A stretch of 64,000 bases of DNA, taken from NCBI GenBank assembly GCA_027491415.1, contig JAOZFH010000025.1, positions 1-64,000 on the forward strand, in the 5' to 3' direction. The position numbers and the translations under genes were made by a program. This DNA comes from Thermoproteota archaeon (lineage in GTDB: Archaea > Korarchaeota > Korarchaeia > Korarchaeales > Korarchaeaceae). The notes under the pieces are model-generated. The model was not told the DNA's origin, did no database searches, and was given only the letters and a program-made list of their open reading frames with translations. Below are positions 1-64,000 of the stretch, in pieces. Position 1 is the stretch's first letter. Each line of letters opens with the position of its first letter.

Positions 1-1
1 G

Positions 2-847
2 TATCTGACGGGAGTCTTGAGCTCACTCGCGTCCAGCCTCCCGGAGATCGCCCTGACCCTGATGGCCGTGATGTCGGGCGACCCAGAGGTCGTGGAGGTG
101 GCGGTGCTCACCGTCATGATGAGCGTGGGCGCGGCGACCGTCATAGTCTCCGCGACGGCGGCCGTCGCCTCCATTAAGTCTGGTAGAGGCGTCGTTGAGG
201 TCCCCAAGGAGGCCATGAGCGATGAGCTGAACGCGATTGCCTTCACGCTGACTGCCTACCTGGCCCTCTCCATGGTCTCGATGGCCAGACTCTTCTCGGG
301 TCACTCCAACCAGCTCCCCAGAACCGTCGGCCCGATCCTGCTCCTGGCCTACTTCTCGTACATAGTCATGCTGGCATCTAGGGCGGGGGGCCGGAGGAGG
401 GGGGCGGGGGGCGCCGCCAGACATCTGCTCGTGGGGCTGGCCGCGATGATCCCCGTCTTCATATCCGCCGAGGTGCTAGTCTATCTAGTGGAGGAGCTGA
501 CGACCGCCGGGGGACTCGATGTGGTCCACGCCGCCGCGGCGCTGGCCATGGTTGGGACGGTCCCTGAAAACGGGGTCGCCATCGTCTCCGCGGCGAAGGG
601 GGACGTTGAGATTGGTCTCGGAAACGCGCTGAGCGGGGTCACGATACTGGCGCTGCTGGCCGTCGGGATCGTGGCGAGCGTCAGGCCGATACCCCTCGAC
701 GACTACGTTGTGGCCCAGATGGGGGTCACGACAGCCTCGGCGCTGATGCTGAAGTTCTCCGTGAGGGACGACGGCAAGATAGACCTGGGCGAGGCGATCC
801 TTATGGTCGCCCTGCAGGCCCTGGCGTTCGATCTACTGTTGACCTGA
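2..847 (+). CDS. Sodium/calcium exchanger-like membrane protein, 5' partial
   Basis: The reading frame is open from the first bases, so the N-terminus lies outside the window. The protein is hydrophobic with about seven or eight predicted membrane segments. Two similar motifs, LPEIALTL near the start and VPENGVAIVSA about 170 residues later, resemble the two alpha repeats of the CaCA (Na+/Ca2+ or cation/proton exchanger) superfamily, where an acidic residue in each repeat binds the cation. The known role would be cation antiport across the cell membrane. The spacing and repeat pattern support the family; the ion is unknown. The 3' end overlaps the convergent glycosyltransferase by 15 bp. Confidence 0.6.
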   Translation, partial: YLTGVLSSLASSLPEIALTLMAVMSGDPEVVEVAVLTVMMSVGAATVIVSATAAVASIKSGRGVVEVPKEAMSDELNAIAFTLTAYLALSMVSMARLFSGHSNQLPRTVGPILLLAYFSYIVMLASRAGGRRRGAGGAARHLLVGLAAMIPVFISAEVLVYLVEELTTAGGLDVVHAAAALAMVGTVPENGVAIVSAAKGDVEIGLGNALSGVTILALLAVGIVASVRPIPLDDYVVAQMGVTTASALMLKFSVRDDGKIDLGEAILMVALQALAFDLLLT

Positions 848-1579
848 CGCCCGCTCGTTGGGGCTCGCCGCCCCGACTCCCCTCTTCCCCTCTCGCTTGG
901 CCCCGCCGCCGAGGAGCAGCCTCAGTACGGTCTTCGAGAATCGCGCTATGTCCCGGGCGGCTCGGATCTTTGACTCCTCTCCGGCGTATATGGTGCTCAC
1001 GGGCACGTCCCTGAGGCGCATGCCCGCTCGAGCCAGCAGGACAAGGGACTCAGTCTCCCCCTCGTAGCCGCTCCCCTCGACCCCCAGCAGGAGTTCAGCC
1101 GCCTCCCTTCTGTAGGCGCGGAAACCGCACTGGGAGTCGCGGATCCGGACGCCAAATAGAACACGCAGGATGCCCGTGGTTATGAAGTTGGAGAGCCTCC
1201 TGACTGTGGGCATTTCCTCCCTGGACCTGAAGCCGGCTGCCACGTCCGCATCCTCCAAGGCGGAGATCAGCCTGGGGATCTCCTCTGGCAGGTGCTGGCC
1301 GTCGGCGTCGAGGGTTACCACGATGTCGGCGCCCTCGCTCAAGGCCACCTTCACTCCCGTCTTGAGGGCCGCCCATTTCCCCATATTGGCGGGATGCGCG
1401 ACGACGAGCGCGCCTGCATCACGCGCCTTCCTGGCGGTCCCGTCCGAGCTCCCGTCGTCGACCACTATCACTTGGTCTACGAACTTCCTCGTCCGCCTGA
1501 CGACATCCCCGATCCTTCTCTCCTCGTTGTACGCTGGGATGACCGCCACAACCTTACCCTCACCGCTCCGTGAGACCAA
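833..1579 (-). CDS. Glycosyltransferase family 2, dolichyl-phosphate sugar synthase type
   Basis: The protein (about 248 aa) is a single GT-A domain. It has the N-terminal VIPAYNEE strand, DDGSSDGT for nucleotide-sugar binding, and DADGQH as the metal-binding DxD motif. Such enzymes transfer a sugar from a nucleotide donor to dolichyl phosphate or another lipid acceptor at the inner face of the membrane. I see no C-terminal membrane segments, so it is the short soluble type. The start is a TTG whose product begins MVSRSGEGK. No earlier start in this frame precedes the core fold, and the longer frame runs antisense to the HAD gene. It diverges from the HAD gene around a TATA box at about 1618. 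Acceptor and sugar are unknown. Confidence 0.85.
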   Translation of the reverse strand: MVSRSGEGKVVAVIPAYNEERRIGDVVRRTRKFVDQVIVVDDGSSDGTARKARDAGALVVAHPANMGKWAALKTGVKVALSEGADIVVTLDADGQHLPEEIPRLISALEDADVAAGFRSREEMPTVRRLSNFITTGILRVLFGVRIRDSQCGFRAYRREAAELLLGVEGSGYEGETESLVLLARAGMRLRDVPVSTIYAGEESKIRAARDIARFSKTVLRLLLGGGAKREGKRGVGAASPNERASGQQ

Positions 1580-1613
1580 TTCGGGCCCTCTGGGGGGCGG
1601 AGAAGGCGATCCG

Positions 1614-1622
1614 AAATATAAT
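1614..1622. promoter_or_regulatory. TATA box between glycosyltransferase and HAD phosphatase
   Basis: The sequence AAATATAAT is centred 26 bp before the ATG of the HAD gene, which fits a leaderless transcript. Read the other way it lies 39 bp from the TTG of the glycosyltransferase, giving a leader of about 12 nt. It may serve both genes. Confidence 0.55.
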
Positions 1623-1643
1623 GTATGGCCGATCGTCCCCCCG

Positions 1644-2462
1644 ATGGCCGCACCTGTCGAGAGATATGACGGATACCTGATCGATTTGGACGGCGTCCTC
1701 TGGGCCGGTTCTAAGACGTTTCCTGAGGCCGTGCAGTCAGTGAACAGGCTCAGGTCGATGGGGAAGGCCGTAGTGTTCCTCACGAACAACTCTACGAGGA
1801 GCCGGTCGCAGTACGTGGAGAGGCTTAGGGCGATCGGGGTGGACTGGGTGGAGGAGGGGCAAGTGGTGAACAGCGGGTACGCCACCTCGAAGTACCTGGT
1901 CGAGCGTTTCGGTAGGCTCCACGTATTCCCCGTGGGGGACAGCGGGCTGCATATGGAGCTGGTCCTGCAGGGCCACGCCTTGGTCTCCCAGGCGGACTGC
2001 TGGACCGGCAGAGTGGACGCGGTAGTCGTGGGGATGGACCCCGGCGTAACGTACTGGAAGATAGGGGCAGCGGCGGCCGCCATAAGGAGGGGGGCCATGT
2101 TCGTCGCCACCAACCCCGACAAGACCTTTCCGACCGAGAGGGGACTCATGCCCGGCGCGGGGACCATCCTAGCGGCCCTGGAGGCCTCCTCGGATAGGAG
2201 CCCCGAGATCAACATAGGGAAGCCCCACAGGCCCATCTTCGAGGTGGCCCTCGAAGCCCTGGGCGTTGAGCCAGAGAGGGTGCTGGTGATCGGCGACAGG
2301 CTCGACACGGATGTGGTGGGCGCAAACGCCCTCGGACTGGACTCGGCCCTCGTTCTCACCGGGGTAGCTACCGAAGAGGACCTGAAGGGGGCGCGAGAGA
2401 GGCCCACTTACGTCCTGAGAACGCTGGAAGATCTCTTCGATGCTGGCTCGAAGGAGAAATGA
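1644..2462 (+). CDS. HAD superfamily phosphatase, NagD-like
   Basis: The 272-aa protein has HAD motif I (DLDGVLW, nucleophile Asp14), motif II in LTNNST, the conserved Lys region GKPHRP and the acidic motif VIGDRLDTDVVGA. This order, with a C2-type cap between motifs II and III, matches the NagD/4-nitrophenylphosphatase family, which dephosphorylates nucleotides or sugar phosphates in the cytoplasm. The ATG is preceded at 26 bp by a TATA box, so the mRNA is probably leaderless. The reading frame extends upstream, but only as the antisense of the glycosyltransferase. The exact substrate cannot be read from the sequence. Confidence 0.88.
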   Translation: MAAPVERYDGYLIDLDGVLWAGSKTFPEAVQSVNRLRSMGKAVVFLTNNSTRSRSQYVERLRAIGVDWVEEGQVVNSGYATSKYLVERFGRLHVFPVGDSGLHMELVLQGHALVSQADCWTGRVDAVVVGMDPGVTYWKIGAAAAAIRRGAMFVATNPDKTFPTERGLMPGAGTILAALEASSDRSPEINIGKPHRPIFEVALEALGVEPERVLVIGDRLDTDVVGANALGLDSALVLTGVATEEDLKGARERPTYVLRTLEDLFDAGSKEK

Positions 2463-2486
2463 GGGCGGTAGAGGGAGGGAGAGAAT

Positions 2487-3482
2487 TTAGGGGGCGTGAA
2501 ACGTCTCAACGATGGATATTTCCGAGAGCTGAACGGCCCCGTCCGAGTTGGCGTCCTCCCAGAGCAAGACGAAGCCCGTGTCCGGACTCAGCCTGTTCAT
2601 GTTGCTGCTGAGCCACACGAGGGCCGCCCACGTCCCATATCTGGTGCACCCCATCGCCCCAGCCACGTACCTCGTGCCCTCGCGGAATGTGAACACGACG
2701 GCGTAGTCTCTCTTGGCCCAGTCCGACCCAGACACGGAGTAGGTCGTCCCGATCGGTCGAACCTCCATTACGATGGAGCCGCCCGCCTTGGAGAAGTAGA
2801 CCCCCATGTGTGAAGCCGCGGACTTGGCTGGGTTGACCACGCCCTTCCCCTCGTGGGCGAACGGGCCCCCGACCACTATGTAGGAGGCCTCCTCAGGGAG
2901 AGATCTGACCACCGCTCCCCCCACCAGGGAAGAGAACTCTTGCGCGCGCTGCTCGTCCACATCAGATCCCACGAGTAGGTAGGGATACCTTCCGCTCCCG
3001 CCGAGGACGCCCCCAAGCATGGAGCAGAGGGTCTCGCCGCTGGGACTCCCCTCCTCAGCCAGCACCACCTTGGACGAGGAGTCGAGCACTATCCAGGTTG
3101 GAGTGGCCCTCAGCTGGAAGGCTGTAACGAGTTCGCCGGTTCCGTCGGCGTACTTCCAACCCTCTGCCTCAATGGAGAGGAAGAACTCGTAGTCCGCCTC
3201 GAGGTTCCTGCTGACCCCCACCGCGATCACGGTGTAGTTCAGGGGGGTCCTACAGGCCCTGAGGGCCTGAGCAAGCTCGGGCAGGTCCGTGCGGCAGTGG
3301 GGGCAGTTGTGCTGGAAGAACACGAGGACGACGGCGTCCCACCCGAGGTTCTCTGAGGATACGACCGTTCCGTCCTTTGTCGTGAGGGAGAATGTCACCC
3401 TTTGCCCCACGCTGGGCAGGGCGGCCAGGGTAAGCGCCTGTAGGAACATCAGCGTCGCGAGCGCGGCGGCCGGGGTTCGCAT
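2487..3482 (-). CDS. Secreted thioredoxin-domain protein with a calcium-loop-like C-terminus
   Basis: The 331-aa protein begins with a signal peptide (charged start, then a hydrophobic run to about residue 22). A TlpA/thioredoxin-like domain follows, with the redox motif CPHC at residues 60-63 and a cis-proline ATPTW at about 126-130. It probably acts outside the cell as a disulfide reductase or oxidase. The last 130 residues are not recognised, but they contain an EF-hand or dockerin-like loop (D-x-N-x-D-G-x-V-x-x-x-E) near the C-terminus. The ATG at 3482 is chosen because the signal peptide starts there and a TATA box lies 22-29 bp upstream. Confidence 0.75.
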   Translation of the reverse strand: MRTPAAALATLMFLQALTLAALPSVGQRVTFSLTTKDGTVVSSENLGWDAVVLVFFQHNCPHCRTDLPELAQALRACRTPLNYTVIAVGVSRNLEADYEFFLSIEAEGWKYADGTGELVTAFQLRATPTWIVLDSSSKVVLAEEGSPSGETLCSMLGGVLGGSGRYPYLLVGSDVDEQRAQEFSSLVGGAVVRSLPEEASYIVVGGPFAHEGKGVVNPAKSAASHMGVYFSKAGGSIVMEVRPIGTTYSVSGSDWAKRDYAVVFTFREGTRYVAGAMGCTRYGTWAALVWLSSNMNRLSPDTGFVLLWEDANSDGAVQLSEISIVETFHAP

Positions 3483-3503
3483 CGGGGGCGTTGCATGCGA
3501 CCA

Positions 3504-3511
3504 ATATTTAA
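3504..3511. promoter_or_regulatory. TATA box between thioredoxin-like gene and radical-SAM gene
   Basis: ATATTTAA lies 22-29 bp upstream of the ATG at 3482 on the minus strand. On the plus strand it would start a transcript near 3535 that still contains the strong Shine-Dalgarno sequence at 3548-3556 of the radical-SAM gene. Confidence 0.5.
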
Positions 3512-3567
3512 CGTGCCCCGAGATGTCAGCTGCTTGGGACGCTTGCGAAGGAGGTGCGCGTGGACAT

Positions 3568-4389
3568 TTGGGGCCTGAGCTGGCGGGCGCCGTTGTGAGG
3601 CCGACCTTCGCGAAATCGGCGCTGATTCGCAGCAAGATAGAGGGTATAGATTACGCCGTGAACCCCTACTACGGCTGCCTCCACGGCTGCCGGTACTGCT
3701 ACGCCGCGTGGATGACGAGGAGGCGATATCCGGATCACGTGTGGGGTCTTCACGTCCACCCTAAGGTCAACGTTCATCGGCTCCTGGACAGAGAACTCTC
3801 GTCGGCGAGGCCAGGGCTCTTGGGGATCGGCACGTCCACTGACCCCTACCAGCCGATCGAGTCTAGGTTCCAGCTGACCAGGCGCTGCCTCGAGGTAATC
3901 TCCCACCACCCAGGGTTCGACGTCTCCCTGCTGACCAAGTCTCCGCTGGTCCTGAGAGACCTGGAGGTCCTGAGGGCGATCGACGCGGAGGTCGGATTCT
4001 CTGTCAGCGGCCTGGGGGATGTCGTGAGGCTCCTAGAGCCGAGGGCGCCCCCCGGCGAGGCGAGGCTGGCGGCGCTCAGGAGGCTGTCCTCTGAGGGGTT
4101 GAGGACGTTCGCGTTCATATCTCCGTTGCTGCCCGGGGTCACCGACCGGCAGATCCGGACTCTCTTGAGGGCCGTCGCAGAGGCGAGGCCGAGCAGGGTC
4201 CTGGTGGACGCGCTGAGGTTCAGACCGGGCGTCCTCCAGTCGTTGAGGTCGGCGCTATCCAGCTCCCCCGACCTGCTGCGGGAGCTGGGATCCTACGCGT
4301 CCGATCAGGCGGGGTGGCTTCAACGGGTGAGGGCCGAGATGGAGGAAGCGGCCGCCGGGCTCGGCCTCGCTTTGGAGTTCCTGTTCTGA
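3568..4389 (+). CDS. Radical SAM protein, spore photoproduct lyase-like (SplB-like)
   Basis: The motif CLHGCRYCYAAWM holds the CxxxCxxC cluster ligands of radical-SAM enzymes, in the PYYGC..GCRYCY context typical of the archaeal SplB-like/Rv2578c family. Downstream segments (TSTDPYQPIE, LLTKSPLVLRD, SPLLPGVTD) also fit that family. These proteins bind a 4Fe-4S cluster and cleave S-adenosylmethionine, but their substrate is mostly unknown; a DNA repair role is not proven. I chose TTG 3568 (273 aa) because AAGGAGGTG at 3548-3556 lies 11 bp upstream. An ATG at 3523 in the same frame is the alternative. Confidence 0.8.
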   Translation: MGPELAGAVVRPTFAKSALIRSKIEGIDYAVNPYYGCLHGCRYCYAAWMTRRRYPDHVWGLHVHPKVNVHRLLDRELSSARPGLLGIGTSTDPYQPIESRFQLTRRCLEVISHHPGFDVSLLTKSPLVLRDLEVLRAIDAEVGFSVSGLGDVVRLLEPRAPPGEARLAALRRLSSEGLRTFAFISPLLPGVTDRQIRTLLRAVAEARPSRVLVDALRFRPGVLQSLRSALSSSPDLLRELGSYASDQAGWLQRVRAEMEEAAAGLGLALEFLF

Positions 4390-4398
4390 GCGGCTAGC

Positions 4399-4626
4399 TT
4401 ACACCTTGGAGGCGTGCACGAGGTAGCTCTTCACGAGCTCTAAACCTGGCAATATCGTCCTGCCCGTAACGAGGGCTGGTGTGACGGCCGTGCCGATCGA
4501 CTGGACGAGGTAGGGGGCGACCCGCGGGTCGTCGGCGTAGACGACCTTCACATCCACTCCCAGAGACCTGGCCAACCTGAGGACCTCTTCGCTCTCGGGT
4601 TGCTCTCTCCTGACCAAAAGTATCAT
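4399..4626 (-). CDS. Small thioredoxin-fold protein without CxxC
   Basis: The 75-aa product shows a beta-alpha-beta pattern (ILLVRRE, then VDVKVVYADD), a TPAL segment like the cis-proline turn of thioredoxins, and LPGLELVKSYL as the last helix. This looks like a glutaredoxin-like fold, but no cysteine is present, so it cannot do thiol redox chemistry. It may be a binding or regulatory domain. ATG 4626 or GTG 4632 are the likely starts; a weak TATA-like TGATAA lies about 34 bp upstream. It diverges from the kinase-like gene at 4723. Confidence 0.5.
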   Translation of the reverse strand: MILLVRREQPESEEVLRLARSLGVDVKVVYADDPRVAPYLVQSIGTAVTPALVTGRTILPGLELVKSYLVHASKV

Positions 4627-4722
4627 TGCCACGTGTCCAGCCTGGTCCTCCGACAGTGATAAGGAGAACGGGGTGGGCTTCAGGTCCGATACCTTCTTTT
4701 TCTGTTGGAGGTCGGCGCGCAC

Positions 4723-5883
4723 GTGAAGGCGGAAGGACGGGTGGTCGTCTTCTCAGGCCCCGCGGGAAGCGGGACCTACGAGAGAATGTTAGAGGCGGCG
4801 AAGCTCGCGGAGGAGTGGGGATACGAGGTAAAGGTCGAGAGGCTCTTCGACAGAATGGCGAGGGTGGCCAGGGAGAGATACGGGCTTGAGATAACCGAGG
4901 AGAACGTGCTTAACCTCCTGAGAGAGAGGCTCATCTCCATCAGAAAGGAGGCCGTTGAGCAGATCCGAGAAGAGATCGAACGCAATCCGGGGTTCTACAT
5001 GGTGAGGTCTCCGGCGACCTTCTTCTGGGGAGGGACGCTGATCACGGGGCTCGACCTCGACGACGTCATGAAACTGCGCCCCGACGCCTTCATCGTGGTC
5101 GTAGACGACATCATGCCGGTGAAGGCGAGACTCGCGGCCGATCCTGAGTGGAAGACCCAGAGGTTCACCTTGAGAGATCTGGCCTCTTGGAGAGAGCAGG
5201 AGACCACTCTAGTCGAGGAGCTGGCGAGGTGGACCAAGGCGGAGTTCTACGTGGTCGCGAGGGCTCACCCGCCCCGAGTATTCGCGGACTTAGTCGTCCA
5301 CCCGGAGAAGCCAAAGGCCTACATCAGCTTTCCCATGACGCACGTGCCGCCCGACGTCTACAGGGAGTTTGAGTCAAAGAAGAACAGGTTCATTGACGAT
5401 TTGGACGAGCTGGGCATCGTGATTTTCGACCCGGCGACGATGGCCGAGGGGGTCATACTGTCCAAGCTGGAAGAGTATGAGAACAGGGCCAGGTCCGAGG
5501 GCAGGGAGCCCAACCCTGAGGAGGAGCTGGAGATCACGGTGAGCTACGGCGGGGAGGAGCAGGTCTACAGGTACACCTACCAGGAGCTGGCGGCCGTGGA
5601 CCCTCTAGTCGAGGGTCAGATCGTGAAGAGGGACTTTGCCATGATCGAGTCCGCCAACATGGTGATCGTCTACAACCCACTCGGCATACCCTCGCCGGGC
5701 GTGGCCTGCGAGATGATGTACGCCCACAAGGTCCTGGGGAGGGATGTCTACCTCATCTGGGGAAAGGAGGGTAGGCCGAGTCCGTTCTACACCGCGTTCT
5801 GCAACAAGAGGTTCTCGACGCCGGAGGAGTTCCTCGAATACGCAAGGACTCACGTTAGACCCAGGTGGGGGGGGCTGGGTTAA
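4723..5883 (+). CDS. P-loop kinase-like protein fused to a nucleoside 2-deoxyribosyltransferase-like domain
   Basis: The 386-aa protein starts with VVVFSGPAGSGT, a Walker A motif as in AAA or adenylate-kinase-like NTPases, followed by a helical region and VVVDDI, which could be Walker B. From about residue 190 a second domain begins (KAYISFPM, then DRDFAMIESANMVIV-like and PSPGVACEMMYAHK). This resembles nucleoside 2-deoxyribosyltransferases, where the last Glu is the nucleophile region. GTG 4723 is chosen for the Shine-Dalgarno GGAGGT at 4707-4712. Nucleotide metabolism or a nucleotide-sensing role is an inference. I know of no established function for this architecture. Confidence 0.65.
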   Translation: MKAEGRVVVFSGPAGSGTYERMLEAAKLAEEWGYEVKVERLFDRMARVARERYGLEITEENVLNLLRERLISIRKEAVEQIREEIERNPGFYMVRSPATFFWGGTLITGLDLDDVMKLRPDAFIVVVDDIMPVKARLAADPEWKTQRFTLRDLASWREQETTLVEELARWTKAEFYVVARAHPPRVFADLVVHPEKPKAYISFPMTHVPPDVYREFESKKNRFIDDLDELGIVIFDPATMAEGVILSKLEEYENRARSEGREPNPEEELEITVSYGGEEQVYRYTYQELAAVDPLVEGQIVKRDFAMIESANMVIVYNPLGIPSPGVACEMMYAHKVLGRDVYLIWGKEGRPSPFYTAFCNKRFSTPEEFLEYARTHVRPRWGGLG

Positions 5884-5913
5884 CCCCACCCCCCTCACAG
5901 ACCCCGCCGAGGG

Positions 5914-6693
5914 TCAGGCCACGAGGGTCCGGCGCTCGCAGCCCCTGAAGGGGGACCTCTTGCTGGCCGCGTCGACAACCCCGGAGAGGAGCTTCGCCAA
6001 GACCAGCGGCGCGAGGAGAAGGCCAGGGATAAACGCCGCTAAGGCGGAGGTCGCCGAGACTAGCCAGTTCCAACCGCCGTGGAGGGCCGCCGCTAGGCCA
6101 TACCACTTCACAAGCTCCAGCGAACTCCCTCCACCGAATTTCAGCCTGCTGAGCCCCCAACCCATGACGCCCGAATCGGCGGCGTGCCCCACGGTCGACA
6201 TGAGCCCCCTGCCGGCCGCCGCTAGGGCCCACCCGCCGACCCCCATCTCCCCCAGGCCGCTGATCCCCGCTAGCAGGTTCTCGACCCACGCGAACCCCAT
6301 CGCGCTGGTGACCGCGTAGAACACTACGTCAAGCTCGTCGTTAACTTCGGCGCTCCTCCACAGTAGGTAGAGCCCCAGGGGCTTCACGAATTCCTCAACC
6401 AGCGGAGCCACGAGGACCGAGTTGACCAGCGGCCTCCCGGTATCCAGGAGGAGTTCCGCTAGGATGGCCGGGGCCGCGCTGGCGGCGCCCACCACAAAGG
6501 CCACCGCCACCAGCGCGTAGGGCTCCGGCTCCCGATAGTCCCAGCTCCGGACGTAAGACACCCACGCCAGCGCGGGCAGCAGAGAGCCGAGACAGACGGC
6601 GTAAGGCTCGCCGATCAGCCCGGCATAGCCGAGGGCGAGCGTCGCCAAGAAGCCGAGCATCACGGCAAGAGTCCACCCTCCGGTTCGGCCCAC
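5914..6693 (-). CDS. PrsW-like intramembrane metalloprotease
   Basis: This 259-aa polytopic protein has the PrsW pattern: VEEFVK (glutamate pair with Lys), GFAWVEN, GHAADSGVMG and a late HGGWNW. In the family these His and Glu residues bind zinc inside the membrane. Known PrsW proteases cleave membrane-bound regulators such as anti-sigma factors; archaeal targets are not known. About seven hydrophobic segments are visible. A TATA-like AATTAA lies at 6718-6723, 25-30 bp before the GTG start, which supports a leaderless mRNA. No nearby gene is an obvious substrate. Confidence 0.8.
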   Translation of the reverse strand: MGRTGGWTLAVMLGFLATLALGYAGLIGEPYAVCLGSLLPALAWVSYVRSWDYREPEPYALVAVAFVVGAASAAPAILAELLLDTGRPLVNSVLVAPLVEEFVKPLGLYLLWRSAEVNDELDVVFYAVTSAMGFAWVENLLAGISGLGEMGVGGWALAAAGRGLMSTVGHAADSGVMGWGLSRLKFGGGSSLELVKWYGLAAALHGGWNWLVSATSALAAFIPGLLLAPLVLAKLLSGVVDAASKRSPFRGCERRTLVA

Positions 6694-6717
6694 GTAGATT
6701 CCTCGAGGTGGCGTCGT

Positions 6718-6723
6718 AATTAA
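6718..6723 (-). promoter_or_regulatory. TATA box of the PrsW-like gene
   Basis: AATTAA lies 25-30 bp upstream of the GTG start at 6693. The neighbouring divergent gene has its own weaker candidate, CTAAAT at 6743-6748, 24-29 bp before its ATG. Confidence 0.45.
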
Positions 6724-6771
6724 CTGAGCCCGTGGTGGGCGACTAAATCCATCGCCTTATCAGCTGCCGAG

Positions 6772-7056
6772 ATGGCCGACGTCTGGGTGACCGTTCAGAG
6801 GGTCTTCGGGAGCTGCCCTGTTCACTCCGAGGGGGATCGGTTCGTCCTCCACGATGGCTTCGCTCTCGACAGTCTGGGTGGAAGCGTCTGCCTCCACGCC
6901 CTCTTGGGGATGGCTGCCCTTCTGTGGGCTCTTGGCCACGGGCACAGTCCCGAGGAGCTGTCACTCGGAGATCCCCCTCTGCTGGCTTGCCCCGACCCGG
7001 GTCCGCCCATCTCGTGCGGGGGGAGGGTCCTCTTCAGGCTGGAGGTTAGGGAGTAG
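6772..7056 (+). CDS. TIGR04076-family protein
   Basis: The 94-aa protein follows the TIGR04076 pattern: a first strand VWVTVQRVFGSCP, a middle segment with cysteines (GGSVCLHAL) and the C-terminal signature ACPDPGPPISCGGRVLFRLEV. The family is small, widespread in anaerobes and has no proven function; the conserved cysteines suggest metal binding. The ATG fits a leaderless start with CTAAAT 24-29 bp upstream. It stands alone between a PrsW-like gene and the secreted Ig-protein operon. Confidence 0.7.
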   Translation: MADVWVTVQRVFGSCPVHSEGDRFVLHDGFALDSLGGSVCLHALLGMAALLWALGHGHSPEELSLGDPPLLACPDPGPPISCGGRVLFRLEVRE

Positions 7057-7120
7057 CCTACGGAAGTTTGACGGCGCGTCCCGGCGTTAGCCCTAGGCTC
7101 CTTGAACAACTGGGGAGACT

Positions 7121-8224
7121 ATGCGCAGAGAGGCGGTGGCCTCAGCTGCCCTCATGCTCCTCCTCACCCCCGCGGTATGGAGGACTGTGAACACCAGCCC
7201 GTCGTACTCGATATCCATCTTCGTGACTCCGGAGGGGGAATCAGTGGGCGACTCGTTCACCACGTCGGTCAGGGTGACTGTCGACGGCCTCCAGGCGGGG
7301 ACGGCCTATGCGGTCTCCACGACCACGGATCCTGACGGGAGGGAGAGGTACTACCGGCAATCTCCCCAGTGGACGTACGCGGACATGCCCGTGGACTACA
7401 GGACGACGTGGACTCTCACGGCTGACAAGGCGGGAACCTGGACTTCCTGCGTCTCCCTGGTATTTGACGGAGATGCTCCAAACGGCGGGGGGTACCAGAA
7501 GATCACCAAGTGTGCCTCGTTCACCGTAAGCGATCCGGGAGGCGGAGGAGGGGGCGGTGGTGGGGGTGGAGACAACCCTCCGCCGAGCAAGAGGCCCACC
7601 AAGCTGACCATGGCAGCAAATCCAAGTACTGTAGAGCCCGGCAAGACGTTCAGCGTCGGTGGAGGCCTGTTCGACGCAAGCCAGAGCGACTGGTGGAACT
7701 ACCCCATAGCCGGGGCCACGATAGCTGTGACATTCAACGGCCAGACGAAGACCGCCACGACTCGCTCTGACGGCGGCTGGAGCGTGGTGTTCACGGCTCC
7801 AAGCCAGGAGGGGATCTACGCGGCCAGGGCCAGCTTCGCGGGCAACTCCCAGTACGAGGGGAATTCGGCCAGCACCACCATCAGGGTCCAGAGACACTCC
7901 AAGAGGGACTGCATAGTCGAGCTCATCTACCCGGAGAAGGTCCACGTCGGCGATATAGTCAGCATCACCGTCGTGTTAAAGGATGCGGAGACGCATCAGG
8001 AGATCAAGGGGAAGGTGGTGACGCTCTACATCGAGGCGAACAGCCATCAGATAGAGTCAGGAGCTTCATTCACGATCCAGGCGGAGTATCCCGGGACCAT
8101 AGACGTCGGGGCCAGGTTTGAGGGAGACAGCGAGTACAACGGGGCCTATGACCCGGGAGGGCTGATAGAGGTCTGGACGAGGCCGAGGATCACAATTACA
8201 TACGTGGGGTGTGGGGAGGGATGA
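7121..8224 (+). CDS. Secreted Ig-like protein with poly-glycine linker
   Basis: The 367-aa protein has a signal peptide (hydrophobic to about residue 20). An N-terminal beta-rich domain is followed by a run of eleven glycines and DNPPP. Two Ig-like or carboxypeptidase-regulatory-like repeats then follow, the first centred on GATIAVTFNGQTKTATT and GIYAARASFAGNSQYEGNS. Such domains form extracellular stalks or fibres. No membrane anchor or sorting signal is visible at the C-terminus, so it may be released or held by partners. It is first of three overlapping or closely spaced genes with related domains, with GGGGAGA just before the ATG. Confidence 0.7.
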   Translation: MRREAVASAALMLLLTPAVWRTVNTSPSYSISIFVTPEGESVGDSFTTSVRVTVDGLQAGTAYAVSTTTDPDGRERYYRQSPQWTYADMPVDYRTTWTLTADKAGTWTSCVSLVFDGDAPNGGGYQKITKCASFTVSDPGGGGGGGGGGGDNPPPSKRPTKLTMAANPSTVEPGKTFSVGGGLFDASQSDWWNYPIAGATIAVTFNGQTKTATTRSDGGWSVVFTAPSQEGIYAARASFAGNSQYEGNSASTTIRVQRHSKRDCIVELIYPEKVHVGDIVSITVVLKDAETHQEIKGKVVTLYIEANSHQIESGASFTIQAEYPGTIDVGARFEGDSEYNGAYDPGGLIEVWTRPRITITYVGCGEG

Positions 8225-8868
8225 GGAAGAGGGATCTCCTGGCCTTGCTACTGCTCACGCTGGCCGTGGCCCCGGCCCTGGCCCAGACAAAGGTTTACAG
8301 GGGGGGCACGGTGACGGTGTCAGGCGTCGTCAGGGACGAGCTGGGCAACCCCGTCGCCGGAGCGGCCGTCCAGCTCCTGGACGGGGCCACGGTGTTGGAC
8401 TCCACAACCACCGGCTCGGACGGGTCATTCACGCTGATCTGGACGGTGCCAGCCGACCACACCCTCGGGCCGAAGACCCTGACGGTCTACGTGCCGGAGC
8501 AGCCTAGCCTCTACGTCGAGGCGTCCTCAACTTCTGTCTCCGTAGAGATCTGGGCCTTGGTCGTGGTGAGCGCCAGCGGGCCTCAGCGCATTCACAGGGG
8601 GGATGCTGTAACCGTGACGGGGACTGTCGAGGGGATGAACTCGGGGACTGTGGAGGTTCAGTGTGGAGCAAGCACCGTAGCGACCGGCTCCGTGAGCGGG
8701 GGCCAGTTCAGCGTGAGCTTCACCGTGCCCGACGACTGGGAGAAGGGACCCATCACGCTCACGGTCACCTCACCTGGAGGGAGCTACGTGGACGTCCATG
8801 GTAGCCAGGTGAACACGGAGCTCTGGGTCAGGCCGACGATAGAGGTCACAAAGGTCTCGGGCGGATGA
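8221..8868 (+). CDS. Secreted Ig-like protein, middle gene of the operon
   Basis: The 215-aa protein has a clear signal peptide ending ALAQ. Two Ig-like modules follow (RGGTVTVSGVVRDELGNPV and RGDAVTVTGTVEGMNSG), each starting with the same 'RGxxVTVxG' strand. It closes with ELWVRPTIEVT, almost the same ending as the preceding protein (EVWTRPRITIT), so the two are diverged paralogues. The ATG overlaps the upstream stop codon (ATGA), which indicates translational coupling. A structural cell-surface role is inferred; no enzyme motif is visible. Confidence 0.7.
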   Translation: MRKRDLLALLLLTLAVAPALAQTKVYRGGTVTVSGVVRDELGNPVAGAAVQLLDGATVLDSTTTGSDGSFTLIWTVPADHTLGPKTLTVYVPEQPSLYVEASSTSVSVEIWALVVVSASGPQRIHRGDAVTVTGTVEGMNSGTVEVQCGASTVATGSVSGGQFSVSFTVPDDWEKGPITLTVTSPGGSYVDVHGSQVNTELWVRPTIEVTKVSGG

Positions 8869-8872
8869 CCGC

Positions 8873-10066
8873 ATGGTGAGAAAAAGCTCTGGGGTCATTC
8901 TGACCCTCTTAGTGCTCACGGCGACTCTAGCGCTAGCTCAGACCCAGGTCGTGCGGGGGCAGCTCGTGACCATCACGGTCAGGCTCACGGATGAGGAAGG
9001 CGCTCCGATAGCCGGTGTGAAGGTTCACTTCCTGGACGAGACGGACGGGGTTGAGATAGGGGTCGACGTGACCGACTCCAGCGGCTACGCTAGCGTGACC
9101 TGGGACACCTCAACCGCGAGCCCTGGTGCCCACTCGATCCTGATCTGGACGGAGGAGGCCGACTACGTGGAATCGGCTCAAACCGGGGTGGGAGTAGTGA
9201 TCTTGGCTCCAGCCGAGCTCAGGCTCAGCGTCTCGGCGCCGGCCGCCGTGAAGCCGAGACAGGGCTTCCGAATCAGGGTTACTGTCATGAACGCAGGCGA
9301 GGCAGCGGCCCTAGACGTCGCGGTCTCGTTGAACGGGTCGACCAAGAGTGTCGGTGACCTGCCGGCGGGAGTCAGCTCGACCTTGGAGTTCTCCGCGGTC
9401 GCCCCAGCCAGGCCCGGGGAGTACAGTCTATCGCTACTGGCGAGCGGGACGGAGTGGGGCACCCAAAGACCCCTTTCAACGTCGCTCGAGGTTAACTACA
9501 GCGTCGAGTTCGGGGGAATTGCGCTGGAGATAAGGGCCCCCCCGTCCGTCAGGGAGGGGGAGTCGTTCAACTTCTCTCTGGCGTTAACCAATCTCGGGGG
9601 GAGGCCAATACCCCTCTCAATTCAGATCAACCTCTCTGGAGCCCAGCCCGAACGCATCGAGGACGCCCTTACCCTCGACCCCATGTCCAGCGTCACACGC
9701 GCCTACGCCGCCACGGCGGGCCGGGCGGATCGGGTTCGGGTGACGGCCCTCGCCCAGGGAGGGGGCTTGAGAGCAAGGGACGAAGTCGTTATCGAGGTCA
9801 CTTCTGCAGGATCACCCCATCGGCCCCCTGCCAATGGAGCGAACGCGACCGCGTCCTCTCGGCCGCCGACAAGTCCGCCGCCTCTTAGACGCTCGTCCTC
9901 CGCTTCCGGGAAGAGTGAGGCGGCGCTTGAGGTAAACGTAGCGGCCGAAACGCGCGCCAAGGAAGCCGCGCCGCTGCTGACCGGAGAAATCCCGGCGGCT
10001 GGATCCGCCCTCGCACTGGTCGTTTTAGTCGTTCTCAGGGGGATTTGGAGGGTGGAAGACCCGTAG
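8873..10066 (+). CDS. Membrane-anchored Ig-like surface protein, third gene of the operon
   Basis: This 397-aa protein has a signal peptide ending ALAQ and one module like those of the previous two genes (RGQLVTITVRLTDEEGAPIAGV). Two CARDB-like beta domains follow (RIRVTVMNAGEAAALDVAVSL and FNFSLALTNLGGRPIPL). A Pro/Ser/Ala-rich spacer precedes a C-terminal membrane helix with a short basic tail. It is the only member of the trio with a membrane anchor, so it may hold the other two at the surface. It starts 4 bp after the previous stop. CARDB-type domains usually mediate adhesion. Confidence 0.7.
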   Translation: MVRKSSGVILTLLVLTATLALAQTQVVRGQLVTITVRLTDEEGAPIAGVKVHFLDETDGVEIGVDVTDSSGYASVTWDTSTASPGAHSILIWTEEADYVESAQTGVGVVILAPAELRLSVSAPAAVKPRQGFRIRVTVMNAGEAAALDVAVSLNGSTKSVGDLPAGVSSTLEFSAVAPARPGEYSLSLLASGTEWGTQRPLSTSLEVNYSVEFGGIALEIRAPPSVREGESFNFSLALTNLGGRPIPLSIQINLSGAQPERIEDALTLDPMSSVTRAYAATAGRADRVRVTALAQGGGLRARDEVVIEVTSAGSPHRPPANGANATASSRPPTSPPPLRRSSSASGKSEAALEVNVAAETRAKEAAPLLTGEIPAAGSALALVVLVVLRGIWRVEDP

Positions 10067-10077
10067 AGACCCTAATT

Positions 10078-10083
10078 AAAAAA
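10078..10083 (-). terminator. T-tract after the Csx1-like gene
   Basis: Six A on the plus strand (six T on the coding strand) begin 4 bp after the stop codon of the minus-strand gene. Archaeal RNA polymerase commonly terminates at such tracts. The gap to the convergent gene is only 20 bp. Confidence 0.4.
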
Positions 10084-10086
10084 GAC

Positions 10087-11514
10087 TCAAGATCGGCTCG
10101 CCACGGTTTCAACGCCGTGTGAGGCGGCCGACCGCGGCTCTCCGAGGAGGCCGGTGAGCATCACCGCCTCCACCCCCTCCACGGCGGCCTCGTCGTAATA
10201 CACCACGTACCCTCCGCTCTCAAGGGGAGCCACGTCTCGAACTACGTAATGAACGAATCCAGAGTGGGCGAGAAAGTTCCTGATGTGGTCGAACGTAAAC
10301 CTCGCCGAGACGGCGTCCTCGAGCAGCCTCGCTGGCTTTGAGTTCTGGCGAGAAGCCACGAGGCGCTCTAACCACGCTCCGAGTTCTCTCTCGGGGTTCC
10401 GACCGAGGGCGCCCGGCCTGAGGAAATCCAGGGATCCCCCGGCCAGAAACCACAGCCGAAATAGCGGCGCCCCCCGCGGGAGCCGCCCGACCCTGCACTC
10501 CACGGCCTTCCTCTCCAGGAGGAAGCTGGCGAGGGTGGAGGGATCTGCGCCTCTTCTCGCTGGCGGAGCCTCGTCCAAGGTACCAGAGACCTCCGAGAGG
10601 AGTAAGTGGTACTGCAGGGCCATCCCCTTCTGCCTGTAGAGCGAGATTAGCTTGCCTATAAGGCCAGAGGGGAGTTCTCCAACCTGGCAGCCGGGGCCCG
10701 GGTTGAGAAGGCCGGAGGCCCTCCGAGCGAACTCACTCACCAGCTGGGGGATGACCTGAGAAGGCAGCTCCTTGATGCCATGCGCCTCACCCTCGACCTC
10801 TGCCCACTCCAGTAGCCTGAGTAGCCTGCACAGGTGGAGGTGAACAATCAGGGGGGATCCCAATGAGATTCCAAGGGAGATAAGCGCGACCTCCCTCAGC
10901 AGGTCCGCGGGGAGGCCTGACTGAAGGTTCTTCGCAGCCTCGATCAGCCTCACCCACAGGGAGGTGAGTTGGGGGTCTTCCAGTACCCTCGCTAGAGTCT
11001 CGGCTATCCTAGCTGTCTCCAAGACGCTCAAAGGTGGCGTATACAACTTCAATGATGTTGGAAGGCCGGGTCTTCGAGCGACCACGGTCAGTCTGCGGCC
11101 GGTCGTCAGGGAGTGCGCCAGCGACCCCAGGAGGGCGGACGAGGTCACCGGATCGAGTCCCCCCCAGGGGACGAGAAAGGTCACGGTCTCCGCCCCCTCG
11201 AGGGATGAAAGAGCGGAGACCGTTGCGGCGAACGCCCGCTCGCCGAGTTCCTCCGGGGTCAACCTCTCGGCGCCCTCCAGGGGCACCTCGACTATCCGGA
11301 GAGCCGAGTTGGAGGTGGCCACTCGGCTAAAGACCTCCCGTTCCGGCCCCGTCGGAATAAGCACCACCAGGATCGTCTCACCCTCAACGCTGGCGAGATT
11401 ATCGAGCCCGGAGAGGGCCCACTCCAGCGCCTCCAAGACCGAAGCTAGTCCACCCACTTCATTCGGAGGCGCGCACACGGGCAGCAGGGCGGCGGAGGGC
11501 AAATCGAGATTCAC
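10087..11514 (-). CDS. Csx1-like CARF-HEPN protein
   Basis: The 475-aa protein has an N-terminal alpha/beta region matching a CARF sensor (ALLPVCAPPN, then VTFLVPWGGLDPVTSSALL). A helical middle is followed by a C-terminal HEPN domain carrying RNFLAH, the R-x4-H ribonuclease signature, in the RNFxAHxG context seen in Csx1. In type III CRISPR systems such proteins bind cyclic oligoadenylate made by Cas10 and then cut RNA. GTG 11514 overlaps the upstream TGA (GTGA), so it is translationally coupled to the CARF-winged-helix gene. No cas10 or repeat array is in the window, so its activator must be encoded elsewhere. Confidence 0.8.
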   Translation of the reverse strand: MNLDLPSAALLPVCAPPNEVGGLASVLEALEWALSGLDNLASVEGETILVVLIPTGPEREVFSRVATSNSALRIVEVPLEGAERLTPEELGERAFAATVSALSSLEGAETVTFLVPWGGLDPVTSSALLGSLAHSLTTGRRLTVVARRPGLPTSLKLYTPPLSVLETARIAETLARVLEDPQLTSLWVRLIEAAKNLQSGLPADLLREVALISLGISLGSPLIVHLHLCRLLRLLEWAEVEGEAHGIKELPSQVIPQLVSEFARRASGLLNPGPGCQVGELPSGLIGKLISLYRQKGMALQYHLLLSEVSGTLDEAPPARRGADPSTLASFLLERKAVECRVGRLPRGAPLFRLWFLAGGSLDFLRPGALGRNPERELGAWLERLVASRQNSKPARLLEDAVSARFTFDHIRNFLAHSGFVHYVVRDVAPLESGGYVVYYDEAAVEGVEAVMLTGLLGEPRSAASHGVETVASRS

Positions 11515-12248
11515 CCCCAATTGAGGACGGGTTCCCCCTGGCTACTCACCCTCCTCAGGGCCAGTATCCCCTCGAGAATGGCCCTTCCGAGGCCGGTTGC
11601 CTTCACGTCTCTGGCGGGGCCGATGTCGACCAGGCCCGCCCTAATCAGCCAGGCGGCCAGCTCTCCATCGACTCGGTCATATCTCCCGGAGAGGACTCTC
11701 TCAACACTCTCGAGGATGGTCGGAGGCACAGGAAGGATGGGGAGCTTGTGGACCTCGTGGTCATCTCTCTCGGGCCAGAAGATCTCCCTAAGGATGGGGT
11801 CCTCCACCTTGTCCTGGGAGGAGAGTGCCTTCCTCCACCTTTCGAGACTCCTCCCTGAAGCCTTCATCGATACCGCGTAGACGCCCTCAAGCGGAACCAG
11901 CTGGGCTATCGACGTCAGCAGGGCTGCCAGCTCAGGAGTTGAGCAGGATACCAGCACGCTCACTAGGTCAGGGTTGACGGCCCCCAGGGCCTCACAGATG
12001 ATCTCCAGCCACAATTCCGTCGGACCGCGGAGTTCTACTCCCTCGACCTCCACCCACCTGTACTTCTGGCTGAATGACCTCTCCAAGACCTGCCGGACCC
12101 AGTCATACCCGGGCGGGACCGCAAGCAGCACCATCTCCGGGGTCGACTCGCTCCTAGAGAGGTGCTCGTAAACCCTGGTGACGATCCACGGCTCGCCGCA
12201 GGCGGGAGATAAAAGCACTCTGGTGGCCCCTTTGGCCCGGAAGGGCAT
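11511..12248 (-). CDS. CARF-domain protein with a degenerate winged helix (Csa3-like)
   Basis: The 245-aa protein shows a Rossmann-like CARF layout: strand RVLLSPACGEP, MVLLAVPPGYDWV, then LVSVLVSCSTPELAALL at the place of the ligand-binding glycine/threonine loop, and the closing strand LPILPVPP. A short winged-helix-like tail follows (ILESVERVLSG to LGRAILEGI). This is the Csa3 architecture, a cyclic-oligonucleotide-responsive transcription factor. The loop has Cys-Ser-Thr instead of the usual Gly residues, and the helix-turn-helix is poorly conserved. It is the first gene of the operon, with CCATTAAG at 12273-12280 as TATA box. Confidence 0.6.
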   Translation of the reverse strand: MPFRAKGATRVLLSPACGEPWIVTRVYEHLSRSESTPEMVLLAVPPGYDWVRQVLERSFSQKYRWVEVEGVELRGPTELWLEIICEALGAVNPDLVSVLVSCSTPELAALLTSIAQLVPLEGVYAVSMKASGRSLERWRKALSSQDKVEDPILREIFWPERDDHEVHKLPILPVPPTILESVERVLSGRYDRVDGELAAWLIRAGLVDIGPARDVKATGLGRAILEGILALRRVSSQGEPVLNWG

Positions 12249-12272
12249 CGCCTAGGCCTTTCAGAGGCGGGT

Positions 12273-12280
12273 CTTAATGG
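12273..12280 (-). promoter_or_regulatory. TATA box of the CARF/HEPN operon
   Basis: CCATTAAG (minus strand) lies 25-32 bp upstream of the ATG at 12248, consistent with a leaderless transcript covering both CARF genes. Confidence 0.45.
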
Positions 12281-12442
12281 TGATGGGGGGAAATTTCCAA
12301 ATAAAACGTAAAAACAGAAAATTCGTCTTGTAAGAGCATTCAAACTAGCCTACGCCAGCACAAGGCCAGCTTACGTCAGGGGAGCCCTCTCGCTCATCAG
12401 CTTATTAAGGAAGTTGACCAAAAACTCATCCAGGAGCGTCCG

Positions 12443-12631
12443 GTGGCACAGGAGTTGGGATTCCGGGACCCTGCATGGCGACCACCTGAGAGCCTAGTAT
12501 CTATTCTCGGGGAAAGAATGTCATTGGACAAATCAGCAAAGCTCGACAGGATCTACTACAAGACCTGGGGGTTTCTGTTTGGCGTGAATCCAATGACGGC
12601 TAGCCAAAATTTGGAGGGGCGTAACAGATGA
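12443..12631 (+). CDS. Small uncharacterised protein coupled to the tandem-HTH gene
   Basis: The 62-aa frame (GTG start) ends in ATGA, overlapping the start of the next gene by 4 bp, which argues that it is translated. The sequence is charged and has no recognised domain; FLFGVNPMTASQ near the end is the most distinctive part. The same frame stays open upstream for more than 100 bp without a standard start, so the N-terminus could be longer if a rare codon is used. Its base composition is A/T-richer than the flanking genes, like its partner. Function is unknown; it might be an antitoxin-like or regulatory partner, but I have no direct evidence. Confidence 0.4.
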   Translation: MAQELGFRDPAWRPPESLVSILGERMSLDKSAKLDRIYYKTWGFLFGVNPMTASQNLEGRNR

Positions 12632-14214
12632 TCGAACTGAGTGATGCCGACAATCTTGAGAAAGCTTTCGCGTTAGCCATCGAGAAGGCTTCTAATGAGA
12701 TGGATCTCTCGCCTGTTCGGCCTATCCCTCAAAAGATTGTGTTAGAGGACTTTCCAATCCTCAACGGCTACAGGGCCGGGGTTCTCGCCTCTAAAGATAA
12801 GCTCATATTAAGTTCAAGACTTAACGTAAAGAGATTAAGATCAGTAATAGCAAGAGAGGCGTTTAATTTGCTTATACCAGAGAATCTCGATCGGCTTAGG
12901 GTGATTTATGACCTCGCTTGGGCCTATTCTGGGGCAGAGCTCAGCTGGTGGAAAGAGTGCAGCCAGGTAATCTGGGACCCTCGATTCCCTCTATACAACG
13001 CACCTGAAGTGCTCTCCCCTCTACCAAGGAAGAGGCTGGTTATGGTCCTCCGGCGGATGCTCCACCTCTTGCGGGGGTTAAATGATGTCGGCCGTAGAGT
13101 CACGCTCGAAGAATACCTTTCCATATTTAGCGAGGCAGCCGGGCTTCTTGAGCCAGTTAGACTTTCCAAGGTTCAGATCAAGGTGATCGAGGAACTCGCT
13201 AGGAGCCCGTATCTCACACAAGGAGAGTTGGCCAGAAAGCTTGGATTCTCAAAATCCGCAGTATCAAAAGCTCTATCCAAGCTCACCGCTCTCGGAATAC
13301 TGAGTGGCCCTGAGAACGTTGTACTCGAGCGAATCGGACTGGCCGGACTCTTAGCCATTGTCCCGGACAGCCCGATAATGGAGAAAGCATTCGCCAAATT
13401 TCCATTCACTTATCGGATCTTAAGGCCCATATCGCGGGCTCTGCCATCATTTATCATATTAATTTTTCCCAACGAGGGCCTGACCAGTCTTAGGTTAGTT
13501 CTGAATTCTGGCAGGACCAAGCTCGCTAGGATGCTTAGATTAACGTTCACTCACAAGACTACATCCTTCAACCCGGACTCTGATGTCGAGAAAGCTCTCA
13601 GGCTACTCAGCGAAGGGATTGAGTTCAAAATCCGCGGAGAAAGGGAGGTCGTCGTTCCTAAACTCAATAGACACGATCTGATGATCGTAAATCGCGTTCT
13701 ACGGAAGGGTCGAGTTAGTGTGTCCGTAGTCAGGGCAATGGGAATACCTTCGGCGGAATCAAGGCTCCGAAGGCTCAGGGAGTTGGGCGTCCTAAGAAAG
13801 TTCTACACAGTTGGCGGATATCGACTCGGGAGGCCAATTTCAGTTATGATAAATTCTAAACAGGAAGACTTTCCGAGAATTTCTGCCGCCCTAGGCGCCA
13901 TGTCAACATCTCTATCCGTTTACGTTGAAGGAGACTTCAGTGGAGTTTGGGGCCTACTCCTTACCTCAGATCGCGACGTTCTCAAGCTAATTCAGTCATT
14001 GAGGCTGATCTTTGGGAACCAGTTAGAGAACGCTGCGCCGCTACTAGACTTCTCTCCCTCCTACTGGAGCATTCCGATAGACCTCTGGGACGAACGGGAC
14101 AACCGCTTCAGGTACGAGGCCGCTCTCGAGGAACTCGCCTCACAAATCTTACCCTATCACCCTGGAGACGCTGGAAGACCACCCGGCGACCAGCGCCCTG
14201 ATGAGGTCGACTGA
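12628..14214 (+). CDS. Large tandem-HTH protein, probable transcription regulator
   Basis: The 528-aa protein has a unique N-terminal helical region (about residues 1-170). A MarR-type helix-turn-helix follows (LTQGELARKLGFSKSAVSKALSKL), then a linker domain, a second HTH-like segment (VSVSVVRAMGIPSAESRLRRLRELG) and a C-terminal beta-alpha part. It looks like two HTH-plus-sensor units in tandem. Codon use is clearly more A/T-rich than in neighbours, with many AGG, ATA and TTA codons and AT-rich third positions, so it may be acquired. It probably binds DNA; target and ligand are unknown. The 3' end overlaps the convergent gene by 66 bp. Confidence 0.6.
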   Translation: MIELSDADNLEKAFALAIEKASNEMDLSPVRPIPQKIVLEDFPILNGYRAGVLASKDKLILSSRLNVKRLRSVIAREAFNLLIPENLDRLRVIYDLAWAYSGAELSWWKECSQVIWDPRFPLYNAPEVLSPLPRKRLVMVLRRMLHLLRGLNDVGRRVTLEEYLSIFSEAAGLLEPVRLSKVQIKVIEELARSPYLTQGELARKLGFSKSAVSKALSKLTALGILSGPENVVLERIGLAGLLAIVPDSPIMEKAFAKFPFTYRILRPISRALPSFIILIFPNEGLTSLRLVLNSGRTKLARMLRLTFTHKTTSFNPDSDVEKALRLLSEGIEFKIRGEREVVVPKLNRHDLMIVNRVLRKGRVSVSVVRAMGIPSAESRLRRLRELGVLRKFYTVGGYRLGRPISVMINSKQEDFPRISAALGAMSTSLSVYVEGDFSGVWGLLLTSDRDVLKLIQSLRLIFGNQLENAAPLLDFSPSYWSIPIDLWDERDNRFRYEAALEELASQILPYHPGDAGRPPGDQRPDEVD

Positions 14215-15564
14215 GGTGTTCACCTCGTATATTACAACTCTCCTCCTCCCCGCACCCCTCCTCGGCACGCTCCTCTGGAGTAGCCACCCTGGGGGGCACT
14301 CTCCGCCCAAGAGGGAGTAGAGCTTGCTCTGAGAGATCGACGGTATCAGCCTGGCCAGTTCAGTGGCTGCCAACCCTCTGTGATCCTCCCTGGAGCCAAC
14401 GCTCCTTTTTACCCACCTGATGGCCTCCTCCTGAACCTTCCAGGGAAGGAGCAGGGAGAGAACCTCCACCCCGCGCTCCGGGTCTAGGCCCATGGAGTCG
14501 ACGGCGTGCTTCAGGGCCAGCAGGTCTATGACCGCGAAGCAGTCATCTCCCACCAGTCTGATCGGCTCTGCCACCCCCAGCGGAAGCCCAAGCCTGTACG
14601 CTAGGCTCTTGGCCTTAACGAGTGCCCTCATCTGCTCAGATGTGAGCAGGGACCTCAGTCTCATTAGGAGGGACTTGTAGTGGTCGTCTATCTTCAGGAC
14701 CTCGGCGACCCTGGAATAGGAGGCCATCAGGGGTCGCTCCCTGATGAGGAGCCCCGACCTCCAGAGGTCGGGCGACAGGTGGATTAGCGCTCGAAGGAGG
14801 CCGTCTCCCCCCATGGTCGCAGATGGGTTGGTGAAGGCAACCTCCTGGGCCAGCGCCACGTCGATAGCCAGCTCTAGGTAGGCCCTCATTCTCTTCCGTG
14901 CTCCCTTCCCGGCCCTCCCCGATCTGCCCAGCTGGAAGGTAAGGCCCATCGGGGTGAGAAAGTAGAAGTCTCCCGGCCTAATTCCCCAATCCCTCTTGGA
15001 TCTGGACTCCGCAAACCTCCTGCTGACCTCTCCCTTCATGAGGGGGGCGGACATGGAGTAAAGCAGCTCGGCCGGCAGATCCTCCAGGGGATCGCCCTCT
15101 ATCACGTTGACGAGGGCGTAGGGTCTCGAGAGCATGCCTTGCTCCCGGAGTTCTTCGTTTACGAGTAACTCGATCGACCTAGCCGCGCTCCTCCACGCCC
15201 GCACAAGGTCCTCGGCCTCCATTCTGGGTCCGCCGACGAGCCTCACCCTGACGGAGGTGAATCCCGAGGCGTACCGCCTTATCTCAAGGGTCGGCTTGTC
15301 TTGGAGCCTGAGATCCCTGACCGCCTCCCCTAGGGACGCGCTCCTCCTCTCGACCGAGTAGCCGAGGCATATATCCTCCCCGGCGACCCTTGAGACGCGG
15401 GCAGAGATTCTCCGGAGGAACCGGGGCCCTCTTGGACAGTCTGCCGAACCGGACCAGTCGACTGCGACCCTGGAGAGTGAGAAAGTCGCCCTCTCGATCA
15501 AGCCGCGGCCCCCCAGGTGGGGGGCCGGGCGGGCGGCCGACATCGCGGCCCGGGGGCCTGTCAA
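14149..15564 (-). CDS. Uncharacterised 471-residue protein beside the CARF module
   Basis: I recognise no domain. The protein is soluble and basic, with segments such as YALVNVIEGDPLEDLPAELLYSM, FLTPMGLTFQLGRSGRAGKG, an all-helical middle and a basic C-terminus (RRGAGRRRVVIYEVNT). The later GLAATELARLIPSISQSKLYSLL resembles a helix-turn-helix, so DNA or RNA binding is possible. Candidate starts are TTG 15564, ATG 15543 and TTG 15501. The last would place a very strong GC hairpin (15507-15526) in the leader. A TATA box lies at about 15608-15618. It sits between the CARF genes and central metabolism. Confidence 0.55.
   Translation of the reverse strand: MTGPRAAMSAARPAPHLGGRGLIERATFSLSRVAVDWSGSADCPRGPRFLRRISARVSRVAGEDICLGYSVERRSASLGEAVRDLRLQDKPTLEIRRYASGFTSVRVRLVGGPRMEAEDLVRAWRSAARSIELLVNEELREQGMLSRPYALVNVIEGDPLEDLPAELLYSMSAPLMKGEVSRRFAESRSKRDWGIRPGDFYFLTPMGLTFQLGRSGRAGKGARKRMRAYLELAIDVALAQEVAFTNPSATMGGDGLLRALIHLSPDLWRSGLLIRERPLMASYSRVAEVLKIDDHYKSLLMRLRSLLTSEQMRALVKAKSLAYRLGLPLGVAEPIRLVGDDCFAVIDLLALKHAVDSMGLDPERGVEVLSLLLPWKVQEEAIRWVKRSVGSREDHRGLAATELARLIPSISQSKLYSLLGGECPPGWLLQRSVPRRGAGRRRVVIYEVNTSVDLIRALVAGWSSSVSRVIG
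15507..15526. repeat. GC inverted repeat near the start of the unknown gene
   Basis: An 8-bp perfect stem (GGCCCCCC, loop AGGT, GGGGGGCC) lies just inside or just upstream of the minus-strand gene, depending on which start is used. If TTG 15501 is the start, it would be a stable hairpin in the mRNA leader. Confidence 0.6.
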
Positions 15565-15607
15565 CCCGCCACCCGTCCGCCCGGCCCCGACTTAGTCACC
15601 TAACCTG

Positions 15608-15618
15608 TATAATAAAAC
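15608..15618 (-). promoter_or_regulatory. TATA box of the uncharacterised gene at 14149
   Basis: TTTTATTATAC on the minus strand is one of the clearest TATA sequences in the window. It lies 44-54 bp before TTG 15564, so the transcript would have a leader of at least about 20 nt. Confidence 0.5.
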
Positions 15619-15642
15619 CATCTGGGCCGCGCGTCTTGACCC

Positions 15643-16503
15643 TCACATGAACTCCTCGTAAAATCTCTTGATGTCCACCTTGAGTTCACGCCTGACGAGG
15701 GGCTCTCCCATCAGGTGGGGCATCTCGTCGAGGAGCGTGGGCTCCTCGGACCTGTAGAAGATCCCGATCGGGATCCTCTCCCCGTCGGTGAGCTCCTCCT
15801 CTCTGGCCTTCGCTAACGCCGCCTCCCAATCGCTTGGATCATGCCCAGAATCCTCCAGCCTATAGACCCTCTCCCTGTAGTAGGGGTAGGTGTTGTAGAA
15901 GGTGACGCACGGTTGGAGGACGTCTATGAAGGCGAACCCCCTGTGCCTGACTCCCTCCTTGAACAGGTAGGTCAAGTGTTCCACGTCGCCCGCGAATCCC
16001 CTGGCGACGAATGTCGCTCCGAGCGACAGAGCGAACGTGAGCGGATTCATTGGCTTCTCCGGCACGCCGAACGGGGTGGACCTGGTCTTCATTCCCTTCG
16101 GCGTGGTGGGCGTGTACTGTCCCGTTGTGAGCCCGAACACCTTGTTGTTGTGGACCACGTAGAGCAGGTCGACGTTCCTCCTGATCGCGTGCGGCAGGTG
16201 ACCGATCCCGATTGCGTAGGCGTCGCCGTCTCCAGCGAACCCCATGACCTCAAGTTCCGGGTTCGCGATCTTGATCCCGGTGGCCAGGGGTAGGACGCGC
16301 CCGTGAATCGTGTGGAAGCTGTTGACCGCCACGTAGTCCCCCATCTTGCCGTGGCACCCTATCCCCGTCACGACCACCACCCTCTCGGGCTCCAGCCCGA
16401 GCTCCGCTATGGTCCTCTTGAGGGCCATCAGGATGGCGAAGTTTCCGCACCCCGGACACCAGGTGTTCTTCTTGGCCGTTCCGAGCTCAGCCACGCTGAC
16501 CAC
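15643..16503 (-). CDS. 2-oxoacid:ferredoxin oxidoreductase, beta subunit
   Basis: The 286-aa protein is the thiamine-diphosphate-binding subunit. It has WCPGCGNF near the N-terminus, GIGCHGK, and GDGDAYAIG followed by NNKVFGLTTGQ, the Mg-TPP binding motif. With the alpha subunit it oxidatively decarboxylates a 2-oxoacid to acyl-CoA and reduces ferredoxin, in the cytoplasm. Like other two-subunit archaeal enzymes it may accept pyruvate and 2-oxoglutarate. The GTG start follows the alpha stop codon directly, so the two are co-translated. Confidence 0.93.
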   Translation of the reverse strand: MVSVAELGTAKKNTWCPGCGNFAILMALKRTIAELGLEPERVVVVTGIGCHGKMGDYVAVNSFHTIHGRVLPLATGIKIANPELEVMGFAGDGDAYAIGIGHLPHAIRRNVDLLYVVHNNKVFGLTTGQYTPTTPKGMKTRSTPFGVPEKPMNPLTFALSLGATFVARGFAGDVEHLTYLFKEGVRHRGFAFIDVLQPCVTFYNTYPYYRERVYRLEDSGHDPSDWEAALAKAREEELTDGERIPIGIFYRSEEPTLLDEMPHLMGEPLVRRELKVDIKRFYEEFM

Positions 16504-18222
16504 TCACATCACCTCCCTAACGCCCTCCAGGATGTCCTCTGGCGTGAAAGGCCTCCCGTCGTAGCGGAGCACTCGGTGATCCACCTGAATTCCCGTCTCC
16601 ATCCTGAGGAGCTTGGCAAGCTGCCCGGTGGCGTTCTGCTCCACGGTGATTATCCTCTCTGCCCCCCTGAGTTCCGCCACGATCTCCTCGGACGGGAACG
16701 GCCAGAGGTAGATCACCCTGACGGCCCTCACCTCGAGCCCCTCCCCCGCCAGCCTCTCCGTCGCTTCGTACACGGCGCCCCTGGTCGATCCCCAGTGGAG
16801 GAGCACCGTGTCGGCCCCGGGGTCGCCCCAGACCTCTAGGCTCTTCCCCCGGATGGCCTCAGAGATCTCGATCAGCTTCCTCAACCTCTTGTCCTGCATA
16901 CTCCTGGCGTTGTCAGGGTCTTCGCTGGCCCACCCTAGCTCGTTGTGCTCGGAGCTGTTCTGCTTAACGATCGCCCCGCGCGTACCTGGAAGGGCTCTCG
17001 GAGAGATTCCGTCCTCCGTGAAGAGGTACCTCTTGTACTCGCCGGGGCCTCTCCACTCGCTCTCGATGATCTTTCCCCTGTCTATCGTGACGGCTCCCAG
17101 GTCGAACGGCTCCACATCCGTGAAGCTCTCAGTGATGTGCTTGTCGATCAGGAGGATCACCGGGACCTGAAATCTCTCCGCCAGGTTGAAGGCCTCCGCG
17201 GTCAGGTAGAAGGTCTCCTCAACGTCACCCGGCGCGCTCACGATCCTCGGGAACTCGCCCTGAGAGGCGTGGATGGCGAAGAGTAGGTCCGCCTGAGAGG
17301 TGTAGGTTGGGAGGCCTGTGCTCGGGCCAGGCCTCTGGGCGAGGACAACGACGATGGGGGTTTCGGTGGCGCCGGCCTGCCCGAGCGCCTCGACCATGAG
17401 GGAGAACCCTCCCCCCGAGGTCCCCGTCATGGACCTGACCCCTGCGTAGGCGGCCCCGATGACCATGTTTATGGCCGCTATCTCGCTCTCCGCCTGAATC
17501 ACGCCTATATCCGCGTCTCGCTGGATCCTAGCCAGGTAGTGCAGGATCGGGGAGGCCGGGGTCATCGGATACGCCGCATAGAACTTCATACCGGCGGCCA
17601 CCGCCCCGAGGGCGCACGCCTCGGAGCCGCTCACCACGAGCTTCCCCTCGTCTCCCCTGACCTTCAGCTGGACCCCCAGGGTCTCAAAGTTCTCCTTTGC
17701 GTACTCATACCCTCTCTTAGCCGCCTTCTCATTTATCTCGTAGACCTCCTGCTTGAACTGCCTCTTAAAGACCTCGAGAAGAACGTCAAGTTCGTATCCG
17801 AGGAGGTAGACCATGGCCCCCAAGGCGGCCGAGTTCCTGACGATTAGCGGGCCCCCCACCTCCCGCGCCATGGTCCTGAGGGGCATCGGAAGCGGCTTGG
17901 CCGGCCCTATGACCTCAAGATCTTTGACGGAGTCTGAGTCGTAGAGGAGGGCGGAGCCGGTAGTCAGCTCGCCTGCGTGCCTCTCGATCGTGTCTTCGTT
18001 GAGGGCTATGAGCAGGTCGACCCCCCGGCGGGGGGCCCGAACGGGGCGAACGGACACCCTGACCAAGTGGTAGTTGTGCCCGCCGCGGATGAGGGACTGG
18101 TAGTCGAAGACCGAGAAGACGTGAAAGCCCCCCCGGACGAACGTCTTGTCCATCAGGAGGCCTGCCTGCCGGATTCCGTCTCCGGCCTCTCCCCCGATCA
18201 TCACGGTTAGATCTGGGCCCAT
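16504..18222 (-). CDS. 2-oxoacid:ferredoxin oxidoreductase, fused gamma-alpha subunit
   Basis: The 572-aa protein joins an N-terminal gamma domain (GGEAGDGIRQAG, then GGHNYHLVRVS) to the alpha domain (GSEACALGAVAAG, YAAYPMTPASPIL, and a late GSTRGAVYEA). Its YPMTPASP segment resembles the YPITPSSx motif of fused subunits from aerobic and anaerobic archaea. It supplies the CoA and substrate-side part of the enzyme. ATG 18222 is preferred because a T-rich TATA element lies at 18250-18258. It forms an operon with the beta subunit. Confidence 0.92.
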   Translation of the reverse strand: MGPDLTVMIGGEAGDGIRQAGLLMDKTFVRGGFHVFSVFDYQSLIRGGHNYHLVRVSVRPVRAPRRGVDLLIALNEDTIERHAGELTTGSALLYDSDSVKDLEVIGPAKPLPMPLRTMAREVGGPLIVRNSAALGAMVYLLGYELDVLLEVFKRQFKQEVYEINEKAAKRGYEYAKENFETLGVQLKVRGDEGKLVVSGSEACALGAVAAGMKFYAAYPMTPASPILHYLARIQRDADIGVIQAESEIAAINMVIGAAYAGVRSMTGTSGGGFSLMVEALGQAGATETPIVVVLAQRPGPSTGLPTYTSQADLLFAIHASQGEFPRIVSAPGDVEETFYLTAEAFNLAERFQVPVILLIDKHITESFTDVEPFDLGAVTIDRGKIIESEWRGPGEYKRYLFTEDGISPRALPGTRGAIVKQNSSEHNELGWASEDPDNARSMQDKRLRKLIEISEAIRGKSLEVWGDPGADTVLLHWGSTRGAVYEATERLAGEGLEVRAVRVIYLWPFPSEEIVAELRGAERIITVEQNATGQLAKLLRMETGIQVDHRVLRYDGRPFTPEDILEGVREVM

Positions 18223-18249
18223 GAGCGCTCGGGGCCGCCCCTTCAAAAA

Positions 18250-18258
18250 TGATAAAAA
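18250..18258 (-). promoter_or_regulatory. TATA box of the oxidoreductase operon
   Basis: TTTTTTATC on the minus strand lies 28-36 bp upstream of ATG 18222, supporting that start over the upstream TTG. Confidence 0.5.
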
Positions 18259-18414
18259 ACATTTCCGGTATCAAAAACGGGACTCTGTGAGAGCCCAGGT
18301 TCCCTTATCCGGCAACATCGATGCCTACTTCGATCTAAGGGTTGACCGCAGTGGTCCAAATTTTGCAGGAGATCGCTTACACTCGCTGATGGGACTCGCG
18401 AGGAGCCGCCTCCC

Positions 18415-19341
18415 CTACGGGACCGGATACAGGATGTCCGCGACCCTCCGGAGCTGGTCCAGACCCTTCACCTCGAACTCGAATAGGGGCACCAGAGTTA
18501 CACCCGGCGACTCTCCGAATTCCGCCAAGATCTCCTCGAGGTGCGATGTCTGCATAGCCCGCCTTCTCTTCAGAAGATCGCAGCACGATTCACCCTCGGG
18601 AATCAGCTCGTTGACCACGACCCCCAGCACGTCCAGCCCGAAGGACTTGAGCTCCGCGTAAACCCTCCTAGTCTGGGCCACGGCAAGCGCCTCCGGGATG
18701 GTCACGAGCACAGCCCCGACGTCGGGGGCTCGGAGCATTGACAGAACATCCATGGCGAGGGCCCGCCACTCCTCGATTATCTCCAGCGGAGACCTCTCCC
18801 CCCTCCTTATTCGCTCGAGGGCCCCCCTTATCCTGAGGTAGAGCCTGGCCGCATCTCCCATGTGGGAGTAGACCTGTTCCTGAATCTTGATCAGCCTCAG
18901 GGTGCCGCCGGCCGGGGCGGTGTCCCAGACTATCACGTCGTACTCCTCGGACCTGTAGAAGTCGAGCACGTAGGCCAGGAGGAATTCCTCGGCAAGCCCG
19001 GGGGCACCCGCCACGTAGTCTATGATCTCCCTGCCCACTGGGAGGAACGAGCTGACGACCTGGTAGACCTCGTCTCCATATCTATGCCTCCACATCTTGA
19101 GGATCAGGTCTTCGTCCAGCTCTACCGCGTGAAGGGTCGGCAGTACCGACGTGGGTTTCCCCCTGACGTCGACCTCTAGGATGTCGCTCAGAGACGGCTG
19201 AAAGTCGCTGGATAGCAGGAGCACCCTCCTACCGGCGTCGGCCAGCCGCACGGCGGTGGCGGCGGAGCAGGTGGTCTTCCCCACTCCCCCCTTCCCAGTG
19301 AACATGATCAGCCTCCGCTCTAGCGCGTCGGCCAGCGGCAT
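18415..19341 (-). CDS. ArsA/Get3-family ATPase
   Basis: The 308-aa protein has the deviant Walker A GKGGVGKTT, switch I-like SSDFQPSLSDIL, and DTAPAGGTLRL, where the family usually has DTAPTGHTLRL. A conserved region NELIPEGESCC follows, matching the CxxC-containing part of Get3 homologues. Family members hydrolyse ATP as dimers; Get3 delivers tail-anchored proteins to membranes and ArsA drives arsenite export. Without an arsenite pump nearby, a Get3-like targeting role is more likely, but this is inference. The ATG is 27 bp from a TATA box shared with the divergent HD gene. Confidence 0.85.
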   Translation of the reverse strand: MPLADALERRLIMFTGKGGVGKTTCSAATAVRLADAGRRVLLLSSDFQPSLSDILEVDVRGKPTSVLPTLHAVELDEDLILKMWRHRYGDEVYQVVSSFLPVGREIIDYVAGAPGLAEEFLLAYVLDFYRSEEYDVIVWDTAPAGGTLRLIKIQEQVYSHMGDAARLYLRIRGALERIRRGERSPLEIIEEWRALAMDVLSMLRAPDVGAVLVTIPEALAVAQTRRVYAELKSFGLDVLGVVVNELIPEGESCCDLLKRRRAMQTSHLEEILAEFGESPGVTLVPLFEFEVKGLDQLRRVADILYPVP

Positions 19342-19364
19342 CGCCCACCTTCGGTGAGTGACCG

Positions 19365-19371
19365 TAATAAA
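19365..19371. promoter_or_regulatory. Shared divergent TATA box, ArsA-type ATPase and HD hydrolase
   Basis: TAATAAA (TTTATTA on the other strand) is centred 27 bp from the ATG of the minus gene (19341) and 26 bp from the ATG of the plus gene (19394). One element can direct leaderless mRNAs both ways. Confidence 0.6.
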
Positions 19372-19393
19372 GGGTCTCCCGGTGCTGTGGACG

Positions 19394-20065
19394 ATGCCGC
19401 CCCTGTCGCCGGAAGAGGAGGAGGCCCTGGCGTCGGTCGCCAGGAAGTACTACGGCCGGGATCCCGCGCACGGCTGGGACCACATACTCGCGGTGGTCAA
19501 CGCGGCCAGGGTGATAGCTCGGGAACTCGGGGCCGACGAGGCCGTAGTAGTCGCGGCCGCCTACTTCCACGACGCCGCCCCCCGGTTCGAGGCGGGTCAC
19601 GAAGGTCACTCCGAGGCGTCGGCAGAGATAGCCAGACGGGAGCTGGCCAGGATCGGGTGGCCAGAGGAAATTGCGGGGAAGGTGGCTGAGACCATAGTAG
19701 GCGCCTCCTACGAGTCTCACTTGGCTGGAACCGAGGTGGATACTCCAGAGGCCCAGGCTCTTAGGGAGGCCGATCTGCTTGACGCGATGGGTGCTAGGGG
19801 CATTGCGAGGGCATTCGCGTTTGCGGCATTCTATGGATCCCCAGAGGGACTCGGAACCCTCGACTGGGATCCGGAGAACCCCCCAAACCTCGAGATGAAT
19901 TTGGATGGCCCAGATCCGTCGGCCATACACCACTTCGCCTCCAAGCTCCTGAACCTCCGAACCCGCTTCAGGAGCCGAACGGGGAGGCAGCTGGCAGAGG
20001 GCAGGCACAGGTTCATGGTCGAGTTCCTCAAGAGGTACGCGGCCGAGATGGATGGGCGCCTATAG
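19394..20065 (+). CDS. HD-domain phosphohydrolase
   Basis: The 223-aa protein carries the HD pattern: HGWDHILAVVNAA at the start, YFHDAAP as the HD motif and a conserved Asp in READLLDAMGA. It matches small uncharacterised archaeal HD hydrolases (YedJ/PA-type), which bind divalent metals and remove phosphate from nucleotides or related compounds. ATG 19394 is chosen over an upstream in-frame start at 19358, because the latter lies upstream of the TATA box centred at about 19368. It could be co-regulated with the divergent ArsA-type gene through the common TATA box. Substrate unknown. Confidence 0.8.
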   Translation: MPPLSPEEEEALASVARKYYGRDPAHGWDHILAVVNAARVIARELGADEAVVVAAAYFHDAAPRFEAGHEGHSEASAEIARRELARIGWPEEIAGKVAETIVGASYESHLAGTEVDTPEAQALREADLLDAMGARGIARAFAFAAFYGSPEGLGTLDWDPENPPNLEMNLDGPDPSAIHHFASKLLNLRTRFRSRTGRQLAEGRHRFMVEFLKRYAAEMDGRL

Positions 20066-20107
20066 CTGGCGGAAACCTTTTCTCGGACGCTCCGCGTTTG
20101 AAAAGCC

Positions 20108-20662
20108 GTGCGCGACGAGATCGAGGAGGGCATAAGGAGAACGCTTGAACTCATGTCGAGACTTGGGATAGATGGCGAGATCCTCAGGCACGAGGAGGTC
20201 AGCGGGAGGACGTCCGAGGGGGCCGCCGAGGCGCTCGGGGTGCCGCTGGAGAGGGTGGTCAAGACCCTGATCTTCACAGCAGGTGGCAGGTTCGCCGCGG
20301 TCGTGACGCTCGGAGATAGGAGGGTGGATGTCAAGGCATTGAGGGACCTGGTGGGTTTGAAGAAGCCCAGGCTCGCGACCCCAGAGGAGGTCGAGCGCCT
20401 CTTGGGATTCAGCCCGGGTGGGATCCCGCCCTTCGCCCCCGCAAGACTGATGCCCTGCTTAGTAGAGCAGGCGGCGCTCGAGCTGGACTGGGTGGTGGGA
20501 GCCGCCGGGAGTGAGTTCGCCGGCGTCAGGTTCGACCCCAAGAGCCTCCTCTCCCTTGGGTTCAAGCCGGCAAACGTCTCGGGGTCCCGAGAAAAAAGGC
20601 GTTACGAGCCCTCAGAACCGTCTGAGGGCTACGATCTTGGTGAACGCCCAGACGAGACCTAG
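20108..20662 (+). CDS. YbaK/ProX-type aminoacyl-tRNA deacylase
   Basis: The 184-aa protein has the YbaK fold signature: an N-terminal helix with RHEEVSGRTSEGAAEALGV, VVKTLIF containing the conserved Lys, a GDRRVDVKALRDLVG segment and GGIPPF near the active site. Family members hydrolyse misacylated tRNA (Cys-tRNA-Pro or Ala-tRNA-Pro) and so edit translation. The C-terminal 20 residues lie in the overlap with the convergent surface-protein gene and are low-complexity, rich in Glu, Pro and Ser. The GTG at 20108 is the first start in frame. Confidence 0.82.
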   Translation: MRDEIEEGIRRTLELMSRLGIDGEILRHEEVSGRTSEGAAEALGVPLERVVKTLIFTAGGRFAAVVTLGDRRVDVKALRDLVGLKKPRLATPEEVERLLGFSPGGIPPFAPARLMPCLVEQAALELDWVVGAAGSEFAGVRFDPKSLLSLGFKPANVSGSREKRRYEPSEPSEGYDLGERPDET

Positions 20663-23032
20663 TGGTACGCTCACCAGTGTGGAGAGGACTAGGGCGGTGG
20701 ACCCAAGGGCCGCGAGTGCATGAGATGAGGACGCCACGCCCAAGGCCAGGATAAGGAGCCCTGCACCATCAGCCGCGAGCGCCGCCCTGACCCACCTGGG
20801 GTTGATCTCACCTGCCAAGAGGCGAAGCGCCAGGACAAGTGGGGCCAGCAGGTACATCACCCCCAGGAGGCCGGAGGCCACTACACCGGCAATGGTCACG
20901 GAGGTTTCAGAAGGTCCCATCACTTCCATGAGCATCTTAGATGCGGATAGGGACCACAGCAAGGGGGTGATGCCGAGCCTCACGGCCGCCATAAGACTAG
21001 GCCTGCCCGAGATAAACTCCGCTACCCCCGGGCTCCACGAGTAGTAGAACGCGTTGAACACCCTGAGGAACGCTGAGCCGGCGAACGTAGCAGCCACGTC
21101 CTCGTCCCTGAACTCCCTGAGCATCTGGACCTGGGGCGCCAGCTCCGATCCGTAGGCCGCGGTGGCTATGACGCACCTAGACGGGGCTGCCTGCGCCGGC
21201 TGGACGGTCAGCGTCGCTGTGGCGGTCTTGACGCTCCCCCCGCCCGAGGCGGTCACGGTCACCGAGAAGGTCCCCGTCGTTGCCCCCGTCCTCACCTCCA
21301 GCGTAGAGATCCCGTCTGGGGTGACCTGCTCCGGGGCGATGCTGTAGGCGTAATCGGAGGGCAGCCCGGAGACTCTGAGAGAGACGGGCTGAGGCGCCCC
21401 AGACAGCGTTCTGAGCGCGACGGTGAACGTCACCGTGTCCCCTGTCCTGGCCTCCGCCGCCGACGGTGAGACCTCAACTTCGAAGTCGAACTGGCTGGGC
21501 GCCGAGGTAGTGCTCGGGGGGCTCGAAGAGGTCGGGGGAGCCGTCGTCTGGGGAGGCTGGGTCGCCCTCGGGTTAACGACGAGCGTGACCATAGCCGAAT
21601 GGGTCTTCCCCCCGCCCGAGGCGGTCACGGTCAGCACAAAGCTCCCAACGGCCTCACCGGTCTGTATGGAGAGCGTCGCGGTGTAGGCCCCGGTCTGAGT
21701 CACGGAGAACGTTGAGTCCTGAGGCAGACCCTCCAGGCTTACTGTTACGGGGTCCGAAAATCCTCCAATCGGGATTATCTCGATCTCGAACTCAGCCACG
21801 TCTCCCTGAGTTACCGTCAAGGAAGCTGGAGACAGAGATATCGAGAAGTCCGGCTGCACGGATCTCTGAACGGTCAGCTGAGCGGTGACGGAGTGGCTCA
21901 GGGATCCGGCCGATCCGGAGACGGTGATCGCGCTCGACCCCTCCGGAGTCGACGTCTGGATGGAGACCGTCAGGGTCGTGGAGAAGGGAGGAACCCCGCT
22001 GGGCCTGGTGAAGGAGTACGTGGTATCCTCGGGGAGCCCTGACACGCTTAGGTGAACGGCCTGATCGAAGTCTCCCACTGGTGTCACCTCGACCGTGAAC
22101 ATTGCCTCGGACCCTGCTTCCACAGTCCTCTCCGTGGGTGAGATGGACAGGGCGAAGTCCCTTGGTGCCTCAACCACGTGCAGCGTCAGCTCCTCCTGTA
22201 CGGCCAAGCCTCCCCAGAAGGCATTGAATGTGGCCGTGACTCTCAGCGTGTAGTCTCCGGGGGTCGCGTCCTCCGAGGCCAATATGGAGAGGGTGATCTT
22301 CTTCCTCCCCCCGGCGGGAACGAAAGGTGTTGGGTCGTCGAAGCCCGTGGTTATCCCGGAGGCGGAGAGATCCGTGGTCCGGAGGCTTACCTCCCCCTCG
22401 AATCTGTGAACCGACGTCAGCAGTACCTGAACCTGCTTTGAACTCCCCTGTGTGAGAGTGACCTCGGTCTGATTCAAGCCTATACCGAGTGAGGGTTTAA
22501 TCCCCCTAGTCTTGAAGAGGTAGTCCTTAACGAAATTTCCCGTGGTCAAAGCGCCATCCCTTACCTTGTCCCCGTTTGGGCAGTCGTACCCCATAGTCTT
22601 CCATGAGACCGCGTAGGTGGAGAAGAGCTCGAGGAAGTAGGGCTCCCCGGGGTCCACCTCCACGGGTTCCGAGAAAGAGAACTCCTCCCACCTCGGCCCC
22701 CCGATGTCGATCTGCTTCGTCTTTTCGGCTATAACTGGCCCCGAGATCGACCCCCTGTGGATCCTGAGGGTAAGCGGGGCGGGCCCGCTTACAGAGGAAA
22801 ACTCCACATATACTAGGACCGAAGTTATGGTCCCGAGTCTCGGGCGGATGATCTCTCCGATGGGCGAGTGAAAACTCACGAAGTCCCCGCCGGAGACGGC
22901 GGCAGAGCAAACCAAGTCGTCGATGATCGTGACGGCGGCTTCGGCGGGCGCGTACCCCCCAGGTAAGGGGGCGGTCAAGAGGATGAGGGAGCCCAGCAGT
23001 ACGATGGCTGCTGGGCCGCGTGCGTTGCTCAT
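20612..23032 (-). CDS. Large secreted surface protein with Ig-like repeats and a CFI-box C-terminal domain
   Basis: The 806-aa protein has a signal peptide (hydrophobic to about residue 30) and an N-terminal beta domain. At least four similar repeats of about 95 residues follow, each with PxSxTVxxG, 'GLPxDxxYS' and 'TVTASG' strands, with a Thr/Pro/Ser-rich linker (a TSSSPPSTTS-type stretch) between them. The C-terminal part begins CVIATAAYGSELAPQVQMLREFRD, the CFI-box signature, and continues into about four membrane helices. It is probably an S-layer-associated or adhesive protein anchored by its C-terminus. TTAAATAG at 23055-23062 lies 23-30 bp before the ATG. Confidence 0.75.
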   Translation of the reverse strand: MSNARGPAAIVLLGSLILLTAPLPGGYAPAEAAVTIIDDLVCSAAVSGGDFVSFHSPIGEIIRPRLGTITSVLVYVEFSSVSGPAPLTLRIHRGSISGPVIAEKTKQIDIGGPRWEEFSFSEPVEVDPGEPYFLELFSTYAVSWKTMGYDCPNGDKVRDGALTTGNFVKDYLFKTRGIKPSLGIGLNQTEVTLTQGSSKQVQVLLTSVHRFEGEVSLRTTDLSASGITTGFDDPTPFVPAGGRKKITLSILASEDATPGDYTLRVTATFNAFWGGLAVQEELTLHVVEAPRDFALSISPTERTVEAGSEAMFTVEVTPVGDFDQAVHLSVSGLPEDTTYSFTRPSGVPPFSTTLTVSIQTSTPEGSSAITVSGSAGSLSHSVTAQLTVQRSVQPDFSISLSPASLTVTQGDVAEFEIEIIPIGGFSDPVTVSLEGLPQDSTFSVTQTGAYTATLSIQTGEAVGSFVLTVTASGGGKTHSAMVTLVVNPRATQPPQTTAPPTSSSPPSTTSAPSQFDFEVEVSPSAAEARTGDTVTFTVALRTLSGAPQPVSLRVSGLPSDYAYSIAPEQVTPDGISTLEVRTGATTGTFSVTVTASGGGSVKTATATLTVQPAQAAPSRCVIATAAYGSELAPQVQMLREFRDEDVAATFAGSAFLRVFNAFYYSWSPGVAEFISGRPSLMAAVRLGITPLLWSLSASKMLMEVMGPSETSVTIAGVVASGLLGVMYLLAPLVLALRLLAGEINPRWVRAALAADGAGLLILALGVASSSHALAALGSTALVLSTLVSVPLGLVWAFTKIVALRRF

Positions 23033-23054
23033 AGCTGCGCCCAGCACGCCATCC

Positions 23055-23062
23055 TATTTAAT
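23055..23062 (-). promoter_or_regulatory. TATA box of the CFI-box surface protein
   Basis: The minus-strand TTAAATAG lies 23-30 bp from ATG 23032 and supports that start instead of an in-frame TTG at 23047. Confidence 0.45.
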
Positions 23063-23157
23063 CTAATGTCATGACCCGACTGCCCACCTGTTGGTGAAAT
23101 CGAGGAGTAAATCCCCGAAAATGCTAAAGAGATATGAAAGCTCTCCCCTGATCAAGT

Positions 23158-23376
23158 TCACGGTTCTCCCACGCCCTCGACCTCAAACACCTTCTCCCTC
23201 GACCTCTGTCCCTTGACGAGCCTGACCCTGCTCTTGCTCACTCCAAAGTACTCCGCGAGGATCTCCCTCGCTTCCTCGTTCGCCCTGCCCTTCTCTGGCG
23301 GCGATCGGACGTAGACCACCGTGAGGTCTCCCTCCACCTCGACCCCCCGCCTTCGCGCCCTGGGGTGGACCAGCAC
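23158..23376 (-). CDS. DUF167 (YggU) family protein
   Basis: The 72-aa protein matches DUF167: VHPRARR at the N-terminus, TVVYVRSPPEKGRANEE in the middle and LVKGQRSREKVFEVEG at the end. These small alpha/beta proteins are widespread and of unproven function, possibly nucleic-acid related. The frame has a TGA upstream and GTG 23376 is the first standard start. It lies 15 bp downstream of the Lrp gene stop, so the two probably form an operon. Confidence 0.85.
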   Translation of the reverse strand: MLVHPRARRRGVEVEGDLTVVYVRSPPEKGRANEEAREILAEYFGVSKSRVRLVKGQRSREKVFEVEGVGEP

Positions 23377-23391
23377 CTTAACGCGCGTTGG

Positions 23392-23850
23392 TCAGCACCT
23401 CGCCTTCAGGGTCTCCGTCACCACGGCCGGGCAGACCCTCGTGACCCCCTGCATCTGGCTGATCTCCCTGAGTATCCTATCCATTTCCTCCTCGTCTCTC
23501 GCCCATATCTCCAGCATTATCGCGTGGTCGCCTGCCGTTATCCAGGCTCCCTTGACGTACTTCTTGGACGCCAGCTCCCTGGCCAGCCTGATAAGATCTC
23601 CAGGCTCTACGTCCACCCCGGTCAGTGAGGTCACTCTGTAGCCCAGTGCCTTGGGGTCAACCACGGCGGTGTAGCCAAGGATGACTCCGCTCTTCTCCAG
23701 CCTGTTGAGCCTCTTTCTGACGGCGACGTCGCTTATCCCGAGAGCGTCGGCCAGCTCCCTGTAAGTCACCCTCCCGTTTTTCATTAGAATGCTAACTATG
23801 GTTAGGTCCTTATCGTCGAGCACGAGTCCAGCCTTGGTGGTCCTCACCAT
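23392..23850 (-). CDS. Lrp/AsnC family transcriptional regulator
   Basis: The 152-aa protein has an N-terminal helix-turn-helix (VTYRELADALGISDVAVRKRLNRL) and a RAM/ligand domain (GYRVTSLTGVDVEPGD to VTRVCPAVVTETL). Lrp-type proteins form dimers or octamers on DNA and respond to amino acids or other small ligands. ATG 23850 is preferred, as TTTAATTG at 23880-23888 is a likely TATA box and the upstream frame overlaps it. It is followed by the DUF167 gene. Targets are unknown; autoregulation is common in the family. Confidence 0.9.
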   Translation of the reverse strand: MVRTTKAGLVLDDKDLTIVSILMKNGRVTYRELADALGISDVAVRKRLNRLEKSGVILGYTAVVDPKALGYRVTSLTGVDVEPGDLIRLARELASKKYVKGAWITAGDHAIMLEIWARDEEEMDRILREISQMQGVTRVCPAVVTETLKARC

Positions 23851-24038
23851 CAGTCGCTCGAACCTCTTGTTCCGAGGTCGCAATTAAACAATTCGAAAAA
23901 GAAACCTTTTTATTTTGGAATGAAAACTTCTAAAAGATCTGGCGTTAAAGGGCAAATAGATATGGGACTGTGGCAGCCAAGCGCCGGCATAATGCTGTCT
24001 GGGTGAACGTTTATCTCTGTCCCGAGGAGCTTTTTGGT

Positions 24039-24302
24039 ATGCCCTGCCGAAAGAAGAAGAGAGGCTCGAAAGGCGCAGGCGGGCGCGCCAAGGCCGAACT
24101 CGACGAGGAGGCCATCGCCATCCTCAAGGCCTTGGCGTCTCTCAAGGAGCCGGCAGGTTGCTCTAAGATAGCCGAGATCGCCGGTCTGCCGGCGAGGAAG
24201 GTCACGGGCAAGCTGAGGGGACTCCTCAACAGGGGGCTGGTGTCTAGGCCCAGCAGGGGGGTCTACGTCATAACCGACGAGGGGAGGAAGGCGGTTTCCT
24301 GA
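24039..24302 (+). CDS. Small winged-helix protein with basic N-terminus
   Basis: The 87-aa protein begins MPCRKKKRGSKG and continues as a winged helix (AIAILKALASLKEPAGCSKIAEIAGLPARKVTGKLRGLLNRGLV, with the wing YVITDEGRKAVS). It resembles small archaeal MarR/ArsR-like DNA-binding proteins. ATG 24039 fits GTTTATCT at 24009-24016 as TATA box; an upstream GTG in frame would lie before the promoter. It may regulate the convergent superoxide reductase-rubredoxin genes or the topoisomerase, but there is no direct evidence. Confidence 0.65.
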   Translation: MPCRKKKRGSKGAGGRAKAELDEEAIAILKALASLKEPAGCSKIAEIAGLPARKVTGKLRGLLNRGLVSRPSRGVYVITDEGRKAVS

Positions 24303-24371
24303 GGGCCTCTAACCGCACAGGGTGGCCCGGCAGAAGCGGCTCCCGAGAAAGAAGAAAAAGGGGACTGGCTC

Positions 24372-24533
24372 TCAGTCGATCCTCTCGAATAGATCCTTGG
24401 AGGCCCCGCATATCGGGCAGACCCAGTCCTCCGGCAGATCCTCGAACTTGGTGCCCGGGGCTATCCCGTGCGAGGGATCCCCCTTCTCCTCGTCTAGGAC
24501 GTACCCGCAGACCGTGCACCTCCACTTCACCAT
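24372..24533 (-). CDS. Rubredoxin
   Basis: The 53-aa protein has both CxxCG knuckles that hold one iron: CTVCGY near the start and CPICG near the end, with [19 protein letters not shown] between. Rubredoxin carries single electrons at low potential. It starts 11 bp after the superoxide reductase gene, and in anaerobic archaea rubredoxin is the electron donor to superoxide reductase, so the two act together. The length is the usual one. Confidence 0.95.
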
Positions 24534-24544
24534 AGAGATCCCCC

Positions 24545-24931
24545 TCACTCAACCTCAATCCTCTTGGAGTTCTCCCAGACCCCGTGGACATTGCAGTACT
24601 CCAAGGCGAAGAGGGTAGCCGACTTGACCAGCTTCATCTTGAAGGTCACCTTGGGCTCTGCGTACGCTGGGCCCAGATCGAAGGTGGCGATGTGGATGGG
24701 GTTGTACGGCCTGTCCTCTTCCCTGATGAAGACCTGAATCCACTTTATGTGGTGCTCCACGGTGTTTGGGTGGGGGACATCCTTGCCGACGATTATCGAG
24801 ACCTCAAACTCTTCGCCAGCCTTCACCCTGTCTGGGGCCTCGATGTGCGGGGTGTGCTTCTCCCCTCCCAGCTCGGCCTCCTTCTCACGGGTGTAGATCT
24901 GGTCTCCGAACCTCTCCATGGGACTCGACAC
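24545..24931 (-). CDS. Superoxide reductase (neelaredoxin type)
   Basis: The 128-aa protein is the one-iron superoxide reductase. It has EKH (Glu24, His26), [11 protein letters not shown] (His54, His60) and YCNVHG (Cys113, His116), which are the Fe(His)4-Cys ligands and the catalytic Glu-Lys loop of the Pyrococcus enzyme. There is no N-terminal desulforedoxin domain. It reduces superoxide to peroxide without making oxygen. GTG 24931 lies 27 bp from a TATA box, so the mRNA is probably leaderless. ATG 24919 is an alternative. It is followed by rubredoxin. Confidence 0.93.
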
Positions 24932-24954
24932 CCGAACAGCAGGGTGCCGGGGAG

Positions 24955-24962
24955 GTTATAAC
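24955..24962 (-). promoter_or_regulatory. TATA box of the superoxide reductase-rubredoxin operon
   Basis: GTTATAAC is a perfect palindrome centred 27-28 bp before GTG 24931. The topoisomerase gene on the other strand has its own box (CTTAAAT, 25066-25072). Confidence 0.55.
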
Positions 24963-25097
24963 CGTTGTTTTCTGAATTTGAATGTCGGCAATTCTGAACT
25001 CCTGGCGTTCTCCCTCCAACCCGCCGCCCATGTGGAGGTGAGTATCGAGAGTGGATCTGCAAGGACTTAAATCGCCGGGTGGCGGACGGGGTCGGGC

Positions 25098-27287
25098 ATG
25101 GGGAAGGTCCTCGTAATCACCGAGAAGCCCAGGGTGGCCCAGAAGATAGCGCAGATCCTGGGTGAAGGGAGCGCCAAGTCGGAGAAGAGGGGCAGGGTGA
25201 CCCTGTATCGATTCGAGAGGGATGGCGAGGAGTGGGTCGTTGTCCCCGCATCTGGACACGTCTTGGAGCTTGACTTTCCCGACTCAAAGAAGGAGTGGAC
25301 CTTCCCCGTGATACACCCCCCGGAGGAGCTCGTGTTTCGACCCATCCGGTCAAAGTCCGCTTATCTGAGGGTTATCCGCGAGGAGGGCAGGGACGCTGAC
25401 CGGATCATCGTCGCCACCGACTTGGACACGGAGGGCTCTGCCATAGGACTGGAGATCGTTCGATACTTGGGCTGGGAGGGCGAGAAAGAGATACTGAGGG
25501 CCGAGTTCTCCGCCCTCACCCCAGAGGCGATAGAGAGGGCCTTCGCCGATCTGAGGCCCTTCGACTACCCTAGGGCGAACGCCGGATGGGCCAGGAGGGT
25601 TCTCGACCTCGAGTGGGGGGCCAACGTGACGCGCGCTCTCACGCTGTCTACGAGGGAGCACAGCTGGGTTAAGGTTCTCTCCGGTGGGAGAGTCCAGAGC
25701 CCGGCCTTGGCCCTGATAGTCAAGAGGGAGGAGGAGATAAGGAACTTCGTTCCACGCAAGTACTACGTAGTCACCGCCACCTTCGAGACGCCCAGGGGGG
25801 AGACTTTCGAGGCCGTCGCCCTACCCCCCAAAGGACAGGACAGGATCTGGGACAGGGAGCTGGCCGAGAAGATAAGGGAGGATGTCCTAAACGAGTTTGG
25901 CCTGGCCAAGGTCAGCGCAAGGGAGGTCAGCGTCCCTCCCCCGCCCCCGTTCAACGGCACCGACATGCAGGTGGAGGTCAGCAGGATCACCGGCCTGACG
26001 CCGAGACAGATAGCCGACAGGACAAGGGGGATCGCTCAGCAACTCTATGAGGCCGGCTTGATCAGCTACATCGGCACTGAGAGTCAGAAGTACCCAAAGG
26101 AGTGGGGCAGGAAGGAGTTCGAGGCGATGGTCAGGGTGATCCAGAGATGGGAGCCGCTCAGGGACGTGGCAGAGTGGGTGCTGAAGAACATGAGGCCCAG
26201 GCCTGTGGAGGGAAGGAAGGACGACCCAGCTCACCCCTGCATACATGTGGTCGGTGCCCCCAAGGGGCCCGACGACCTGCCCACCAAGAGGCACGCTAGG
26301 GTCTACGAGGTCATAGCCAGGAGGGTCCTCGCCACGCTCTCGCCAGACGGCAGGGACAGGAGGACCAGGGTAGACGTGGAGGTAAGGGGGCACCCCTTCA
26401 GGGCCGCGGGCAGGGTGATCCTCGAGCGGGGATGGAGGCGGGTCTACCCTTACGCGAAAGCCGAGGAGAGGGAGCTTCCGAGGGTCGAGAGCGGGGAGAG
26501 GCTGAGGTGCGTCGACGTCAGGATCGAGGAGAAGGAGACCCAACCTCCCCCCCGCTACACCCCCAGGAGCCTGATCAGGGAGATGGAGAGGCTGGGCCTG
26601 GGGACCAAGAACACGAGGGCTCAGATCCTCGACATACTCAGGGAGAGGGGGTACGTGGAGGGCAAGAGCTTTAAACCAACGCCCATCGGAGAGGCCGTGG
26701 TCAGAGCCCTGGAGAAGAGCGTTCCGGAGATAGTGAGCCCTGAGCTGACGGCTCAGCTTGACAGGGCCATGCAGGAGATAGAGCTGGGGAGAATGGACCA
26801 CCGGGAGTTCCTCCGGAGCACGCTGAAGAGGCTGGAGGAGATCGCGAGTGAGTTCGAGCAGCGAGGCCTCGAGCTGGGCCAGTCGCTGGCCGAGGCCCTG
26901 AGGGCCCACAGGCGCGCGTCGCGCGAGGTGGGTACGTGCCCCAGGTGTGGGTCCCCCCTGGTCATCCGCAGGTCCAGGTATGGCAGGTTCGTCTCCTGCT
27001 CGGCCTACCCGGAGTGTGACGTGAAGTACAACCTTTATCCCGGCGAGGAGGTCCTGACCGAAGCCTGCGTTTGCGGGCTGCCGCTCGTCAGGGGCAGGGT
27101 CCGCACCAAGTCAGGGAGGACTCTCCAGTACCTTCGGTGCCTTGGCAACTGCGACCAGACCCCTCTGCGGTGCAGGGAGTGTGGAGCCCCGGCGGTGCCC
27201 AGGAAGGGCAGGTACGGGGTCTTCATCGCATGCACCCAGTGCGAGAAGGTGAACTACTTCCTGGTCAGGAGGCGCAGGCCCAGCTGA
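25098..27287 (+). CDS. topA: DNA topoisomerase I, type IA
   Basis: The 729-aa protein starts with the Toprim domain (VLVITEKPRVAQKIA, then ATDLDTEGSAIG with the metal-binding acidic residues). The cleavage/religation domain follows with active-site Tyr in GLISYIGTES, then PTPIGEAVVRAL. The C-terminal part holds zinc ribbons (CPRCGSPLVIRRSRYGRF, CVCGLPL, CRECGAPAV). It relaxes negatively supercoiled DNA by single-strand passage. In most homologues the region after the tyrosine reads SYPRTDS; here it is SYIGTES, with the basic residue missing. The ATG has CTTAAAT 26-32 bp upstream. Confidence 0.93.
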   Translation: MGKVLVITEKPRVAQKIAQILGEGSAKSEKRGRVTLYRFERDGEEWVVVPASGHVLELDFPDSKKEWTFPVIHPPEELVFRPIRSKSAYLRVIREEGRDADRIIVATDLDTEGSAIGLEIVRYLGWEGEKEILRAEFSALTPEAIERAFADLRPFDYPRANAGWARRVLDLEWGANVTRALTLSTREHSWVKVLSGGRVQSPALALIVKREEEIRNFVPRKYYVVTATFETPRGETFEAVALPPKGQDRIWDRELAEKIREDVLNEFGLAKVSAREVSVPPPPPFNGTDMQVEVSRITGLTPRQIADRTRGIAQQLYEAGLISYIGTESQKYPKEWGRKEFEAMVRVIQRWEPLRDVAEWVLKNMRPRPVEGRKDDPAHPCIHVVGAPKGPDDLPTKRHARVYEVIARRVLATLSPDGRDRRTRVDVEVRGHPFRAAGRVILERGWRRVYPYAKAEERELPRVESGERLRCVDVRIEEKETQPPPRYTPRSLIREMERLGLGTKNTRAQILDILRERGYVEGKSFKPTPIGEAVVRALEKSVPEIVSPELTAQLDRAMQEIELGRMDHREFLRSTLKRLEEIASEFEQRGLELGQSLAEALRAHRRASREVGTCPRCGSPLVIRRSRYGRFVSCSAYPECDVKYNLYPGEEVLTEACVCGLPLVRGRVRTKSGRTLQYLRCLGNCDQTPLRCRECGAPAVPRKGRYGVFIACTQCEKVNYFLVRRRRPS

Positions 27288-27335
27288 TCAGATGGATCCG
27301 CCGGGATTGGGGGGCAAAGGGGAGGGGAAGGGTGG

Positions 27336-28691
27336 TTAGACCCCCTTCATCCACGTCTGGACCTCGTTAAAGAGGGCCCTTTCCTCGGCGTACCACCTCT
27401 CGAACCCCTCTGGAGAATCTGGGAAGCTAGAGTACAGCTCGACGGCCCTGTCCATGTACTCCTTTACCTTCACCAGCTGCCTAAGCACGGAAGGCCTTCT
27501 GAGGAGCTTCAGGCCAGAAGAGACCCGCCGGACTGTGTCGGACGCCAGCCTGCCCCTCGATCCTATGTCGTAGATGTCCTCGCCTGACACCACGCCGGAG
27601 GATATGATGAAGTCGAGGTCGTCGTTGGTGAGCCTCTGCAGGTAGAGCCTGAGCACGTCAAGCCCGGCTTGCTTGGCCCCGTAGAGCTTGTGGTACCTCT
27701 TGTGGTAGCTCCAGAGGCCGGCCACGGTGAAGTCACCCCTCTCGCTCGCCTCCAGGACTGCCTCCGCCGCGGCCTTTGCGCCCAGCATGCTGGGCCCGAT
27801 ACCGCCGCCGTGGATTGGGTTGGCCGCGCAGATGGCATCCCCGACGGCCAAGAACCCGTTCCAGGCCATGCAGGGGACTGTTCTCCTGGTCGGGACGACG
27901 CCCCCGCCCACGTGCAGCCTCCGGCTCACCCTATACCGCGGCTCGAGGACCTCCTCGTACACCCTTCTGGGGTTCGGGTTGCCGGGTATGGCCTGGACCC
28001 CCAGCCCGAGGTTGATGTAATTCCCGCCCTTGTGGAAGGACCACCAGTACCCTCCAGGCGCTATCTCTACGTTGAGATAGATCACGGCGTAGCCCCTCTC
28101 CCTCTCCGGCACCTCCTCAACCTCTATCTCTCCCCTGTAGGCTGCGATGAGATCTTCCTTAGGCACCCTGTAGGAGACCCACCAGCCCTCTGGGAGCTTG
28201 CTCCTGAGGGTCGCCGTGGCGCCGGTGGCGTCGATCACCACGCTGGACCTAATCTCAAAGACCTTCCTTCCCCTGAGATCTCGCACCTTCACGCCGACCA
28301 CATTCGAGCCCTCGACGAGGGGCTCGAAGGCGTGGTGCTCGCCGAAGAACTCTGCGCCAGCCTGCTCAGCTATAGAGAGGAGCCTCTGTCCGAAGTGATA
28401 CCTGTTCAGGGCGTAGCCCTCTCCCTCCACGATGATGACATCCCTCTCGTTGGGCGCGAAGACCTTTACGCCCCGGAACTTCCCCTCGACCTCAGGTCCG
28501 GTGGGGTGGGGTATCCCGACCCTGTCAAAGTGCCGGACATCTATGGCGTCCCCGCAGACCTTGTCGCCCACACCCTCCCTGGGCTTCATGTCCAGCAGAG
28601 CCACCTTGAGCCCGCCCTTTGCCAAGAAGTAGGCGGCCGTGGCACCTGCGGACCCAGCCCCGGCCACCACCACGTCGTACCTCTCGGCCAT
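27336..28691 (-). CDS. Geranylgeranyl reductase-like FAD-dependent oxidoreductase
   Basis: The 451-aa protein has an N-terminal dinucleotide-binding GAGSAGATAAYFLAKGG, VCGDAIDVR in the position of the conserved KxCGG loop, and AVGDAICAANPIHGGGI for FAD binding in the second half. It belongs to the archaeal geranylgeranyl reductase family, which saturates isoprenoid chains of membrane lipids or quinones. A second paralogue follows on the other strand (29263). The ATG is 38 bp downstream of a palindromic TATA element also facing the HxlR-like regulator. Confidence 0.85.
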   Translation of the reverse strand: MAERYDVVVAGAGSAGATAAYFLAKGGLKVALLDMKPREGVGDKVCGDAIDVRHFDRVGIPHPTGPEVEGKFRGVKVFAPNERDVIIVEGEGYALNRYHFGQRLLSIAEQAGAEFFGEHHAFEPLVEGSNVVGVKVRDLRGRKVFEIRSSVVIDATGATATLRSKLPEGWWVSYRVPKEDLIAAYRGEIEVEEVPERERGYAVIYLNVEIAPGGYWWSFHKGGNYINLGLGVQAIPGNPNPRRVYEEVLEPRYRVSRRLHVGGGVVPTRRTVPCMAWNGFLAVGDAICAANPIHGGGIGPSMLGAKAAAEAVLEASERGDFTVAGLWSYHKRYHKLYGAKQAGLDVLRLYLQRLTNDDLDFIISSGVVSGEDIYDIGSRGRLASDTVRRVSSGLKLLRRPSVLRQLVKVKEYMDRAVELYSSFPDSPEGFERWYAEERALFNEVQTWMKGV

Positions 28692-28729
28692 GTCATCACC
28701 CGGTGCGCGTGGGGCACCAGGTGCGCCAT

Positions 28730-28737
28730 CTTATAAG
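28730..28737. promoter_or_regulatory. Palindromic TATA element between flavoprotein and HxlR-type regulator
   Basis: CTTATAAG reads the same on both strands. It lies 32-39 bp before ATG 28769 on the plus strand and 39-46 bp before ATG 28691 on the minus strand, so it may start both transcripts with short leaders. Confidence 0.5.
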
Positions 28738-28768
28738 GGAGAGGTGAGGGCGGCGTCACCTGGTCCGG

Positions 28769-29215
28769 ATGACGGAACCTGGGTGGGCCGACTCGATCAT
28801 GGCCCTCGTAGAGGCCAAGATCGAGCACACGGTCAGGGGGATAGAGGAGACCCTCAGGCAGGTCTTGGAGAGGCGCGGGGTGAGCAGGGAGGAGCTCGTT
28901 TCCGCATTGGAGAGGCTTCAGGAGGGGTTCTCCCTGCTGTCCCAGCGCTGGGTGCTGCCGGTGATGATAGTCCTGCTCCTGGGGGGAGAGCAGAGGTTCA
29001 GCTCCCTCAAGAGGACCCTCGGCATTGGGTCTAGGGTGCTCACCGACAAGCTGAAGGCCCTGGAGCGCGCCGGCTTGGTGGTGAGGAGGGTCGAGCCCGG
29101 TCCCCCCATCTCGACATGGTACTCCCTGACGCCGCGCGGGAGGGAGATGGCCCTGCTGGCGATACCCCTCCTCTACCGGGCTGCGGCGACTCCGACCACG
29201 CCCGCGGACGGATAG
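28769..29215 (+). CDS. HxlR-type winged-helix transcriptional regulator
   Basis: The 148-aa protein has a helical N-terminal part of about 50 residues and then the HxlR domain: SQRWVLPVMIVLLLGG, RFSSLKRTLGIGSRVLTDKLKALERAGLVVRR, and a wing ending WYSLTPRGREM. HxlR regulators bind DNA as dimers and often sense redox or aldehyde stress. It lies between two geranylgeranyl-reductase-like genes and may control one or both. The divergent arrangement with the gene at 27336 supports that. Confidence 0.82.
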   Translation: MTEPGWADSIMALVEAKIEHTVRGIEETLRQVLERRGVSREELVSALERLQEGFSLLSQRWVLPVMIVLLLGGEQRFSSLKRTLGIGSRVLTDKLKALERAGLVVRRVEPGPPISTWYSLTPRGREMALLAIPLLYRAAATPTTPADG

Positions 29216-29262
29216 GAGGCCAAGAGGCGGAAAGTTTTATCTATGCCCCCCTCGGGAGGAGG

Positions 29263-30519
29263 GTGCCCCTCTACGACGTCATTGTCGTTGGCGCAGGTCC
29301 TTCTGGCTCTACGGCGGCCAGGCTGCTCTCAGAGAGTGGCTTTCGAGTCCTCCTGATTGAGAGGGCGCGCCACCCCAGGAGGAAGGTCTGCGGGGGAGCG
29401 CTGTCCCTGAGGGCGGTCCGGCGCTACGGCATTCCCATAGAAGAGGCCGCCGAGATAAGGGACGTCTTCCTGTGGGGACCAGGCGGAGCGGAAGTGGTTG
29501 TCCCCTCCGACAGGCCAGTCGGGTACCTCATGCCAAGGGAGAGGTTGGACGAGATTCTCTTCAGGAGGGCCCTCGAGTCCGGCGCGGAGGCCGCTCAGGG
29601 AGAGGCGGTCGTCAACGTGGATGTGTCCGGCGAGGGGGTGCTCGTGACGACGACGGGGGGCAGGTACTCGGCGAGGGCGGTGGTGGGCGCCGACGGCTTT
29701 GCCTCGAGGGTGAGAGAGTCTCTGGGCCTGACTCCGCGTGGGTGGTTCACCGATAACGCCTTCTGCCCCGTCTGCTACGTCCCCCTGGACTCAGCCGGGG
29801 AGCTGGCGGGAGACGCGGAATTCTACCTAGGCGTCTACGGCGAGGGATACGCGTGGATATTCAAGCACCGAGACCACCTGAACATCGGGATAGGGACCTT
29901 CTTGAGGAACTACAAGTCTCACCCGGCCACTCTCCTGGTCGAGTTCCTCCAACGGCACTCTGAGGCCTCCTCTAGGGTACTGGAGCCCCCCCAAGAGTCC
30001 AGGATCGTCGGCTCCTATATCCCATACAACGGCGCCATCCCAAAGACGTACTCGGAGAGGGCCCTCCTGGTCGGAGATTCAGCCGGTTTCGTCAGCACAC
30101 TGACCGGGGAGGGGATCTACCACGCCATGCTGTCCTCCGAGCTGGCCGTCGACGTCCTCTCAAGGTCCTTGGAGGAGGGGGATCTATCGGAAGAGCGGCT
30201 CTCCGAGTATCAGAGGAGGTGGCTGCAGGAGCCCGAGCTCGGTGAGATGCTCGCGTACGGGAAGCTCCTGAGAAACCTCCTTTTCAAAGATCCCAGGCTG
30301 CTCTCGAGAGTCCTCAAGGCCGCCTCCGAGGACGCGGAGCTGGCTAGACTGATAAGGGACATAGTGTTCGGCCTCAAGGGATACAAGGCAGGCGCCTGGG
30401 AGCTAGCGAGGAGGATACCGCTTCGTGTGGCAATGGACATGCTCCTGCTTGCTCCGGGGGACGTCTTCAGGCTTGCCGCCGGATCCTCCAGCCCATTCTT
30501 CGGGGGTGGTAAGGTCTGA
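29263..30519 (+). CDS. Geranylgeranyl reductase-like flavoprotein, second copy
   Basis: The 418-aa protein has VIVVGAGPSGSTAARLL, the KVCGGALS loop, GADGFASRVRESL and LVGDSAGFVSTLTGEGIYHA, all typical of the digeranylgeranylglycerophospholipid reductase family. The PxxYxWxFx-like YGEGYAWIFKHRD segment is also present. The GTG at 29263 is preceded at 22-30 bp by AGTTTTATC and directly by GGAGGA. It heads a group of four genes in the same direction (zinc-ribbon protein, V4R-like protein, hexapeptide protein). The substrate, lipid or quinone, is not known. Confidence 0.87.
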   Translation: MPLYDVIVVGAGPSGSTAARLLSESGFRVLLIERARHPRRKVCGGALSLRAVRRYGIPIEEAAEIRDVFLWGPGGAEVVVPSDRPVGYLMPRERLDEILFRRALESGAEAAQGEAVVNVDVSGEGVLVTTTGGRYSARAVVGADGFASRVRESLGLTPRGWFTDNAFCPVCYVPLDSAGELAGDAEFYLGVYGEGYAWIFKHRDHLNIGIGTFLRNYKSHPATLLVEFLQRHSEASSRVLEPPQESRIVGSYIPYNGAIPKTYSERALLVGDSAGFVSTLTGEGIYHAMLSSELAVDVLSRSLEEGDLSEERLSEYQRRWLQEPELGEMLAYGKLLRNLLFKDPRLLSRVLKAASEDAELARLIRDIVFGLKGYKAGAWELARRIPLRVAMDMLLLAPGDVFRLAAGSSSPFFGGGKV

Positions 30520-30941
30520 GGCTCAAGATCTCCTGTCCTAGGTGCGGAAGGGAGGAGGACCTCGGAGATCCCGAGAGGCTCGCGACCAAGGCGCTCGAGT
30601 CCCCAGCCAAAGTCGCGGTGGTGGCCCTGGATCACGGGAGTCACATCCTCTTGGTGATGGTGGACGAGAGGGGTCAGGTGGTGGGCACCGAGGTCTCAGA
30701 GAGGGCCTCGGCCGGCGGGGTTTTGGACCGGATCCGGATCAGGCCCCTCCCGTCCAAGAATCCCCCGAGCTTGGACGCCCTCTCCAGGGACGAGTGGAGG
30801 GTATTTGCCCTATGTGACGGGATCAGGACCACTCACGAGATATCGTCGATCCTCGGGATTCCCGAGGGGATGGTCCGCCTCATAGTGGAGTCCCTCAGGG
30901 CGAGGGGCTACCTGTCCGACGTGGTGGTGGAGGTGGGTTGA
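30516..30941 (+). CDS. Zinc-ribbon/winged-helix small protein, probable CTG start
   Basis: Read from CTG 30516, which overlaps the preceding stop as CTGA, the 141-aa product starts MRLKISCPRCGREEDL. It holds one CxxC knuckle, a beta-rich middle (VAVVALDHGSHILLVMVDERG) and a winged-helix tail (LCDGIRTTHEISSILGIPEGMVRLIVESLRARGYL). There is no ATG, GTG or TTG in frame before GTG 30618, and starting there would remove the cysteine motif and part of the first strand. G-rich GGGGGTGG lies at 30501-30509. It is coupled to the flavoprotein gene and precedes the V4R-like gene by 1 bp. Confidence 0.6.
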   Translation: MRLKISCPRCGREEDLGDPERLATKALESPAKVAVVALDHGSHILLVMVDERGQVVGTEVSERASAGGVLDRIRIRPLPSKNPPSLDALSRDEWRVFALCDGIRTTHEISSILGIPEGMVRLIVESLRARGYLSDVVVEVG

Positions 30942-30942
30942 G

Positions 30943-31620
30943 TTGATCAGGTCGAGTCCTCTCGCGGTCCTGATAGCCAAGGCCAGGAAGAGGCTGGGAG
31001 GCAGCGTCGTGGACACCTTCACCCTCAACAGGGTCTACATGATGGCCGTGACCGAGATGTCCGAGTCGCACGGACCAGAGGAGAGCGCGAGGAGGCTGTT
31101 CGAGTGGGGCTACGCGATGGGCCACGCGTACCTCCTGAAGCTGGAGAAGGACCTGAAGGCCTACCCGCCCAACCTTCGAACCGTGAGGTTCATAGGAAGG
31201 CTGGCCTGGTACATGTTCTCGGGCAACGACCCGCAGGTTGAGGCCTGGGAGGAGCGGGGCCCGGGAGGCCTGTGGTTTCACCTGAGCATAAGGGACCCGA
31301 AGTCCCCCTGGGCCTCCGGGGTGAGCATGGGGAGGAGGATCTGCCACTACCCGGCCGGGGCCTACGAGGCCGCCGGGAGTACGTTCTTCGCCCTCGTGGA
31401 GGACATGGGACACTACGTCATCTCGAGGGAGACGAAGTGCATAGCCAGGGGGGACGAGCACTGCGAACTCACCTGGGTGGCCGTTCCCAAGTCCGTCCCG
31501 CTGGACGAGGCGATTAGGCGCCTGAGGCCGAGGTTCGGAGATTCGCTCGAGGAAATACCCCCTGAAGTGACCGCGGATCTATACAGGAGGGTGTTCGGTC
31601 GGGCCCCGGGTGGGGAGTGA
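30943..31620 (+). CDS. V4R-domain-like protein
   Basis: The 225-aa protein ends with the V4R/4VR-like pattern EAAGSTFFALVEDMGHYVISRETKCIARGDEHCELTWV. There Cys and His residues could bind a metal or ligand; the N-terminal half is helical and resembles no family I know. V4R domains bind small hydrophobic ligands or sterol-like molecules and occur in regulators and in vesicle-tethering Bet3 relatives. It starts with TTG one base after the zinc-ribbon gene stop, and a G-rich site precedes it. Association with a lipid-modifying flavoprotein suggests a lipid-sensing role, which is inference. Confidence 0.6.
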   Translation: MIRSSPLAVLIAKARKRLGGSVVDTFTLNRVYMMAVTEMSESHGPEESARRLFEWGYAMGHAYLLKLEKDLKAYPPNLRTVRFIGRLAWYMFSGNDPQVEAWEERGPGGLWFHLSIRDPKSPWASGVSMGRRICHYPAGAYEAAGSTFFALVEDMGHYVISRETKCIARGDEHCELTWVAVPKSVPLDEAIRRLRPRFGDSLEEIPPEVTADLYRRVFGRAPGGE

Positions 31621-31638
31621 GGCACGCTGAACCCGCTG

Positions 31639-32151
31639 GTGCCCTTCGGAGACCGCAGGCCCAGGGTTCACCACAGCTCCTTCGTGGATCCGGGCGCCAG
31701 GATCTCCGGGGACGTCGAGATAGGGCCGAGGTGCGCGATCCTCTTTGGCGCGGCGGTTCGAGGGGACGACGAGCCGGTGAGGATACTTGAGCGCTCTGTG
31801 GTCCTCGAGCACGCCCTGATCGAGGCTCCAAGTGGTCACCCGGTCGTGGTGGGCCCTGGAGCCCTGATCTCCCACGGCGCCATAGTCCACGGCGCGGAGG
31901 TTCGGAGGGGGGCTCTCGTCGGGATAGGCGCCATAGTGCTCGACGGCGCCGTCGTCGGGGAGGAGTCGATCGTGGCCGCCGGGGCGGTGGTCCCACCCGG
32001 GAGGGTGGTAGAGCCCGGGTGGCTCGTCGCGGGAATCCCGGCCAGGCCTGTCAGGGATGTCTCCGCTGACGAGAGATCTCGAACCGCCGAAGAGATTGAG
32101 AGGGTCCTGGCAAAGGCGGAGGTCTATAGGAGGCACTTGGAGTGCCCATGA
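31639..32151 (+). CDS. Gamma-carbonic-anhydrase-like hexapeptide protein
   Basis: The 170-aa protein begins FGDRRPRVHHSSFVDPGARISGDVEIG, the usual gamma-CA opening, and continues as a left-handed beta helix of hexapeptide repeats. SHGAIVHGAEV gives two of the three zinc-ligand histidines, and a third could be His in VVLEHALIEA. Such trimers hydrate carbon dioxide or transfer acyl groups. Whether it is catalytic is uncertain because the first ligand does not align exactly with Cam. GTG 31639 is the start; an in-frame CTG lies 3 bp upstream. It is convergent with the PHI gene. Confidence 0.72.
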   Translation: MPFGDRRPRVHHSSFVDPGARISGDVEIGPRCAILFGAAVRGDDEPVRILERSVVLEHALIEAPSGHPVVVGPGALISHGAIVHGAEVRRGALVGIGAIVLDGAVVGEESIVAAGAVVPPGRVVEPGWLVAGIPARPVRDVSADERSRTAEEIERVLAKAEVYRRHLECP

Positions 32152-32157
32152 TGGGCC

Positions 32158-32751
32158 TCACTCCAGACTGGCGTGTCTGCGGGCTATGTCCTCCTCGGTC
32201 TTCCCGAGCCTGCTGGCGAGTTCGGAGACGAGCGCGTCGCAGAAGATCATGGTGGACAGCTCGAAGAGAGTGCCTAGGGGGGTGAGGGGCTCGTGGATTC
32301 CCATTATCTGTCTGGACTCGTAGTCGGTTGTGGTCTCCGGCTTGATTCTACCCCTTATCGTGACGACAACATCCGCGAGCCTTCCTATCGTGGAGTCGGG
32401 GTAGCTCGTGATCGCCGCTATGACGCCGCCCAGCTTCTTGGCCTCTCTGGCTATGGTGCTAGGATAGAGGGTCTCCCCTGAGCCGCTTATCACGATGAGC
32501 AGGTCTCCGGGGTCCATCCTGGGAGTGGTGGTTTCCCCGACCACGTGCACCGAGAAGCCCAGATGCATCAGCCTCATTGCGAACGCTCTGGCCACCAGGC
32601 CGGACCTGCCGGCGCCGACGACGAATATACTCCGGTCACCCAGCGTCCTGAGGATAGCCGCGGCCAGCCTGTCGACCGCCCCCTCGTCCAAGGTGGCGAG
32701 GTTCTCCCTCAGGGTGTCAATCAGCAGGAGCGCCCTCTCTCTGACTCCCAG
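32158..32751 (-). CDS. 6-phospho-3-hexuloisomerase (PHI), non-canonical start
   Basis: This is a SIS-domain protein with FVVGAGRSGLVARAFAMRLMHLG, the HVVGETTTP strand, VISGSGET and a C-terminal RRHASLE, all as in the PHI of Methanocaldococcus. It isomerises 3-hexulose-6-phosphate and fructose-6-phosphate in the RuMP pathway. No ATG, GTG or TTG lies upstream of TTG 32691, and that start would remove about 20 N-terminal residues. CTG 32751 gives 197 aa, with 40 residues before the first strand, as in homologues; ATC 32757 sits exactly 27-28 bp from the TATA box. Confidence 0.88.
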   Translation of the reverse strand: MGVRERALLLIDTLRENLATLDEGAVDRLAAAILRTLGDRSIFVVGAGRSGLVARAFAMRLMHLGFSVHVVGETTTPRMDPGDLLIVISGSGETLYPSTIAREAKKLGGVIAAITSYPDSTIGRLADVVVTIRGRIKPETTTDYESRQIMGIHEPLTPLGTLFELSTMIFCDALVSELASRLGKTEEDIARRHASLE

Positions 32752-32780
32752 GGCGATCCCCTCTGCCCGTCCCGCTCACC

Positions 32781-32789
32781 AAATATATT
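32781..32789. promoter_or_regulatory. Shared TATA box of the divergent HPS and PHI genes
   Basis: AAATATATT is centred 27 bp before the GTG of the synthase gene (32812) and 28 bp before position 32757 on the other strand, where no standard start codon is present. It appears to drive both genes of one pathway. Confidence 0.6.
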
Positions 32790-32811
32790 GTTGCCCCGGC
32801 CGCATTCGGGT

Positions 32812-33438
32812 GTGGAGGTCTTCGTATCCCTGGACGTGGTTGAACTTGGGCGCGCCATAAGGATAGCCCTCGAGGCTTGGAGCGCCGGAATAAGGCACAT
32901 CGAGGTTGGGACCCCGCTCATAAAGTCCGAGGGGGTCCGCGCCATCAGGGCCCTCAGGGAGGCGCTGCCGGAGGCCGTGATATTCGCCGACACGAAAACG
33001 GCCGACGTGGGGTCTTTAGAGGCTCGAATGGCCCTAGAGGCGGGGGCGGACATAATGAGCGTGCTGGGGGCAGCTCCCGACGCCACCATAAGGTCCGCGG
33101 TGGCGGCAGCCCGCGAACTCGGCGGAACCGTTCTAGTGGACAGCTTGGGGCTGGGAGACAGGATCTTCGAGAGGGCAAGGGTCGCCTCGAGGCTGGGCGC
33201 TGAGATGATATGCCTCCACAAGGGCGTAGACGAGGGGGTCTTTTCAGATGAGGGCCTCCTAACCGAGCTCAGGGGTCTCGGCGTAAAGATAGGCGCGGCG
33301 GGCGGACTTGACCCCGAGGGCGTCTCCAAGCTGGTTGGGCTGGCGGACTTCGTCATGGTCGGGAGGTACGTTACCGGCAGTGAGGACCCCAGGGGGGCGG
33401 CCGCTCGGGTGCTGGAGGCGGCTCGCAACTCACGTTAG
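32812..33438 (+). CDS. 3-hexulose-6-phosphate synthase (HPS)
   Basis: The 208-aa TIM-barrel protein belongs to the orotidine decarboxylase/HPS superfamily: SLDVVELGRAIRIA, GTPLIKSEG, then DTKTADVGSLEARMALEAGADIMSVLG, which carries the KxxD metal/catalytic motif of HPS. It condenses formaldehyde with ribulose-5-phosphate; run backwards it makes ribulose-5-phosphate from hexulose in archaea without a pentose phosphate route. The GTG is leaderless at 27 bp from a TATA box. The partner isomerase is the divergent gene. Some archaea have fused versions; here they are separate. Confidence 0.9.
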   Translation: MEVFVSLDVVELGRAIRIALEAWSAGIRHIEVGTPLIKSEGVRAIRALREALPEAVIFADTKTADVGSLEARMALEAGADIMSVLGAAPDATIRSAVAAARELGGTVLVDSLGLGDRIFERARVASRLGAEMICLHKGVDEGVFSDEGLLTELRGLGVKIGAAGGLDPEGVSKLVGLADFVMVGRYVTGSEDPRGAAARVLEAARNSR

Positions 33439-33472
33439 CTCTCACCGCACACCTGACGAGAGATCTGCTCTC

Positions 33473-34828
33473 CTATCTTTTCCTGAGGAACCTGATTCTT
33501 CCCTCAGAGAGTTCCATCAAGTACCTGACGCCCTGGATCCCCAACCTCCTAGACTTTAGCACAGACGCCTCTCTTAGGAGGACGCCATCCCTCTCCGTCA
33601 CCCTGAGGAGGATCACGGTGTCCGCGTAGAGAGAAGCCGCCCTCGTGTCCTTCTCGAAGTGCCCGCTTCCAAGCTGCGTGCACAGGATCGTTATCCCTCT
33701 CTCCTTGGCCATCCACTGGAGGTACCTGGTGAAGTCTATGAGGCCTTCTCTCCCGACAGCGTGTTCGATCGCGGTAAGGCTGTCCACGAGCACGAATTCG
33801 GATTGGTTTTCGTCCACCAGTTCCTCTATCAGCTCGAACTGCTCCACCGGCCCGAGCGCCTGAGGAACCACAGACGCCACCTGCACCTCGTCCTCTTCGG
33901 CCATCCCGAAGGACTTGGCAAGCTTCACGACGGTTCCCTTGGAGGCCTCAAAGGACACGATGAGTGATCTCCGGCCCATCTTGGCCGCCGACACCGCCAG
34001 CGAGACTCCGAGGACTGTCTTGCCAGACCCAACCGGTCCCTCCAGTATGTTGAGCGAGGACCTCGGCAGCCCGCCGCCGAGCATCTCGTCGAGCCCGTCG
34101 ATCCCCGTGGAGACGAGGTCCAACGGTTCCTCCGTGTCCAAGGAGTGAGGTAGCGTGATCACCCGCGCGCCCCCGCGCCTGGCGGAGATGGAGAACATGA
34201 TGACAGGCTCCCGCGGGGAGGCCATCCTGACCTTCGCTATCTTGGCCTTTCTAACCAGTCCGCCCCTCTCCCCCTCCGACAGGTAGAGGTCCACCACGGC
34301 GTCGGCGAGGAACTCCACGCCGAGGAGCATGGGCCTCTTGAGAGCATCGGGAACAACCGTAGCCACAACGGTGGCCCCCGCCTGCTCCGCCGAGGTAATA
34401 AGCCTCTGAGAGAGTATCCTCTGCGCCGAGCTCACCCCCAGGACCGCGAGTACTTGGGAGAGCCCGTCGATAAACACCCGATCCGGTTTAAGCTGCTCGA
34501 TCTCGTCCGCCATGGAGAAGAGGGCCATCTCGGCCTCTACTGGGGAGCCGGGGATTCCGAGGGACTTCACCCTCAGGCGCTCATCCTCTAGGAAGATATC
34601 CAGATCCCTGTGGAGGGAGGACGCCTGGAGGATAAGCTTCCTCTCGGGGTACCCGACCGCCAGGGCCAGGCACCTCTCCCCCGCCCGGCAGCCTTCGTGC
34701 AGGAACTGGATCCCGAGAACGGTCTTCCCACTCCCCGGGTCTCCGGTTACCAGAATCAGAGAGCCCGGTCCGAGTCCCTCTAACGCCTCATCGAGCGGCT
34801 CTATTCCGAAGAAAGTCCTCACTACCAT
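33473..34828 (-). CDS. KaiC-like double-ATPase-domain protein
   Basis: The 451-aa protein has two RecA-type domains with intact Walker A motifs: VTGDPGSGKTVLG (about residue 28-40) and LEGPVGSGKTVLG (about 260-272), each followed by a Walker B-like strand (RVFIDGL, FVLVDSL). It matches archaeal KaiC/RadD-type ATPases, which act as signalling modules or ATP-dependent chaperones; a clock function is not implied. It belongs to the same family as the protein at 43754, where the first site is broken. TTATATT repeats at about 34861-34877 are promoter candidates. Confidence 0.85.
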   Translation of the reverse strand: MVVRTFFGIEPLDEALEGLGPGSLILVTGDPGSGKTVLGIQFLHEGCRAGERCLALAVGYPERKLILQASSLHRDLDIFLEDERLRVKSLGIPGSPVEAEMALFSMADEIEQLKPDRVFIDGLSQVLAVLGVSSAQRILSQRLITSAEQAGATVVATVVPDALKRPMLLGVEFLADAVVDLYLSEGERGGLVRKAKIAKVRMASPREPVIMFSISARRGGARVITLPHSLDTEEPLDLVSTGIDGLDEMLGGGLPRSSLNILEGPVGSGKTVLGVSLAVSAAKMGRRSLIVSFEASKGTVVKLAKSFGMAEEDEVQVASVVPQALGPVEQFELIEELVDENQSEFVLVDSLTAIEHAVGREGLIDFTRYLQWMAKERGITILCTQLGSGHFEKDTRAASLYADTVILLRVTERDGVLLREASVLKSRRLGIQGVRYLMELSEGRIRFLRKR

Positions 34829-35066
34829 TGTCGCAGACTGCTACATCCTTCTACAAAAAATTATATTAATTTATATTGATTCAGGGCCTTTACAGCGGTG
34901 AAAATTTGTTCAGATTCAAAGATCGACATGGGCTCTCGCAGGCTTTCAGGCTGGGCCCACGCGCCCAGTTCAGGTTGAGAGCAGCCGGAGGCTTTGAATA
35001 CTGGTCTTACTAAAGCTCGGACGTTTCATCCCAATGTTTAAATCCCGACATCATAGCAAACAAAAT
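34829..35066. other. Intergenic gap between KaiC-like and KptA genes
   Basis: The first 50 bp are A/T-rich with TTATATT elements that serve the minus-strand KaiC-like gene. The remainder contains no frame with good coding features and no tRNA or box C/D motif that I could make out. A TTTAAATCC-like element near 35038-35044 could be a promoter, but no start follows it. Confidence 0.35.
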
Positions 35067-35645
35067 TCATTTTACGAGGTCACCGCCCTCCCCCAGGCTC
35101 CTGATGAGCTCGGGAGGCACCCACTCCGTCAGATAGATGAGATCTGAGCCCCTCCACACCCTCATACCTCTCCGGACAAGACCCTGAGCATCCACCCCGA
35201 GGACAACTACGTCACTTCCGTGCCTCCTGCCGACCTCCACGGCCACCTCCGGGGTCGCAGAGAGGTGAACGAACCTGCGCCTCATGGGCTTGATCCCCTC
35301 CCTGAGGATCTTGCTGAGCGCTCTCCTGGTCGTGCCGTGGTACAGTACCGGTGGAGGGTCCTCAAGTGGATCCCCGGGTGGGAGGACCGGTACGCTGTGG
35401 CCGTAAGTCGCTCTTATTCTACCGCCCTTAATTTCGAACCTCCCGCGAGGATCGCGCATCACGACCATCTCGATGTCCCCCGCGGTGACCCACTCGAACC
35501 CGCGGAGGCGGGATATCCTTCTGGCTAGTTCGCCAACATCTACGTCGGAGAATCCGAACTCGTCCAGCCTAATCCCCATCAACTCCGGCCTGTGCCTGAG
35601 TACGAGGGTGAGCAGCTTGCTCAACCTCCTCATCCTCTCATCCAT
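35067..35645 (-). CDS. kptA: RNA 2'-phosphotransferase (Tpt1/KptA)
   Basis: The 192-aa protein has the two-lobed Tpt1 pattern: LLTLVLRHRPELMGIRLDEFGF in the N-terminal winged-helix lobe, and LYHGTTRRALSKILREGIKPMRRRFVHLSATPEVAVEVGRRHG in the NAD-binding lobe. It removes a 2'-phosphate from RNA using NAD+. In eukaryotes this finishes tRNA splicing; archaea use a different ligation, so the target may be another 2'-phosphorylated RNA or an ADP-ribosylation reaction. The ATG follows a TATA element that may be shared with the divergent gene. Confidence 0.92.
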   Translation of the reverse strand: MDERMRRLSKLLTLVLRHRPELMGIRLDEFGFSDVDVGELARRISRLRGFEWVTAGDIEMVVMRDPRGRFEIKGGRIRATYGHSVPVLPPGDPLEDPPPVLYHGTTRRALSKILREGIKPMRRRFVHLSATPEVAVEVGRRHGSDVVVLGVDAQGLVRRGMRVWRGSDLIYLTEWVPPELIRSLGEGGDLVK

Positions 35646-35674
35646 CTACCTCATTTAGCGACCGCGGCGGGATC

Positions 35675-35682
35675 GTTTATAC
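35675..35682. promoter_or_regulatory. TATA element between kptA and a membrane-protein gene
   Basis: GTTTATAC lies 29-36 bp before ATG 35711 on the plus strand and 30-37 bp before ATG 35645 on the minus strand, so both genes could use it. Confidence 0.5.
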
Positions 35683-35710
35683 GATTTACCGCTCCCAATC
35701 GGAGCCTGAG

Positions 35711-36316
35711 ATGTCAGTGGCAGAGGTGGGGGGACTACTCGCTTCCCTGGGAATGCTCGCAGCGAGCGGCCTTATCTCAGCCGCCTACCTGATGCAGGGA
35801 CTCGCAAGCTCAGCGATCTCGAGGGCAATCCGCGCACCCATGGCCGAGCGAAGACCTCTAGACAGAGTCTACACGCTCACTTGGATTCTCGCGGCCGCCG
35901 TGGCAGCGTGGATCTCACGGAAGTCCGGCATATTCACGGTTCTCGCCGTGGCACCGGCCTTCAAGAGCGGCGCGGACTTGGGAAGCAGGGCAGTCTACTC
36001 AGTGCACGATCTCACTCTGCTCGGTCAGGCCAGAGGACTCCGCTCGGCCGTTTCGAGGGCGCTCGCCCTAGCCTCCCTACCCAGTCTCTTCTTCCTCCTC
36101 AGCTGGTGGCTCCTCCGGCAGGCAGCCTCGCTGGCCGTCAAGGTGGTCCTCGGCCTGCGGCTGGATCTCGTTGCTCTGACCTTCTGGCTGCTCGGGGTGG
36201 CGTTCGGACTGGCGTTTGGCGCGGCGAGATCGCGCGGCGAGTCCGGCTTACTCCTCAGGGGGGAGCTGGCGTTGGTGCTGGGATCTAAGGCGCGAGAGGC
36301 TTTCTCGCCTGGCTAG
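35711..36316 (+). CDS. Uncharacterised membrane protein
   Basis: The 201-aa protein has about five hydrophobic segments, a basic loop after the first pair (SAISRAIRAPMAERR) and an Arg-rich C-terminal loop (GAARSRGESG). I do not recognise a family. The pattern of paired helices and a cytosolic loop would suit a small transporter subunit or a membrane scaffold. It diverges from kptA and is followed after 55 bp by the bactofilin-like gene. Function unknown. Confidence 0.5.
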   Translation: MSVAEVGGLLASLGMLAASGLISAAYLMQGLASSAISRAIRAPMAERRPLDRVYTLTWILAAAVAAWISRKSGIFTVLAVAPAFKSGADLGSRAVYSVHDLTLLGQARGLRSAVSRALALASLPSLFFLLSWWLLRQAASLAVKVVLGLRLDLVALTFWLLGVAFGLAFGAARSRGESGLLLRGELALVLGSKAREAFSPG

Positions 36317-36371
36317 CGCTCACGGGTGAACGAGAAGGATAATTTCGTGAACCAGACGGTTAGGGAGTGGG

Positions 36372-37034
36372 ATGCCGAGATCGGTCAGGTCGGGCGAGGG
36401 CGGCGGCGTGGTGATTCGCGGCAGCGGCGTCTACAGGGAGGGGGAGGAACTCAGGGTCGCGGGCTCGGCCAGGGCCGGCGCCGATGTAGTGGCGAGGAGA
36501 GTCTCGGTGGCCGGGAGGCTCGCCGTTAAAGGGGTCCTCAAGTCTGAGACTGTCTCCATTGCGGGCACCCTGAGCGCCGGGGGAGTGGAGTGCAGGCGGC
36601 TCTCTGTGGCTGGCCTGGCCAGGATCGACGGCAGGCTTGTGGCGGAAGTCGTCAAAGTCGGCGGTCGGCTCGAGTCCAAAGAAATCCTCTCGAAGCTGGT
36701 GAAGATTGGTGGCTCCGTCCGAGCGGGTTCTATAGAGGCCGACGAGCTCGAGATAAATCTGGGGGGATCCTCAGAGGTCAGAAGGATCTCGGCCAAGACC
36801 GTGAGGATAAGTCCCAAGAGGGACCTGATGGGGCTCTTGATGCCCTCAAAGAGGAAGCTGAGGGCCGAGAGAATAGAGGGAAAGCAGGTGTACCTCTCTC
36901 GGGTCACGTGCGAGGAGGTCGTGGGAGAGCGTGTGCTCGTGGGGCCGGTGTGCCGGATCCGCAGGGTGGTCTACAGCGAGGTCGTGAAGGTTTCCGACCG
37001 GGCCAGGGTGCTGGAGCTGGTCAAGGCCAAGTAG
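36372..37034 (+). CDS. Polymer-forming cytoskeletal (bactofilin-like) protein
   Basis: The 220-aa protein is built of short repeats such as VAGSARAGADVVARRVSVAGRL and VSIAGTLSAGGVECRRLSVAG, about 16 to 17 residues long, with alternating Val/Gly positions that form a right-handed beta helix. This is the bactofilin/DUF583 pattern. A central EINLGGSSEVRRISAKTVRI segment interrupts it, then a second beta-helix run follows (ERIEGKQVYLSRVTCEEVVGERVLV). Bactofilins polymerise into filaments. GGATAATTTC at 36338-36346 is the likely TATA box. No membrane segment is present. Confidence 0.65.
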   Translation: MPRSVRSGEGGGVVIRGSGVYREGEELRVAGSARAGADVVARRVSVAGRLAVKGVLKSETVSIAGTLSAGGVECRRLSVAGLARIDGRLVAEVVKVGGRLESKEILSKLVKIGGSVRAGSIEADELEINLGGSSEVRRISAKTVRISPKRDLMGLLMPSKRKLRAERIEGKQVYLSRVTCEEVVGERVLVGPVCRIRRVVYSEVVKVSDRARVLELVKAK

Positions 37035-37040
37035 GCGGGG

Positions 37041-37655
37041 CTACCTCCCTCCGAATCTGGCCCGCTCGCTCAGCATCCTCTCGTAGTCGGCCCTTGTCAC
37101 GACGACCTCGCGGCCGCAGTGCTCGCACGTGAACCTCACCGCCTCCTCTCCCTCGCGTGGCTCTCCGCGGAGGGGCCTCCCGCAGTAGCACACGAACCCG
37201 ATGAGCCGAGCCGGGTTTCCAACCACTAGGCCGTGGGGAGGGACATCCCTCGTGACCACCGATCCGGCGGCCACCATGGAGTACTCCCCTATGGTCACCC
37301 CGCAAACGACCGTGGCGTTGGCCCCTATGCTCGCGCCCCTCTTGACGCGGGTGGGCACCACCTCCCAGTCGACGTTGAATGACCTTGGGTACTTGTCGTT
37401 GGTGAAGGTGACGTGCGGCCCGATGAAGGCGTCGTCCTCGATGGTCACCCCCCTGAAGACCGAGACGCCGTTCTCTATCTTCACCCCGTCGCCTATCTCG
37501 ACCCCGGCGTCGACGTACACGTCCTTGCCGAGGACGCAGTTCCTTCCGATCTTTGCTCCGCTCCTCACGTGCGCGAAGTGCCACACCTTGGTGCCCTCCC
37601 CGATCCGGGCCCCTGGCTCCACGACCGCCTTCTCGTGAACGAAGGCCCTACCCAT
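37041..37655 (-). CDS. Sugar acetyltransferase (left-handed beta helix) with zinc ribbon
   Basis: The 204-aa protein consists of hexapeptide repeats (AVVEPGARIGEGTKVW, CVLGKDVYVDAGVEIGDGVKI, VVCGVTIGEYSMVAAG). GPHVTFTNDKYPRS and VGNPARLIG are typical of WbpD/WlbB-type N-acetyltransferases, which acetylate UDP- or dTDP-amino sugars for surface glycans. A C-terminal ribbon with CYCGRP and CEHCGRE is an addition; zinc binding is likely. ATG 37655 is chosen, with AATTA-like sequence at 37688-37693. It may provide activated sugars for the glycosylation of surface proteins encoded nearby. Confidence 0.82.
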   Translation of the reverse strand: MGRAFVHEKAVVEPGARIGEGTKVWHFAHVRSGAKIGRNCVLGKDVYVDAGVEIGDGVKIENGVSVFRGVTIEDDAFIGPHVTFTNDKYPRSFNVDWEVVPTRVKRGASIGANATVVCGVTIGEYSMVAAGSVVTRDVPPHGLVVGNPARLIGFVCYCGRPLRGEPREGEEAVRFTCEHCGREVVVTRADYERMLSERARFGGR

Positions 37656-37715
37656 CACGACACCCCCGCGCACCGCCGCATCAAGTCATTAATCCACACG
37701 GTCAGATCCCTCCGG

Positions 37716-38534
37716 CTACCCAAATCCCCCGGCGGCGGGCGCGAACCTGAAGTTCAGGGGGTCTAGGAAGTACTTGGGCACGATCGGACTCAGAGGGTAC
37801 TTCAGGGCGAGCCACCCCTGGAAGATCATGATGGCGGCCGTCGCCCAGGCAGAGTTCTCCCTCTCCAGACCTACCGAGTACCTGAAGGCCCTGTAGATCA
37901 GGAACGCCTCCCAGACGAGGAAGGCCGCGCCAACGATGGCCGAAGTGGTGAGATCGAAGGAGTAGTATCTTTGAAGGTCGCTTAGAGTTTTGACTGAGAG
38001 TTCTTGGAGGAGCTTCGGCGAATAGGCCACGCTGAGATCGTATAGGATCACAAGGTTCCCGACCGTCAGGCGCTTCGCCGCGACTAGGGCGACCGCCCTG
38101 AGGGCCTCGGGCACCAAGACGGGGCTGGTGGCCATGACGGCCGCAGATAGGGGAAGATCTCGCCCCATTCTGCGCGCCACGTACGAGGCCAGGGCCCCCC
38201 TCACGACCATCAGGAGCCCCATCAGGGCCGGAATGATGAACGCGCTGGCGACCGCCTGGAGGGTCATGGCCCTGTCGCTGTAGAAGATCACGTCGATGTT
38301 CGCCACCCAAGGCGGGAGGTTCGCCACCTCGTAGCGTATGCCCGAGTCCAAGGCGAGCTTAGACGCGAGCACTACGACGGACTGCACGACCCACATCGAA
38401 ACAAGGATTTTCAGGCTGGACGCCCGCCCTAGCTTGACGTAGAGTTCCTTGCTTCCGATGAAGGCCCCTCTCAGATACTCGCTGAACGTGTAGAAGGCCT
38501 CGGCTCCCAGCAGCCTCTCGCCCTCGGCATCCAC
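37716..38534 (-). CDS. YIP1-like membrane protein
   Basis: The 272-aa protein has about five membrane segments after a soluble N-terminal part of some 45 residues. The pattern (a helix pair near residue 45-60, then AFIIPALMGLLMVVRGALASYVARRMGR, and a late AAFLVWEAFLIYRAF) resembles the YIP1 superfamily of archaea, which has no settled function. It begins with GTG, and GTTAACC with T-tract at 38555-38568, which also follows the next gene's stop, could be its TATA box. Alternative: any polytopic protein of the same size. Confidence 0.45.
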   Translation of the reverse strand: MDAEGERLLGAEAFYTFSEYLRGAFIGSKELYVKLGRASSLKILVSMWVVQSVVVLASKLALDSGIRYEVANLPPWVANIDVIFYSDRAMTLQAVASAFIIPALMGLLMVVRGALASYVARRMGRDLPLSAAVMATSPVLVPEALRAVALVAAKRLTVGNLVILYDLSVAYSPKLLQELSVKTLSDLQRYYSFDLTTSAIVGAAFLVWEAFLIYRAFRYSVGLERENSAWATAAIMIFQGWLALKYPLSPIVPKYFLDPLNFRFAPAAGGFG

Positions 38535-38557
38535 ACGGTGCCCAGAGACGATCGCGG

Positions 38558-38563
38558 AAAAAA
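38558..38563 (-). terminator. T-tract after the legumain-like protease gene
   Basis: Six T on the minus strand begin 3 bp after the stop codon. Archaeal RNA polymerase often ends there. The adjoining TTAACC may at the same time be the TATA element of the next gene downstream. Confidence 0.4.
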
Positions 38564-38565
38564 GG

Positions 38566-40137
38566 TTAACGATCAGTTCTGAACAGAATCCAAGCCCCCC
38601 TGAGGGGGTTGAAGTTCCAAATCAGGTCTTGCGAGCAGCTGAGGCACATCCACACTGGGTCGTACGAGTACCCCTCGTCCCTCAACACCGACTCCTTGAA
38701 GAAGGCCAGGGCCTCCAGAATGCCAGCCCTCCCGGCGCCGCCCGGGAGATAGTAGTCCGGGTAGGAGAGAGCAAAGGCGAGGAACTCGACTATTCGCGCG
38801 TACTCCCCGTCTATTAGCTGTCCCCTCGACGTGGTCGCTATGATCAGGGCCTGGCTGAGCCCCGATACCTCGCGCGCGAAGCCTTCGGCTTCGCAGCCGT
38901 TTACGAGGAGGACGAGCTTGCCGTAGCTCAGGTTGGCCAGCGCCCTCGATAGGTCCTCCGCAGTCAGGTTCCCAGGGGCGAGGTCGACCCAGTCCCACCC
39001 CGCGCCGTGGTGGGCGTCTATGACCACGAAGACGATGTCGTTCAGGTCCGACGGGAGGGAGGCGATGGCATGAAGGGCCCTCTCCACGTCCTCCTCGGTC
39101 TGAATTATGAGGTCCGGGTAGATCAACCCGGCCGAGGGGGCCTTCCTCCTCCTCCCCCAGGGGACGTCGGACATGTACATGCCGACTTGGAAGGGGCCAG
39201 CCCAGCCCCTGGAGAGGTGCGTCCAGTACAGGGCCGTGGCGTCGAGTCCCTCCTCGGTTCGGAGGGACGTCTGGCTGACGATGAGGAGTATGCTGTCCTC
39301 GCCGTAGCCGTGCCTCTTCGCGAGGTGGTAGAGCATGAGAGAGCCGCCGGCCCCTATCCTGCCTCCCTGAATTATCACGAGATACCTCTGGGACCTCCCG
39401 TAGAGCGCGTTAAGTCTAGGATTGTCCAGATCGTTCATGGGATCAGTTCCAGCCTCCAGCTCCTCAAGGTTGGAGAAGCCATCCGAGTCCGCATCTCCGC
39501 GCAGGACCTCACCTCCCAACAGGCCCGACTGGCACAGGTCCACGACGTAGTAGAAGGGGAGCGCCTCCAAGGAGAGTAGAGCGGATGTCTCTCCGTCGTC
39601 GACCACCCCGTCGCTCAACACGGCATCCACAAGCCTCGAAACGCAGCCGCGCGTCTCTTCCACCGTGAATAGTCTAGAGTATTCTGGAGGAGGTCCGCGC
39701 AGGATACCCTCCACGACCCTGACAAGGGCCCACTCTCCTTCCTCCATCCTCCCGTCTGCCTCGAGCCGAGACAGCATTCGATAGACCCACCTCTCCATCC
39801 CCGTGCGGATGGCGTAGGATAGGAGGGGGCTGGCCGACAGCGGGTTGCCACCCCAGCTGAACTCGTCCCCGTCGCAGATCCCATCTCCATCCGTGTCCCA
39901 GAGTACGGGAGAGGTTCCAATCTTCACTTCGAAGCCGTCCATCAGCCCGTCTAGGTCCGTGTCGAACTTTCCCACCTTTGTCTTGTAGACCAGCTCCTCC
40001 AGCGCGTCGGCGAGCATGTCGTCATCTCTGTCCACCAGACCGAACGTGAGTGTGGTCAGGCTTCCCAGCTGGCTCAGCAGGAGCGCAAATGACAGGAGAG
40101 CACTTAGTCTCTTGGCCCTCGTCCTCCAGCGGATCAA
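38566..40137 (-). CDS. Secreted legumain/caspase-like cysteine protease with calcium-loop repeats
   Basis: The protein (523 aa from TTG 40137) has a signal peptide and four DxDxDG-type calcium repeats (DRDDD, DTDLDG, DTDGDG, DADSDG), as in thrombospondin type-3 domains. A clan CD peptidase domain follows, with YLVIIQGG as first strand, the catalytic His in IDAHHGAG (about residue 377) and catalytic Cys in LVNGCEAEGF (about 415). The 38-residue spacing fits legumain-like (C13) enzymes. It would cut surface or secreted proteins outside the cell. A TATA-like CGTTATGT lies at 40168-40175; TTG 40215 is an alternative start. Confidence 0.72.
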   Translation of the reverse strand: MIRWRTRAKRLSALLSFALLLSQLGSLTTLTFGLVDRDDDMLADALEELVYKTKVGKFDTDLDGLMDGFEVKIGTSPVLWDTDGDGICDGDEFSWGGNPLSASPLLSYAIRTGMERWVYRMLSRLEADGRMEEGEWALVRVVEGILRGPPPEYSRLFTVEETRGCVSRLVDAVLSDGVVDDGETSALLSLEALPFYYVVDLCQSGLLGGEVLRGDADSDGFSNLEELEAGTDPMNDLDNPRLNALYGRSQRYLVIIQGGRIGAGGSLMLYHLAKRHGYGEDSILLIVSQTSLRTEEGLDATALYWTHLSRGWAGPFQVGMYMSDVPWGRRRKAPSAGLIYPDLIIQTEEDVERALHAIASLPSDLNDIVFVVIDAHHGAGWDWVDLAPGNLTAEDLSRALANLSYGKLVLLVNGCEAEGFAREVSGLSQALIIATTSRGQLIDGEYARIVEFLAFALSYPDYYLPGGAGRAGILEALAFFKESVLRDEGYSYDPVWMCLSCSQDLIWNFNPLRGAWILFRTDR

Positions 40138-40424
40138 CCTCAGCGCGCTCAGAAGGCATGGGGGTGAACATAACGGTTTGCCCCCGACCAAATCGGTCCT
40201 CCTGGCCTGATTCAACGAACTCGCGCGGGCCCCAGGGTGGGCGATCCCACAACCTGCCTCTAGGGCCCCCCGGGCGACGCCGTGGTCAGGTGCCAGTTGA
40301 AAGCCTCCTTTATACAGGAAGGGACGTCTCGAGGATGTAGGGTAGGTGTTGATTCCTGACTAAAATCTTTAATTAATTGATAAAGCAGAACGTTTGAAGT
40401 ACTCTCTTAGCTCTGGTGTGGTTC
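40138..40424. other. Intergenic gap before the membrane-longin-GTPase operon
   Basis: No gene is supported here. Between about 40361 and 40386 lies a strongly A/T-rich stretch (TTTAATTAATTGATAAAG), the likely promoter of the operon that starts at 40425. The first 100 bp is GC-rich and contains the promoter of the legumain-like gene. Confidence 0.4.
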
Positions 40425-41027
40425 ATGTCGGGCTTGAGCTTGTTGGGGAGGGTGGTGGCTTGGGAGTTCCTAGTGGCAGCCGCCGCCTATCTGCTAATGG
40501 CCGTCACAACCGGTCTCTCACCTAAGAAGTCCCCGCAGGTGGGATTCTTTGCACTCGGCTTTGCCTTTCTGTCGCTGGCCATGGCCGCCAGGTTCGTCTC
40601 CCTGTTCCTCCCCCCCGCCGTCAGGTGGAAGCTGACAATACCCTCTGGGGCCCTGGTCTTCATGTCGGCTTCGGCCCTCCTCAGCGGGTTCACCAGGCCC
40701 TCGTCAAGGCCGATTGCCGAGGCTGGGGTGATCGTTGCCGGGGCCGCGGTACTTGCAGTGGTTGGCAACGATCCCTCCGGCTTGTCCCTGATTGAGTTCT
40801 GCTACGGCCTCGTATTCTTCATCCTGTTCGCCCTGTCGGCCCGGGTTTACTCAAAGTCCGGCTTGTCCACCCACCTCTTTCTAGCCCTGGGGCTTTTGCT
40901 GATTGGCCTGTCAGGCCTGTTGCCCGCGATCACCCTTCCGTTCCTGTCTCACGCTCGTCTCCTCTTGTCGGCCTCTCTTCACCTGGGCGCCGCCGTGTCA
41001 TTCGTGTGGGCGCTCGCGGGGGTCTGA
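40425..41027 (+). CDS. Polytopic membrane protein, first gene of the GTPase operon
   Basis: The 200-aa protein has six to seven predicted membrane helices and short loops; one contains GLSPKKSPQ and another RPSSRPIAE. I recognise no family. The stop is 2 bp before the longin-like gene, which overlaps the GTPase gene, so the three are an operon. A membrane receptor or anchor for the small GTPase would fit, but this is inference. The start is ATG 40425 or GTG 40416. The A/T-rich region upstream holds the promoter. Confidence 0.55.
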   Translation: MSGLSLLGRVVAWEFLVAAAAYLLMAVTTGLSPKKSPQVGFFALGFAFLSLAMAARFVSLFLPPAVRWKLTIPSGALVFMSASALLSGFTRPSSRPIAEAGVIVAGAAVLAVVGNDPSGLSLIEFCYGLVFFILFALSARVYSKSGLSTHLFLALGLLLIGLSGLLPAITLPFLSHARLLLSASLHLGAAVSFVWALAGV

Positions 41028-41029
41028 GA

Positions 41030-41446
41030 ATGGGCCTGAGGGACGTCTACGTCTTCGAGGATCGCACGGGTAGGCTGGTGTTTGCCAAGTCGTACGGGAG
41101 TCTCAGGGGGGACGAGGATCTCATTTCAGGGTTCCTGTCCTCGATTCAAAACTTCCTCGCCGAGGTCGCGGAGGACGAGATAAAAGAAATCTCGGGAAGG
41201 AGGTTCAGGTTCCTGTTTAAGAGGGCGGGAGACTGCGTTGTTTGCGTCGTCGTTGACGGTAGCGAGGGCTCCGAGTCGTCCAAGAGGCTGCTGGACAGTG
41301 TTGCCAAGGCCTTCTTGAAGGCCAGCAGGGTGACCGGCCTCAGGCGGCTGGATCAGTTCGAGAAGAAGTGTGACGAGATAGCGGAGAGCTGGGGGAAGCT
41401 GGTCAGATGGAGTGAGGCCCTAGACCAGCTCGATGAATGGGGGTGA
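41030..41446 (+). CDS. Longin-like (roadblock/longin superfamily) protein
   Basis: The 138-aa protein starts with DVYVFEDRTGRLVFAKSYGS, the strand pair typical of longin folds. An amphipathic helix (EDLISGFLSSIQNFLAEVAEDEIKEI), the strands RRFRFLFKRAG and CVVCVVVDGSE, and a final long helix follow. Longin and roadblock domains control small GTPases in eukaryotes (Sybindin, Mon1-Ccz1, MglB) and in Asgard and other archaea. The next gene encodes a GTPase and overlaps by 10 bp, so direct binding is likely. ATG 41030 gives a start just after the upstream stop. Confidence 0.65.
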   Translation: MGLRDVYVFEDRTGRLVFAKSYGSLRGDEDLISGFLSSIQNFLAEVAEDEIKEISGRRFRFLFKRAGDCVVCVVVDGSEGSESSKRLLDSVAKAFLKASRVTGLRRLDQFEKKCDEIAESWGKLVRWSEALDQLDEWG

Positions 41447-42150
41447 GACCCCTGGGCCTCAGCGCCATAGAACTCCTCGAGTCCCTCCCACCAGAGCTCG
41501 TCTCAGCGGTTACGGAGGCTCTCAAATCACTCGGCCTCTCCCCCGGGGATCCGCTGGACGACGATCACCTCACGAAGATTTTCAGGGAAGTCTCCCGGTC
41601 TCTCGGCAAGGCGAGAGCTTACCAGGCGTTCCGCGAGGCGGGCGTGGTGAGGGGGATCACCAGGGCGAAGGCCTTCGTGGTGGGAGACGCCGCGGTGGGG
41701 AAGACGACGTTCTGCGTCAAGCTGGCGACGGGAAGGTTCAAAGAGGAGTACAAGGTGACGGTCGGGGTCGACTTCTACACGCTCGACCTGATAAGCGGTG
41801 GCAGGCTTGTGAAGCTGGTGCTCTGGGATCTAGCAGGCCAGGAGAGGTTCGGCCTGGTGAGACCGAACTTCTACGCCGGATCCTGCGGGGGTTTCATTGC
41901 ATTCGCCTTGGACAGGCCCGAGACCCTTCGCAGCGTGCCGGGGTGGGTCAGGGAGATAGAGGAGAACGTGGGAAGGAAGGTTCCGGCCGTTCTGATCGGC
42001 ACCAAGCTGGACCTCTCCCCAAGTCTTCCCGAGGCCTCGAACATCGCCGAGGAACTGGACCTGGTGGGCTACGTGCCCGTGAGCTCGAAGACCGGGGAGA
42101 ACCTCATGAGAGCCGTCAGGACGCTCATTTCGGCCTGCGTCAACATCTAG
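41437..42150 (+). CDS. Ras-like small GTPase with N-terminal helical extension
   Basis: The 237-aa protein has an N-terminal helical part of about 75 residues, then the small GTPase fold: G1 GDAAVGKT (83-90), G2 Thr near residue 108 in TVGVDFY, G3 WDLAGQE (130-136) and G5 SSK (216-218). The G4 element reads GTKLD, so the canonical Asn of NKxD is replaced by Thr. The DLAGQE motif contains the Gln that catalyses GTP hydrolysis in Rab/Ras proteins. It overlaps the longin-like gene and probably cycles on it. No lipid-anchor motif is visible at the C-terminus. Confidence 0.85.
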   Translation: MGVRPLGLSAIELLESLPPELVSAVTEALKSLGLSPGDPLDDDHLTKIFREVSRSLGKARAYQAFREAGVVRGITRAKAFVVGDAAVGKTTFCVKLATGRFKEEYKVTVGVDFYTLDLISGGRLVKLVLWDLAGQERFGLVRPNFYAGSCGGFIAFALDRPETLRSVPGWVREIEENVGRKVPAVLIGTKLDLSPSLPEASNIAEELDLVGYVPVSSKTGENLMRAVRTLISACVNI

Positions 42151-42151
42151 A

Positions 42152-43450
42152 TTACTTTCTCCTCCTTTCCTCGACGAATAGTGCGAACACCGCCAGGGCG
42201 GCCATGCCTATAGCAGATCCTATCCAGAAGGAGACCGAGATGCCCGGCAGGACGGCCCCCAGGATGTGGATCTCCCTACCTTGGCAGGACCTGTAGAGGT
42301 ACCCGCCCAGTATCGGACCGATCACGGCTCCGACGTTGAAGGCAGCTTGCACGGTCCCGAATACCTTACCCCTCATGCTCTCGGGTACTAGGTCTGCCTG
42401 CAGAGCCCTCATGACCGGCTGAAAGGAGTTGAACGCCACGGACCTAGCGGTAGCCAGCGCGGTGAGATCCCTCACACTCTTGGCTATTGGGATCAGGGCC
42501 GTCATGACCCTAGAGGCGAAGCCCCCCGCTATCACTATGGCCTTCCTGCCCACGGCGTCCGAGAGCCTCCCAGCTGGGTATGCCGCGAGCATCCCCACCA
42601 GCCCAGAGATTGTGGTGATCGCGGCCAACGCGGCCGGGTCTGCGTCAACGTACTGGACAACGAACAGCCCCATCAGGGGCCCCGAGAACCCCATGGCTAT
42701 TCCGTTCGCCACGGCCATGAGGTAAATCGCGTTTATGCTCCTCCGGACGGAGGGATCGACCTCCCGATCCTCCGACTCCCCTCCCTGAGACGACGGAAGG
42801 ATCTCACTCCTTGGCTCGACGCGTGGTTCCTTGAGCAGGAGGGCTGCGGGGAGCCCGAGCAGGGAGAAAAGTGTCAAGAAGAGGAAGGGAAACTTGAGGG
42901 CCCTCTCGACGTCTCTGATTCCCAAGTAGAAGACTCCGAACTTGTAGGCCGTCACCCCGAGGGCCGGGCCGGTGATGAACGCCAGGTTGGTCGCGACCAT
43001 ATACACCGCCATGGCCCTCCCCCTCCTCTCGCTCCCCGTTGAGTCCATCAGGAGGGCCTCGGCCACCGGCCAGACCATGGCTGAGGCGACTCCCTGAAGG
43101 CCCCTGATGAGGTAGAGCTGGTTGAGGCTGTTCGCCAGCAAGTATCCGAGGGAGAGGAGGACGTACATGATCGAACCAGACGCTATGAGCCTCTTCCTCC
43201 CAACCTTGTCGCTCAGGGATCCAAAGTATCGGGCCAGGAACGCCCTGGTCAGCATGAAGGCCGATATGAGGGTGCCATACTCCACCGCGTAGCTCCCCGC
43301 CCCGCCGATCGTTCCAAGGGTCTCCGGAAGCTCTCTAAGCTCTCCGACGAGATACAGCATGTAGTACGGTATTATTCCCATGATGGCGCCGTAGCCTAGG
43401 CTGATGACGAACGCGAGCCAGGAGAGGAGTGTGAGATTTCGTCTGTACAA
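42152..43450 (-). CDS. MFS transporter
   Basis: The 432-aa protein has twelve predicted membrane segments and the MFS loop motif GSLSDKVGRKRLI between helices 2 and 3, with a repeat GRLSDAVGRKAIVI in the second half. A hydrophilic central loop follows helix 6 (RSEILPSSQGGESED). Substrate is unknown; multidrug or small-molecule export is usual for such families. TTG 43450 is chosen because GTTAATATTT at 43475-43484 is a good TATA box at 25-34 bp, and the first helix starts there; the frame extends further upstream. It converges with the GTPase gene with no gap. Confidence 0.85.
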   Translation of the reverse strand: MYRRNLTLLSWLAFVISLGYGAIMGIIPYYMLYLVGELRELPETLGTIGGAGSYAVEYGTLISAFMLTRAFLARYFGSLSDKVGRKRLIASGSIMYVLLSLGYLLANSLNQLYLIRGLQGVASAMVWPVAEALLMDSTGSERRGRAMAVYMVATNLAFITGPALGVTAYKFGVFYLGIRDVERALKFPFLFLTLFSLLGLPAALLLKEPRVEPRSEILPSSQGGESEDREVDPSVRRSINAIYLMAVANGIAMGFSGPLMGLFVVQYVDADPAALAAITTISGLVGMLAAYPAGRLSDAVGRKAIVIAGGFASRVMTALIPIAKSVRDLTALATARSVAFNSFQPVMRALQADLVPESMRGKVFGTVQAAFNVGAVIGPILGGYLYRSCQGREIHILGAVLPGISVSFWIGSAIGMAALAVFALFVEERRRK

Positions 43451-43474
43451 GCTCGCGGGCCCTTCTGAACGGGA

Positions 43475-43484
43475 GTTAATATTT
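43475..43484 (-). promoter_or_regulatory. TATA box of the MFS gene
   Basis: The minus-strand AAATATTAAC lies 25-34 bp before TTG 43450 and is the main reason to choose that start. Confidence 0.5.
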
Positions 43485-43708
43485 CTTACTGAACTTGACC
43501 CAGCGGACGGCCTGCGGACCCCGGGACGCGCTTTAACTGAGATGAATCCGCGACTATATGGAGTCATATCAGATCAATACTCTCCATTTTCGAATCGAGC
43601 GGTTCAGCACCCCCTGACTTTGGGTGAATTCCGGATCAAACCGGGGCGCCGGACCTAGGGGCACCTTCTGCCTATTTCAGGCGATTTGTTTAAGAAGTTT
43701 TTCTAGGG

Positions 43709-43719
43709 TAGTTTATATA
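43709..43719 (+). promoter_or_regulatory. TATA box of the second KaiC-like gene
   Basis: AGTTTATATAG lies 35-45 bp before ATG 43754, so the mRNA would have a leader of roughly 10-15 nt. Confidence 0.5.
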
Positions 43720-43753
43720 GTGAAAAGAGGTAAGCACACGTGAAGTAATCGGA

Positions 43754-45091
43754 ATGAGTGAGGAAGGCGAGGTTGCGGGCGCGCCCCGCAGGTTGAGTCT
43801 CGGGGTAGACCCGCTTGACTTGTTGTTGGATGGGGTTCAGCCTGGATCGATCCTAACAATGTTAGGGCCGCCAGGATCTGGGGCGAGCACACTTGCTGTG
43901 GAATTTCTGCTAAAAGACGTCGCAAGGGGGGAGAGGGCCGCGGTTCTCCTGACCACGCGGAGAACCTGGGAGCTCCTGAGGATCGCCGAGGCCTACGGGC
44001 AGGAACTGAAGAAGGGGCTGGACGGCAGACTGATCAAGGTCGTGGAGATCGAAAACCCGTTCGCTCAGAGCGAGGTGAACGAGTCCCTGGTCGAGTTCTT
44101 CACGGCCCTCGAGGAGTTCAAGCCGAGCCGCGTCTACGTAGACGTGATAGACCCCCTCCTAGTGACCCTCGGACGAAGGGGTCTGATGTCGGGGCTCATA
44201 GGGCCACTGATCGAACTCTCCCGCAGAAAGAAGCTTCTGACGCTCATCAGATGTGCGACGCCTAGGACGTACTCTCTCCTCTCCCAGTTCTCGACGGGGG
44301 CCTTTAGACTGGAGTGGAGCCCCGAGACGAGGGAGGGGGGTAGCCTGAGGAAGCTTGTGCTGGACAACCTCCGCGACATCCCGCACCTAGAGTCCTCGAC
44401 CGAGTTTAAGTTAATTCCAGGAGACGGGATAAGGGCGATAAGGCCCGGAGAACTCCCTGAGTGGCTGGAGCGAATCCCCTCGGGACTCCCGGATCTGGAC
44501 TCCGCCATCGGAGGTGGATACCCCTCGGGCTCGATGGTGCTGATCTCCGGCGGCCCTGGCTCCGGGAAGACCCTCCTCGCCCTCAAGTCCTCCGCGATTC
44601 TATCCAGTCGAGAACTGCGGGCTCTCTTCGTCAGCTTCGCGGAAGGTTCAGAGGACATCCTCAGGAGGGTCCGATCCATTGGAAACGAGGTGACCGACTT
44701 CAGGGCCGTGGGAGCTGATCCCTCCATCGGATCCGTTGCGAGGCACATTCAGGAGCTGAAGGGGGCTCTCACTGAGCACAGCCCAGACGTCGTGGTCGTG
44801 GACGCCTTGGAACTCATGGTCTCCCTGCTGGACAGGTGGGAGGAGGGCCTGAGGTACCTGAGATTTCTGAGGGGGTGGGTCAGGGATTCAAAGGGACTGG
44901 CAGTCGTGTCGACGGGTAAGAATCCCTTGGTGGAGCTTGCCAGCCCATTGTTCGACGTCTCGCTGGAGCTGGAGGTCCTAGAGGTGGGCGACCGCCTAGT
45001 GAGGACGCTTAAGGTCCGGAAGGTGTCCTACGGTGGTGGGTCGGCGAGGAGGATACCCCTCTCCAGCTTAGACGGGTCAGGCTCGAGGTAG
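43754..45091 (+). CDS. KaiC-like ATPase with broken first P-loop
   Basis: The 445-aa protein has two RecA-type domains. The first P-loop reads GPPGSGAST (residues 38-46), with Ala where the catalytic Lys should be; the second is intact (GGPGSGKTLL, about residue 260). Walker B-like strands RVYVDVIDPL and VVVVDALELM are both present. So only the second domain can hydrolyse ATP in the normal way. The related KaiC-like protein at 33473 keeps both sites. A pseudo-ATPase half that regulates the other is an inference. Confidence 0.8.
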   Translation: MSEEGEVAGAPRRLSLGVDPLDLLLDGVQPGSILTMLGPPGSGASTLAVEFLLKDVARGERAAVLLTTRRTWELLRIAEAYGQELKKGLDGRLIKVVEIENPFAQSEVNESLVEFFTALEEFKPSRVYVDVIDPLLVTLGRRGLMSGLIGPLIELSRRKKLLTLIRCATPRTYSLLSQFSTGAFRLEWSPETREGGSLRKLVLDNLRDIPHLESSTEFKLIPGDGIRAIRPGELPEWLERIPSGLPDLDSAIGGGYPSGSMVLISGGPGSGKTLLALKSSAILSSRELRALFVSFAEGSEDILRRVRSIGNEVTDFRAVGADPSIGSVARHIQELKGALTEHSPDVVVVDALELMVSLLDRWEEGLRYLRFLRGWVRDSKGLAVVSTGKNPLVELASPLFDVSLELEVLEVGDRLVRTLKVRKVSYGGGSARRIPLSSLDGSGSR

Positions 45092-45131
45092 CCGATCAAA
45101 CCTTTATCCTGATCCGGGCTAATGGCCGCAC

Positions 45132-45902
45132 GTGCTCGGAGATCGAATTCTAGGCGTGCTTGGTGGAATGGGGCCTGAGGCCACGGCGTACTTCATTTAC
45201 CTGATTACGGAACTCACCCCCGCCGAGAGGGACCAAGACCACATCCCCATGGTGGTGATCAGCGACCCCAAGATCCCAGACAGGAGCGAGGCCATCCTGA
45301 GCGGGGGTCCGAGCCCGGTGGGCAGGGCCCTCCAAGACCTCCGCATATTGGAGAGCCTGGGGGTGGAGCTGGTGGCGATCCCGTGCAACACGTTCTTCCA
45401 CTTCTACGAGGAGGTTGCCCGGGGCACCCCCTTGGAGATAGTTCACATGCCCCGCCTGACGGCCGAGCTCCTCGCGGACGCCGGAGTTCGGGCGGTCGGC
45501 CTCTTGGGAACGACTGGACTAGTCAAGTCGGGTCTCTACCAGAGGCTCCTGACGGACAGGGGGGTAGAGGTGGTCCTTCCTGACGAGCAGACGCAGGCCG
45601 AGGTGATGAGGGCGATATACGAGATCAAGGCTGGCCGAAAGTCGGGAGCGAGGCTGGCCCTGATCCGCGCGTCCCGTAGGCTCTTGGATCGTGGAGCCCA
45701 GCTGATCGTCGAGGGCTGCACCGAGATCCCCCTCGTGCTCAGGGGCGAGCCCCTCCCCCTGCTGGATCCGATGGAGGTGATGGGTAGGGCGTGCGTGGAC
45801 AGGTTCAAGGGCACGGCGCTGCTGACCGAGCTGAGGGCCCAGCTTGCGGAGGGAGACTCTCGATCGCCGACCAGAGGGCTCTCCGGTGCTCTTCCCCGAT
45901 GA
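45132..45902 (+). CDS. Aspartate/glutamate racemase family protein
   Basis: The 256-aa protein has LGVLGGMGPEAT at the start, PCNT with the first catalytic Cys, and GCTEIPLVL with the second, the two-cysteine arrangement of PLP-independent Asp/Glu racemases. It interconverts L- and D-aspartate or related acids. In archaea, D-amino acids occur in some proteins and wall polymers; the role here is unknown. The GTG at 45132 follows CCTTTATCC at 45101-45109. Its last 98 bp overlap the convergent DUF116-like gene. Confidence 0.88.
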   Translation: MLGDRILGVLGGMGPEATAYFIYLITELTPAERDQDHIPMVVISDPKIPDRSEAILSGGPSPVGRALQDLRILESLGVELVAIPCNTFFHFYEEVARGTPLEIVHMPRLTAELLADAGVRAVGLLGTTGLVKSGLYQRLLTDRGVEVVLPDEQTQAEVMRAIYEIKAGRKSGARLALIRASRRLLDRGAQLIVEGCTEIPLVLRGEPLPLLDPMEVMGRACVDRFKGTALLTELRAQLAEGDSRSPTRGLSGALPR

Positions 45903-46344
45903 AGGTCACCCTCTGGAGCCTGTCGGAGTAAACCTCGGGCACCTCTCGGGACTTGCAGCCAGGCCCTAGGGATATCGGGATGGTCTCGGCGAGGCTCCCC
46001 AGCTCCCTGGCCCCCCTCTCGGAGTAGGCGTCGCAGGCCATACCCACAACCGCGTCGGGCCTCAAGAGTTCCACGATCTGAGCTACCTCGTCGTAGCTTA
46101 CAACTATCTTGACAAGGACGTCGATCCCCAGCTCTCTCGCGCGGAGAGCCAGTCTCACGACGTCCCGAACGCCGCAACCCTCTTCCGCGCACAACTCGCC
46201 TAGGCAGATGGAGTTGAGCCTCCTGATGCCCCCGCGGGGATCCACTGCGGGACACTTGGGGGACTTAGCGCAGGCGGGAACCAGCACAAGTACCTTGGGC
46301 AGCGGAACCACCGCCGAATATCGGATTGAGAAGCGAAACTCCAT
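45805..46344 (-). CDS. DUF116-like cysteine-rich protein
   Basis: The 179-aa protein has seven cysteines in the N-terminal half (VPACAKSPKCPAVD, then CLGELCAEEGCG), a Rossmann-like middle (GIDVLVKIVVSYDEVAQIVELLRPDAVVGMACDAYSERGARELG) and one more Cys in GPGCKS. The last part fits the DUF116 family pattern, and the cysteines may bind an iron-sulfur cluster or zinc. Function is not established. ATG 46344 is the best start. The long 3' overlap with the racemase gene is unusual and its C-terminal 33 residues are therefore constrained by both frames. Confidence 0.55.
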   Translation of the reverse strand: MEFRFSIRYSAVVPLPKVLVLVPACAKSPKCPAVDPRGGIRRLNSICLGELCAEEGCGVRDVVRLALRARELGIDVLVKIVVSYDEVAQIVELLRPDAVVGMACDAYSERGARELGSLAETIPISLGPGCKSREVPEVYSDRLQRVTFIGEEHRRALWSAIESLPPQAGPSARSAAPCP

Positions 46345-46515
46345 GCCGACAGACGATTCTTTTCGTAGGCGTCTCAGCGCGCAGACTCCTCCTAACTTCG
46401 CGTGCTGCGCGCGGCGGGCGCCATGGAGTAGCGCCACTGTCTGCCTTTTTTTGGTTATGTGGGTCGGTGAGAGCAGCGACGCGGACGTCTCCAACCGCTC
46501 CAGGGGGCCCTTCCA

Positions 46516-47403
46516 ATGAGGTTTCGTGCAGCTGCGGCCGCGATCTTGATCGCGCTGTTGACGGCCACTTTGGGGCCGTTTGCGGTCCCGGTCCAGTCAG
46601 AGAACCCCCAGCTGTCAGTCAGGGTTCGGCTGTTTTCCGACGGCTGGGCCGACGTGGAACTCTCCGTCAACCTGACGAAGGCAGAGGCCTTCACAGTCGT
46701 CCCGCTGATGGGGGATCCCGAGGCTCTGCTGGCGGTGGACGAGGACATGTCTCCCCTCAACTACTCCCTGGAGGACGGCTCCATCCTAATCGCTACCATG
46801 GGATCTCAGAGGGTCACGGTCTTCTACCAGACTCCCTCGCTCACGGCGAAGTCAGGGGGCGTCTGGAACGTTACCGTATCACCCAACGTCGCCTCGTGGA
46901 TAGTGATCACCCTACCCAATGGGTCCACAGTCGTAGGTCTCTCCGACGTCCCCGAGAGGATTGAGTCGGAAGGGGGGAGGATAACTCTCGCGTTCGTCTC
47001 GGACTCTGCGTGGGTCTCCTACGTGATCCCACCCCCAGTCGAGTCGGGTCGAGGGACGGCCGGGTCGGGCCCGGGGGCAACCGAGGGTGCGGTTCAGCGG
47101 GCCTCTTGGTGGGTTCCCGCGGCGGGCCTGGCCGCGGCAGCGGGGGTTGGAGCTGCGATCGCGCTGTCAACTCGGAATCGCCGAAGACCCTCCCCCGCGG
47201 GCGAGATGGACTCCACCGACGCGGCCATACTCGAGGGCCTCGCCCGCATGGGGGGAGAGGCGTACCAGGCCGACCTGATAAAGTCCCTCGGGCTGCCGAG
47301 GTCCACCGTCTGGAGGCGAATTAGGAGGCTGGCCGAGGAGGGACACGTGGAGCTCAGGGACGGGGAGAGGGGGAAGATCGTGAGGCTCAGACGAGCGGAG
47401 TGA
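46516..47403 (+). CDS. Membrane-anchored winged-helix regulator
   Basis: The 295-aa protein starts with a signal-anchor or signal peptide. A beta-rich extracellular domain of about 150 residues follows, then a Gly/Arg-rich linker, a second membrane helix near residue 197-216, a cytosolic basic stretch (TRNRRRPSPAGE) and a C-terminal winged helix (MDSTDAAILEGLARMGGEAYQADLIKSLGLPRSTVWRRIRRLAEEGHVEL). It may sense a signal outside the cell and change transcription directly, a one-component pattern common in archaea. Signal and targets are unknown. It overlaps the convergent membrane protease gene by 17 bp. Confidence 0.72.
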   Translation: MRFRAAAAAILIALLTATLGPFAVPVQSENPQLSVRVRLFSDGWADVELSVNLTKAEAFTVVPLMGDPEALLAVDEDMSPLNYSLEDGSILIATMGSQRVTVFYQTPSLTAKSGGVWNVTVSPNVASWIVITLPNGSTVVGLSDVPERIESEGGRITLAFVSDSAWVSYVIPPPVESGRGTAGSGPGATEGAVQRASWWVPAAGLAAAAGVGAAIALSTRNRRRPSPAGEMDSTDAAILEGLARMGGEAYQADLIKSLGLPRSTVWRRIRRLAEEGHVELRDGERGKIVRLRRAE

Positions 47404-48187
47404 CGCTCAGAGCGGCCACTCCAAGCAGCCAGAGGGCCACAGGGAGGGTCAGCCCGGGCAAAATCCTCCTCTTGGAGTATAGGAGGTGAAGGGTCAAGAC
47501 CACGCCCGTGTTGAGCAGGAGGAGGGTGAAGAGGGCGCCGACCAATCCGAACATTCTCGAAGAAGAGGCTGAGGCAAGAGAGTACGCGAACAGGTCACCC
47601 AACCCCATCGACACCCTTCCGTGGGTGACCATCATGGGCTTCAGCGGATCGTCGCGCAGGTTCACGCCGTCTGACGCCCCCGCAGAGGAGAACATCTCCC
47701 CCAAGGGTCCCCTGAAGATGGCGTACGCATCGTAGAGGGCCAGGCTGCCCAAGAAGATGAACGTGAAAACTTCGGGGAATGTGCTGACGAAGAGGTATGC
47801 CACCGCGGATGAGAGCAGGGCCTTCGAGGCGTTCCCGACCAAACCAGATCTCAGCCCCAGCCAGGTGAAGGCCGCGCCGAGCGGGACGGAGAGGGTCCAC
47901 GAAAGGCCCAGGGACTCGAGCACCTCCGCCAGCGAGAGCGCGGCCGCGTAGAAGAGGGAGATTAGCAGGAGCGCCTTTAGGACTCTGAGCCTACCCGTCT
48001 TTAAGAGATAAACCATGAGCGACGCCGTGGCAAAGAGCAGCAGGACGTAGAATGCGGAGAGACCTCCCGCTTGGACGGCCGTGAGTTCCACCTCTGGCCT
48101 AGGTCTCGTGGCTGCCACCATGGCCAGCGCAATGAGCTGAGCCAGACAAGGCCAGATCAGAACGGAGTACGCCCTATCACCCTCCAT
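47387..48187 (-). CDS. Presenilin/signal peptide peptidase-like GxGD aspartyl protease
   Basis: The 266-aa protein has about nine membrane segments. Two conserved acidic motifs are visible: ALYDAYAIF (YD) and SMGLGDLFAYS (GxGD), which carry the two catalytic Asp residues of intramembrane aspartyl proteases (archaeal presenilin homologues, DUF1119). The expected PAL motif near the last helix is only approximate (LPVALWLL). It cleaves membrane helices, perhaps signal-peptide remnants. It overlaps the end of the next gene upstream by 11 bp, so the two are translationally coupled. No substrate is evident. Confidence 0.8.
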   Translation of the reverse strand: MEGDRAYSVLIWPCLAQLIALAMVAATRPRPEVELTAVQAGGLSAFYVLLLFATASLMVYLLKTGRLRVLKALLLISLFYAAALSLAEVLESLGLSWTLSVPLGAAFTWLGLRSGLVGNASKALLSSAVAYLFVSTFPEVFTFIFLGSLALYDAYAIFRGPLGEMFSSAGASDGVNLRDDPLKPMMVTHGRVSMGLGDLFAYSLASASSSRMFGLVGALFTLLLLNTGVVLTLHLLYSKRRILPGLTLPVALWLLGVAALSVTPLV

Positions 48188-48674
48188 CTCCCTCACCCCG
48201 CCCCTTGAGGAGCTTTTCCTCCAGCTCGGGGTGCTTGGGGAGGACCTTAGAGAGAAACCGCTCGAGGGCGTTCAGCACGGCCCCATACTTGGACCAGAGC
48301 GTCTCCCCGGTCAGCTCGGATTTGGCAACCTCCGAGAACGCCACCGCGTAGCCGTCAGAAGTGGCCCCGCAGGCTGCCAGCCTGGCGTCGAGGGAGAGCC
48401 TCAGGAGGTCGGGGGCCACGGCGGACAAGTCCGTTGGGCTCAGCGGGAAGGGGAGGAGCGGCGCTGCGATGAGCACGGAGTCACCCTCGTCCAGGATCTG
48501 AACGGAGATCACGAGCCTTCTGACGCTTTTCTCCAGGCTCACCTCGATTAGCTCGGTCACCAGCACGCTCATGCTCTCCTCGTCGACGTAGATCCTTTCG
48601 GGCTCCACCCCGACATCCTCGAGGAGCCTGCTGAGACCCCTGAGGGTATCCCCGACGCCGTCAGTCTCCGACAA
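48177..48674 (-). CDS. Uncharacterised protein between mobB and the presenilin-like gene
   Basis: The 165-aa protein starts at TTG 48674 inside the end of mobB, with GGGGAGG about 10 bp upstream. The pattern (helix LRGLSRLLEDVG, several long strands such as MSVLVTELIEVSLE and SVLIAAPLLPFPL, and C-terminal helix KPxLEEKLLKG-like) suggests a YbjN or T3SS-chaperone-like fold. This is a guess from pattern only. It overlaps the genes on both sides (14 bp and 11 bp), so it is part of the operon mobB to presenilin-like protease. Function unknown. Confidence 0.5.
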   Translation of the reverse strand: MSETDGVGDTLRGLSRLLEDVGVEPERIYVDEESMSVLVTELIEVSLEKSVRRLVISVQILDEGDSVLIAAPLLPFPLSPTDLSAVAPDLLRLSLDARLAACGATSDGYAVAFSEVAKSELTGETLWSKYGAVLNALERFLSKVLPKHPELEEKLLKGRGEGDGG

Positions 48675-49209
48675 CGCGACCAGGCCTCCCCAGGCTGTGG
48701 AGGATACGCCGAGTGATCTCCCGGATCTCTTGAGGTTCAAATCTGGGCGCGCCCCCCTTGTCCCTCGCGGCCCGAACTCTCCATACCTCCCCCCCTGCCG
48801 ACTTGAGCATCTCCTCGATTCGGCGATCTCCCCCGATGACCACCTTCACGACGTCCTCCCTGGGGATCGCCTGGGACTTGAACCCCTCGATCAAGACCAC
48901 CCTCGCGCCCGGGTCGACGCACCTCACCACGCCGAGCGCGCCCTCCAGGTCCGTGGGGGCGGACCTGAAGACCGCGATCAGGTTTGGAGACGCGAGCACG
49001 ACCGTTGAGGCGCCGGCGGCAGCCATCCTCCAGCTGTCAGTGCCCGGCCTGTCGACCTCTGGGCTCGCCTCGTGCGTGTGCTTGATGGCGGCCGCCCTGA
49101 CCCCCGCCTCGGAGAGCGCCCTCAGGATGGCCTCCACGAGGGTCGTCTTTCCCGCCGCCTTCCCTCCCACGACGGCGACGAGCAGCGGCCCGCCGGGAGA
49201 CTCGCTCAT
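48661..49209 (-). CDS. mobB: Molybdopterin-guanine dinucleotide biosynthesis protein MobB
   Basis: The 182-aa protein has GGKAAGKTTL as Walker A, AAAIKHTHEASPEVDRPGTDSWRMAAAGAS with the conserved H and DTxR-like motif, and LIEGFKSQAIPRE, all typical of MobB. It binds GTP and helps MobA make the guanylated molybdenum or tungsten cofactor. ATG 49209 has TTTAAAATAG at 49230-49239 as TATA box, 21-30 bp upstream. Enzymes with the cofactor are not in this window. The operon also holds an uncharacterised gene and the presenilin-like gene. Confidence 0.88.
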   Translation of the reverse strand: MSESPGGPLLVAVVGGKAAGKTTLVEAILRALSEAGVRAAAIKHTHEASPEVDRPGTDSWRMAAAGASTVVLASPNLIAVFRSAPTDLEGALGVVRCVDPGARVVLIEGFKSQAIPREDVVKVVIGGDRRIEEMLKSAGGEVWRVRAARDKGGAPRFEPQEIREITRRILHSLGRPGRVVGD

Positions 49210-49229
49210 CCTGCCTCGCCCACCGACCT

Positions 49230-49239
49230 CTATTTTAAA
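49230..49239 (-). promoter_or_regulatory. TATA box of the mobB operon
   Basis: The minus-strand TTTAAAATAG lies 21-30 bp upstream of ATG 49209. The divergent radical-SAM gene has a separate box, GTTAATAACT at 49271-49280. Confidence 0.5.
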
Positions 49240-49298
49240 CGGCCTTCCCCCGACCCCGCGGATCACGAGGGTTAATAACTCCGGACCGACCTCCTATT

Positions 49299-50405
49299 TT
49301 GGCGCAGCCCATGCCCGAACCCTGTCCAGACGGGGTCGGCTCTCGAGTCAGGGCCAGCCTCCAAGAGCCCCTACCAGACGGCCGAGTCAGGTGTCTCGCC
49401 TGCCCGCGCTATTGCGTCATCCCCCCGGGCCTCAGGGGCGCCTGCGGGACGAAGGTGAACGTTGGCGGGACCCTCTGTGAGGTCAACTACTCCAGGGTCA
49501 GCTCGGTAGCCATGGATCCGATAGAGAAGAAACCCCTCTTCCACTTCTACCCCGGCTCGTGGGCATACAGCATAGGGACGGTTGGGTGCAACCTGTTCTG
49601 CGACCACTGTCAGAACTGGCAGATCTCCCAGCCCGGGGTGAGGCCCGAGGACTTCCCGTGGCTCAGGACGCTGACGCCGGAGGACGCCGTTCGGCAGGCG
49701 AGCGAGCTCGGGGCCGCTAGCATAGCCTACACGTACAACGAGCCCACCATAGTGAGCCTGGAGTGGGTTCTGGAGACCGCCAGGCTCGCCAGGAAGGCCG
49801 GGCTGAAGAACGTCAGCGTGACGAACGGGTACTGGAGCAGGGAGGCTAGGGAACTCCTCGCGCCGCTGATGGACGCGGCCAACGTCGACGTGAAGGCCTT
49901 CTCCGACGATTTCTACAGGAGGGTCACCAAGGTGACGTCCCTGAGGCCGGTCCTGGAGACCGTGGAGCACCTCAAGAGGGAGGGGGTGCACGTCGAACTC
50001 ACCTACCTCGTCATCCCCGGCCTGAACGACTCGGAGGAGGAGATAAGGTCGTTCGCGGGGTGGGTCGTCGAGCGCGTGGGGGACGACACCCCCGTGCACT
50101 TCTCTAGGTTCCACCCGGACTTCCGAATGCTCGACAGGCCGGCGACGCCCCTCAAGACCCTCGAGATGGCCCACCGCGTCGCCAGGGACGAGGGGCTCAA
50201 GTTCGTCTACCTCGGCAACGTGCCGGGAGACCCAAGGGAGCACACATACTGTCCCAGGTGCGGGGCCAGGGTGATAGAGAGGTACGGGTTCGACGTCCAC
50301 GGCTGCAGGCTCACCGAGGACGGGAGGTGCGCCAGCTGTGGAGAGCCCATCCCGATCGTCGGCGAGTGCAGGCGGTCCTCGGGGAGCTTCTACCTCGGCA
50401 TCTGA
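49299..50405 (+). CDS. amrS: AmmeMemoRadiSam-system-type radical SAM enzyme (PflA-like)
   Basis: The 368-aa protein has an N-terminal domain with CLACPRYC and GACGTK (four cysteines), then the radical-SAM motif GCNLFCDHCQNW (CxxxCxxC), YTYNEPTI, and a C-terminal ribbon (YCPRCGARVIER and CASCGEP). This matches the PflA-like/AmmeMemoRadiSam family, whose substrate is unknown; the usual partner Memo and AMMECR1 genes are not in the window. GTTAATAACT at 49271-49280 is the TATA box; start TTG 49299 or ATG 49311. Confidence 0.85.
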   Translation: MAQPMPEPCPDGVGSRVRASLQEPLPDGRVRCLACPRYCVIPPGLRGACGTKVNVGGTLCEVNYSRVSSVAMDPIEKKPLFHFYPGSWAYSIGTVGCNLFCDHCQNWQISQPGVRPEDFPWLRTLTPEDAVRQASELGAASIAYTYNEPTIVSLEWVLETARLARKAGLKNVSVTNGYWSREARELLAPLMDAANVDVKAFSDDFYRRVTKVTSLRPVLETVEHLKREGVHVELTYLVIPGLNDSEEEIRSFAGWVVERVGDDTPVHFSRFHPDFRMLDRPATPLKTLEMAHRVARDEGLKFVYLGNVPGDPREHTYCPRCGARVIERYGFDVHGCRLTEDGRCASCGEPIPIVGECRRSSGSFYLGI

Positions 50406-50418
50406 CCGAGGTGGCGGG

Positions 50419-51170
50419 GGCAGGCGGTCGGAGTGGGAGATCGGCGTTCCCACCCTGCTGGAGTCGCTGGGGGCGTTCCTCCTAGCAGCCCCCGCGGTCG
50501 TCTGGGTAGCCTCTAGGTTGATCCCGGGCCCGATAGCGGGAGGAGGTCCTTCCCTCGGATTCACGCTGGCCTCGGCGATGATATTTACCCTGGCGGCGCA
50601 CGAGGGGATTCTCGCGGCGCTCTACCGGCTGTCCGACTCTGGGGCGAAGTTCGGGGTCGGCACACACTACCTCTACGGGCCGCCACGCGGCCGGTCACCC
50701 GCGAGACCCTCCTGCTGGTCAGCTTGGCCCCGCTGGCGGCGATAAGCGCCGCCACGCTGGCCGTCGCACGGGCGTTTCCGAGCCACGCCGGGCTGCCCGC
50801 GGCGATCTTTGCCCTAAACGCCCTGGGATCGGTCGGGGACGTCGTGCTCGCGGTCAAGGCGCTCGGCTCTCCACCGGGGTCGCTGGTAGCGGACAGGGGA
50901 GACCGGTCCGTGGTCATCCCACCCGACGGTCAGTACGGGCCGCCGGGCTGGTGGGCATCTGTTGACGCCTTCCTAAGGATCTATCCGATCGCCCTCACCC
51001 TGTTGGGTGCTGCCCTGGCTCTGCTGGCCGGCGGCGCCACTCTGGAGTTTCGTAGGGACAGCGGGTTCCAGCTAGTCGTCGAGGTCGATCCCTCCGCGCT
51101 GGCGGTGGCAGTCATGATTTCCGTGGTGGCCGTCCCTGTGATCTCCACGCGGTCCGGCCAGGGCGGTTAA
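50419..51170 (+). pseudogene. DUF3267-like membrane protein with a frameshift
   Basis: Two frames fit one protein. The first (to about 50680) gives GVPTLLESLGAFLLAAP, a hydrophobic segment and LAAHEGILAALYRLSD, ending THYLYG; the second continues AATRPVTRETLLLVSLAPLAAIS and on to VGDVVLAVKALGSPPGSLVADRG. This matches DUF3267, where the joined sequence is normally continuous. One base appears lost near 50680 (TACGGGCCGCC). The metal motif HExxH is already degenerate (HEGIL). No standard start codon is in frame after the upstream stop, so it is likely decayed, or the frameshift is a sequencing error. Confidence 0.55.
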
Positions 51171-51203
51171 AAATCTGTGAGGGCCCCGGCAAGACCGATC
51201 GCC

Positions 51204-52481
51204 GTGGGTCGGACCGGCAGGGAGAGGAACGTCGTGGTCATCGCGCTAAGCTGGACTATGATGCGCCCGTTCGGAGCGGCCACGAGGACCTACTTCGCCC
51301 TCTACTTCCTGGAGTTCGGCGCCGACCCGGCAAGGATAGGCCTCATCACGATGGCGGGGTCGCTCACCGTCGCGATCTCGAGGCTGATCGGGGGATACCT
51401 AGCCGACGCCGTCGGCAGGAAGAGGCTCATCGTCTCGATGACCGCGGTCTACGCCTTCGCCTCCCTCCTGTACGCCCTGGCGAGGGACTGGACCTGGATA
51501 CTCGCCGCGGAGGTGATCTCGTCCGCCACCCTCCTCTACCAGCCGGCCATAGCCGCGATACTGGCCGACAGCCTGCCCTCCGAGGTCAGGGGCAGGGGGA
51601 TCTCGGCGGCTCGGACGGCCGCGACCCTCTCGTCCCTGGCTGGCCCTCCCCTCGCGGCCTTTCTGGTTGGTAGGATGGATCTCGTCCCTGCGGTCCGCCT
51701 CCTGTACGCCGCGAGGTCGGCAGCGGTGCTCGCGGCGGCGGTCGTGAGAATGACCCTCACGGAGACACTGAGACTGGAGGAGAGGAGGCCAATCAGCCTT
51801 CGGTCGATCTTGGAGGATTACAGGAGAGCCGTGATCTGGCTTAAGGGTGATCTAGGGAGGTTGATCGCCGTGAACTCGGCCGCCATGGGATCCTACAGCC
51901 TGGCGGAGCCGTTCATACAGATCTTCGCGGTCAAGGAGATCGGAATAGATCCGGAACTCTGGGGGCTTATCTCAACGGTCGTGCGGGCCGAGATCCTCGC
52001 GAGCATCAACCTCTCAGGATACATCGCCGACAAGCTGGGAAGGAACATATCCCTGGCCCTCGGGTACGGCTCCGGCGCCGCCGGAATGCTAATGCTCCTG
52101 ATGTCCCCGCCGGGCTCCGGCGCTTGGGTCCTGGTGTCCCAGCTTGTGTACGCCGCCTTTGCCTCGTGGCCAGCTAGGTTCGCCCTGTTCGCGGATCTTA
52201 CGCCGGCGGAGACCAGGGGGAGGCTCACGGCGGTCAGGGGGCTCGTGGAGAACCTGTCCTCCAGCGCGGCCTCAGCGGCGGGCGGCGTGCTCTACTCTAT
52301 CTCCCCCATTGCAGACCTGGGGCTGGCTTCCGTGGGCCTCACTCTCACGGCGCTGGCCGCCCTTAGAATCCTCCCGAAGGTAGGCAGGCTTCCCGATCGG
52401 GCTACGGCCGAGATATCTGATTTAGAGCCAGCAGTTGTTCCTGGGTCAGCCTCCAACCTAGAGCCCCCGAGTTCTCCCTGA
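51204..52481 (+). CDS. MFS transporter, copy 1
   Basis: The 425-aa protein has twelve membrane segments and the loop 2-3 motif GGYLADAVGRKRLIV. It is closely related to the protein at 53306: ALYFLEFGADPARIG, ARDWTWILAAEV and EFWGLISTVV-like segments recur in both. GTG 51204 matches the N-terminal length of that relative and lies downstream of TTAAAAAT (51167-51174). Substrate unknown. The C-terminal 26 residues overlap the convergent aldo/keto reductase gene and are hydrophilic (PAVVPGSASNLEPPSSP). Confidence 0.85.
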   Translation: MGRTGRERNVVVIALSWTMMRPFGAATRTYFALYFLEFGADPARIGLITMAGSLTVAISRLIGGYLADAVGRKRLIVSMTAVYAFASLLYALARDWTWILAAEVISSATLLYQPAIAAILADSLPSEVRGRGISAARTAATLSSLAGPPLAAFLVGRMDLVPAVRLLYAARSAAVLAAAVVRMTLTETLRLEERRPISLRSILEDYRRAVIWLKGDLGRLIAVNSAAMGSYSLAEPFIQIFAVKEIGIDPELWGLISTVVRAEILASINLSGYIADKLGRNISLALGYGSGAAGMLMLLMSPPGSGAWVLVSQLVYAAFASWPARFALFADLTPAETRGRLTAVRGLVENLSSSAASAAGGVLYSISPIADLGLASVGLTLTALAALRILPKVGRLPDRATAEISDLEPAVVPGSASNLEPPSSP

Positions 52482-53211
52482 CGTGCTCCACCCTCGCGGC
52501 CTTGGGGATGGCCGCGACCTTGGGCTTGGATATCAGCCAGTTTAGGGCCACCTGAGCCGGGGTCCTCCCCACGGCGCGCGCCACCTCTGCCAGTGCCCTT
52601 GGGGGGTCCACCGCCAGGCGCCCCTTCTCGAGCGGCGTGTAGGCCAAGATCAGGACCCCCTCCCGCTGACAGAATGGGAGGAGGTCTCTCTCAATCCTCC
52701 TGTCGATCAGGCTGTATCGGACCTGGTTTGCGGCTATCTCAACCTCCCTGGTGGCCTCCATGGCCCGCTTAAGGAGTGGGAGGTCGAAGTTGCTCACCCC
52801 TATGTTCCTGACCTTCCCCTCCACCACCAGCTCCTCCATGGCCCGGATCGTCTCCTCTATCGGCACCTCAGGGTTAGGCCAGTGCACTAGGTACAGGTCG
52901 ATGTACCCGACCCCCAGCCTCTCGAGGCTCCCCTGGGCGGCCCTCAGCAGAGCTCGCCTGCTCAGGTTGGTGCTCCACACCTTGGTCACCACAAAGTACT
53001 CCTCCCTGTCGAAGGGCCTGAGCGCCTCGCCGACTATTCTCTCGACCCTCCCCCAGCCGTACATCTCGGCCGTGTCGATGAGCCCCATACCGAGGTCGAC
53101 AGCCAGTCTTATGGCCTCAATCGCCGCCTGCGGGTTCTCCTCCATGCGATAGGTACCGATCCCGAGCTTGGGGATTCTGTCCCCGGTGCCCTTGAGCCTC
53201 TCCCACTCCAT
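52402..53211 (-). CDS. Aldo/keto reductase
   Basis: The 269-aa TIM-barrel protein has GTYRMEENPQAA, DTAEMYGWG (catalytic Asp and Tyr), VTKVW (Lys), YLVHWPNPEVP (His), GVSNFDL and the C-terminal IPKAARVEHVREN motif. It reduces aldehydes or ketones with NADPH. It is convergent with the first MFS gene (80 bp overlap) and divergent from the second. ATG 53211 is preferred over the long upstream frame, and GGGGTGG lies directly before it. The substrate is unknown. Placement between two related transporters could mean they handle a related compound. Confidence 0.88.
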   Translation of the reverse strand: MEWERLKGTGDRIPKLGIGTYRMEENPQAAIEAIRLAVDLGMGLIDTAEMYGWGRVERIVGEALRPFDREEYFVVTKVWSTNLSRRALLRAAQGSLERLGVGYIDLYLVHWPNPEVPIEETIRAMEELVVEGKVRNIGVSNFDLPLLKRAMEATREVEIAANQVRYSLIDRRIERDLLPFCQREGVLILAYTPLEKGRLAVDPPRALAEVARAVGRTPAQVALNWLISKPKVAAIPKAARVEHVRENSGALGWRLTQEQLLALNQISRP

Positions 53212-53305
53212 CACCCCACCCCTTCGGCCCCCCGCTAAAACCCCATCCCCCGGCCTCTGACGGACTTTCGTTTGAATTTTTAACTCGGCTCGCACGGCAC
53301 AGCCC

Positions 53306-54517
53306 GTGTCCCGGGAAGTGGCAAAGCGGAACATGACCATCATGGCGATCACGTGGGCCATGATGGGCCCCTTCTCCGCCGCCACTAGGGTTTACTCATC
53401 CCTATACTTCCTAGAACTCGGCGCAGGGGCGGCAGAGGTCGGCATCATATCCATGGCCGGCCTCGTGACTCTCGGCTTCTCGAGGCTCATCGGAGGATAC
53501 CTGGCTGACGCCGTCGGCAGAAAGAGGATAATCGTCCCCATGACCATGATCTACGGTGTGGCGTCGGTCCTATACGCCGTGGCGAGGGACTGGACCTGGA
53601 TACTCGCGGCCTCCGTGCTCTCCTCTCTGGCCCTCCTGTACCAGCCGGCTATCCAAGCGATACTGGCCGACACGCTGCCGCCCGAGGTGAGGGGGAGGGG
53701 CCTCTCCCTCGCTAACATGGTCTCCCAGCTAGCCAGTCTAGCTGGCCCCCCGCTCGCGACGCTCTTGGTGGCTCGGATGCCCCTCGCCAGGGCCATGAGG
53801 ATCCTCTACGCAGCCAACGCCGCCGCGATATTCGGGGCCGGGATAGTGAGGATGGCCTTCGTTGAGACGCTGAAGGAGAGGGTAAGGCCTAACTTCAGGG
53901 ACGCCCTTCGGGGGTACGTCAGCGCCATCAGGGAGCTGCGCGGCGACCTGGGCAAGCTCATCTTGGTCTCCTCGCTGGCCCCGGCGTTCTACCAGATGGC
54001 ATTTCCCTTCGTCCAGATATACGCCGTGAGGGAGCTCGGAGTGTCTGAGGAGTTCTGGGGGCTGATCTCCACGGTCGTGTCCGTCGAGTCCGTCGCGTCC
54101 ATGCTCGCGTCGGGCTACCTCACCGACAGGATCGGCAGGAATCTGACCCTAGCCCTGGGGTACGGCTCCGGCTCACTAGGCCTCGCCATTCTGGCCCTCT
54201 CCCCGCCGGGTGAGCCGTACCTAGTCCTGCTCTCGCAGGTGGTGGTCGCCGCCTTCGCCTCCTGGCCCGCGAGCTTTGCGCTCATGGCCGACCTAACGCC
54301 GATCAGGCTCAGGGGCAAGATAATGGCCATAAGGGGAATGATACAGGGCAACCTATCCGGTCTCGGCTCCGGCCTGGGGGGCGCCCTGTACGAGGTGAAC
54401 CCCGCCCTTCCGATCGCTGCCGCCGCGGCGGGCCTCTTGCCGCTGGTGGTGATCTCAGCCAAGTGGCTGCCGGCCGGCGCCATCGAGAATGGGAAAGTTC
54501 GTAACGTAAACCATTAA
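53306..54517 (+). CDS. MFS transporter, copy 2
   Basis: The 403-aa protein is a paralogue of the one at 51204, with twelve helices and GGYLADAVGRKRIIVPM in the 2-3 loop. Shared stretches include YFLELGAG, WTWILAASVLSS, LLYQPAI and GLISTVVSVES. Both genes flank an aldo/keto reductase, which suggests a duplication. GTG 53306 is chosen with GAATTTTTAAC (about 53273-53283) as TATA box. The substrate is unknown; export of a metabolite is typical of the family. Confidence 0.87.
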   Translation: MSREVAKRNMTIMAITWAMMGPFSAATRVYSSLYFLELGAGAAEVGIISMAGLVTLGFSRLIGGYLADAVGRKRIIVPMTMIYGVASVLYAVARDWTWILAASVLSSLALLYQPAIQAILADTLPPEVRGRGLSLANMVSQLASLAGPPLATLLVARMPLARAMRILYAANAAAIFGAGIVRMAFVETLKERVRPNFRDALRGYVSAIRELRGDLGKLILVSSLAPAFYQMAFPFVQIYAVRELGVSEEFWGLISTVVSVESVASMLASGYLTDRIGRNLTLALGYGSGSLGLAILALSPPGEPYLVLLSQVVVAAFASWPASFALMADLTPIRLRGKIMAIRGMIQGNLSGLGSGLGGALYEVNPALPIAAAAAGLLPLVVISAKWLPAGAIENGKVRNVNH

Positions 54518-54552
54518 ACGGAAGCTCTCGCGGTCCCCTTTGGGAGTACGCT

Positions 54553-54891
54553 TTGAGCGCCCCGGGGGCAAGGGAGATCACCTGCCCGATATGCGGTCAG
54601 AGGCACAGGCCTCCCCTCACTAAGGGGTGGAACTTCGTCCCCTGCAGCCAGGACCACGGCATAGTGGTCTTCGTGGACTCTGGCGGAAGCGTCAGGGAGG
54701 TCCACGGGGCCTCCCTCTCGAAGGCCGCGAGCGACCTCGTGCTGGAGGAGGGAAAGCTCCACCTCGTCCCCAAGTGGATAAATGTGGACAGGATAAGGGC
54801 GGTCATCGAGGGCAAGGCGAGCCCCACCGAGGCAGACAGGGCTGGGATCTCCCTGCTCCTCAACCTGGGGATCTTGAAGAGGAGGGCGTAG
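54553..54891 (+). CDS. Small zinc-ribbon-like protein
   Basis: The 112-aa protein starts with ITCPICGQRHRPPLTKGWNFVPCSQDHGIVVFVD, where Cys-Cys-Cys and His residues could hold one zinc. A helical part follows (KLHLVPKWINVDRIRAVIEGKASPTEADRAGISLLLNLGIL). I do not know the family. TTG 54553 is the start. It is followed after 30 bp by the methyltransferase-like gene in the same direction and may be cotranscribed. A nucleic-acid or protein-binding role is inferred only from the ribbon. Confidence 0.5.
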   Translation: MSAPGAREITCPICGQRHRPPLTKGWNFVPCSQDHGIVVFVDSGGSVREVHGASLSKAASDLVLEEGKLHLVPKWINVDRIRAVIEGKASPTEADRAGISLLLNLGILKRRA

Positions 54892-54921
54892 GTCTTATGG
54901 TGATCTCGAGGGGGTGTTAGT

Positions 54922-55944
54922 TTGGCCCGCCACGCCCTTGCGAAGCTCCTGTCCAAGCTCTCCGGGACGGCCGGGGGGGCTAGAGTTCCCTCCCACGTCC
55001 AAAAGGCCGCCTCGGAGGTCCTGGAGATCTGCGAGTACAGGCTGGTCCTCACGCTGGACTCGATGGGGTTCTTTAGGGATGTGGAGGGAATCAGCCCGGC
55101 CGAGGCGTCCCTGAAGTTCGCCGACAGGTCCCTCTTCTTCTCAATCATGGAGATCCTATCGCAGCTGGGGTACGTCTCCGTGAGAAGGGGATTTGGCTTC
55201 ATGGACGGCAGGATTCGGCAGGTTCACGACCTTCCCCCCTCCCCAATGGCCACTACGCCCGAGGCCATCGAGTTCGACTCCGTCTTCGCGGAGATAATCT
55301 CCTCCCTGCCGGACGCTCTGAAGGAGGGGAAGAGGAGCCTCCACGTCGCTTCATCGGAGAACAAGGCCCTCCTGGCCAAGATGTACGACTCAGAGGTCTT
55401 CAAGACCCTCCTCACGCTGGAGGTCAAGTCCCTGGGGATCTCCGACGTCCCGCCGCACGGGTTCATAGTCTCCCTCGGCCCCGGCGTCGGGGCCGAGCTG
55501 CCAACCGTCCTCCTGGAGTCTGACGCCAGGGTGATATCGGTGTTGAGCAGCGAGGACGACGCGAGAATCGCCGAGCTGACGCTGTCCGGCCTGGGCCTCC
55601 TCAGCGATCAGGTCATGTTCGTGGTTGGTCAGCCGGAGAGGCTCCACAGGATAATAGAGGAGGCCAAGACCGGCCCCGTCGACGCGGTCGTGGTGGTCCA
55701 CTCGCTCCACTGGTCCAACGCGCCAGAGGCCTGCCTCAGAAACGCGTCGAAGGTGTCTCGGAGGGTTATGGTATCCCAGCCCGTCCTCAGCGAGGCGACC
55801 TGGCCTCTATCCATAGCGAGCTACCTGCTGGGATCGAACATCCTCCCGAAGCCCGACCAGATAGACTTCTGGGTGAACTCCGCCGGGCTGTCCGGGAGGA
55901 CCCTGATGACGAACCCGATTTACTTGGCCCAGCTCGTGAGGTGA
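54922..55944 (+). CDS. Methyltransferase-like protein with N-terminal helical domain
   Basis: The 340-aa protein looks like an O-methyltransferase. A winged-helix-like N-terminal dimerisation part (ILSQLGYVSVRRGFGFMDG) is followed by a Rossmann-like region FIVSLGPGVGAELP, ARVISVLSSEDDARIAEL and DAVVVVHSLHWSNAPEACLRNASKVSRRVMVSQPV, like motifs I to V of SAM-dependent enzymes. The glycine motif reads GPGVGAE instead of DxGxGxG, so SAM binding is not certain. TTG 54922 has GGGGGTG upstream. Substrate unknown. Confidence 0.5.
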   Translation: MARHALAKLLSKLSGTAGGARVPSHVQKAASEVLEICEYRLVLTLDSMGFFRDVEGISPAEASLKFADRSLFFSIMEILSQLGYVSVRRGFGFMDGRIRQVHDLPPSPMATTPEAIEFDSVFAEIISSLPDALKEGKRSLHVASSENKALLAKMYDSEVFKTLLTLEVKSLGISDVPPHGFIVSLGPGVGAELPTVLLESDARVISVLSSEDDARIAELTLSGLGLLSDQVMFVVGQPERLHRIIEEAKTGPVDAVVVVHSLHWSNAPEACLRNASKVSRRVMVSQPVLSEATWPLSIASYLLGSNILPKPDQIDFWVNSAGLSGRTLMTNPIYLAQLVR

Positions 55945-56073
55945 TGGGAGAGATTTCGGGACGCTTCAGCATCCAGATCCAGTCTTAACTCATCTCTCCG
56001 ACGGGTATACCGGAGTATGAAACTTGCGAGGGGCCAATTATATCTCGGCGGCCGCGCTTCGGCGGGGAGCGCG

Positions 56074-56544
56074 TTGAGGCGGCTCAAGGTCATCTTCGCG
56101 GGCGAGTCAGAGGTGGGTAAGACCAGCGTGGCCGCGGCCATCTCGGCTGCCGGCCTGGCCAGCGGCGGGCCAACGATAGGGGCCGACTTCTTCGTCTCGG
56201 GTCCAGACGGGGTCAGGGCCGTGATCTTCGACCTGGCCGGGCAGGACCGCTTCGCGCCGCTGGCCCCGCTGCTCTCGCGCGGCGCGAGGATCGTCGTCCT
56301 CATATTCGATGTCTCCAGGCCGGAGACCCTGTTGGCAATTCCGGATTGGGCCGAGAGGGTCCTCAGCGGGACGGAGGACGCGAAGGTGATCCTAGTGGGG
56401 AACAAGCTCGACGCGGGTCTCCGAGTGACGCCGGAGGACATCGCGTCCGTGGCGGCGGCGGTCGGCGCCCACAGGGTCATCCTGACGAGCGCTTCCACGG
56501 GATTCGGACTCAATGAACTCAGAAAGGAGCTCTTAGAGGCCTGA
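56074..56544 (+). CDS. Small Ras-like GTPase
   Basis: The 156-aa protein is a minimal GTPase: G1 GESEVGKTS (10-18), G2 Thr in GPTIGADFF, G3 DLAGQD (53-58), G4 NKLD (110-113) and G5 SAS near residue 136. This set is complete, with a true NKxD, unlike the GTPase at 41437. It resembles eukaryote-like Rab/Arf-family GTPases of archaea. TTG 56074 gives MRRLKVIFAGES, with AATTATATC (56036-56044) upstream as TATA box; an upstream ATG 56017 would add 19 unlikely residues. No regulator is adjacent. Confidence 0.82.
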   Translation: MRRLKVIFAGESEVGKTSVAAAISAAGLASGGPTIGADFFVSGPDGVRAVIFDLAGQDRFAPLAPLLSRGARIVVLIFDVSRPETLLAIPDWAERVLSGTEDAKVILVGNKLDAGLRVTPEDIASVAAAVGAHRVILTSASTGFGLNELRKELLEA

Positions 56545-56591
56545 CGAGATCTTGGGCTAAACCTATAATGCGGGCGGGGGAAGGTGGAGGG

Positions 56592-56897
56592 ATGAGGGGC
56601 ACCCTCGCCCTCATGACCCTTGGCGCCCTGCTCATCGCCGCCCTGGTGGTGGGCTTCTCACTGCTGAAGCTCTTGGCAATCTTGGCGGGGGTGGGGTTCC
56701 TCTCCGGGGCGGCGTTCGGCGCCGCCTCCTCATCGGGCGGCCTCTCCCGGAGGGTGAAGTGGGCCCTGAAGGGCGGCCTGATTCTGGGGATTCTGATACC
56801 GGCGGCCGCGGCCCTCGCTATTCCGCTGGCTGCCGCCGGGCTGGTCATCGCGGCCGCCGGCGAGATCCTGTCTGCCCTCGACGAAGGCGGAGCTTGA
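56592..56897 (+). CDS. Small membrane protein with Gly/Ala-rich helices
   Basis: The 101-aa protein has three predicted membrane segments (LMTLGALLIAALVVGF, LLAILAGVGFLSGAAFGAA and ILGILIPAAAALAIPLAAAGLVIA) separated by a basic loop (SRRVKWALKG). There is no recognised family. CTATAATG at 56561-56568 is 24-31 bp upstream of ATG 56592, so the mRNA is probably leaderless. It overlaps the convergent phosphatase gene by 53 bp. Function unknown. Confidence 0.5.
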   Translation: MRGTLALMTLGALLIAALVVGFSLLKLLAILAGVGFLSGAAFGAASSSGGLSRRVKWALKGGLILGILIPAAAALAIPLAAAGLVIAAAGEILSALDEGGA

Positions 56898-57471
56898 CCT
56901 GACTCCAAAACTCCCGCAGCTTGGACGGCTCCCTTGGGGGGTTGAGGAACACCGAGAGCGGTATGTCGCCCGTCGCCGCGGCGAGGGAGAACGCCTCGAC
57001 GGTTCTGACGGCCTCTTCCTGATCCCAGCTCTCCACGGCGCCGGGACGAACCCTCCTTACCTTCTCTATAGCCGCGCTGGCCGTCATGCCCCTCGTGAAG
57101 ACGAGGTAGGCGGCCGCGAACATGCCCGACCTCCCCCTGCCAGCGAGGCAGTGGACCCCTAGCGGCCTCCCCATCGAGACGACCCTCCTCGCCCACAGGA
57201 GGGCGTTGATCAGCTCCTCGGGCTCCGGAGACCTCCTGGTCTCCGTCGGAAGGAAGTACGGCCAGACGTCGTTGTCGAGCATGGCCCTAGCGAATAGGAG
57301 CACGTTTCCCCAGTACGTGAGGATCTCCCTCCCAGTCGCTAGGGACACGACCGCCCTGACTCCCTGGAGCCTGAGCTTCCTGATGGCCTCCCTGTCCACC
57401 GGAAAGCCGCAGATGGCCAGTTCGCCCGGGATCACCCAGAGGACCCACAAGGACCTCCACCCGCCTACCAC
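56845..57471 (-). CDS. Dual-specificity protein phosphatase
   Basis: The 208-aa protein has the tyrosine phosphatase signature HCLAGRGRSG (HCxxGxxR), with the catalytic Cys and Arg, and an upstream Asp in RAMLDNDVWPYF or a nearby loop as general acid. It removes phosphate from phospho-Ser/Thr/Tyr. GTG 57471 overlaps the GNAT gene stop (57465) by 7 bp, so it is translationally coupled to that gene. The basic C-terminus (RLRRGQTGSRRRPR) is unusual. Its target is unknown. Confidence 0.82.
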   Translation of the reverse strand: MVGGWRSLWVLWVIPGELAICGFPVDREAIRKLRLQGVRAVVSLATGREILTYWGNVLLFARAMLDNDVWPYFLPTETRRSPEPEELINALLWARRVVSMGRPLGVHCLAGRGRSGMFAAAYLVFTRGMTASAAIEKVRRVRPGAVESWDQEEAVRTVEAFSLAAATGDIPLSVFLNPPREPSKLREFWSQVKLRLRRGQTGSRRRPR

Positions 57472-58352
57472 CAGGGGGCGCTGGAGAGGACCTCCTCTAG
57501 GCTGGCCCTCACGAACACGTGGAAGCACCTGCGCCTCTTGCGGTCCTGAGCCAGATCCACGTCCAAGAACCCTAGCCCCATCAACTTCTCAAAGACCTCC
57601 GCCGTCGCGGCCCTCCACTCTCGGAGTAAATCCAGCCTTCCCTCCCTCCTGTACTCTGAGACGCTCCAGGGGATCTCGACGAGGGCCAGCTCGGCCTTCG
57701 ACCTCACTCCGAGCACCCTTGGCCTCCTCAGCCGGTCCCCCTCTGGCCGAGAGTCCAGGCAGACGACGGCCCCCCTGTCCAGGAGTTCGCCCGGCGTCGG
57801 CGGGGGTCTCTCGGCGGCCGTGATCGCCCTCACCCTCTCCGAGTCCAGGAACCACTCCGCCACGACCCTGTCGGAGGGGATTCCCCTGTTCACCTCGTCA
57901 AGCATCTCCCCGTAGTAGCTCCTCACGTACGTCCTTATGACGACGCCCAGCTTTCCCAGGTTGAGCCTCGAGTTTCCGCGCTGCAGGGGGTCGAAGGTCC
58001 ACTCTATGAGCCTCAGACCCCTAGAGAGGGCCGCCTCTCTCTGGGCCATCTTCAGCCTGAACCCGACCCCCCTCCCCTGCCACTCGGGCACGACCCCCAT
58101 CATGTGCGAGTAGTGATACGGGCCCTCCGGCCCTAGACCGGTGAACCCGAAGACGAATCCGATCAGCCTTCCAGAAGACGGCTCGAACGCCCCCAGCACC
58201 ACCCCCCCATTTTTGGCAGCGGCTATCAAAACGTGGGCGGGGACGCGCTCGATCTCGGGCATCCCCCAAGCGAGTTCTTGAACCTTCACCGCATCCTCAA
58301 ATTCCTCGTACCGCAGGAGCGGGCGAACGACCACCTCCTCGCGTTCGGCCAT
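57465..58352 (-). CDS. GNAT-family N-acetyltransferase
   Basis: The 295-aa protein has an N-terminal GNAT domain (VVVRPLLRYEEFEDAVKVQELAWGM, then HYSHMMGVVPEWQGRGVGFRLKMAQREAAL, with the acetyl-CoA binding QGRGVG motif). About 130 C-terminal residues follow (RAITAAERPPPTPGELLDRGAVVCLD and beyond) that fit the COG3375-like family. It transfers acetyl to an unknown acceptor. ATG 58352 gives MAEREEVVVRPL. It is followed by the overlapping phosphatase. A role in protein modification is possible but not shown. Confidence 0.78.
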   Translation of the reverse strand: MAEREEVVVRPLLRYEEFEDAVKVQELAWGMPEIERVPAHVLIAAAKNGGVVLGAFEPSSGRLIGFVFGFTGLGPEGPYHYSHMMGVVPEWQGRGVGFRLKMAQREAALSRGLRLIEWTFDPLQRGNSRLNLGKLGVVIRTYVRSYYGEMLDEVNRGIPSDRVVAEWFLDSERVRAITAAERPPPTPGELLDRGAVVCLDSRPEGDRLRRPRVLGVRSKAELALVEIPWSVSEYRREGRLDLLREWRAATAEVFEKLMGLGFLDVDLAQDRKRRRCFHVFVRASLEEVLSSAPWW

Positions 58353-58443
58353 CCGGCTCGTCCCTCCCAGAGATGGGAGTCCCGTGGGCAGCGCGTGGGT
58401 TCTGGTAGACGGCGGCCGGGTTTCCTCAAATCTTTCGGTGGAG

Positions 58444-58926
58444 TCACCCGCCACCCAGCCAGTCGGCGCCTCCCCGCTTCGGTCTCAAGTGTACCTTACA
58501 CGTCTCCCCAGGTGTCAACCTCGCTTGGGCGCTCATCTGCCTACCCAGAACCTCGCCTACCATGAATGCGAGCATTCCCCCCCAGGGGCAGGCCGTCCCC
58601 TCGAACTCGTACCCGCCCACCCTTTTCGGGCAGATGAGGCATCCGTCAATGGTGGCCACAACGGAGCCGTCACCCCCGACCTCGAACCTGAGGGACTCGG
58701 CGAGCCTGCTGGAGACCAGCGCCTCTGTTAGATCGCTCAGAGACTTCGGCTGACAGCCGCTCTCGGACATGTGCTTCAGGATCTCTCTCCCGACCGCGTA
58801 TCCCACCACGTTTATGACCGCCTGGGACGTCTTTCCCAGCACCCTCTCCATCCCAACCATGAAGCCTATGATCACGGCGTTGAGCAAATTCCCGGCGCAC
58901 TTCGCAGAGGGGTCCAACCGAGACAC
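58444..58926 (-). CDS. V4R-like regulatory protein
   Basis: The 160-aa protein has an N-terminal helical part (CAGNLLNAVIIGFMVGMERVLGKTSQAVINVVGYAVGREIL) and a C-terminal GYEFEGTACPWGGMLAFMVGEVLGRQMSAQARLTPGETCKVHL pattern, which is like V4R-type small-molecule-binding domains. The N-terminus resembles that of the V4R-like protein at 30943 only loosely. Cys residues (CLICPKR, CPWGG, CKVHL) may bind a metal. The GTG at 58926 is the first standard start; a CTG lies a little upstream. It is the first gene of its direction before the GNAT gene. Confidence 0.45.
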   Translation of the reverse strand: MSRLDPSAKCAGNLLNAVIIGFMVGMERVLGKTSQAVINVVGYAVGREILKHMSESGCQPKSLSDLTEALVSSRLAESLRFEVGGDGSVVATIDGCLICPKRVGGYEFEGTACPWGGMLAFMVGEVLGRQMSAQARLTPGETCKVHLRPKRGGADWLGGG

Positions 58927-58975
58927 CTCTTCCTGGGCTTTCAGCTCTCGGGGATAGTGGGTCCCGTTCAGCCTG

Positions 58976-59785
58976 CTACTTATTGAGATTACTCGAGGGG
59001 TGACTCACCCTGGCGGTCAGCGCCGCTGGAACGGCGCCGGCCGCGAGCCCGACTGTAGACGCGATCAGGGCCTCCACCCAACCCGCCTGGCTCGCTCGCC
59101 CAACTAGAACGGTGTCCACGAGCAGGTCCCAGGAGGAGTGCATAGCTACGGGCCCCCACAGGTTATCGGTCGCCTCGAGGTACAGGCACATCAGGAGTCC
59201 GAATCCGAACACGGTGTACAGGTGCCAGGCCGCCTCCAGCGGAGAGAGCCCGTGGACGAACACGTCGATCGGCAAGTGAGAGACCGAGAAGAGCGCAGCC
59301 GACACGACTGCCGCAATGACTGCACCCCTCCGGCCGGCTAAGTCCCTCTTCAGCTCTAGGTAGATGTACCCGCGGTCCATGGCCTCCTCGGAGAGGCCGA
59401 CGACGCCCAAGACGTAGGCGGCATAGGCAACCCACGCCCAGTCCAGCCCAACCAGGCTCAGTCCGGGCCATCCGGAAAAGGCTGAGGGGACGAGGACCTC
59501 TTCCACCACCCAGGAGGCCGCCGCTCCGATCACGCCGACCGCGGCCGCCCGAGAGGCCCCCCTGCGCGTGAGCCGCAGGTACGACAGTCCGCCTCCGTCG
59601 AAAGCCCTGGCGAATAGTACCGTCAGGCCGAATATACCCGCGAGCTTAACTGGAATGTCGAGCAGGTAGAGCCAGACTCCTGGACCCACGTAGACGCCCG
59701 TGAGGTAACGGTAGGGCGTCCACGTCGCCATGTGAGCGAGGTAGAGTCCGAGAGCGTGCCTCCAGTGCTTGGGTCGGCTTGCCAT
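58976..59785 (-). CDS. CPBP-family intramembrane protease (Abi-type)
   Basis: The 269-aa polytopic protein has SEEAMDRGYIYLEL (EExxxR), FSVSHLP (His) and MHSSWDLLVD (His), the three motifs of CPBP/Rce1-like intramembrane proteases. About eight hydrophobic segments are visible. In eukaryotes Rce1 cuts prenylated proteins; archaeal substrates are not known, though small GTPases encoded in the window make the idea attractive. ATG 59785 is 32 bp from the TATA element shared with the macrodomain gene. Confidence 0.83.
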   Translation of the reverse strand: MASRPKHWRHALGLYLAHMATWTPYRYLTGVYVGPGVWLYLLDIPVKLAGIFGLTVLFARAFDGGGLSYLRLTRRGASRAAAVGVIGAAASWVVEEVLVPSAFSGWPGLSLVGLDWAWVAYAAYVLGVVGLSEEAMDRGYIYLELKRDLAGRRGAVIAAVVSAALFSVSHLPIDVFVHGLSPLEAAWHLYTVFGFGLLMCLYLEATDNLWGPVAMHSSWDLLVDTVLVGRASQAGWVEALIASTVGLAAGAVPAALTARVSHPSSNLNK

Positions 59786-59812
59786 GCGACGCGGTCGACC
59801 CTCGCAACGGCC

Positions 59813-59822
59813 AAAAAATAAG
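59813..59822. promoter_or_regulatory. Shared divergent TATA element, CPBP protease and macrodomain genes
   Basis: AAAAAATAAG lies 28-37 bp before ATG 59785 (minus) and 18-27 bp before ATG 59840 (plus). One A/T stretch between two starts only 54 bp apart probably serves both. Confidence 0.5.
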
Positions 59823-59839
59823 GCCGGGGGGAGGCCCCG

Positions 59840-60370
59840 ATGAGGATCATCTACCGGGGCGTCGAGATCTCAGTGGTCGAGGGGGACATAACGGCCCAGG
59901 TTGTCGACGCGATCGTAAACCCGGCGAACCGGAGGCTGGTCATGGGTGGAGGGGTTGCAGGAGCCATAAGGAGGGCTGTAGGAGAGGAGATAGAGAGGGA
60001 GGCAGTGTCCAAGGGCCCCATCGAGATAGGTGAGGCCGTCGCCACCACCGCAGGGAGGCTGCCCGCCAGGTACGTGGTACACGCCCCGACCGTCAGGAGC
60101 CCGGGCGGGCGGGCGTCGCTCAGCTCCGCACGGGCGGCGACCCGGGCCGCCCTCCGACTCGCCGACGAGCTGAACCTGGAGTCGATCGCCTTCCCGGGCA
60201 TGGGCACGGGCGTCGGCGGGTTGAGGATCTCCGAGGCCGCGAGGGCCATGGCGGATGAGGTGAGGAGATTCATAGACGGGGGAACCGGGCTCAAGAGGAT
60301 CGTCTTCGTGGCCTACGGCGAGGGCGCCTTCAGGGAGTTCCGGGAGGCCGTCAGGAGGGTCTTTGGGTGA
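59840..60370 (+). CDS. Macrodomain (Appr-1''-p processing-type) protein
   Basis: The 176-aa protein is a single macrodomain: EGDITAQVVDAIVNPANRRLVMGGGVAGAIRRAVG holds the ADP-ribose-binding NPAN and glycine-rich loops, and FPGMGTGVGGLRISEAARAMADEV forms the second binding loop. Family members hydrolyse ADP-ribose esters or bind ADP-ribose and NAD products. It converges with an HTH gene at 13 bp. KptA elsewhere in the window releases ADP-ribose 1''-2''-cyclic phosphate in its reaction, so a link is possible but distant. Confidence 0.9.
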   Translation: MRIIYRGVEISVVEGDITAQVVDAIVNPANRRLVMGGGVAGAIRRAVGEEIEREAVSKGPIEIGEAVATTAGRLPARYVVHAPTVRSPGGRASLSSARAATRAALRLADELNLESIAFPGMGTGVGGLRISEAARAMADEVRRFIDGGTGLKRIVFVAYGEGAFREFREAVRRVFG

Positions 60371-60382
60371 CTTCCGGCCTCT

Positions 60383-60664
60383 TCAGAGCCTGAGGCCGAG
60401 GGAGTCGAACAGCCTCTTCATCCTCCTGAGCTCCACGAGCAGCCTGAATCCATCCTCTGTGAGTTCGTACCCCGTCCTGCTGCCCTCGACCTCCACCTCC
60501 CTGATGACGCCCCTCTCGAGCAGGTGGGAGAGGTACTCCCTCAGCCTAACGTGGGGGAGGTTGACCTCTTGGGTCAGCTTCGACGGCCCCAAAACCCCAT
60601 GTGCTGACAGAGCCTCAAGGAGATCTAGGATGATGGCGGCCTGCGAGCGGTAAGATCTCCGCAT
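60383..60664 (-). CDS. Small winged-helix regulator (ArnR-like HTH_45)
   Basis: The 93-aa protein is a winged helix: RSQAAIILDLLEALSAHGVLGPSKLTQEVNLPHVRLREYLSHLLERGVIREVEV, with wing TGYELTEDGFRLL and a C-terminal helix. The pattern matches the archaeal HTH_45/ArnR1-type proteins, which control motility or membrane genes. It is the last gene of a minus-strand group including two membrane proteins and a secreted OB-like protein, and may regulate them. ATG 60664 is the start. Confidence 0.75.
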   Translation of the reverse strand: MRRSYRSQAAIILDLLEALSAHGVLGPSKLTQEVNLPHVRLREYLSHLLERGVIREVEVEGSRTGYELTEDGFRLLVELRRMKRLFDSLGLRL

Positions 60665-60669
60665 TCAGC

Positions 60670-61257
60670 TCAGCCCCACCAGCTCCTTAGGAGTATGGCC
60701 AGCAGCGGTAGGAAGCCTGCCGCCTTGAGGGCCTCGCCCGCTAAGAAAAGCGCGGGTCTGCCGAGGATGCCGGAAAGGAGCAAGACTGTGTGCGCTGCGA
60801 GGAGGATGGAGTACCCGAATAGCGTGAGGGTGGAGCTCCTGGGCTCGTCCCTAGACGTGTAGACTAGTAGAAGCCCGAGGGGAATCACGGCCAGAGCGTC
60901 GAACGCCATTCGGAGCCGTTCGGCGACGAATACAGGGACGGCTGCTAACTTGGCCTCCACGCCCTTGTGCGAGAGCATCAGCAGGGAGTACCCGAGCGGA
61001 AATGCCATGCCGTGTAACGTCCACACGAGCGCCTGGGTCCCAGTTGGAGCTCTGAGCCACGGGGACCCCAATCCGACCCGGTGGTGGAGCCCCGCAGAGA
61101 GCGTGATGTAACTCCCAAGCGCGGCCCCGAGGGCCAGCACGGCGAATCCAAGGGCCGCCCACGCGAGGTGACGTGCCCCATACCTCCAGGCCCTGAGAGA
61201 CAGGAGTGCCAACGCTGAGAGCGTGATCAGAGAGATCAGTTCGAGCAGACCCACCAT
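60670..61257 (-). CDS. Uncharacterised polytopic membrane protein
   Basis: The 195-aa protein has about six membrane segments. Several His residues lie close to helix ends (RYGARHLAW, SAGLHHRVG, VWTLHGMAF, LMLSHKG, LLLAAHTV). Their number suggests haem or metal coordination, but there is no recognised motif. ATG 61257 is chosen as the start of the first helix. It lies 5 bp upstream of the HTH gene and 43 bp after the OB-like gene in the same direction. The neighbouring DUF4405-like protein strengthens the idea of an electron-transfer membrane complex. Confidence 0.5.
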   Translation of the reverse strand: MVGLLELISLITLSALALLSLRAWRYGARHLAWAALGFAVLALGAALGSYITLSAGLHHRVGLGSPWLRAPTGTQALVWTLHGMAFPLGYSLLMLSHKGVEAKLAAVPVFVAERLRMAFDALAVIPLGLLLVYTSRDEPRSSTLTLFGYSILLAAHTVLLLSGILGRPALFLAGEALKAAGFLPLLAILLRSWWG

Positions 61258-61300
61258 GAGGGAAAAATGAGGAGGGAGCAAGGCAACACCTCTCCCTGCC

Positions 61301-61753
61301 TCATCCACCGAACCGGGAGGCCGTGAACCCGTCGTACCGCAATTCAGTGGCCATCCAAGCACCCCAAGTCTCGCTGTAGTGGCAGGTCACCTCCACGCTC
61401 GTTCCTGGCCTTAGCTCGTCCACCAGATCCTCCCAAGAGATCCTCTGGCCATCGGTGTACCACACGCCCCTGATCAGGACGTCGACGCTTTCGCCCGACG
61501 GGGTCCGAACGGTCAACCGCCCCACCGACTCTTCCATCTCGACTACGACTCCAATGACCGTTGAGGTCTCTTCGTAATATTCGTGCTCCTCTGCGTCGTG
61601 TCCATGATCCTCAGCGCCCTCTTCTGCCCACCACGGTCCATGGGACTCCTCGCCCCCACCGGTGACGCTCGCCACCCTGGGCCCCCACAGCGGCACCGTG
61701 GCGATGACGACGGCCGCCGTCAGCACCAGGGCGAACTTGACCGCGTCGCCCAC
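61301..61753 (-). CDS. Secreted or membrane-anchored OB-fold-like protein with His/Glu-rich linker
   Basis: The 150-aa protein has an N-terminal hydrophobic segment (FALVLTAAVVIATVPLWG), a His/Glu-rich linker (EDHGHDAEEHEYYEETS) and a C-terminal beta-rich domain (VIGVVVEMEESVGRLTVRTPSGESVDVLIRGVWYTDGQRISWEDL) with the look of an OB fold like DUF5666. The linker may bind metal. GTG 61753 lies 1 bp after the upstream stop, so it is in the same operon as the DUF4405-like gene. A periplasm-like electron-transfer or haem-handling role is inferred. Confidence 0.5.
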   Translation of the reverse strand: MGDAVKFALVLTAAVVIATVPLWGPRVASVTGGGEESHGPWWAEEGAEDHGHDAEEHEYYEETSTVIGVVVEMEESVGRLTVRTPSGESVDVLIRGVWYTDGQRISWEDLVDELRPGTSVEVTCHYSETWGAWMATELRYDGFTASRFGG

Positions 61754-61754
61754 C

Positions 61755-62039
61755 TCAAGACCCCCCGAACAGCCTCTTGACGAAGACCTTCAGGGGCCTG
61801 AAGTTGAGGTAGACGTGCAGAGTCACCAGCCCGCCCATGAGGAAGCCCGAGTAGTCGTGAATGGTCTCCCAGGCGTGCTTCCCCAGGCCGAGCAGGTAGA
61901 CCTCGCCGCTGCCGGGGCCGTGGGGAGCGAAGTACAGGATCACGCCCGAGAGCAGCAGTACGGCGCCGACGATCACCTGAGACAGGGACACGGCGGCGCG
62001 AACCTTCAGCATCTTTGAGTCAGACCCCATTCGCATCAC
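61755..62039 (-). CDS. DUF4405-like membrane protein, possible b-type haem carrier
   Basis: The 94-aa protein has two membrane helices: AVSLSQVIVGAVLLLSGVILYFAP and IHDYSGFLMGGLVTLHVYLNF. The HAWETIHDYSGFL and LHVYLNFRPLKVF motifs with paired His residues match DUF4405, which resembles the haem-binding part of cytochrome b561/formate dehydrogenase gamma. GTG 62039 is 27 bp downstream of GTATAT (62063-62068) so the mRNA would be leaderless; ATG 62036 and 62030 are alternatives. It starts the operon with the OB-like gene. Confidence 0.7.
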   Translation of the reverse strand: MMRMGSDSKMLKVRAAVSLSQVIVGAVLLLSGVILYFAPHGPGSGEVYLLGLGKHAWETIHDYSGFLMGGLVTLHVYLNFRPLKVFVKRLFGGS

Positions 62040-62062
62040 CCGGGTTTGAGTGGCGCGAGGTG

Positions 62063-62068
62063 GTATAT
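62063..62068 (-). promoter_or_regulatory. TATA box of the DUF4405-like operon
   Basis: ATATAC on the minus strand is centred 26-27 bp before GTG 62039. The divergent MFS gene has its own element, ATAATATA at 62137-62144. Confidence 0.5.
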
Positions 62069-62171
62069 CGAGAATCCGGACGATTCGTCCAGAGATCGGG
62101 CTTCAATTCAGGCGTCGACGGCGGGGAGAGTTATCATAATATACCCGCGCGCGTGGCCAACGACCCCACGT

Positions 62172-63497
62172 ATGCGGGAGAGGTCCCTCAAGTGGGTCCT
62201 ACTGGCCGAGATGGCGCTCAGCGCGCTCTACATGGCGCTGACTAGGAGCGTCTTCCTGATCTACTTGGCCGACTTAGGCCTCAACCTGTCGGGCGTGTCC
62301 TACGTGTCGATATGGGGAGGCGCCCTGACCCTCTCGGTAGGCGCCTACGCCTACAGGAGGCCGAGGGCCATCTCGAGGAGGGTGAGGCTGAAGCTCCTCG
62401 CGTCACACCTCCTGGAGAGGATCTGCTGGATTCCGATCGCTCTCGGCAAGACGGTGGTAGTGGTTGCCGCCGCCTACTCCGCCTACTCGGCCTTCCAAGC
62501 CCTGACCACTCTCGGGATGAACCTCGTGATCTTCGGCTCGTTCGACGAAGAGGGGGTTCAGGACGTCGTGGCTGGCAGGATCTCGAGCGGGGCGGCGGCG
62601 AGCATAGTGGGCATGATCCTTTCGACGGGCCTCCTGAGCCTGCTCAAGGGACCCGAGAAGTTTGAAGTGATCTTCTTCCTGGGCTCCGGGCTCGGGGTCC
62701 TCTCTACCGGTCTGCTGGCCACTCAGGATCTGTCTCACCTCGAGGGAATCAAGGTCCCGGAGAGGGTGAGGGAAGGGGAGAGGATCTTCGCCGCCTCCGC
62801 CTACCAACTAGCCTTGGCCTCCTCCGGGGCTCTGTTCTCCATGTCCTGGATCCCCTACCTCATCCGCGTCGTCAACTACCCGGACTACCTAGTGGCCGCC
62901 ATGACGCTCGTCGGTACGGCCACCAGCATGTTCGGCGCCCCGATATGGAGGCGGATTGACCCCAGGAGGTACAAGCTGGGCGTGCTCATTAACGCTATGA
63001 CGCCGGTGCTCGTGCCTCTGTCGCCGCTCCCCGTCGTTCAGTTCGGGCTCTACGCCGCGGCCGCGTTCTCATTCAACGCGGCCAGCCTCTTGGGGACCTA
63101 CCTGTTCGCGAAGTACAACAGGTGGCTGGGCTCCGTCAGGTCGAGCGCGCTCACGCTGGCGATCTCCGGGGCCGCCCAGCTCGGCGCCTCGGGGCTGGGG
63201 CTTTTCCTGGGATCCAGCTTTGAGCTGGCCTTCGCCCTCGCGGCGGCGCTCAAGTTCGCGGCCCTCGCGCTCTCCGCGCTGATCGTGCCGGAAGTGGCCG
63301 TCGTCCCGCCCCACCTGGCAAAGGCGTACGCCAACGCGGCCTACGGGGCGACGCTAATGGGCTACAGGGTGAGCGTCGCCATCACCAGGGAGACCCTCGT
63401 GGCCACGCTCAGGATGATCGCGCTGACACTCGCCCTCCTCACCCTATACATCATATACAGGATCGCCGCGCTGCTGCTCACTTCGGGGGTGAGCTGA
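62172..63497 (+). CDS. MFS-like membrane transporter
   Basis: The 441-aa protein has eleven to twelve hydrophobic segments. It is distantly related to the MFS fold; the canonical loop 2-3 motif is replaced by AYRRPRAISRRVRLKLLA. One loop (GSFDEEGVQDVVAGRISSG) is acidic. ATG 62172 is chosen because ATAATATA at 62137-62144 is 28-35 bp upstream; the frame is open further back. The stop is 20 bp before the partial membrane protein at the right edge. Substrate unknown. Confidence 0.72.
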   Translation: MRERSLKWVLLAEMALSALYMALTRSVFLIYLADLGLNLSGVSYVSIWGGALTLSVGAYAYRRPRAISRRVRLKLLASHLLERICWIPIALGKTVVVVAAAYSAYSAFQALTTLGMNLVIFGSFDEEGVQDVVAGRISSGAAASIVGMILSTGLLSLLKGPEKFEVIFFLGSGLGVLSTGLLATQDLSHLEGIKVPERVREGERIFAASAYQLALASSGALFSMSWIPYLIRVVNYPDYLVAAMTLVGTATSMFGAPIWRRIDPRRYKLGVLINAMTPVLVPLSPLPVVQFGLYAAAAFSFNAASLLGTYLFAKYNRWLGSVRSSALTLAISGAAQLGASGLGLFLGSSFELAFALAAALKFAALALSALIVPEVAVVPPHLAKAYANAAYGATLMGYRVSVAITRETLVATLRMIALTLALLTLYIIYRIAALLLTSGVS

Positions 63498-63516
63498 TCT
63501 GCAGGCAGAGCACGTC

Positions 63517-64000
63517 GTGACGGTGATCGAGGATGTGCTGAGGCAGCTGGCGCAGGAACTCGCCGACCTGGCACCCAAGCTGTTCCTCGCGCTCACGGCG
63601 CTCATGGCCACGCTGGTGTCCGTCAAGGTGGTCAACATCTACCTCAGGAGACTCCTTAGGTTCTCGAAGGTCGACGAGGCCGTGGAGAGGTTCGTCGGTG
63701 GGAGGCCCCCAGTCCTACTCTCCAGCGTCATAGTCGGGGCCGCAGACCTGGGTCTGGGGTTCATAGGGATCTACCTCGTCCTAAGTCTCCTCCTCCCCCC
63801 GGACGTTATGGGGAGGGTCGACTCTGCCGCGCTTTACGCGGCCAGGGTACTCAGCGTTCTGGCCATGATCGGATTCGTTCTGCTGGCCTTCAACATGCTG
63901 ATGAGCAGGATAAGGCTCGAGACGAAGCTCAAGAGCTACATGACGTTCATCTCGTTCCTCCTCGCTACGGCTCTGCTCATCGACGTCGTGGCGCTGTCTG
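63517..64000 (+). CDS. Membrane protein, 3' partial, mechanosensitive-channel-like
   Basis: The frame is open from about 63493 to the right edge. GTG 63517 gives MTVIEDVLRQLAQEL, an amphipathic helix, then hydrophobic segments ALTALMATLVSVKVVN, LLSSVIVGAADLGLGFIGIYLVLSLLL, and ARVLSVLAMIGFVLLAFNML. This is similar to the N-terminal TM part of MscS-type or related channels, but the pore motif lies beyond the window. CTG 63499 would extend the protein by six residues. It follows the MFS-like gene by 20 bp. Confidence 0.5.
   Translation, partial: MTVIEDVLRQLAQELADLAPKLFLALTALMATLVSVKVVNIYLRRLLRFSKVDEAVERFVGGRPPVLLSSVIVGAADLGLGFIGIYLVLSLLLPPDVMGRVDSAALYAARVLSVLAMIGFVLLAFNMLMSRIRLETKLKSYMTFISFLLATALLIDVVALS

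Follow-up and report, generated by a model that had tools for sequence, protein, structure and literature searches.

A conserved pair of Csx1-type and Csx14/Crn1-like genes with altered cyclic-oligoadenylate motifs at a Korarchaeal site away from CRISPR loci

Results

Organization and conservation of the gene pair

The window analyzed here, 64,000 nucleotides of contig C6 in the draft genome of a Korarchaeal archaeon, harbors two adjacent genes whose products are designated P0002 and P0001 (Table 1). The two open reading frames and the GTGA overlap between them that were described in the initial annotation are intact, and the overlap also is present in JAOZFN01 (Thermoproteota archaeon INS_M12_B43; here G003), the second genome of this genus that the analysis covered. 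The pair is syntenic in G003 with identical gene order and flanking genes. P0001 and P0002 are 64% and 60% identical, respectively, to their G003 orthologues with dN/dS values of 0.23 and 0.21 (NG86). In the same comparison, identity was 57–83% for three secreted-protein genes on one side of the pair, 73% for HTH528, 83% for T471, and 94–95% for the oxidoreductase genes beyond. The synteny, levels of identity, dN/dS ratios, and the profile matches to Csx1 proteins only that are described below argue that the pair is not a chance arrangement. P0001 and P0002 are maintained, fairly fast-evolving genes under purifying selection. Only the host and G003 carry the pair: a single-protein search found it nowhere except G003, a GTDB-wide scan retrieved G003 and no further genome, and viral, plasmid, and phage searches for the pair were empty.

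The divergent intergenic region at 12249–12627 includes conserved blocks, namely a TTAATAAG-like element, a block of ~65 bp that is >80% identical, and, in the window, a GGAAATTTCC palindrome. These blocks could be promoters or an operator for P0002. Scanning the window for Rfam families and tRNA genes gave no matches.

Table 1. Positions in the window of the gene pair, its sequence motifs and the adjoining genes
Feature	Position	Strand	Description
P0001	10087..11514	-	475 aa with GTG as the likely start (477 aa when read from TTG, 11520); diverged Csx1-type protein, predicted CARF-linker-HEPN
P0001 HEPN catalytic motif	10264..10281	-	R414-N-F-L-A-H419
P0001 CARF motif II position	11149..11175	-	residues 116-124, LVPWGGLDP; [DE]x[ST]xGxN in Csx1 proteins
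Stop-start overlap	11511..11514	-	GTGA coupling P0002 to P0001 (GTG 11514-11512, TGA 11513-11511)
P0002	11511..12248	-	245 aa; CARF5 (Csx14/Crn1-like) protein, C-terminal winged helix
P0002 predicted winged helix	11529..11723	-	residues 176-240; helix-helix-strand-strand-helix over 176-236; pLDDT ~70 (AlphaFold, residues 181-230)
P0002 motif II	11934..11948	-	residues 101-105, SCSTP in place of SGGRK
P0002 motif I	12186..12200	-	residues 17-21, CGEPW in place of GLSPP
HTH528	12628..14214	+	HTH protein of recurring Korarchaeal gene pair; unit membership uncertain
T471	14149..15564	-	partner gene of HTH528; unit membership uncertain

Relationship of P0001 to Csx1-type RNases

Neither P0001 nor P0002 matched Pfam. 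The matches of P0001 in NCBIfam and PADLOC were sub-threshold and mostly Csx1-like at the HEPN end (a weak HEPN match in NCBIfam), and the score with the Csx1 profile TIGR01897 was far under the cut-off (14.4 vs. 110 bits). When compared by hhalign with a set of Korarchaeal Csx1 proteins, residues 201–477 of P0001 matched over 235 columns (E 1.1e-8, score 66.8), and the whole protein matched across residues 27–458 with a score of 78.4 (E 1.1e-9), compared with scores of 34.0 or less for shuffled sequences made from whole P0001. When 29 genomes were searched with a profile built from P0001 and the G003 orthologue, the only other sequences recovered at E values up to ~0.05 were HEPN ends of Csx1 genes; these matches were in G014, G015, G018, and G011 (E 5e-4 to 0.05).

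The RNFLAH sequence of P0001 that had been highlighted as an R-x4-H motif is identical in the G003 orthologue and conforms to R-N-x-x-A-H, the usual form in related Csx1 proteins. The C-terminal domain thereby combines homology to Csx1 with the R-x4-6-H signature of the Csx1 HEPN domain. As the HEPN half matches Csx1 by profile and the motif is conserved, coincidental occurrence of the motif is ruled out. The linker-HEPN part (residues 286–435) is 70–97% identical to the orthologue. P0001 shares with Csx1 proteins (TIGR01897), such as SisCsx1, a predicted N-terminal Rossmann-type domain, a helical linker, and a C-terminal HEPN domain in which R-N-x-x-A-H is followed by a beta hairpin, with homology in the C-terminal half at E ~1e-8.

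Of the CARF and HEPN domains originally attributed to P0001, the latter thus was upheld by profile comparison, but the CARF domain was not significant by sequence when the N-terminal 200 residues were considered alone (hhalign P 0.026–0.05). A PADLOC CARF3 profile matched P0001 with an E value of 0.005. AlphaFold predicted alternating beta and alpha elements with five strands in the N-terminus at low confidence (pLDDT 43–64), and this predicted Rossmann topology together with the domain order suggests that a CARF domain may be present. The AlphaFold models derived from two sequences were poor overall (pLDDT 42 for P0001 and 49 for P0002). A fold search with the P0001 model returned generic Rossmann proteins only, and the two-sequence profiles of P0001 and P0002 retrieved only unrelated chance matches when searched against PDB sequences. 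Judged by its sequence relationships, P0001 is a diverged Csx1-type protein in which the RNase site residues are intact.

P0002 is most similar to CARF5 proteins

P0002 had been assigned a Csa3-like layout. The protein does resemble Csa3/CasR (CARF3 plus winged helix) in having a CARF-type domain and, C-terminal to it, a winged helix, but no Csa3, CasR, or CARF3 match was obtained up to an E value of 1. Instead, the best family was PADLOC CARF5 (E 1.1e-10), and P0002 aligned with Korarchaeal CARF5 proteins across its full length (hhalign E 3.4e-14, 214 columns), including the winged helix, whose counterpart in the alignment is the C-terminal end of the CARF5 proteins. The Korarchaeal CARF5 proteins match Csx14 (TIGR03642) just under the cut-off and Crn1 more weakly, and their profile matches the ring nuclease Sso2081 in the PDB (E 1e-14). 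Csx14 is counted within the Crn1 family in a published survey of ring nucleases (PMC12409355). Among Csx14/Crn1 (CARF5) proteins, which include Sso2081 and Sso1393, the last likewise has a winged helix. In a fold search with the P0002 model, Cad1, Sso1393, and Sso2081 were among the top matches (E 0.004–0.02), mixed with methyltransferases. The Csa3-like description therefore is incorrect. The proposed coupling of a HEPN protein resembling Csx1 with another protein of CARF type was correct.

Replacement of cyclic-oligoadenylate motifs in both proteins

The nine CARF5 relatives all possess GLSPP at motif I and SGGRK at motif II. In contrast, both P0002 orthologues have C-[GS]-E-P-W and SCSTP at these positions. 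P0002 differs from Csx14/Crn1 in the replacement of GLS by CGE and of SGGRK by SCSTP, and so departs from the Crn1 active-site pattern (G-[TL]-S in motif I and GGRK in motif II), lacking the catalytic Ser and the Gly, Arg, and Lys residues of motif II. Thr10, Ser11, and Gly104 of Sso2081 bind phosphate; the ligand and active-site residues of Crn1 include Ser11, Gly104, and the Arg/Lys of motif II; and Sis0455 has an essential, conserved Lys106 in motif II (PMC10018336). As the catalytic residues are lost, cleavage of cA4 by P0002 is predicted to be absent. P0002 is best viewed as a non-canonical member of the Csx14/Crn1 family from which the active-site motifs have been lost.

In Korarchaeal Csx1 proteins, the [DE]x[ST]xGxN sequence of motif II is kept in 35 of 36 sequence records, the exception being a record that has no N-terminus. 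P0001 differs from Csx1 proteins in having LVPWGGLD at the corresponding position, as mapped by a weak local alignment, and in being encoded away from cas genes. The G003 orthologue has LIPWGGPD. The cA4 contacts of SisCsx1 are made by T154, H155, G156, and N158, and the H155D/N158D change abolishes activation (PMC6754442). Few parts of the two proteins are conserved as well as the altered motif II blocks, with 93% identity between orthologues across residues 91–120 of P0002 and ~80% across residues 91–150 of P0001. This conservation is more in keeping with a changed site than with decay. Loss of the motifs does not prove loss of cyclic-oligoadenylate (cOA) binding, as CARF pockets vary.

CRISPR loci in the genomes that carry the pair

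No repeat array and no cas gene were found in the window, and the matches to cas10, cas1, and TIGR01897 (Csx1) in the host assembly were all on contigs other than C6. The absence of cas genes and direct repeats from the 64 kb noted initially was therefore confirmed, and the description of the pair as an operon without CRISPR is accurate locally. It does not extend to the genome, in which type III-B genes and arrays are present, and the apparent puzzle of a CRISPR-free genome was dispelled by searches of the assembly that detected cas10 and arrays. The host assembly, which was examined by searches and in chosen stretches, contains 59 CRISPR repeat copies on five contigs. Contig C62 encodes a Cas10 with GGDD, the 5′ end of the gene being cut by the contig end, accompanied by cmr3, cas6, cas4, cas1, cas2, and an array. 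Contig C63 has an array of its own together with a CARF7 protein and another Csx1. In this draft genome, the pair on C6 thus is on a different contig from the type III-B genes, and not in or beside a type III locus as assembled. A PF03787 search of the assembly detected no Cmr4/Cmr6-type genes; as the end of C62 truncates cas10, these genes may lie in a gap. The type III-B Csx1 gene on C62 is split by a frameshift, or by a sequencing error, with its HEPN motif RNMMAH intact (L005 3353–4048, 3787–5487). Spacers of the host genome gave no convincing match to the window.

G003 possesses a complete III-B locus, including a Cas10 with HD and GGDD, and two Csa3-type CARF proteins; no Csx1-family match was found in this genome other than the P0001 orthologue. 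This III-B set and the two Csa3-type regulators are located at L130 and L071 (G003:C1), where very large CRISPR arrays and a set of type I genes also are present. Both pair-carrying genomes thus encode a GGDD Cas10 on other contigs, and the suggestion that the pair answers a Cas10 elsewhere is viable.

CARF5 and Csx1 genes adjoin at three loci of related genomes (L020, L021, L025), and CARF5 is present alone at two more (L022, L023). The juxtaposition of RNase and CARF5 genes in the window therefore is the same as in type III ancillary pairs of Csx1 and a ring nuclease, from which the window pair differs in having no nearby cas genes or array and in the changes to both pockets. In view of this adjacency, the window pair is a derived form of a known type of ancillary pair.

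Discussion

On balance it is probable that P0001 and P0002 comprise a diverged type III ancillary module that has settled in the chromosome. Its RNase would be active, the partner protein would not be a ring nuclease, and the trigger would have changed. The grounds are the homology of the C-terminal half of P0001 to Csx1 and of the whole of P0002 to Csx14/Crn1, the intact HEPN residues, the loss of canonical cOA motifs from both proteins, the coupling of the genes, the purifying selection on them, and the type III-B genes elsewhere in the genome. A module of a Csx1 RNase and a Crn1/Csx14-type CARF protein would have become a bicistronic unit fixed at a non-CRISPR chromosomal site of the genus. 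P0001 would be a single-strand RNase that functions as a dimer and in which the N-terminal CARF domain switches the HEPN site, and P0002 would be a co-translated regulator or co-sensor, unable to cleave cA4, that might act by CARF-CARF contact, by holding the ligand, or as a repressor of the operon by means of the winged helix. A modified or different signal, not canonical cA4/cA6, would serve as the trigger, and release of the P0001 RNase would cause RNA degradation and a growth stall as with Csx1.

The main rival is that P0001 is an ordinary Csx1 RNase which, with a ring-nuclease-type partner, serves the cell's own III-B Cas10 in trans through cOA pockets that have diverged but remain functional. 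The intact GGDD of Cas10 in both carriers accords with this proposal, as do the adjacent Csx1 and CARF5 genes in related type III loci and the precedent of ring nucleases encoded away from CRISPR loci (PMC8730458). In G003 in particular, P0001 could be the RNase effector of the complete III-B locus, which has no other Csx1-family match to call on, although the two Csa3-type CARF proteins of that genome may also read cOA. The CRISPR loci of the host already include two further Csx1 genes and a CARF7 protein, and the cA4-contact motifs that relatives keep are replaced in both P0001 and P0002. In-trans cOA signaling is therefore considered possible but rather unlikely. Replacement of these motifs in both proteins lends weight to the possibility that the pair answers a different nucleotide signal.

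Alternatively, P0001 may be a HEPN toxin and P0002 an antitoxin-like partner that holds it inactive by direct contact and/or represses the operon through the winged helix, with no nucleotide ligand involved. Translational coupling with the regulator gene first, the winged helix itself, and the loss of ligand motifs from both proteins would suit such an arrangement. Nevertheless, both proteins keep the sensor-domain part, the high conservation of their altered motif II sequences suggests that a binding site has been kept, and the pair is absent from the plasmids, phages, and viral contigs searched, which together make a toxin-antitoxin role decidedly improbable. The CRISPR-free site and lost motifs also could denote a functionless, decaying remnant of a lost CRISPR locus, but both genes are intact in two species at 60–64% identity and dN/dS ~0.2 with identical HEPN residues and the gene order kept; this explanation appears largely refuted already and retains very little probability.

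The unusual aspect of the pair is the joint loss of both pockets, and not the absence of CRISPR: an RNase effector and a ring-nuclease relative have both lost the canonical pocket, whereas the HEPN site and the altered blocks stay conserved. CARF homologues are abundant outside CRISPR loci (PMC12669027), and the pair offers a direct test case for the movement of CARF-HEPN switches to other signals. It is conceivable, albeit unlikely, that P0001 joins with P0002 in a mixed CARF complex which reads a ligand outside the cA3-cA6 range and frees the RNase without Cas10, as a switch uncoupled from CRISPR. If so, the pair would be a CARF-HEPN stress or immune switch independent of CRISPR.

Genes adjoining the pair

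HTH528 and T471 constitute a near-obligate Korarchaeal gene pair (window, L135, L136, L137): an HTH528 gene is located within 5 kb of 19 of the 21 T genes, with several copies per genome. In G011 and G013, the HTH528-T471 pair adjoins Csx1 and cmr/cas10 genes (two type III-B loci). Three cases near type III loci were observed against 0.53 expected (P 0.017), which is only suggestive of a tie between the CARF pair and type III loci through HTH528-T471. Further along, two 2-oxoacid oxidoreductase genes at 15643–18246 have unusually low dS values relative to G003 (0.36 and 0.12 by NG86) compared to other nearby genes (0.55–1.4), which may reflect codon bias or recent gene exchange.
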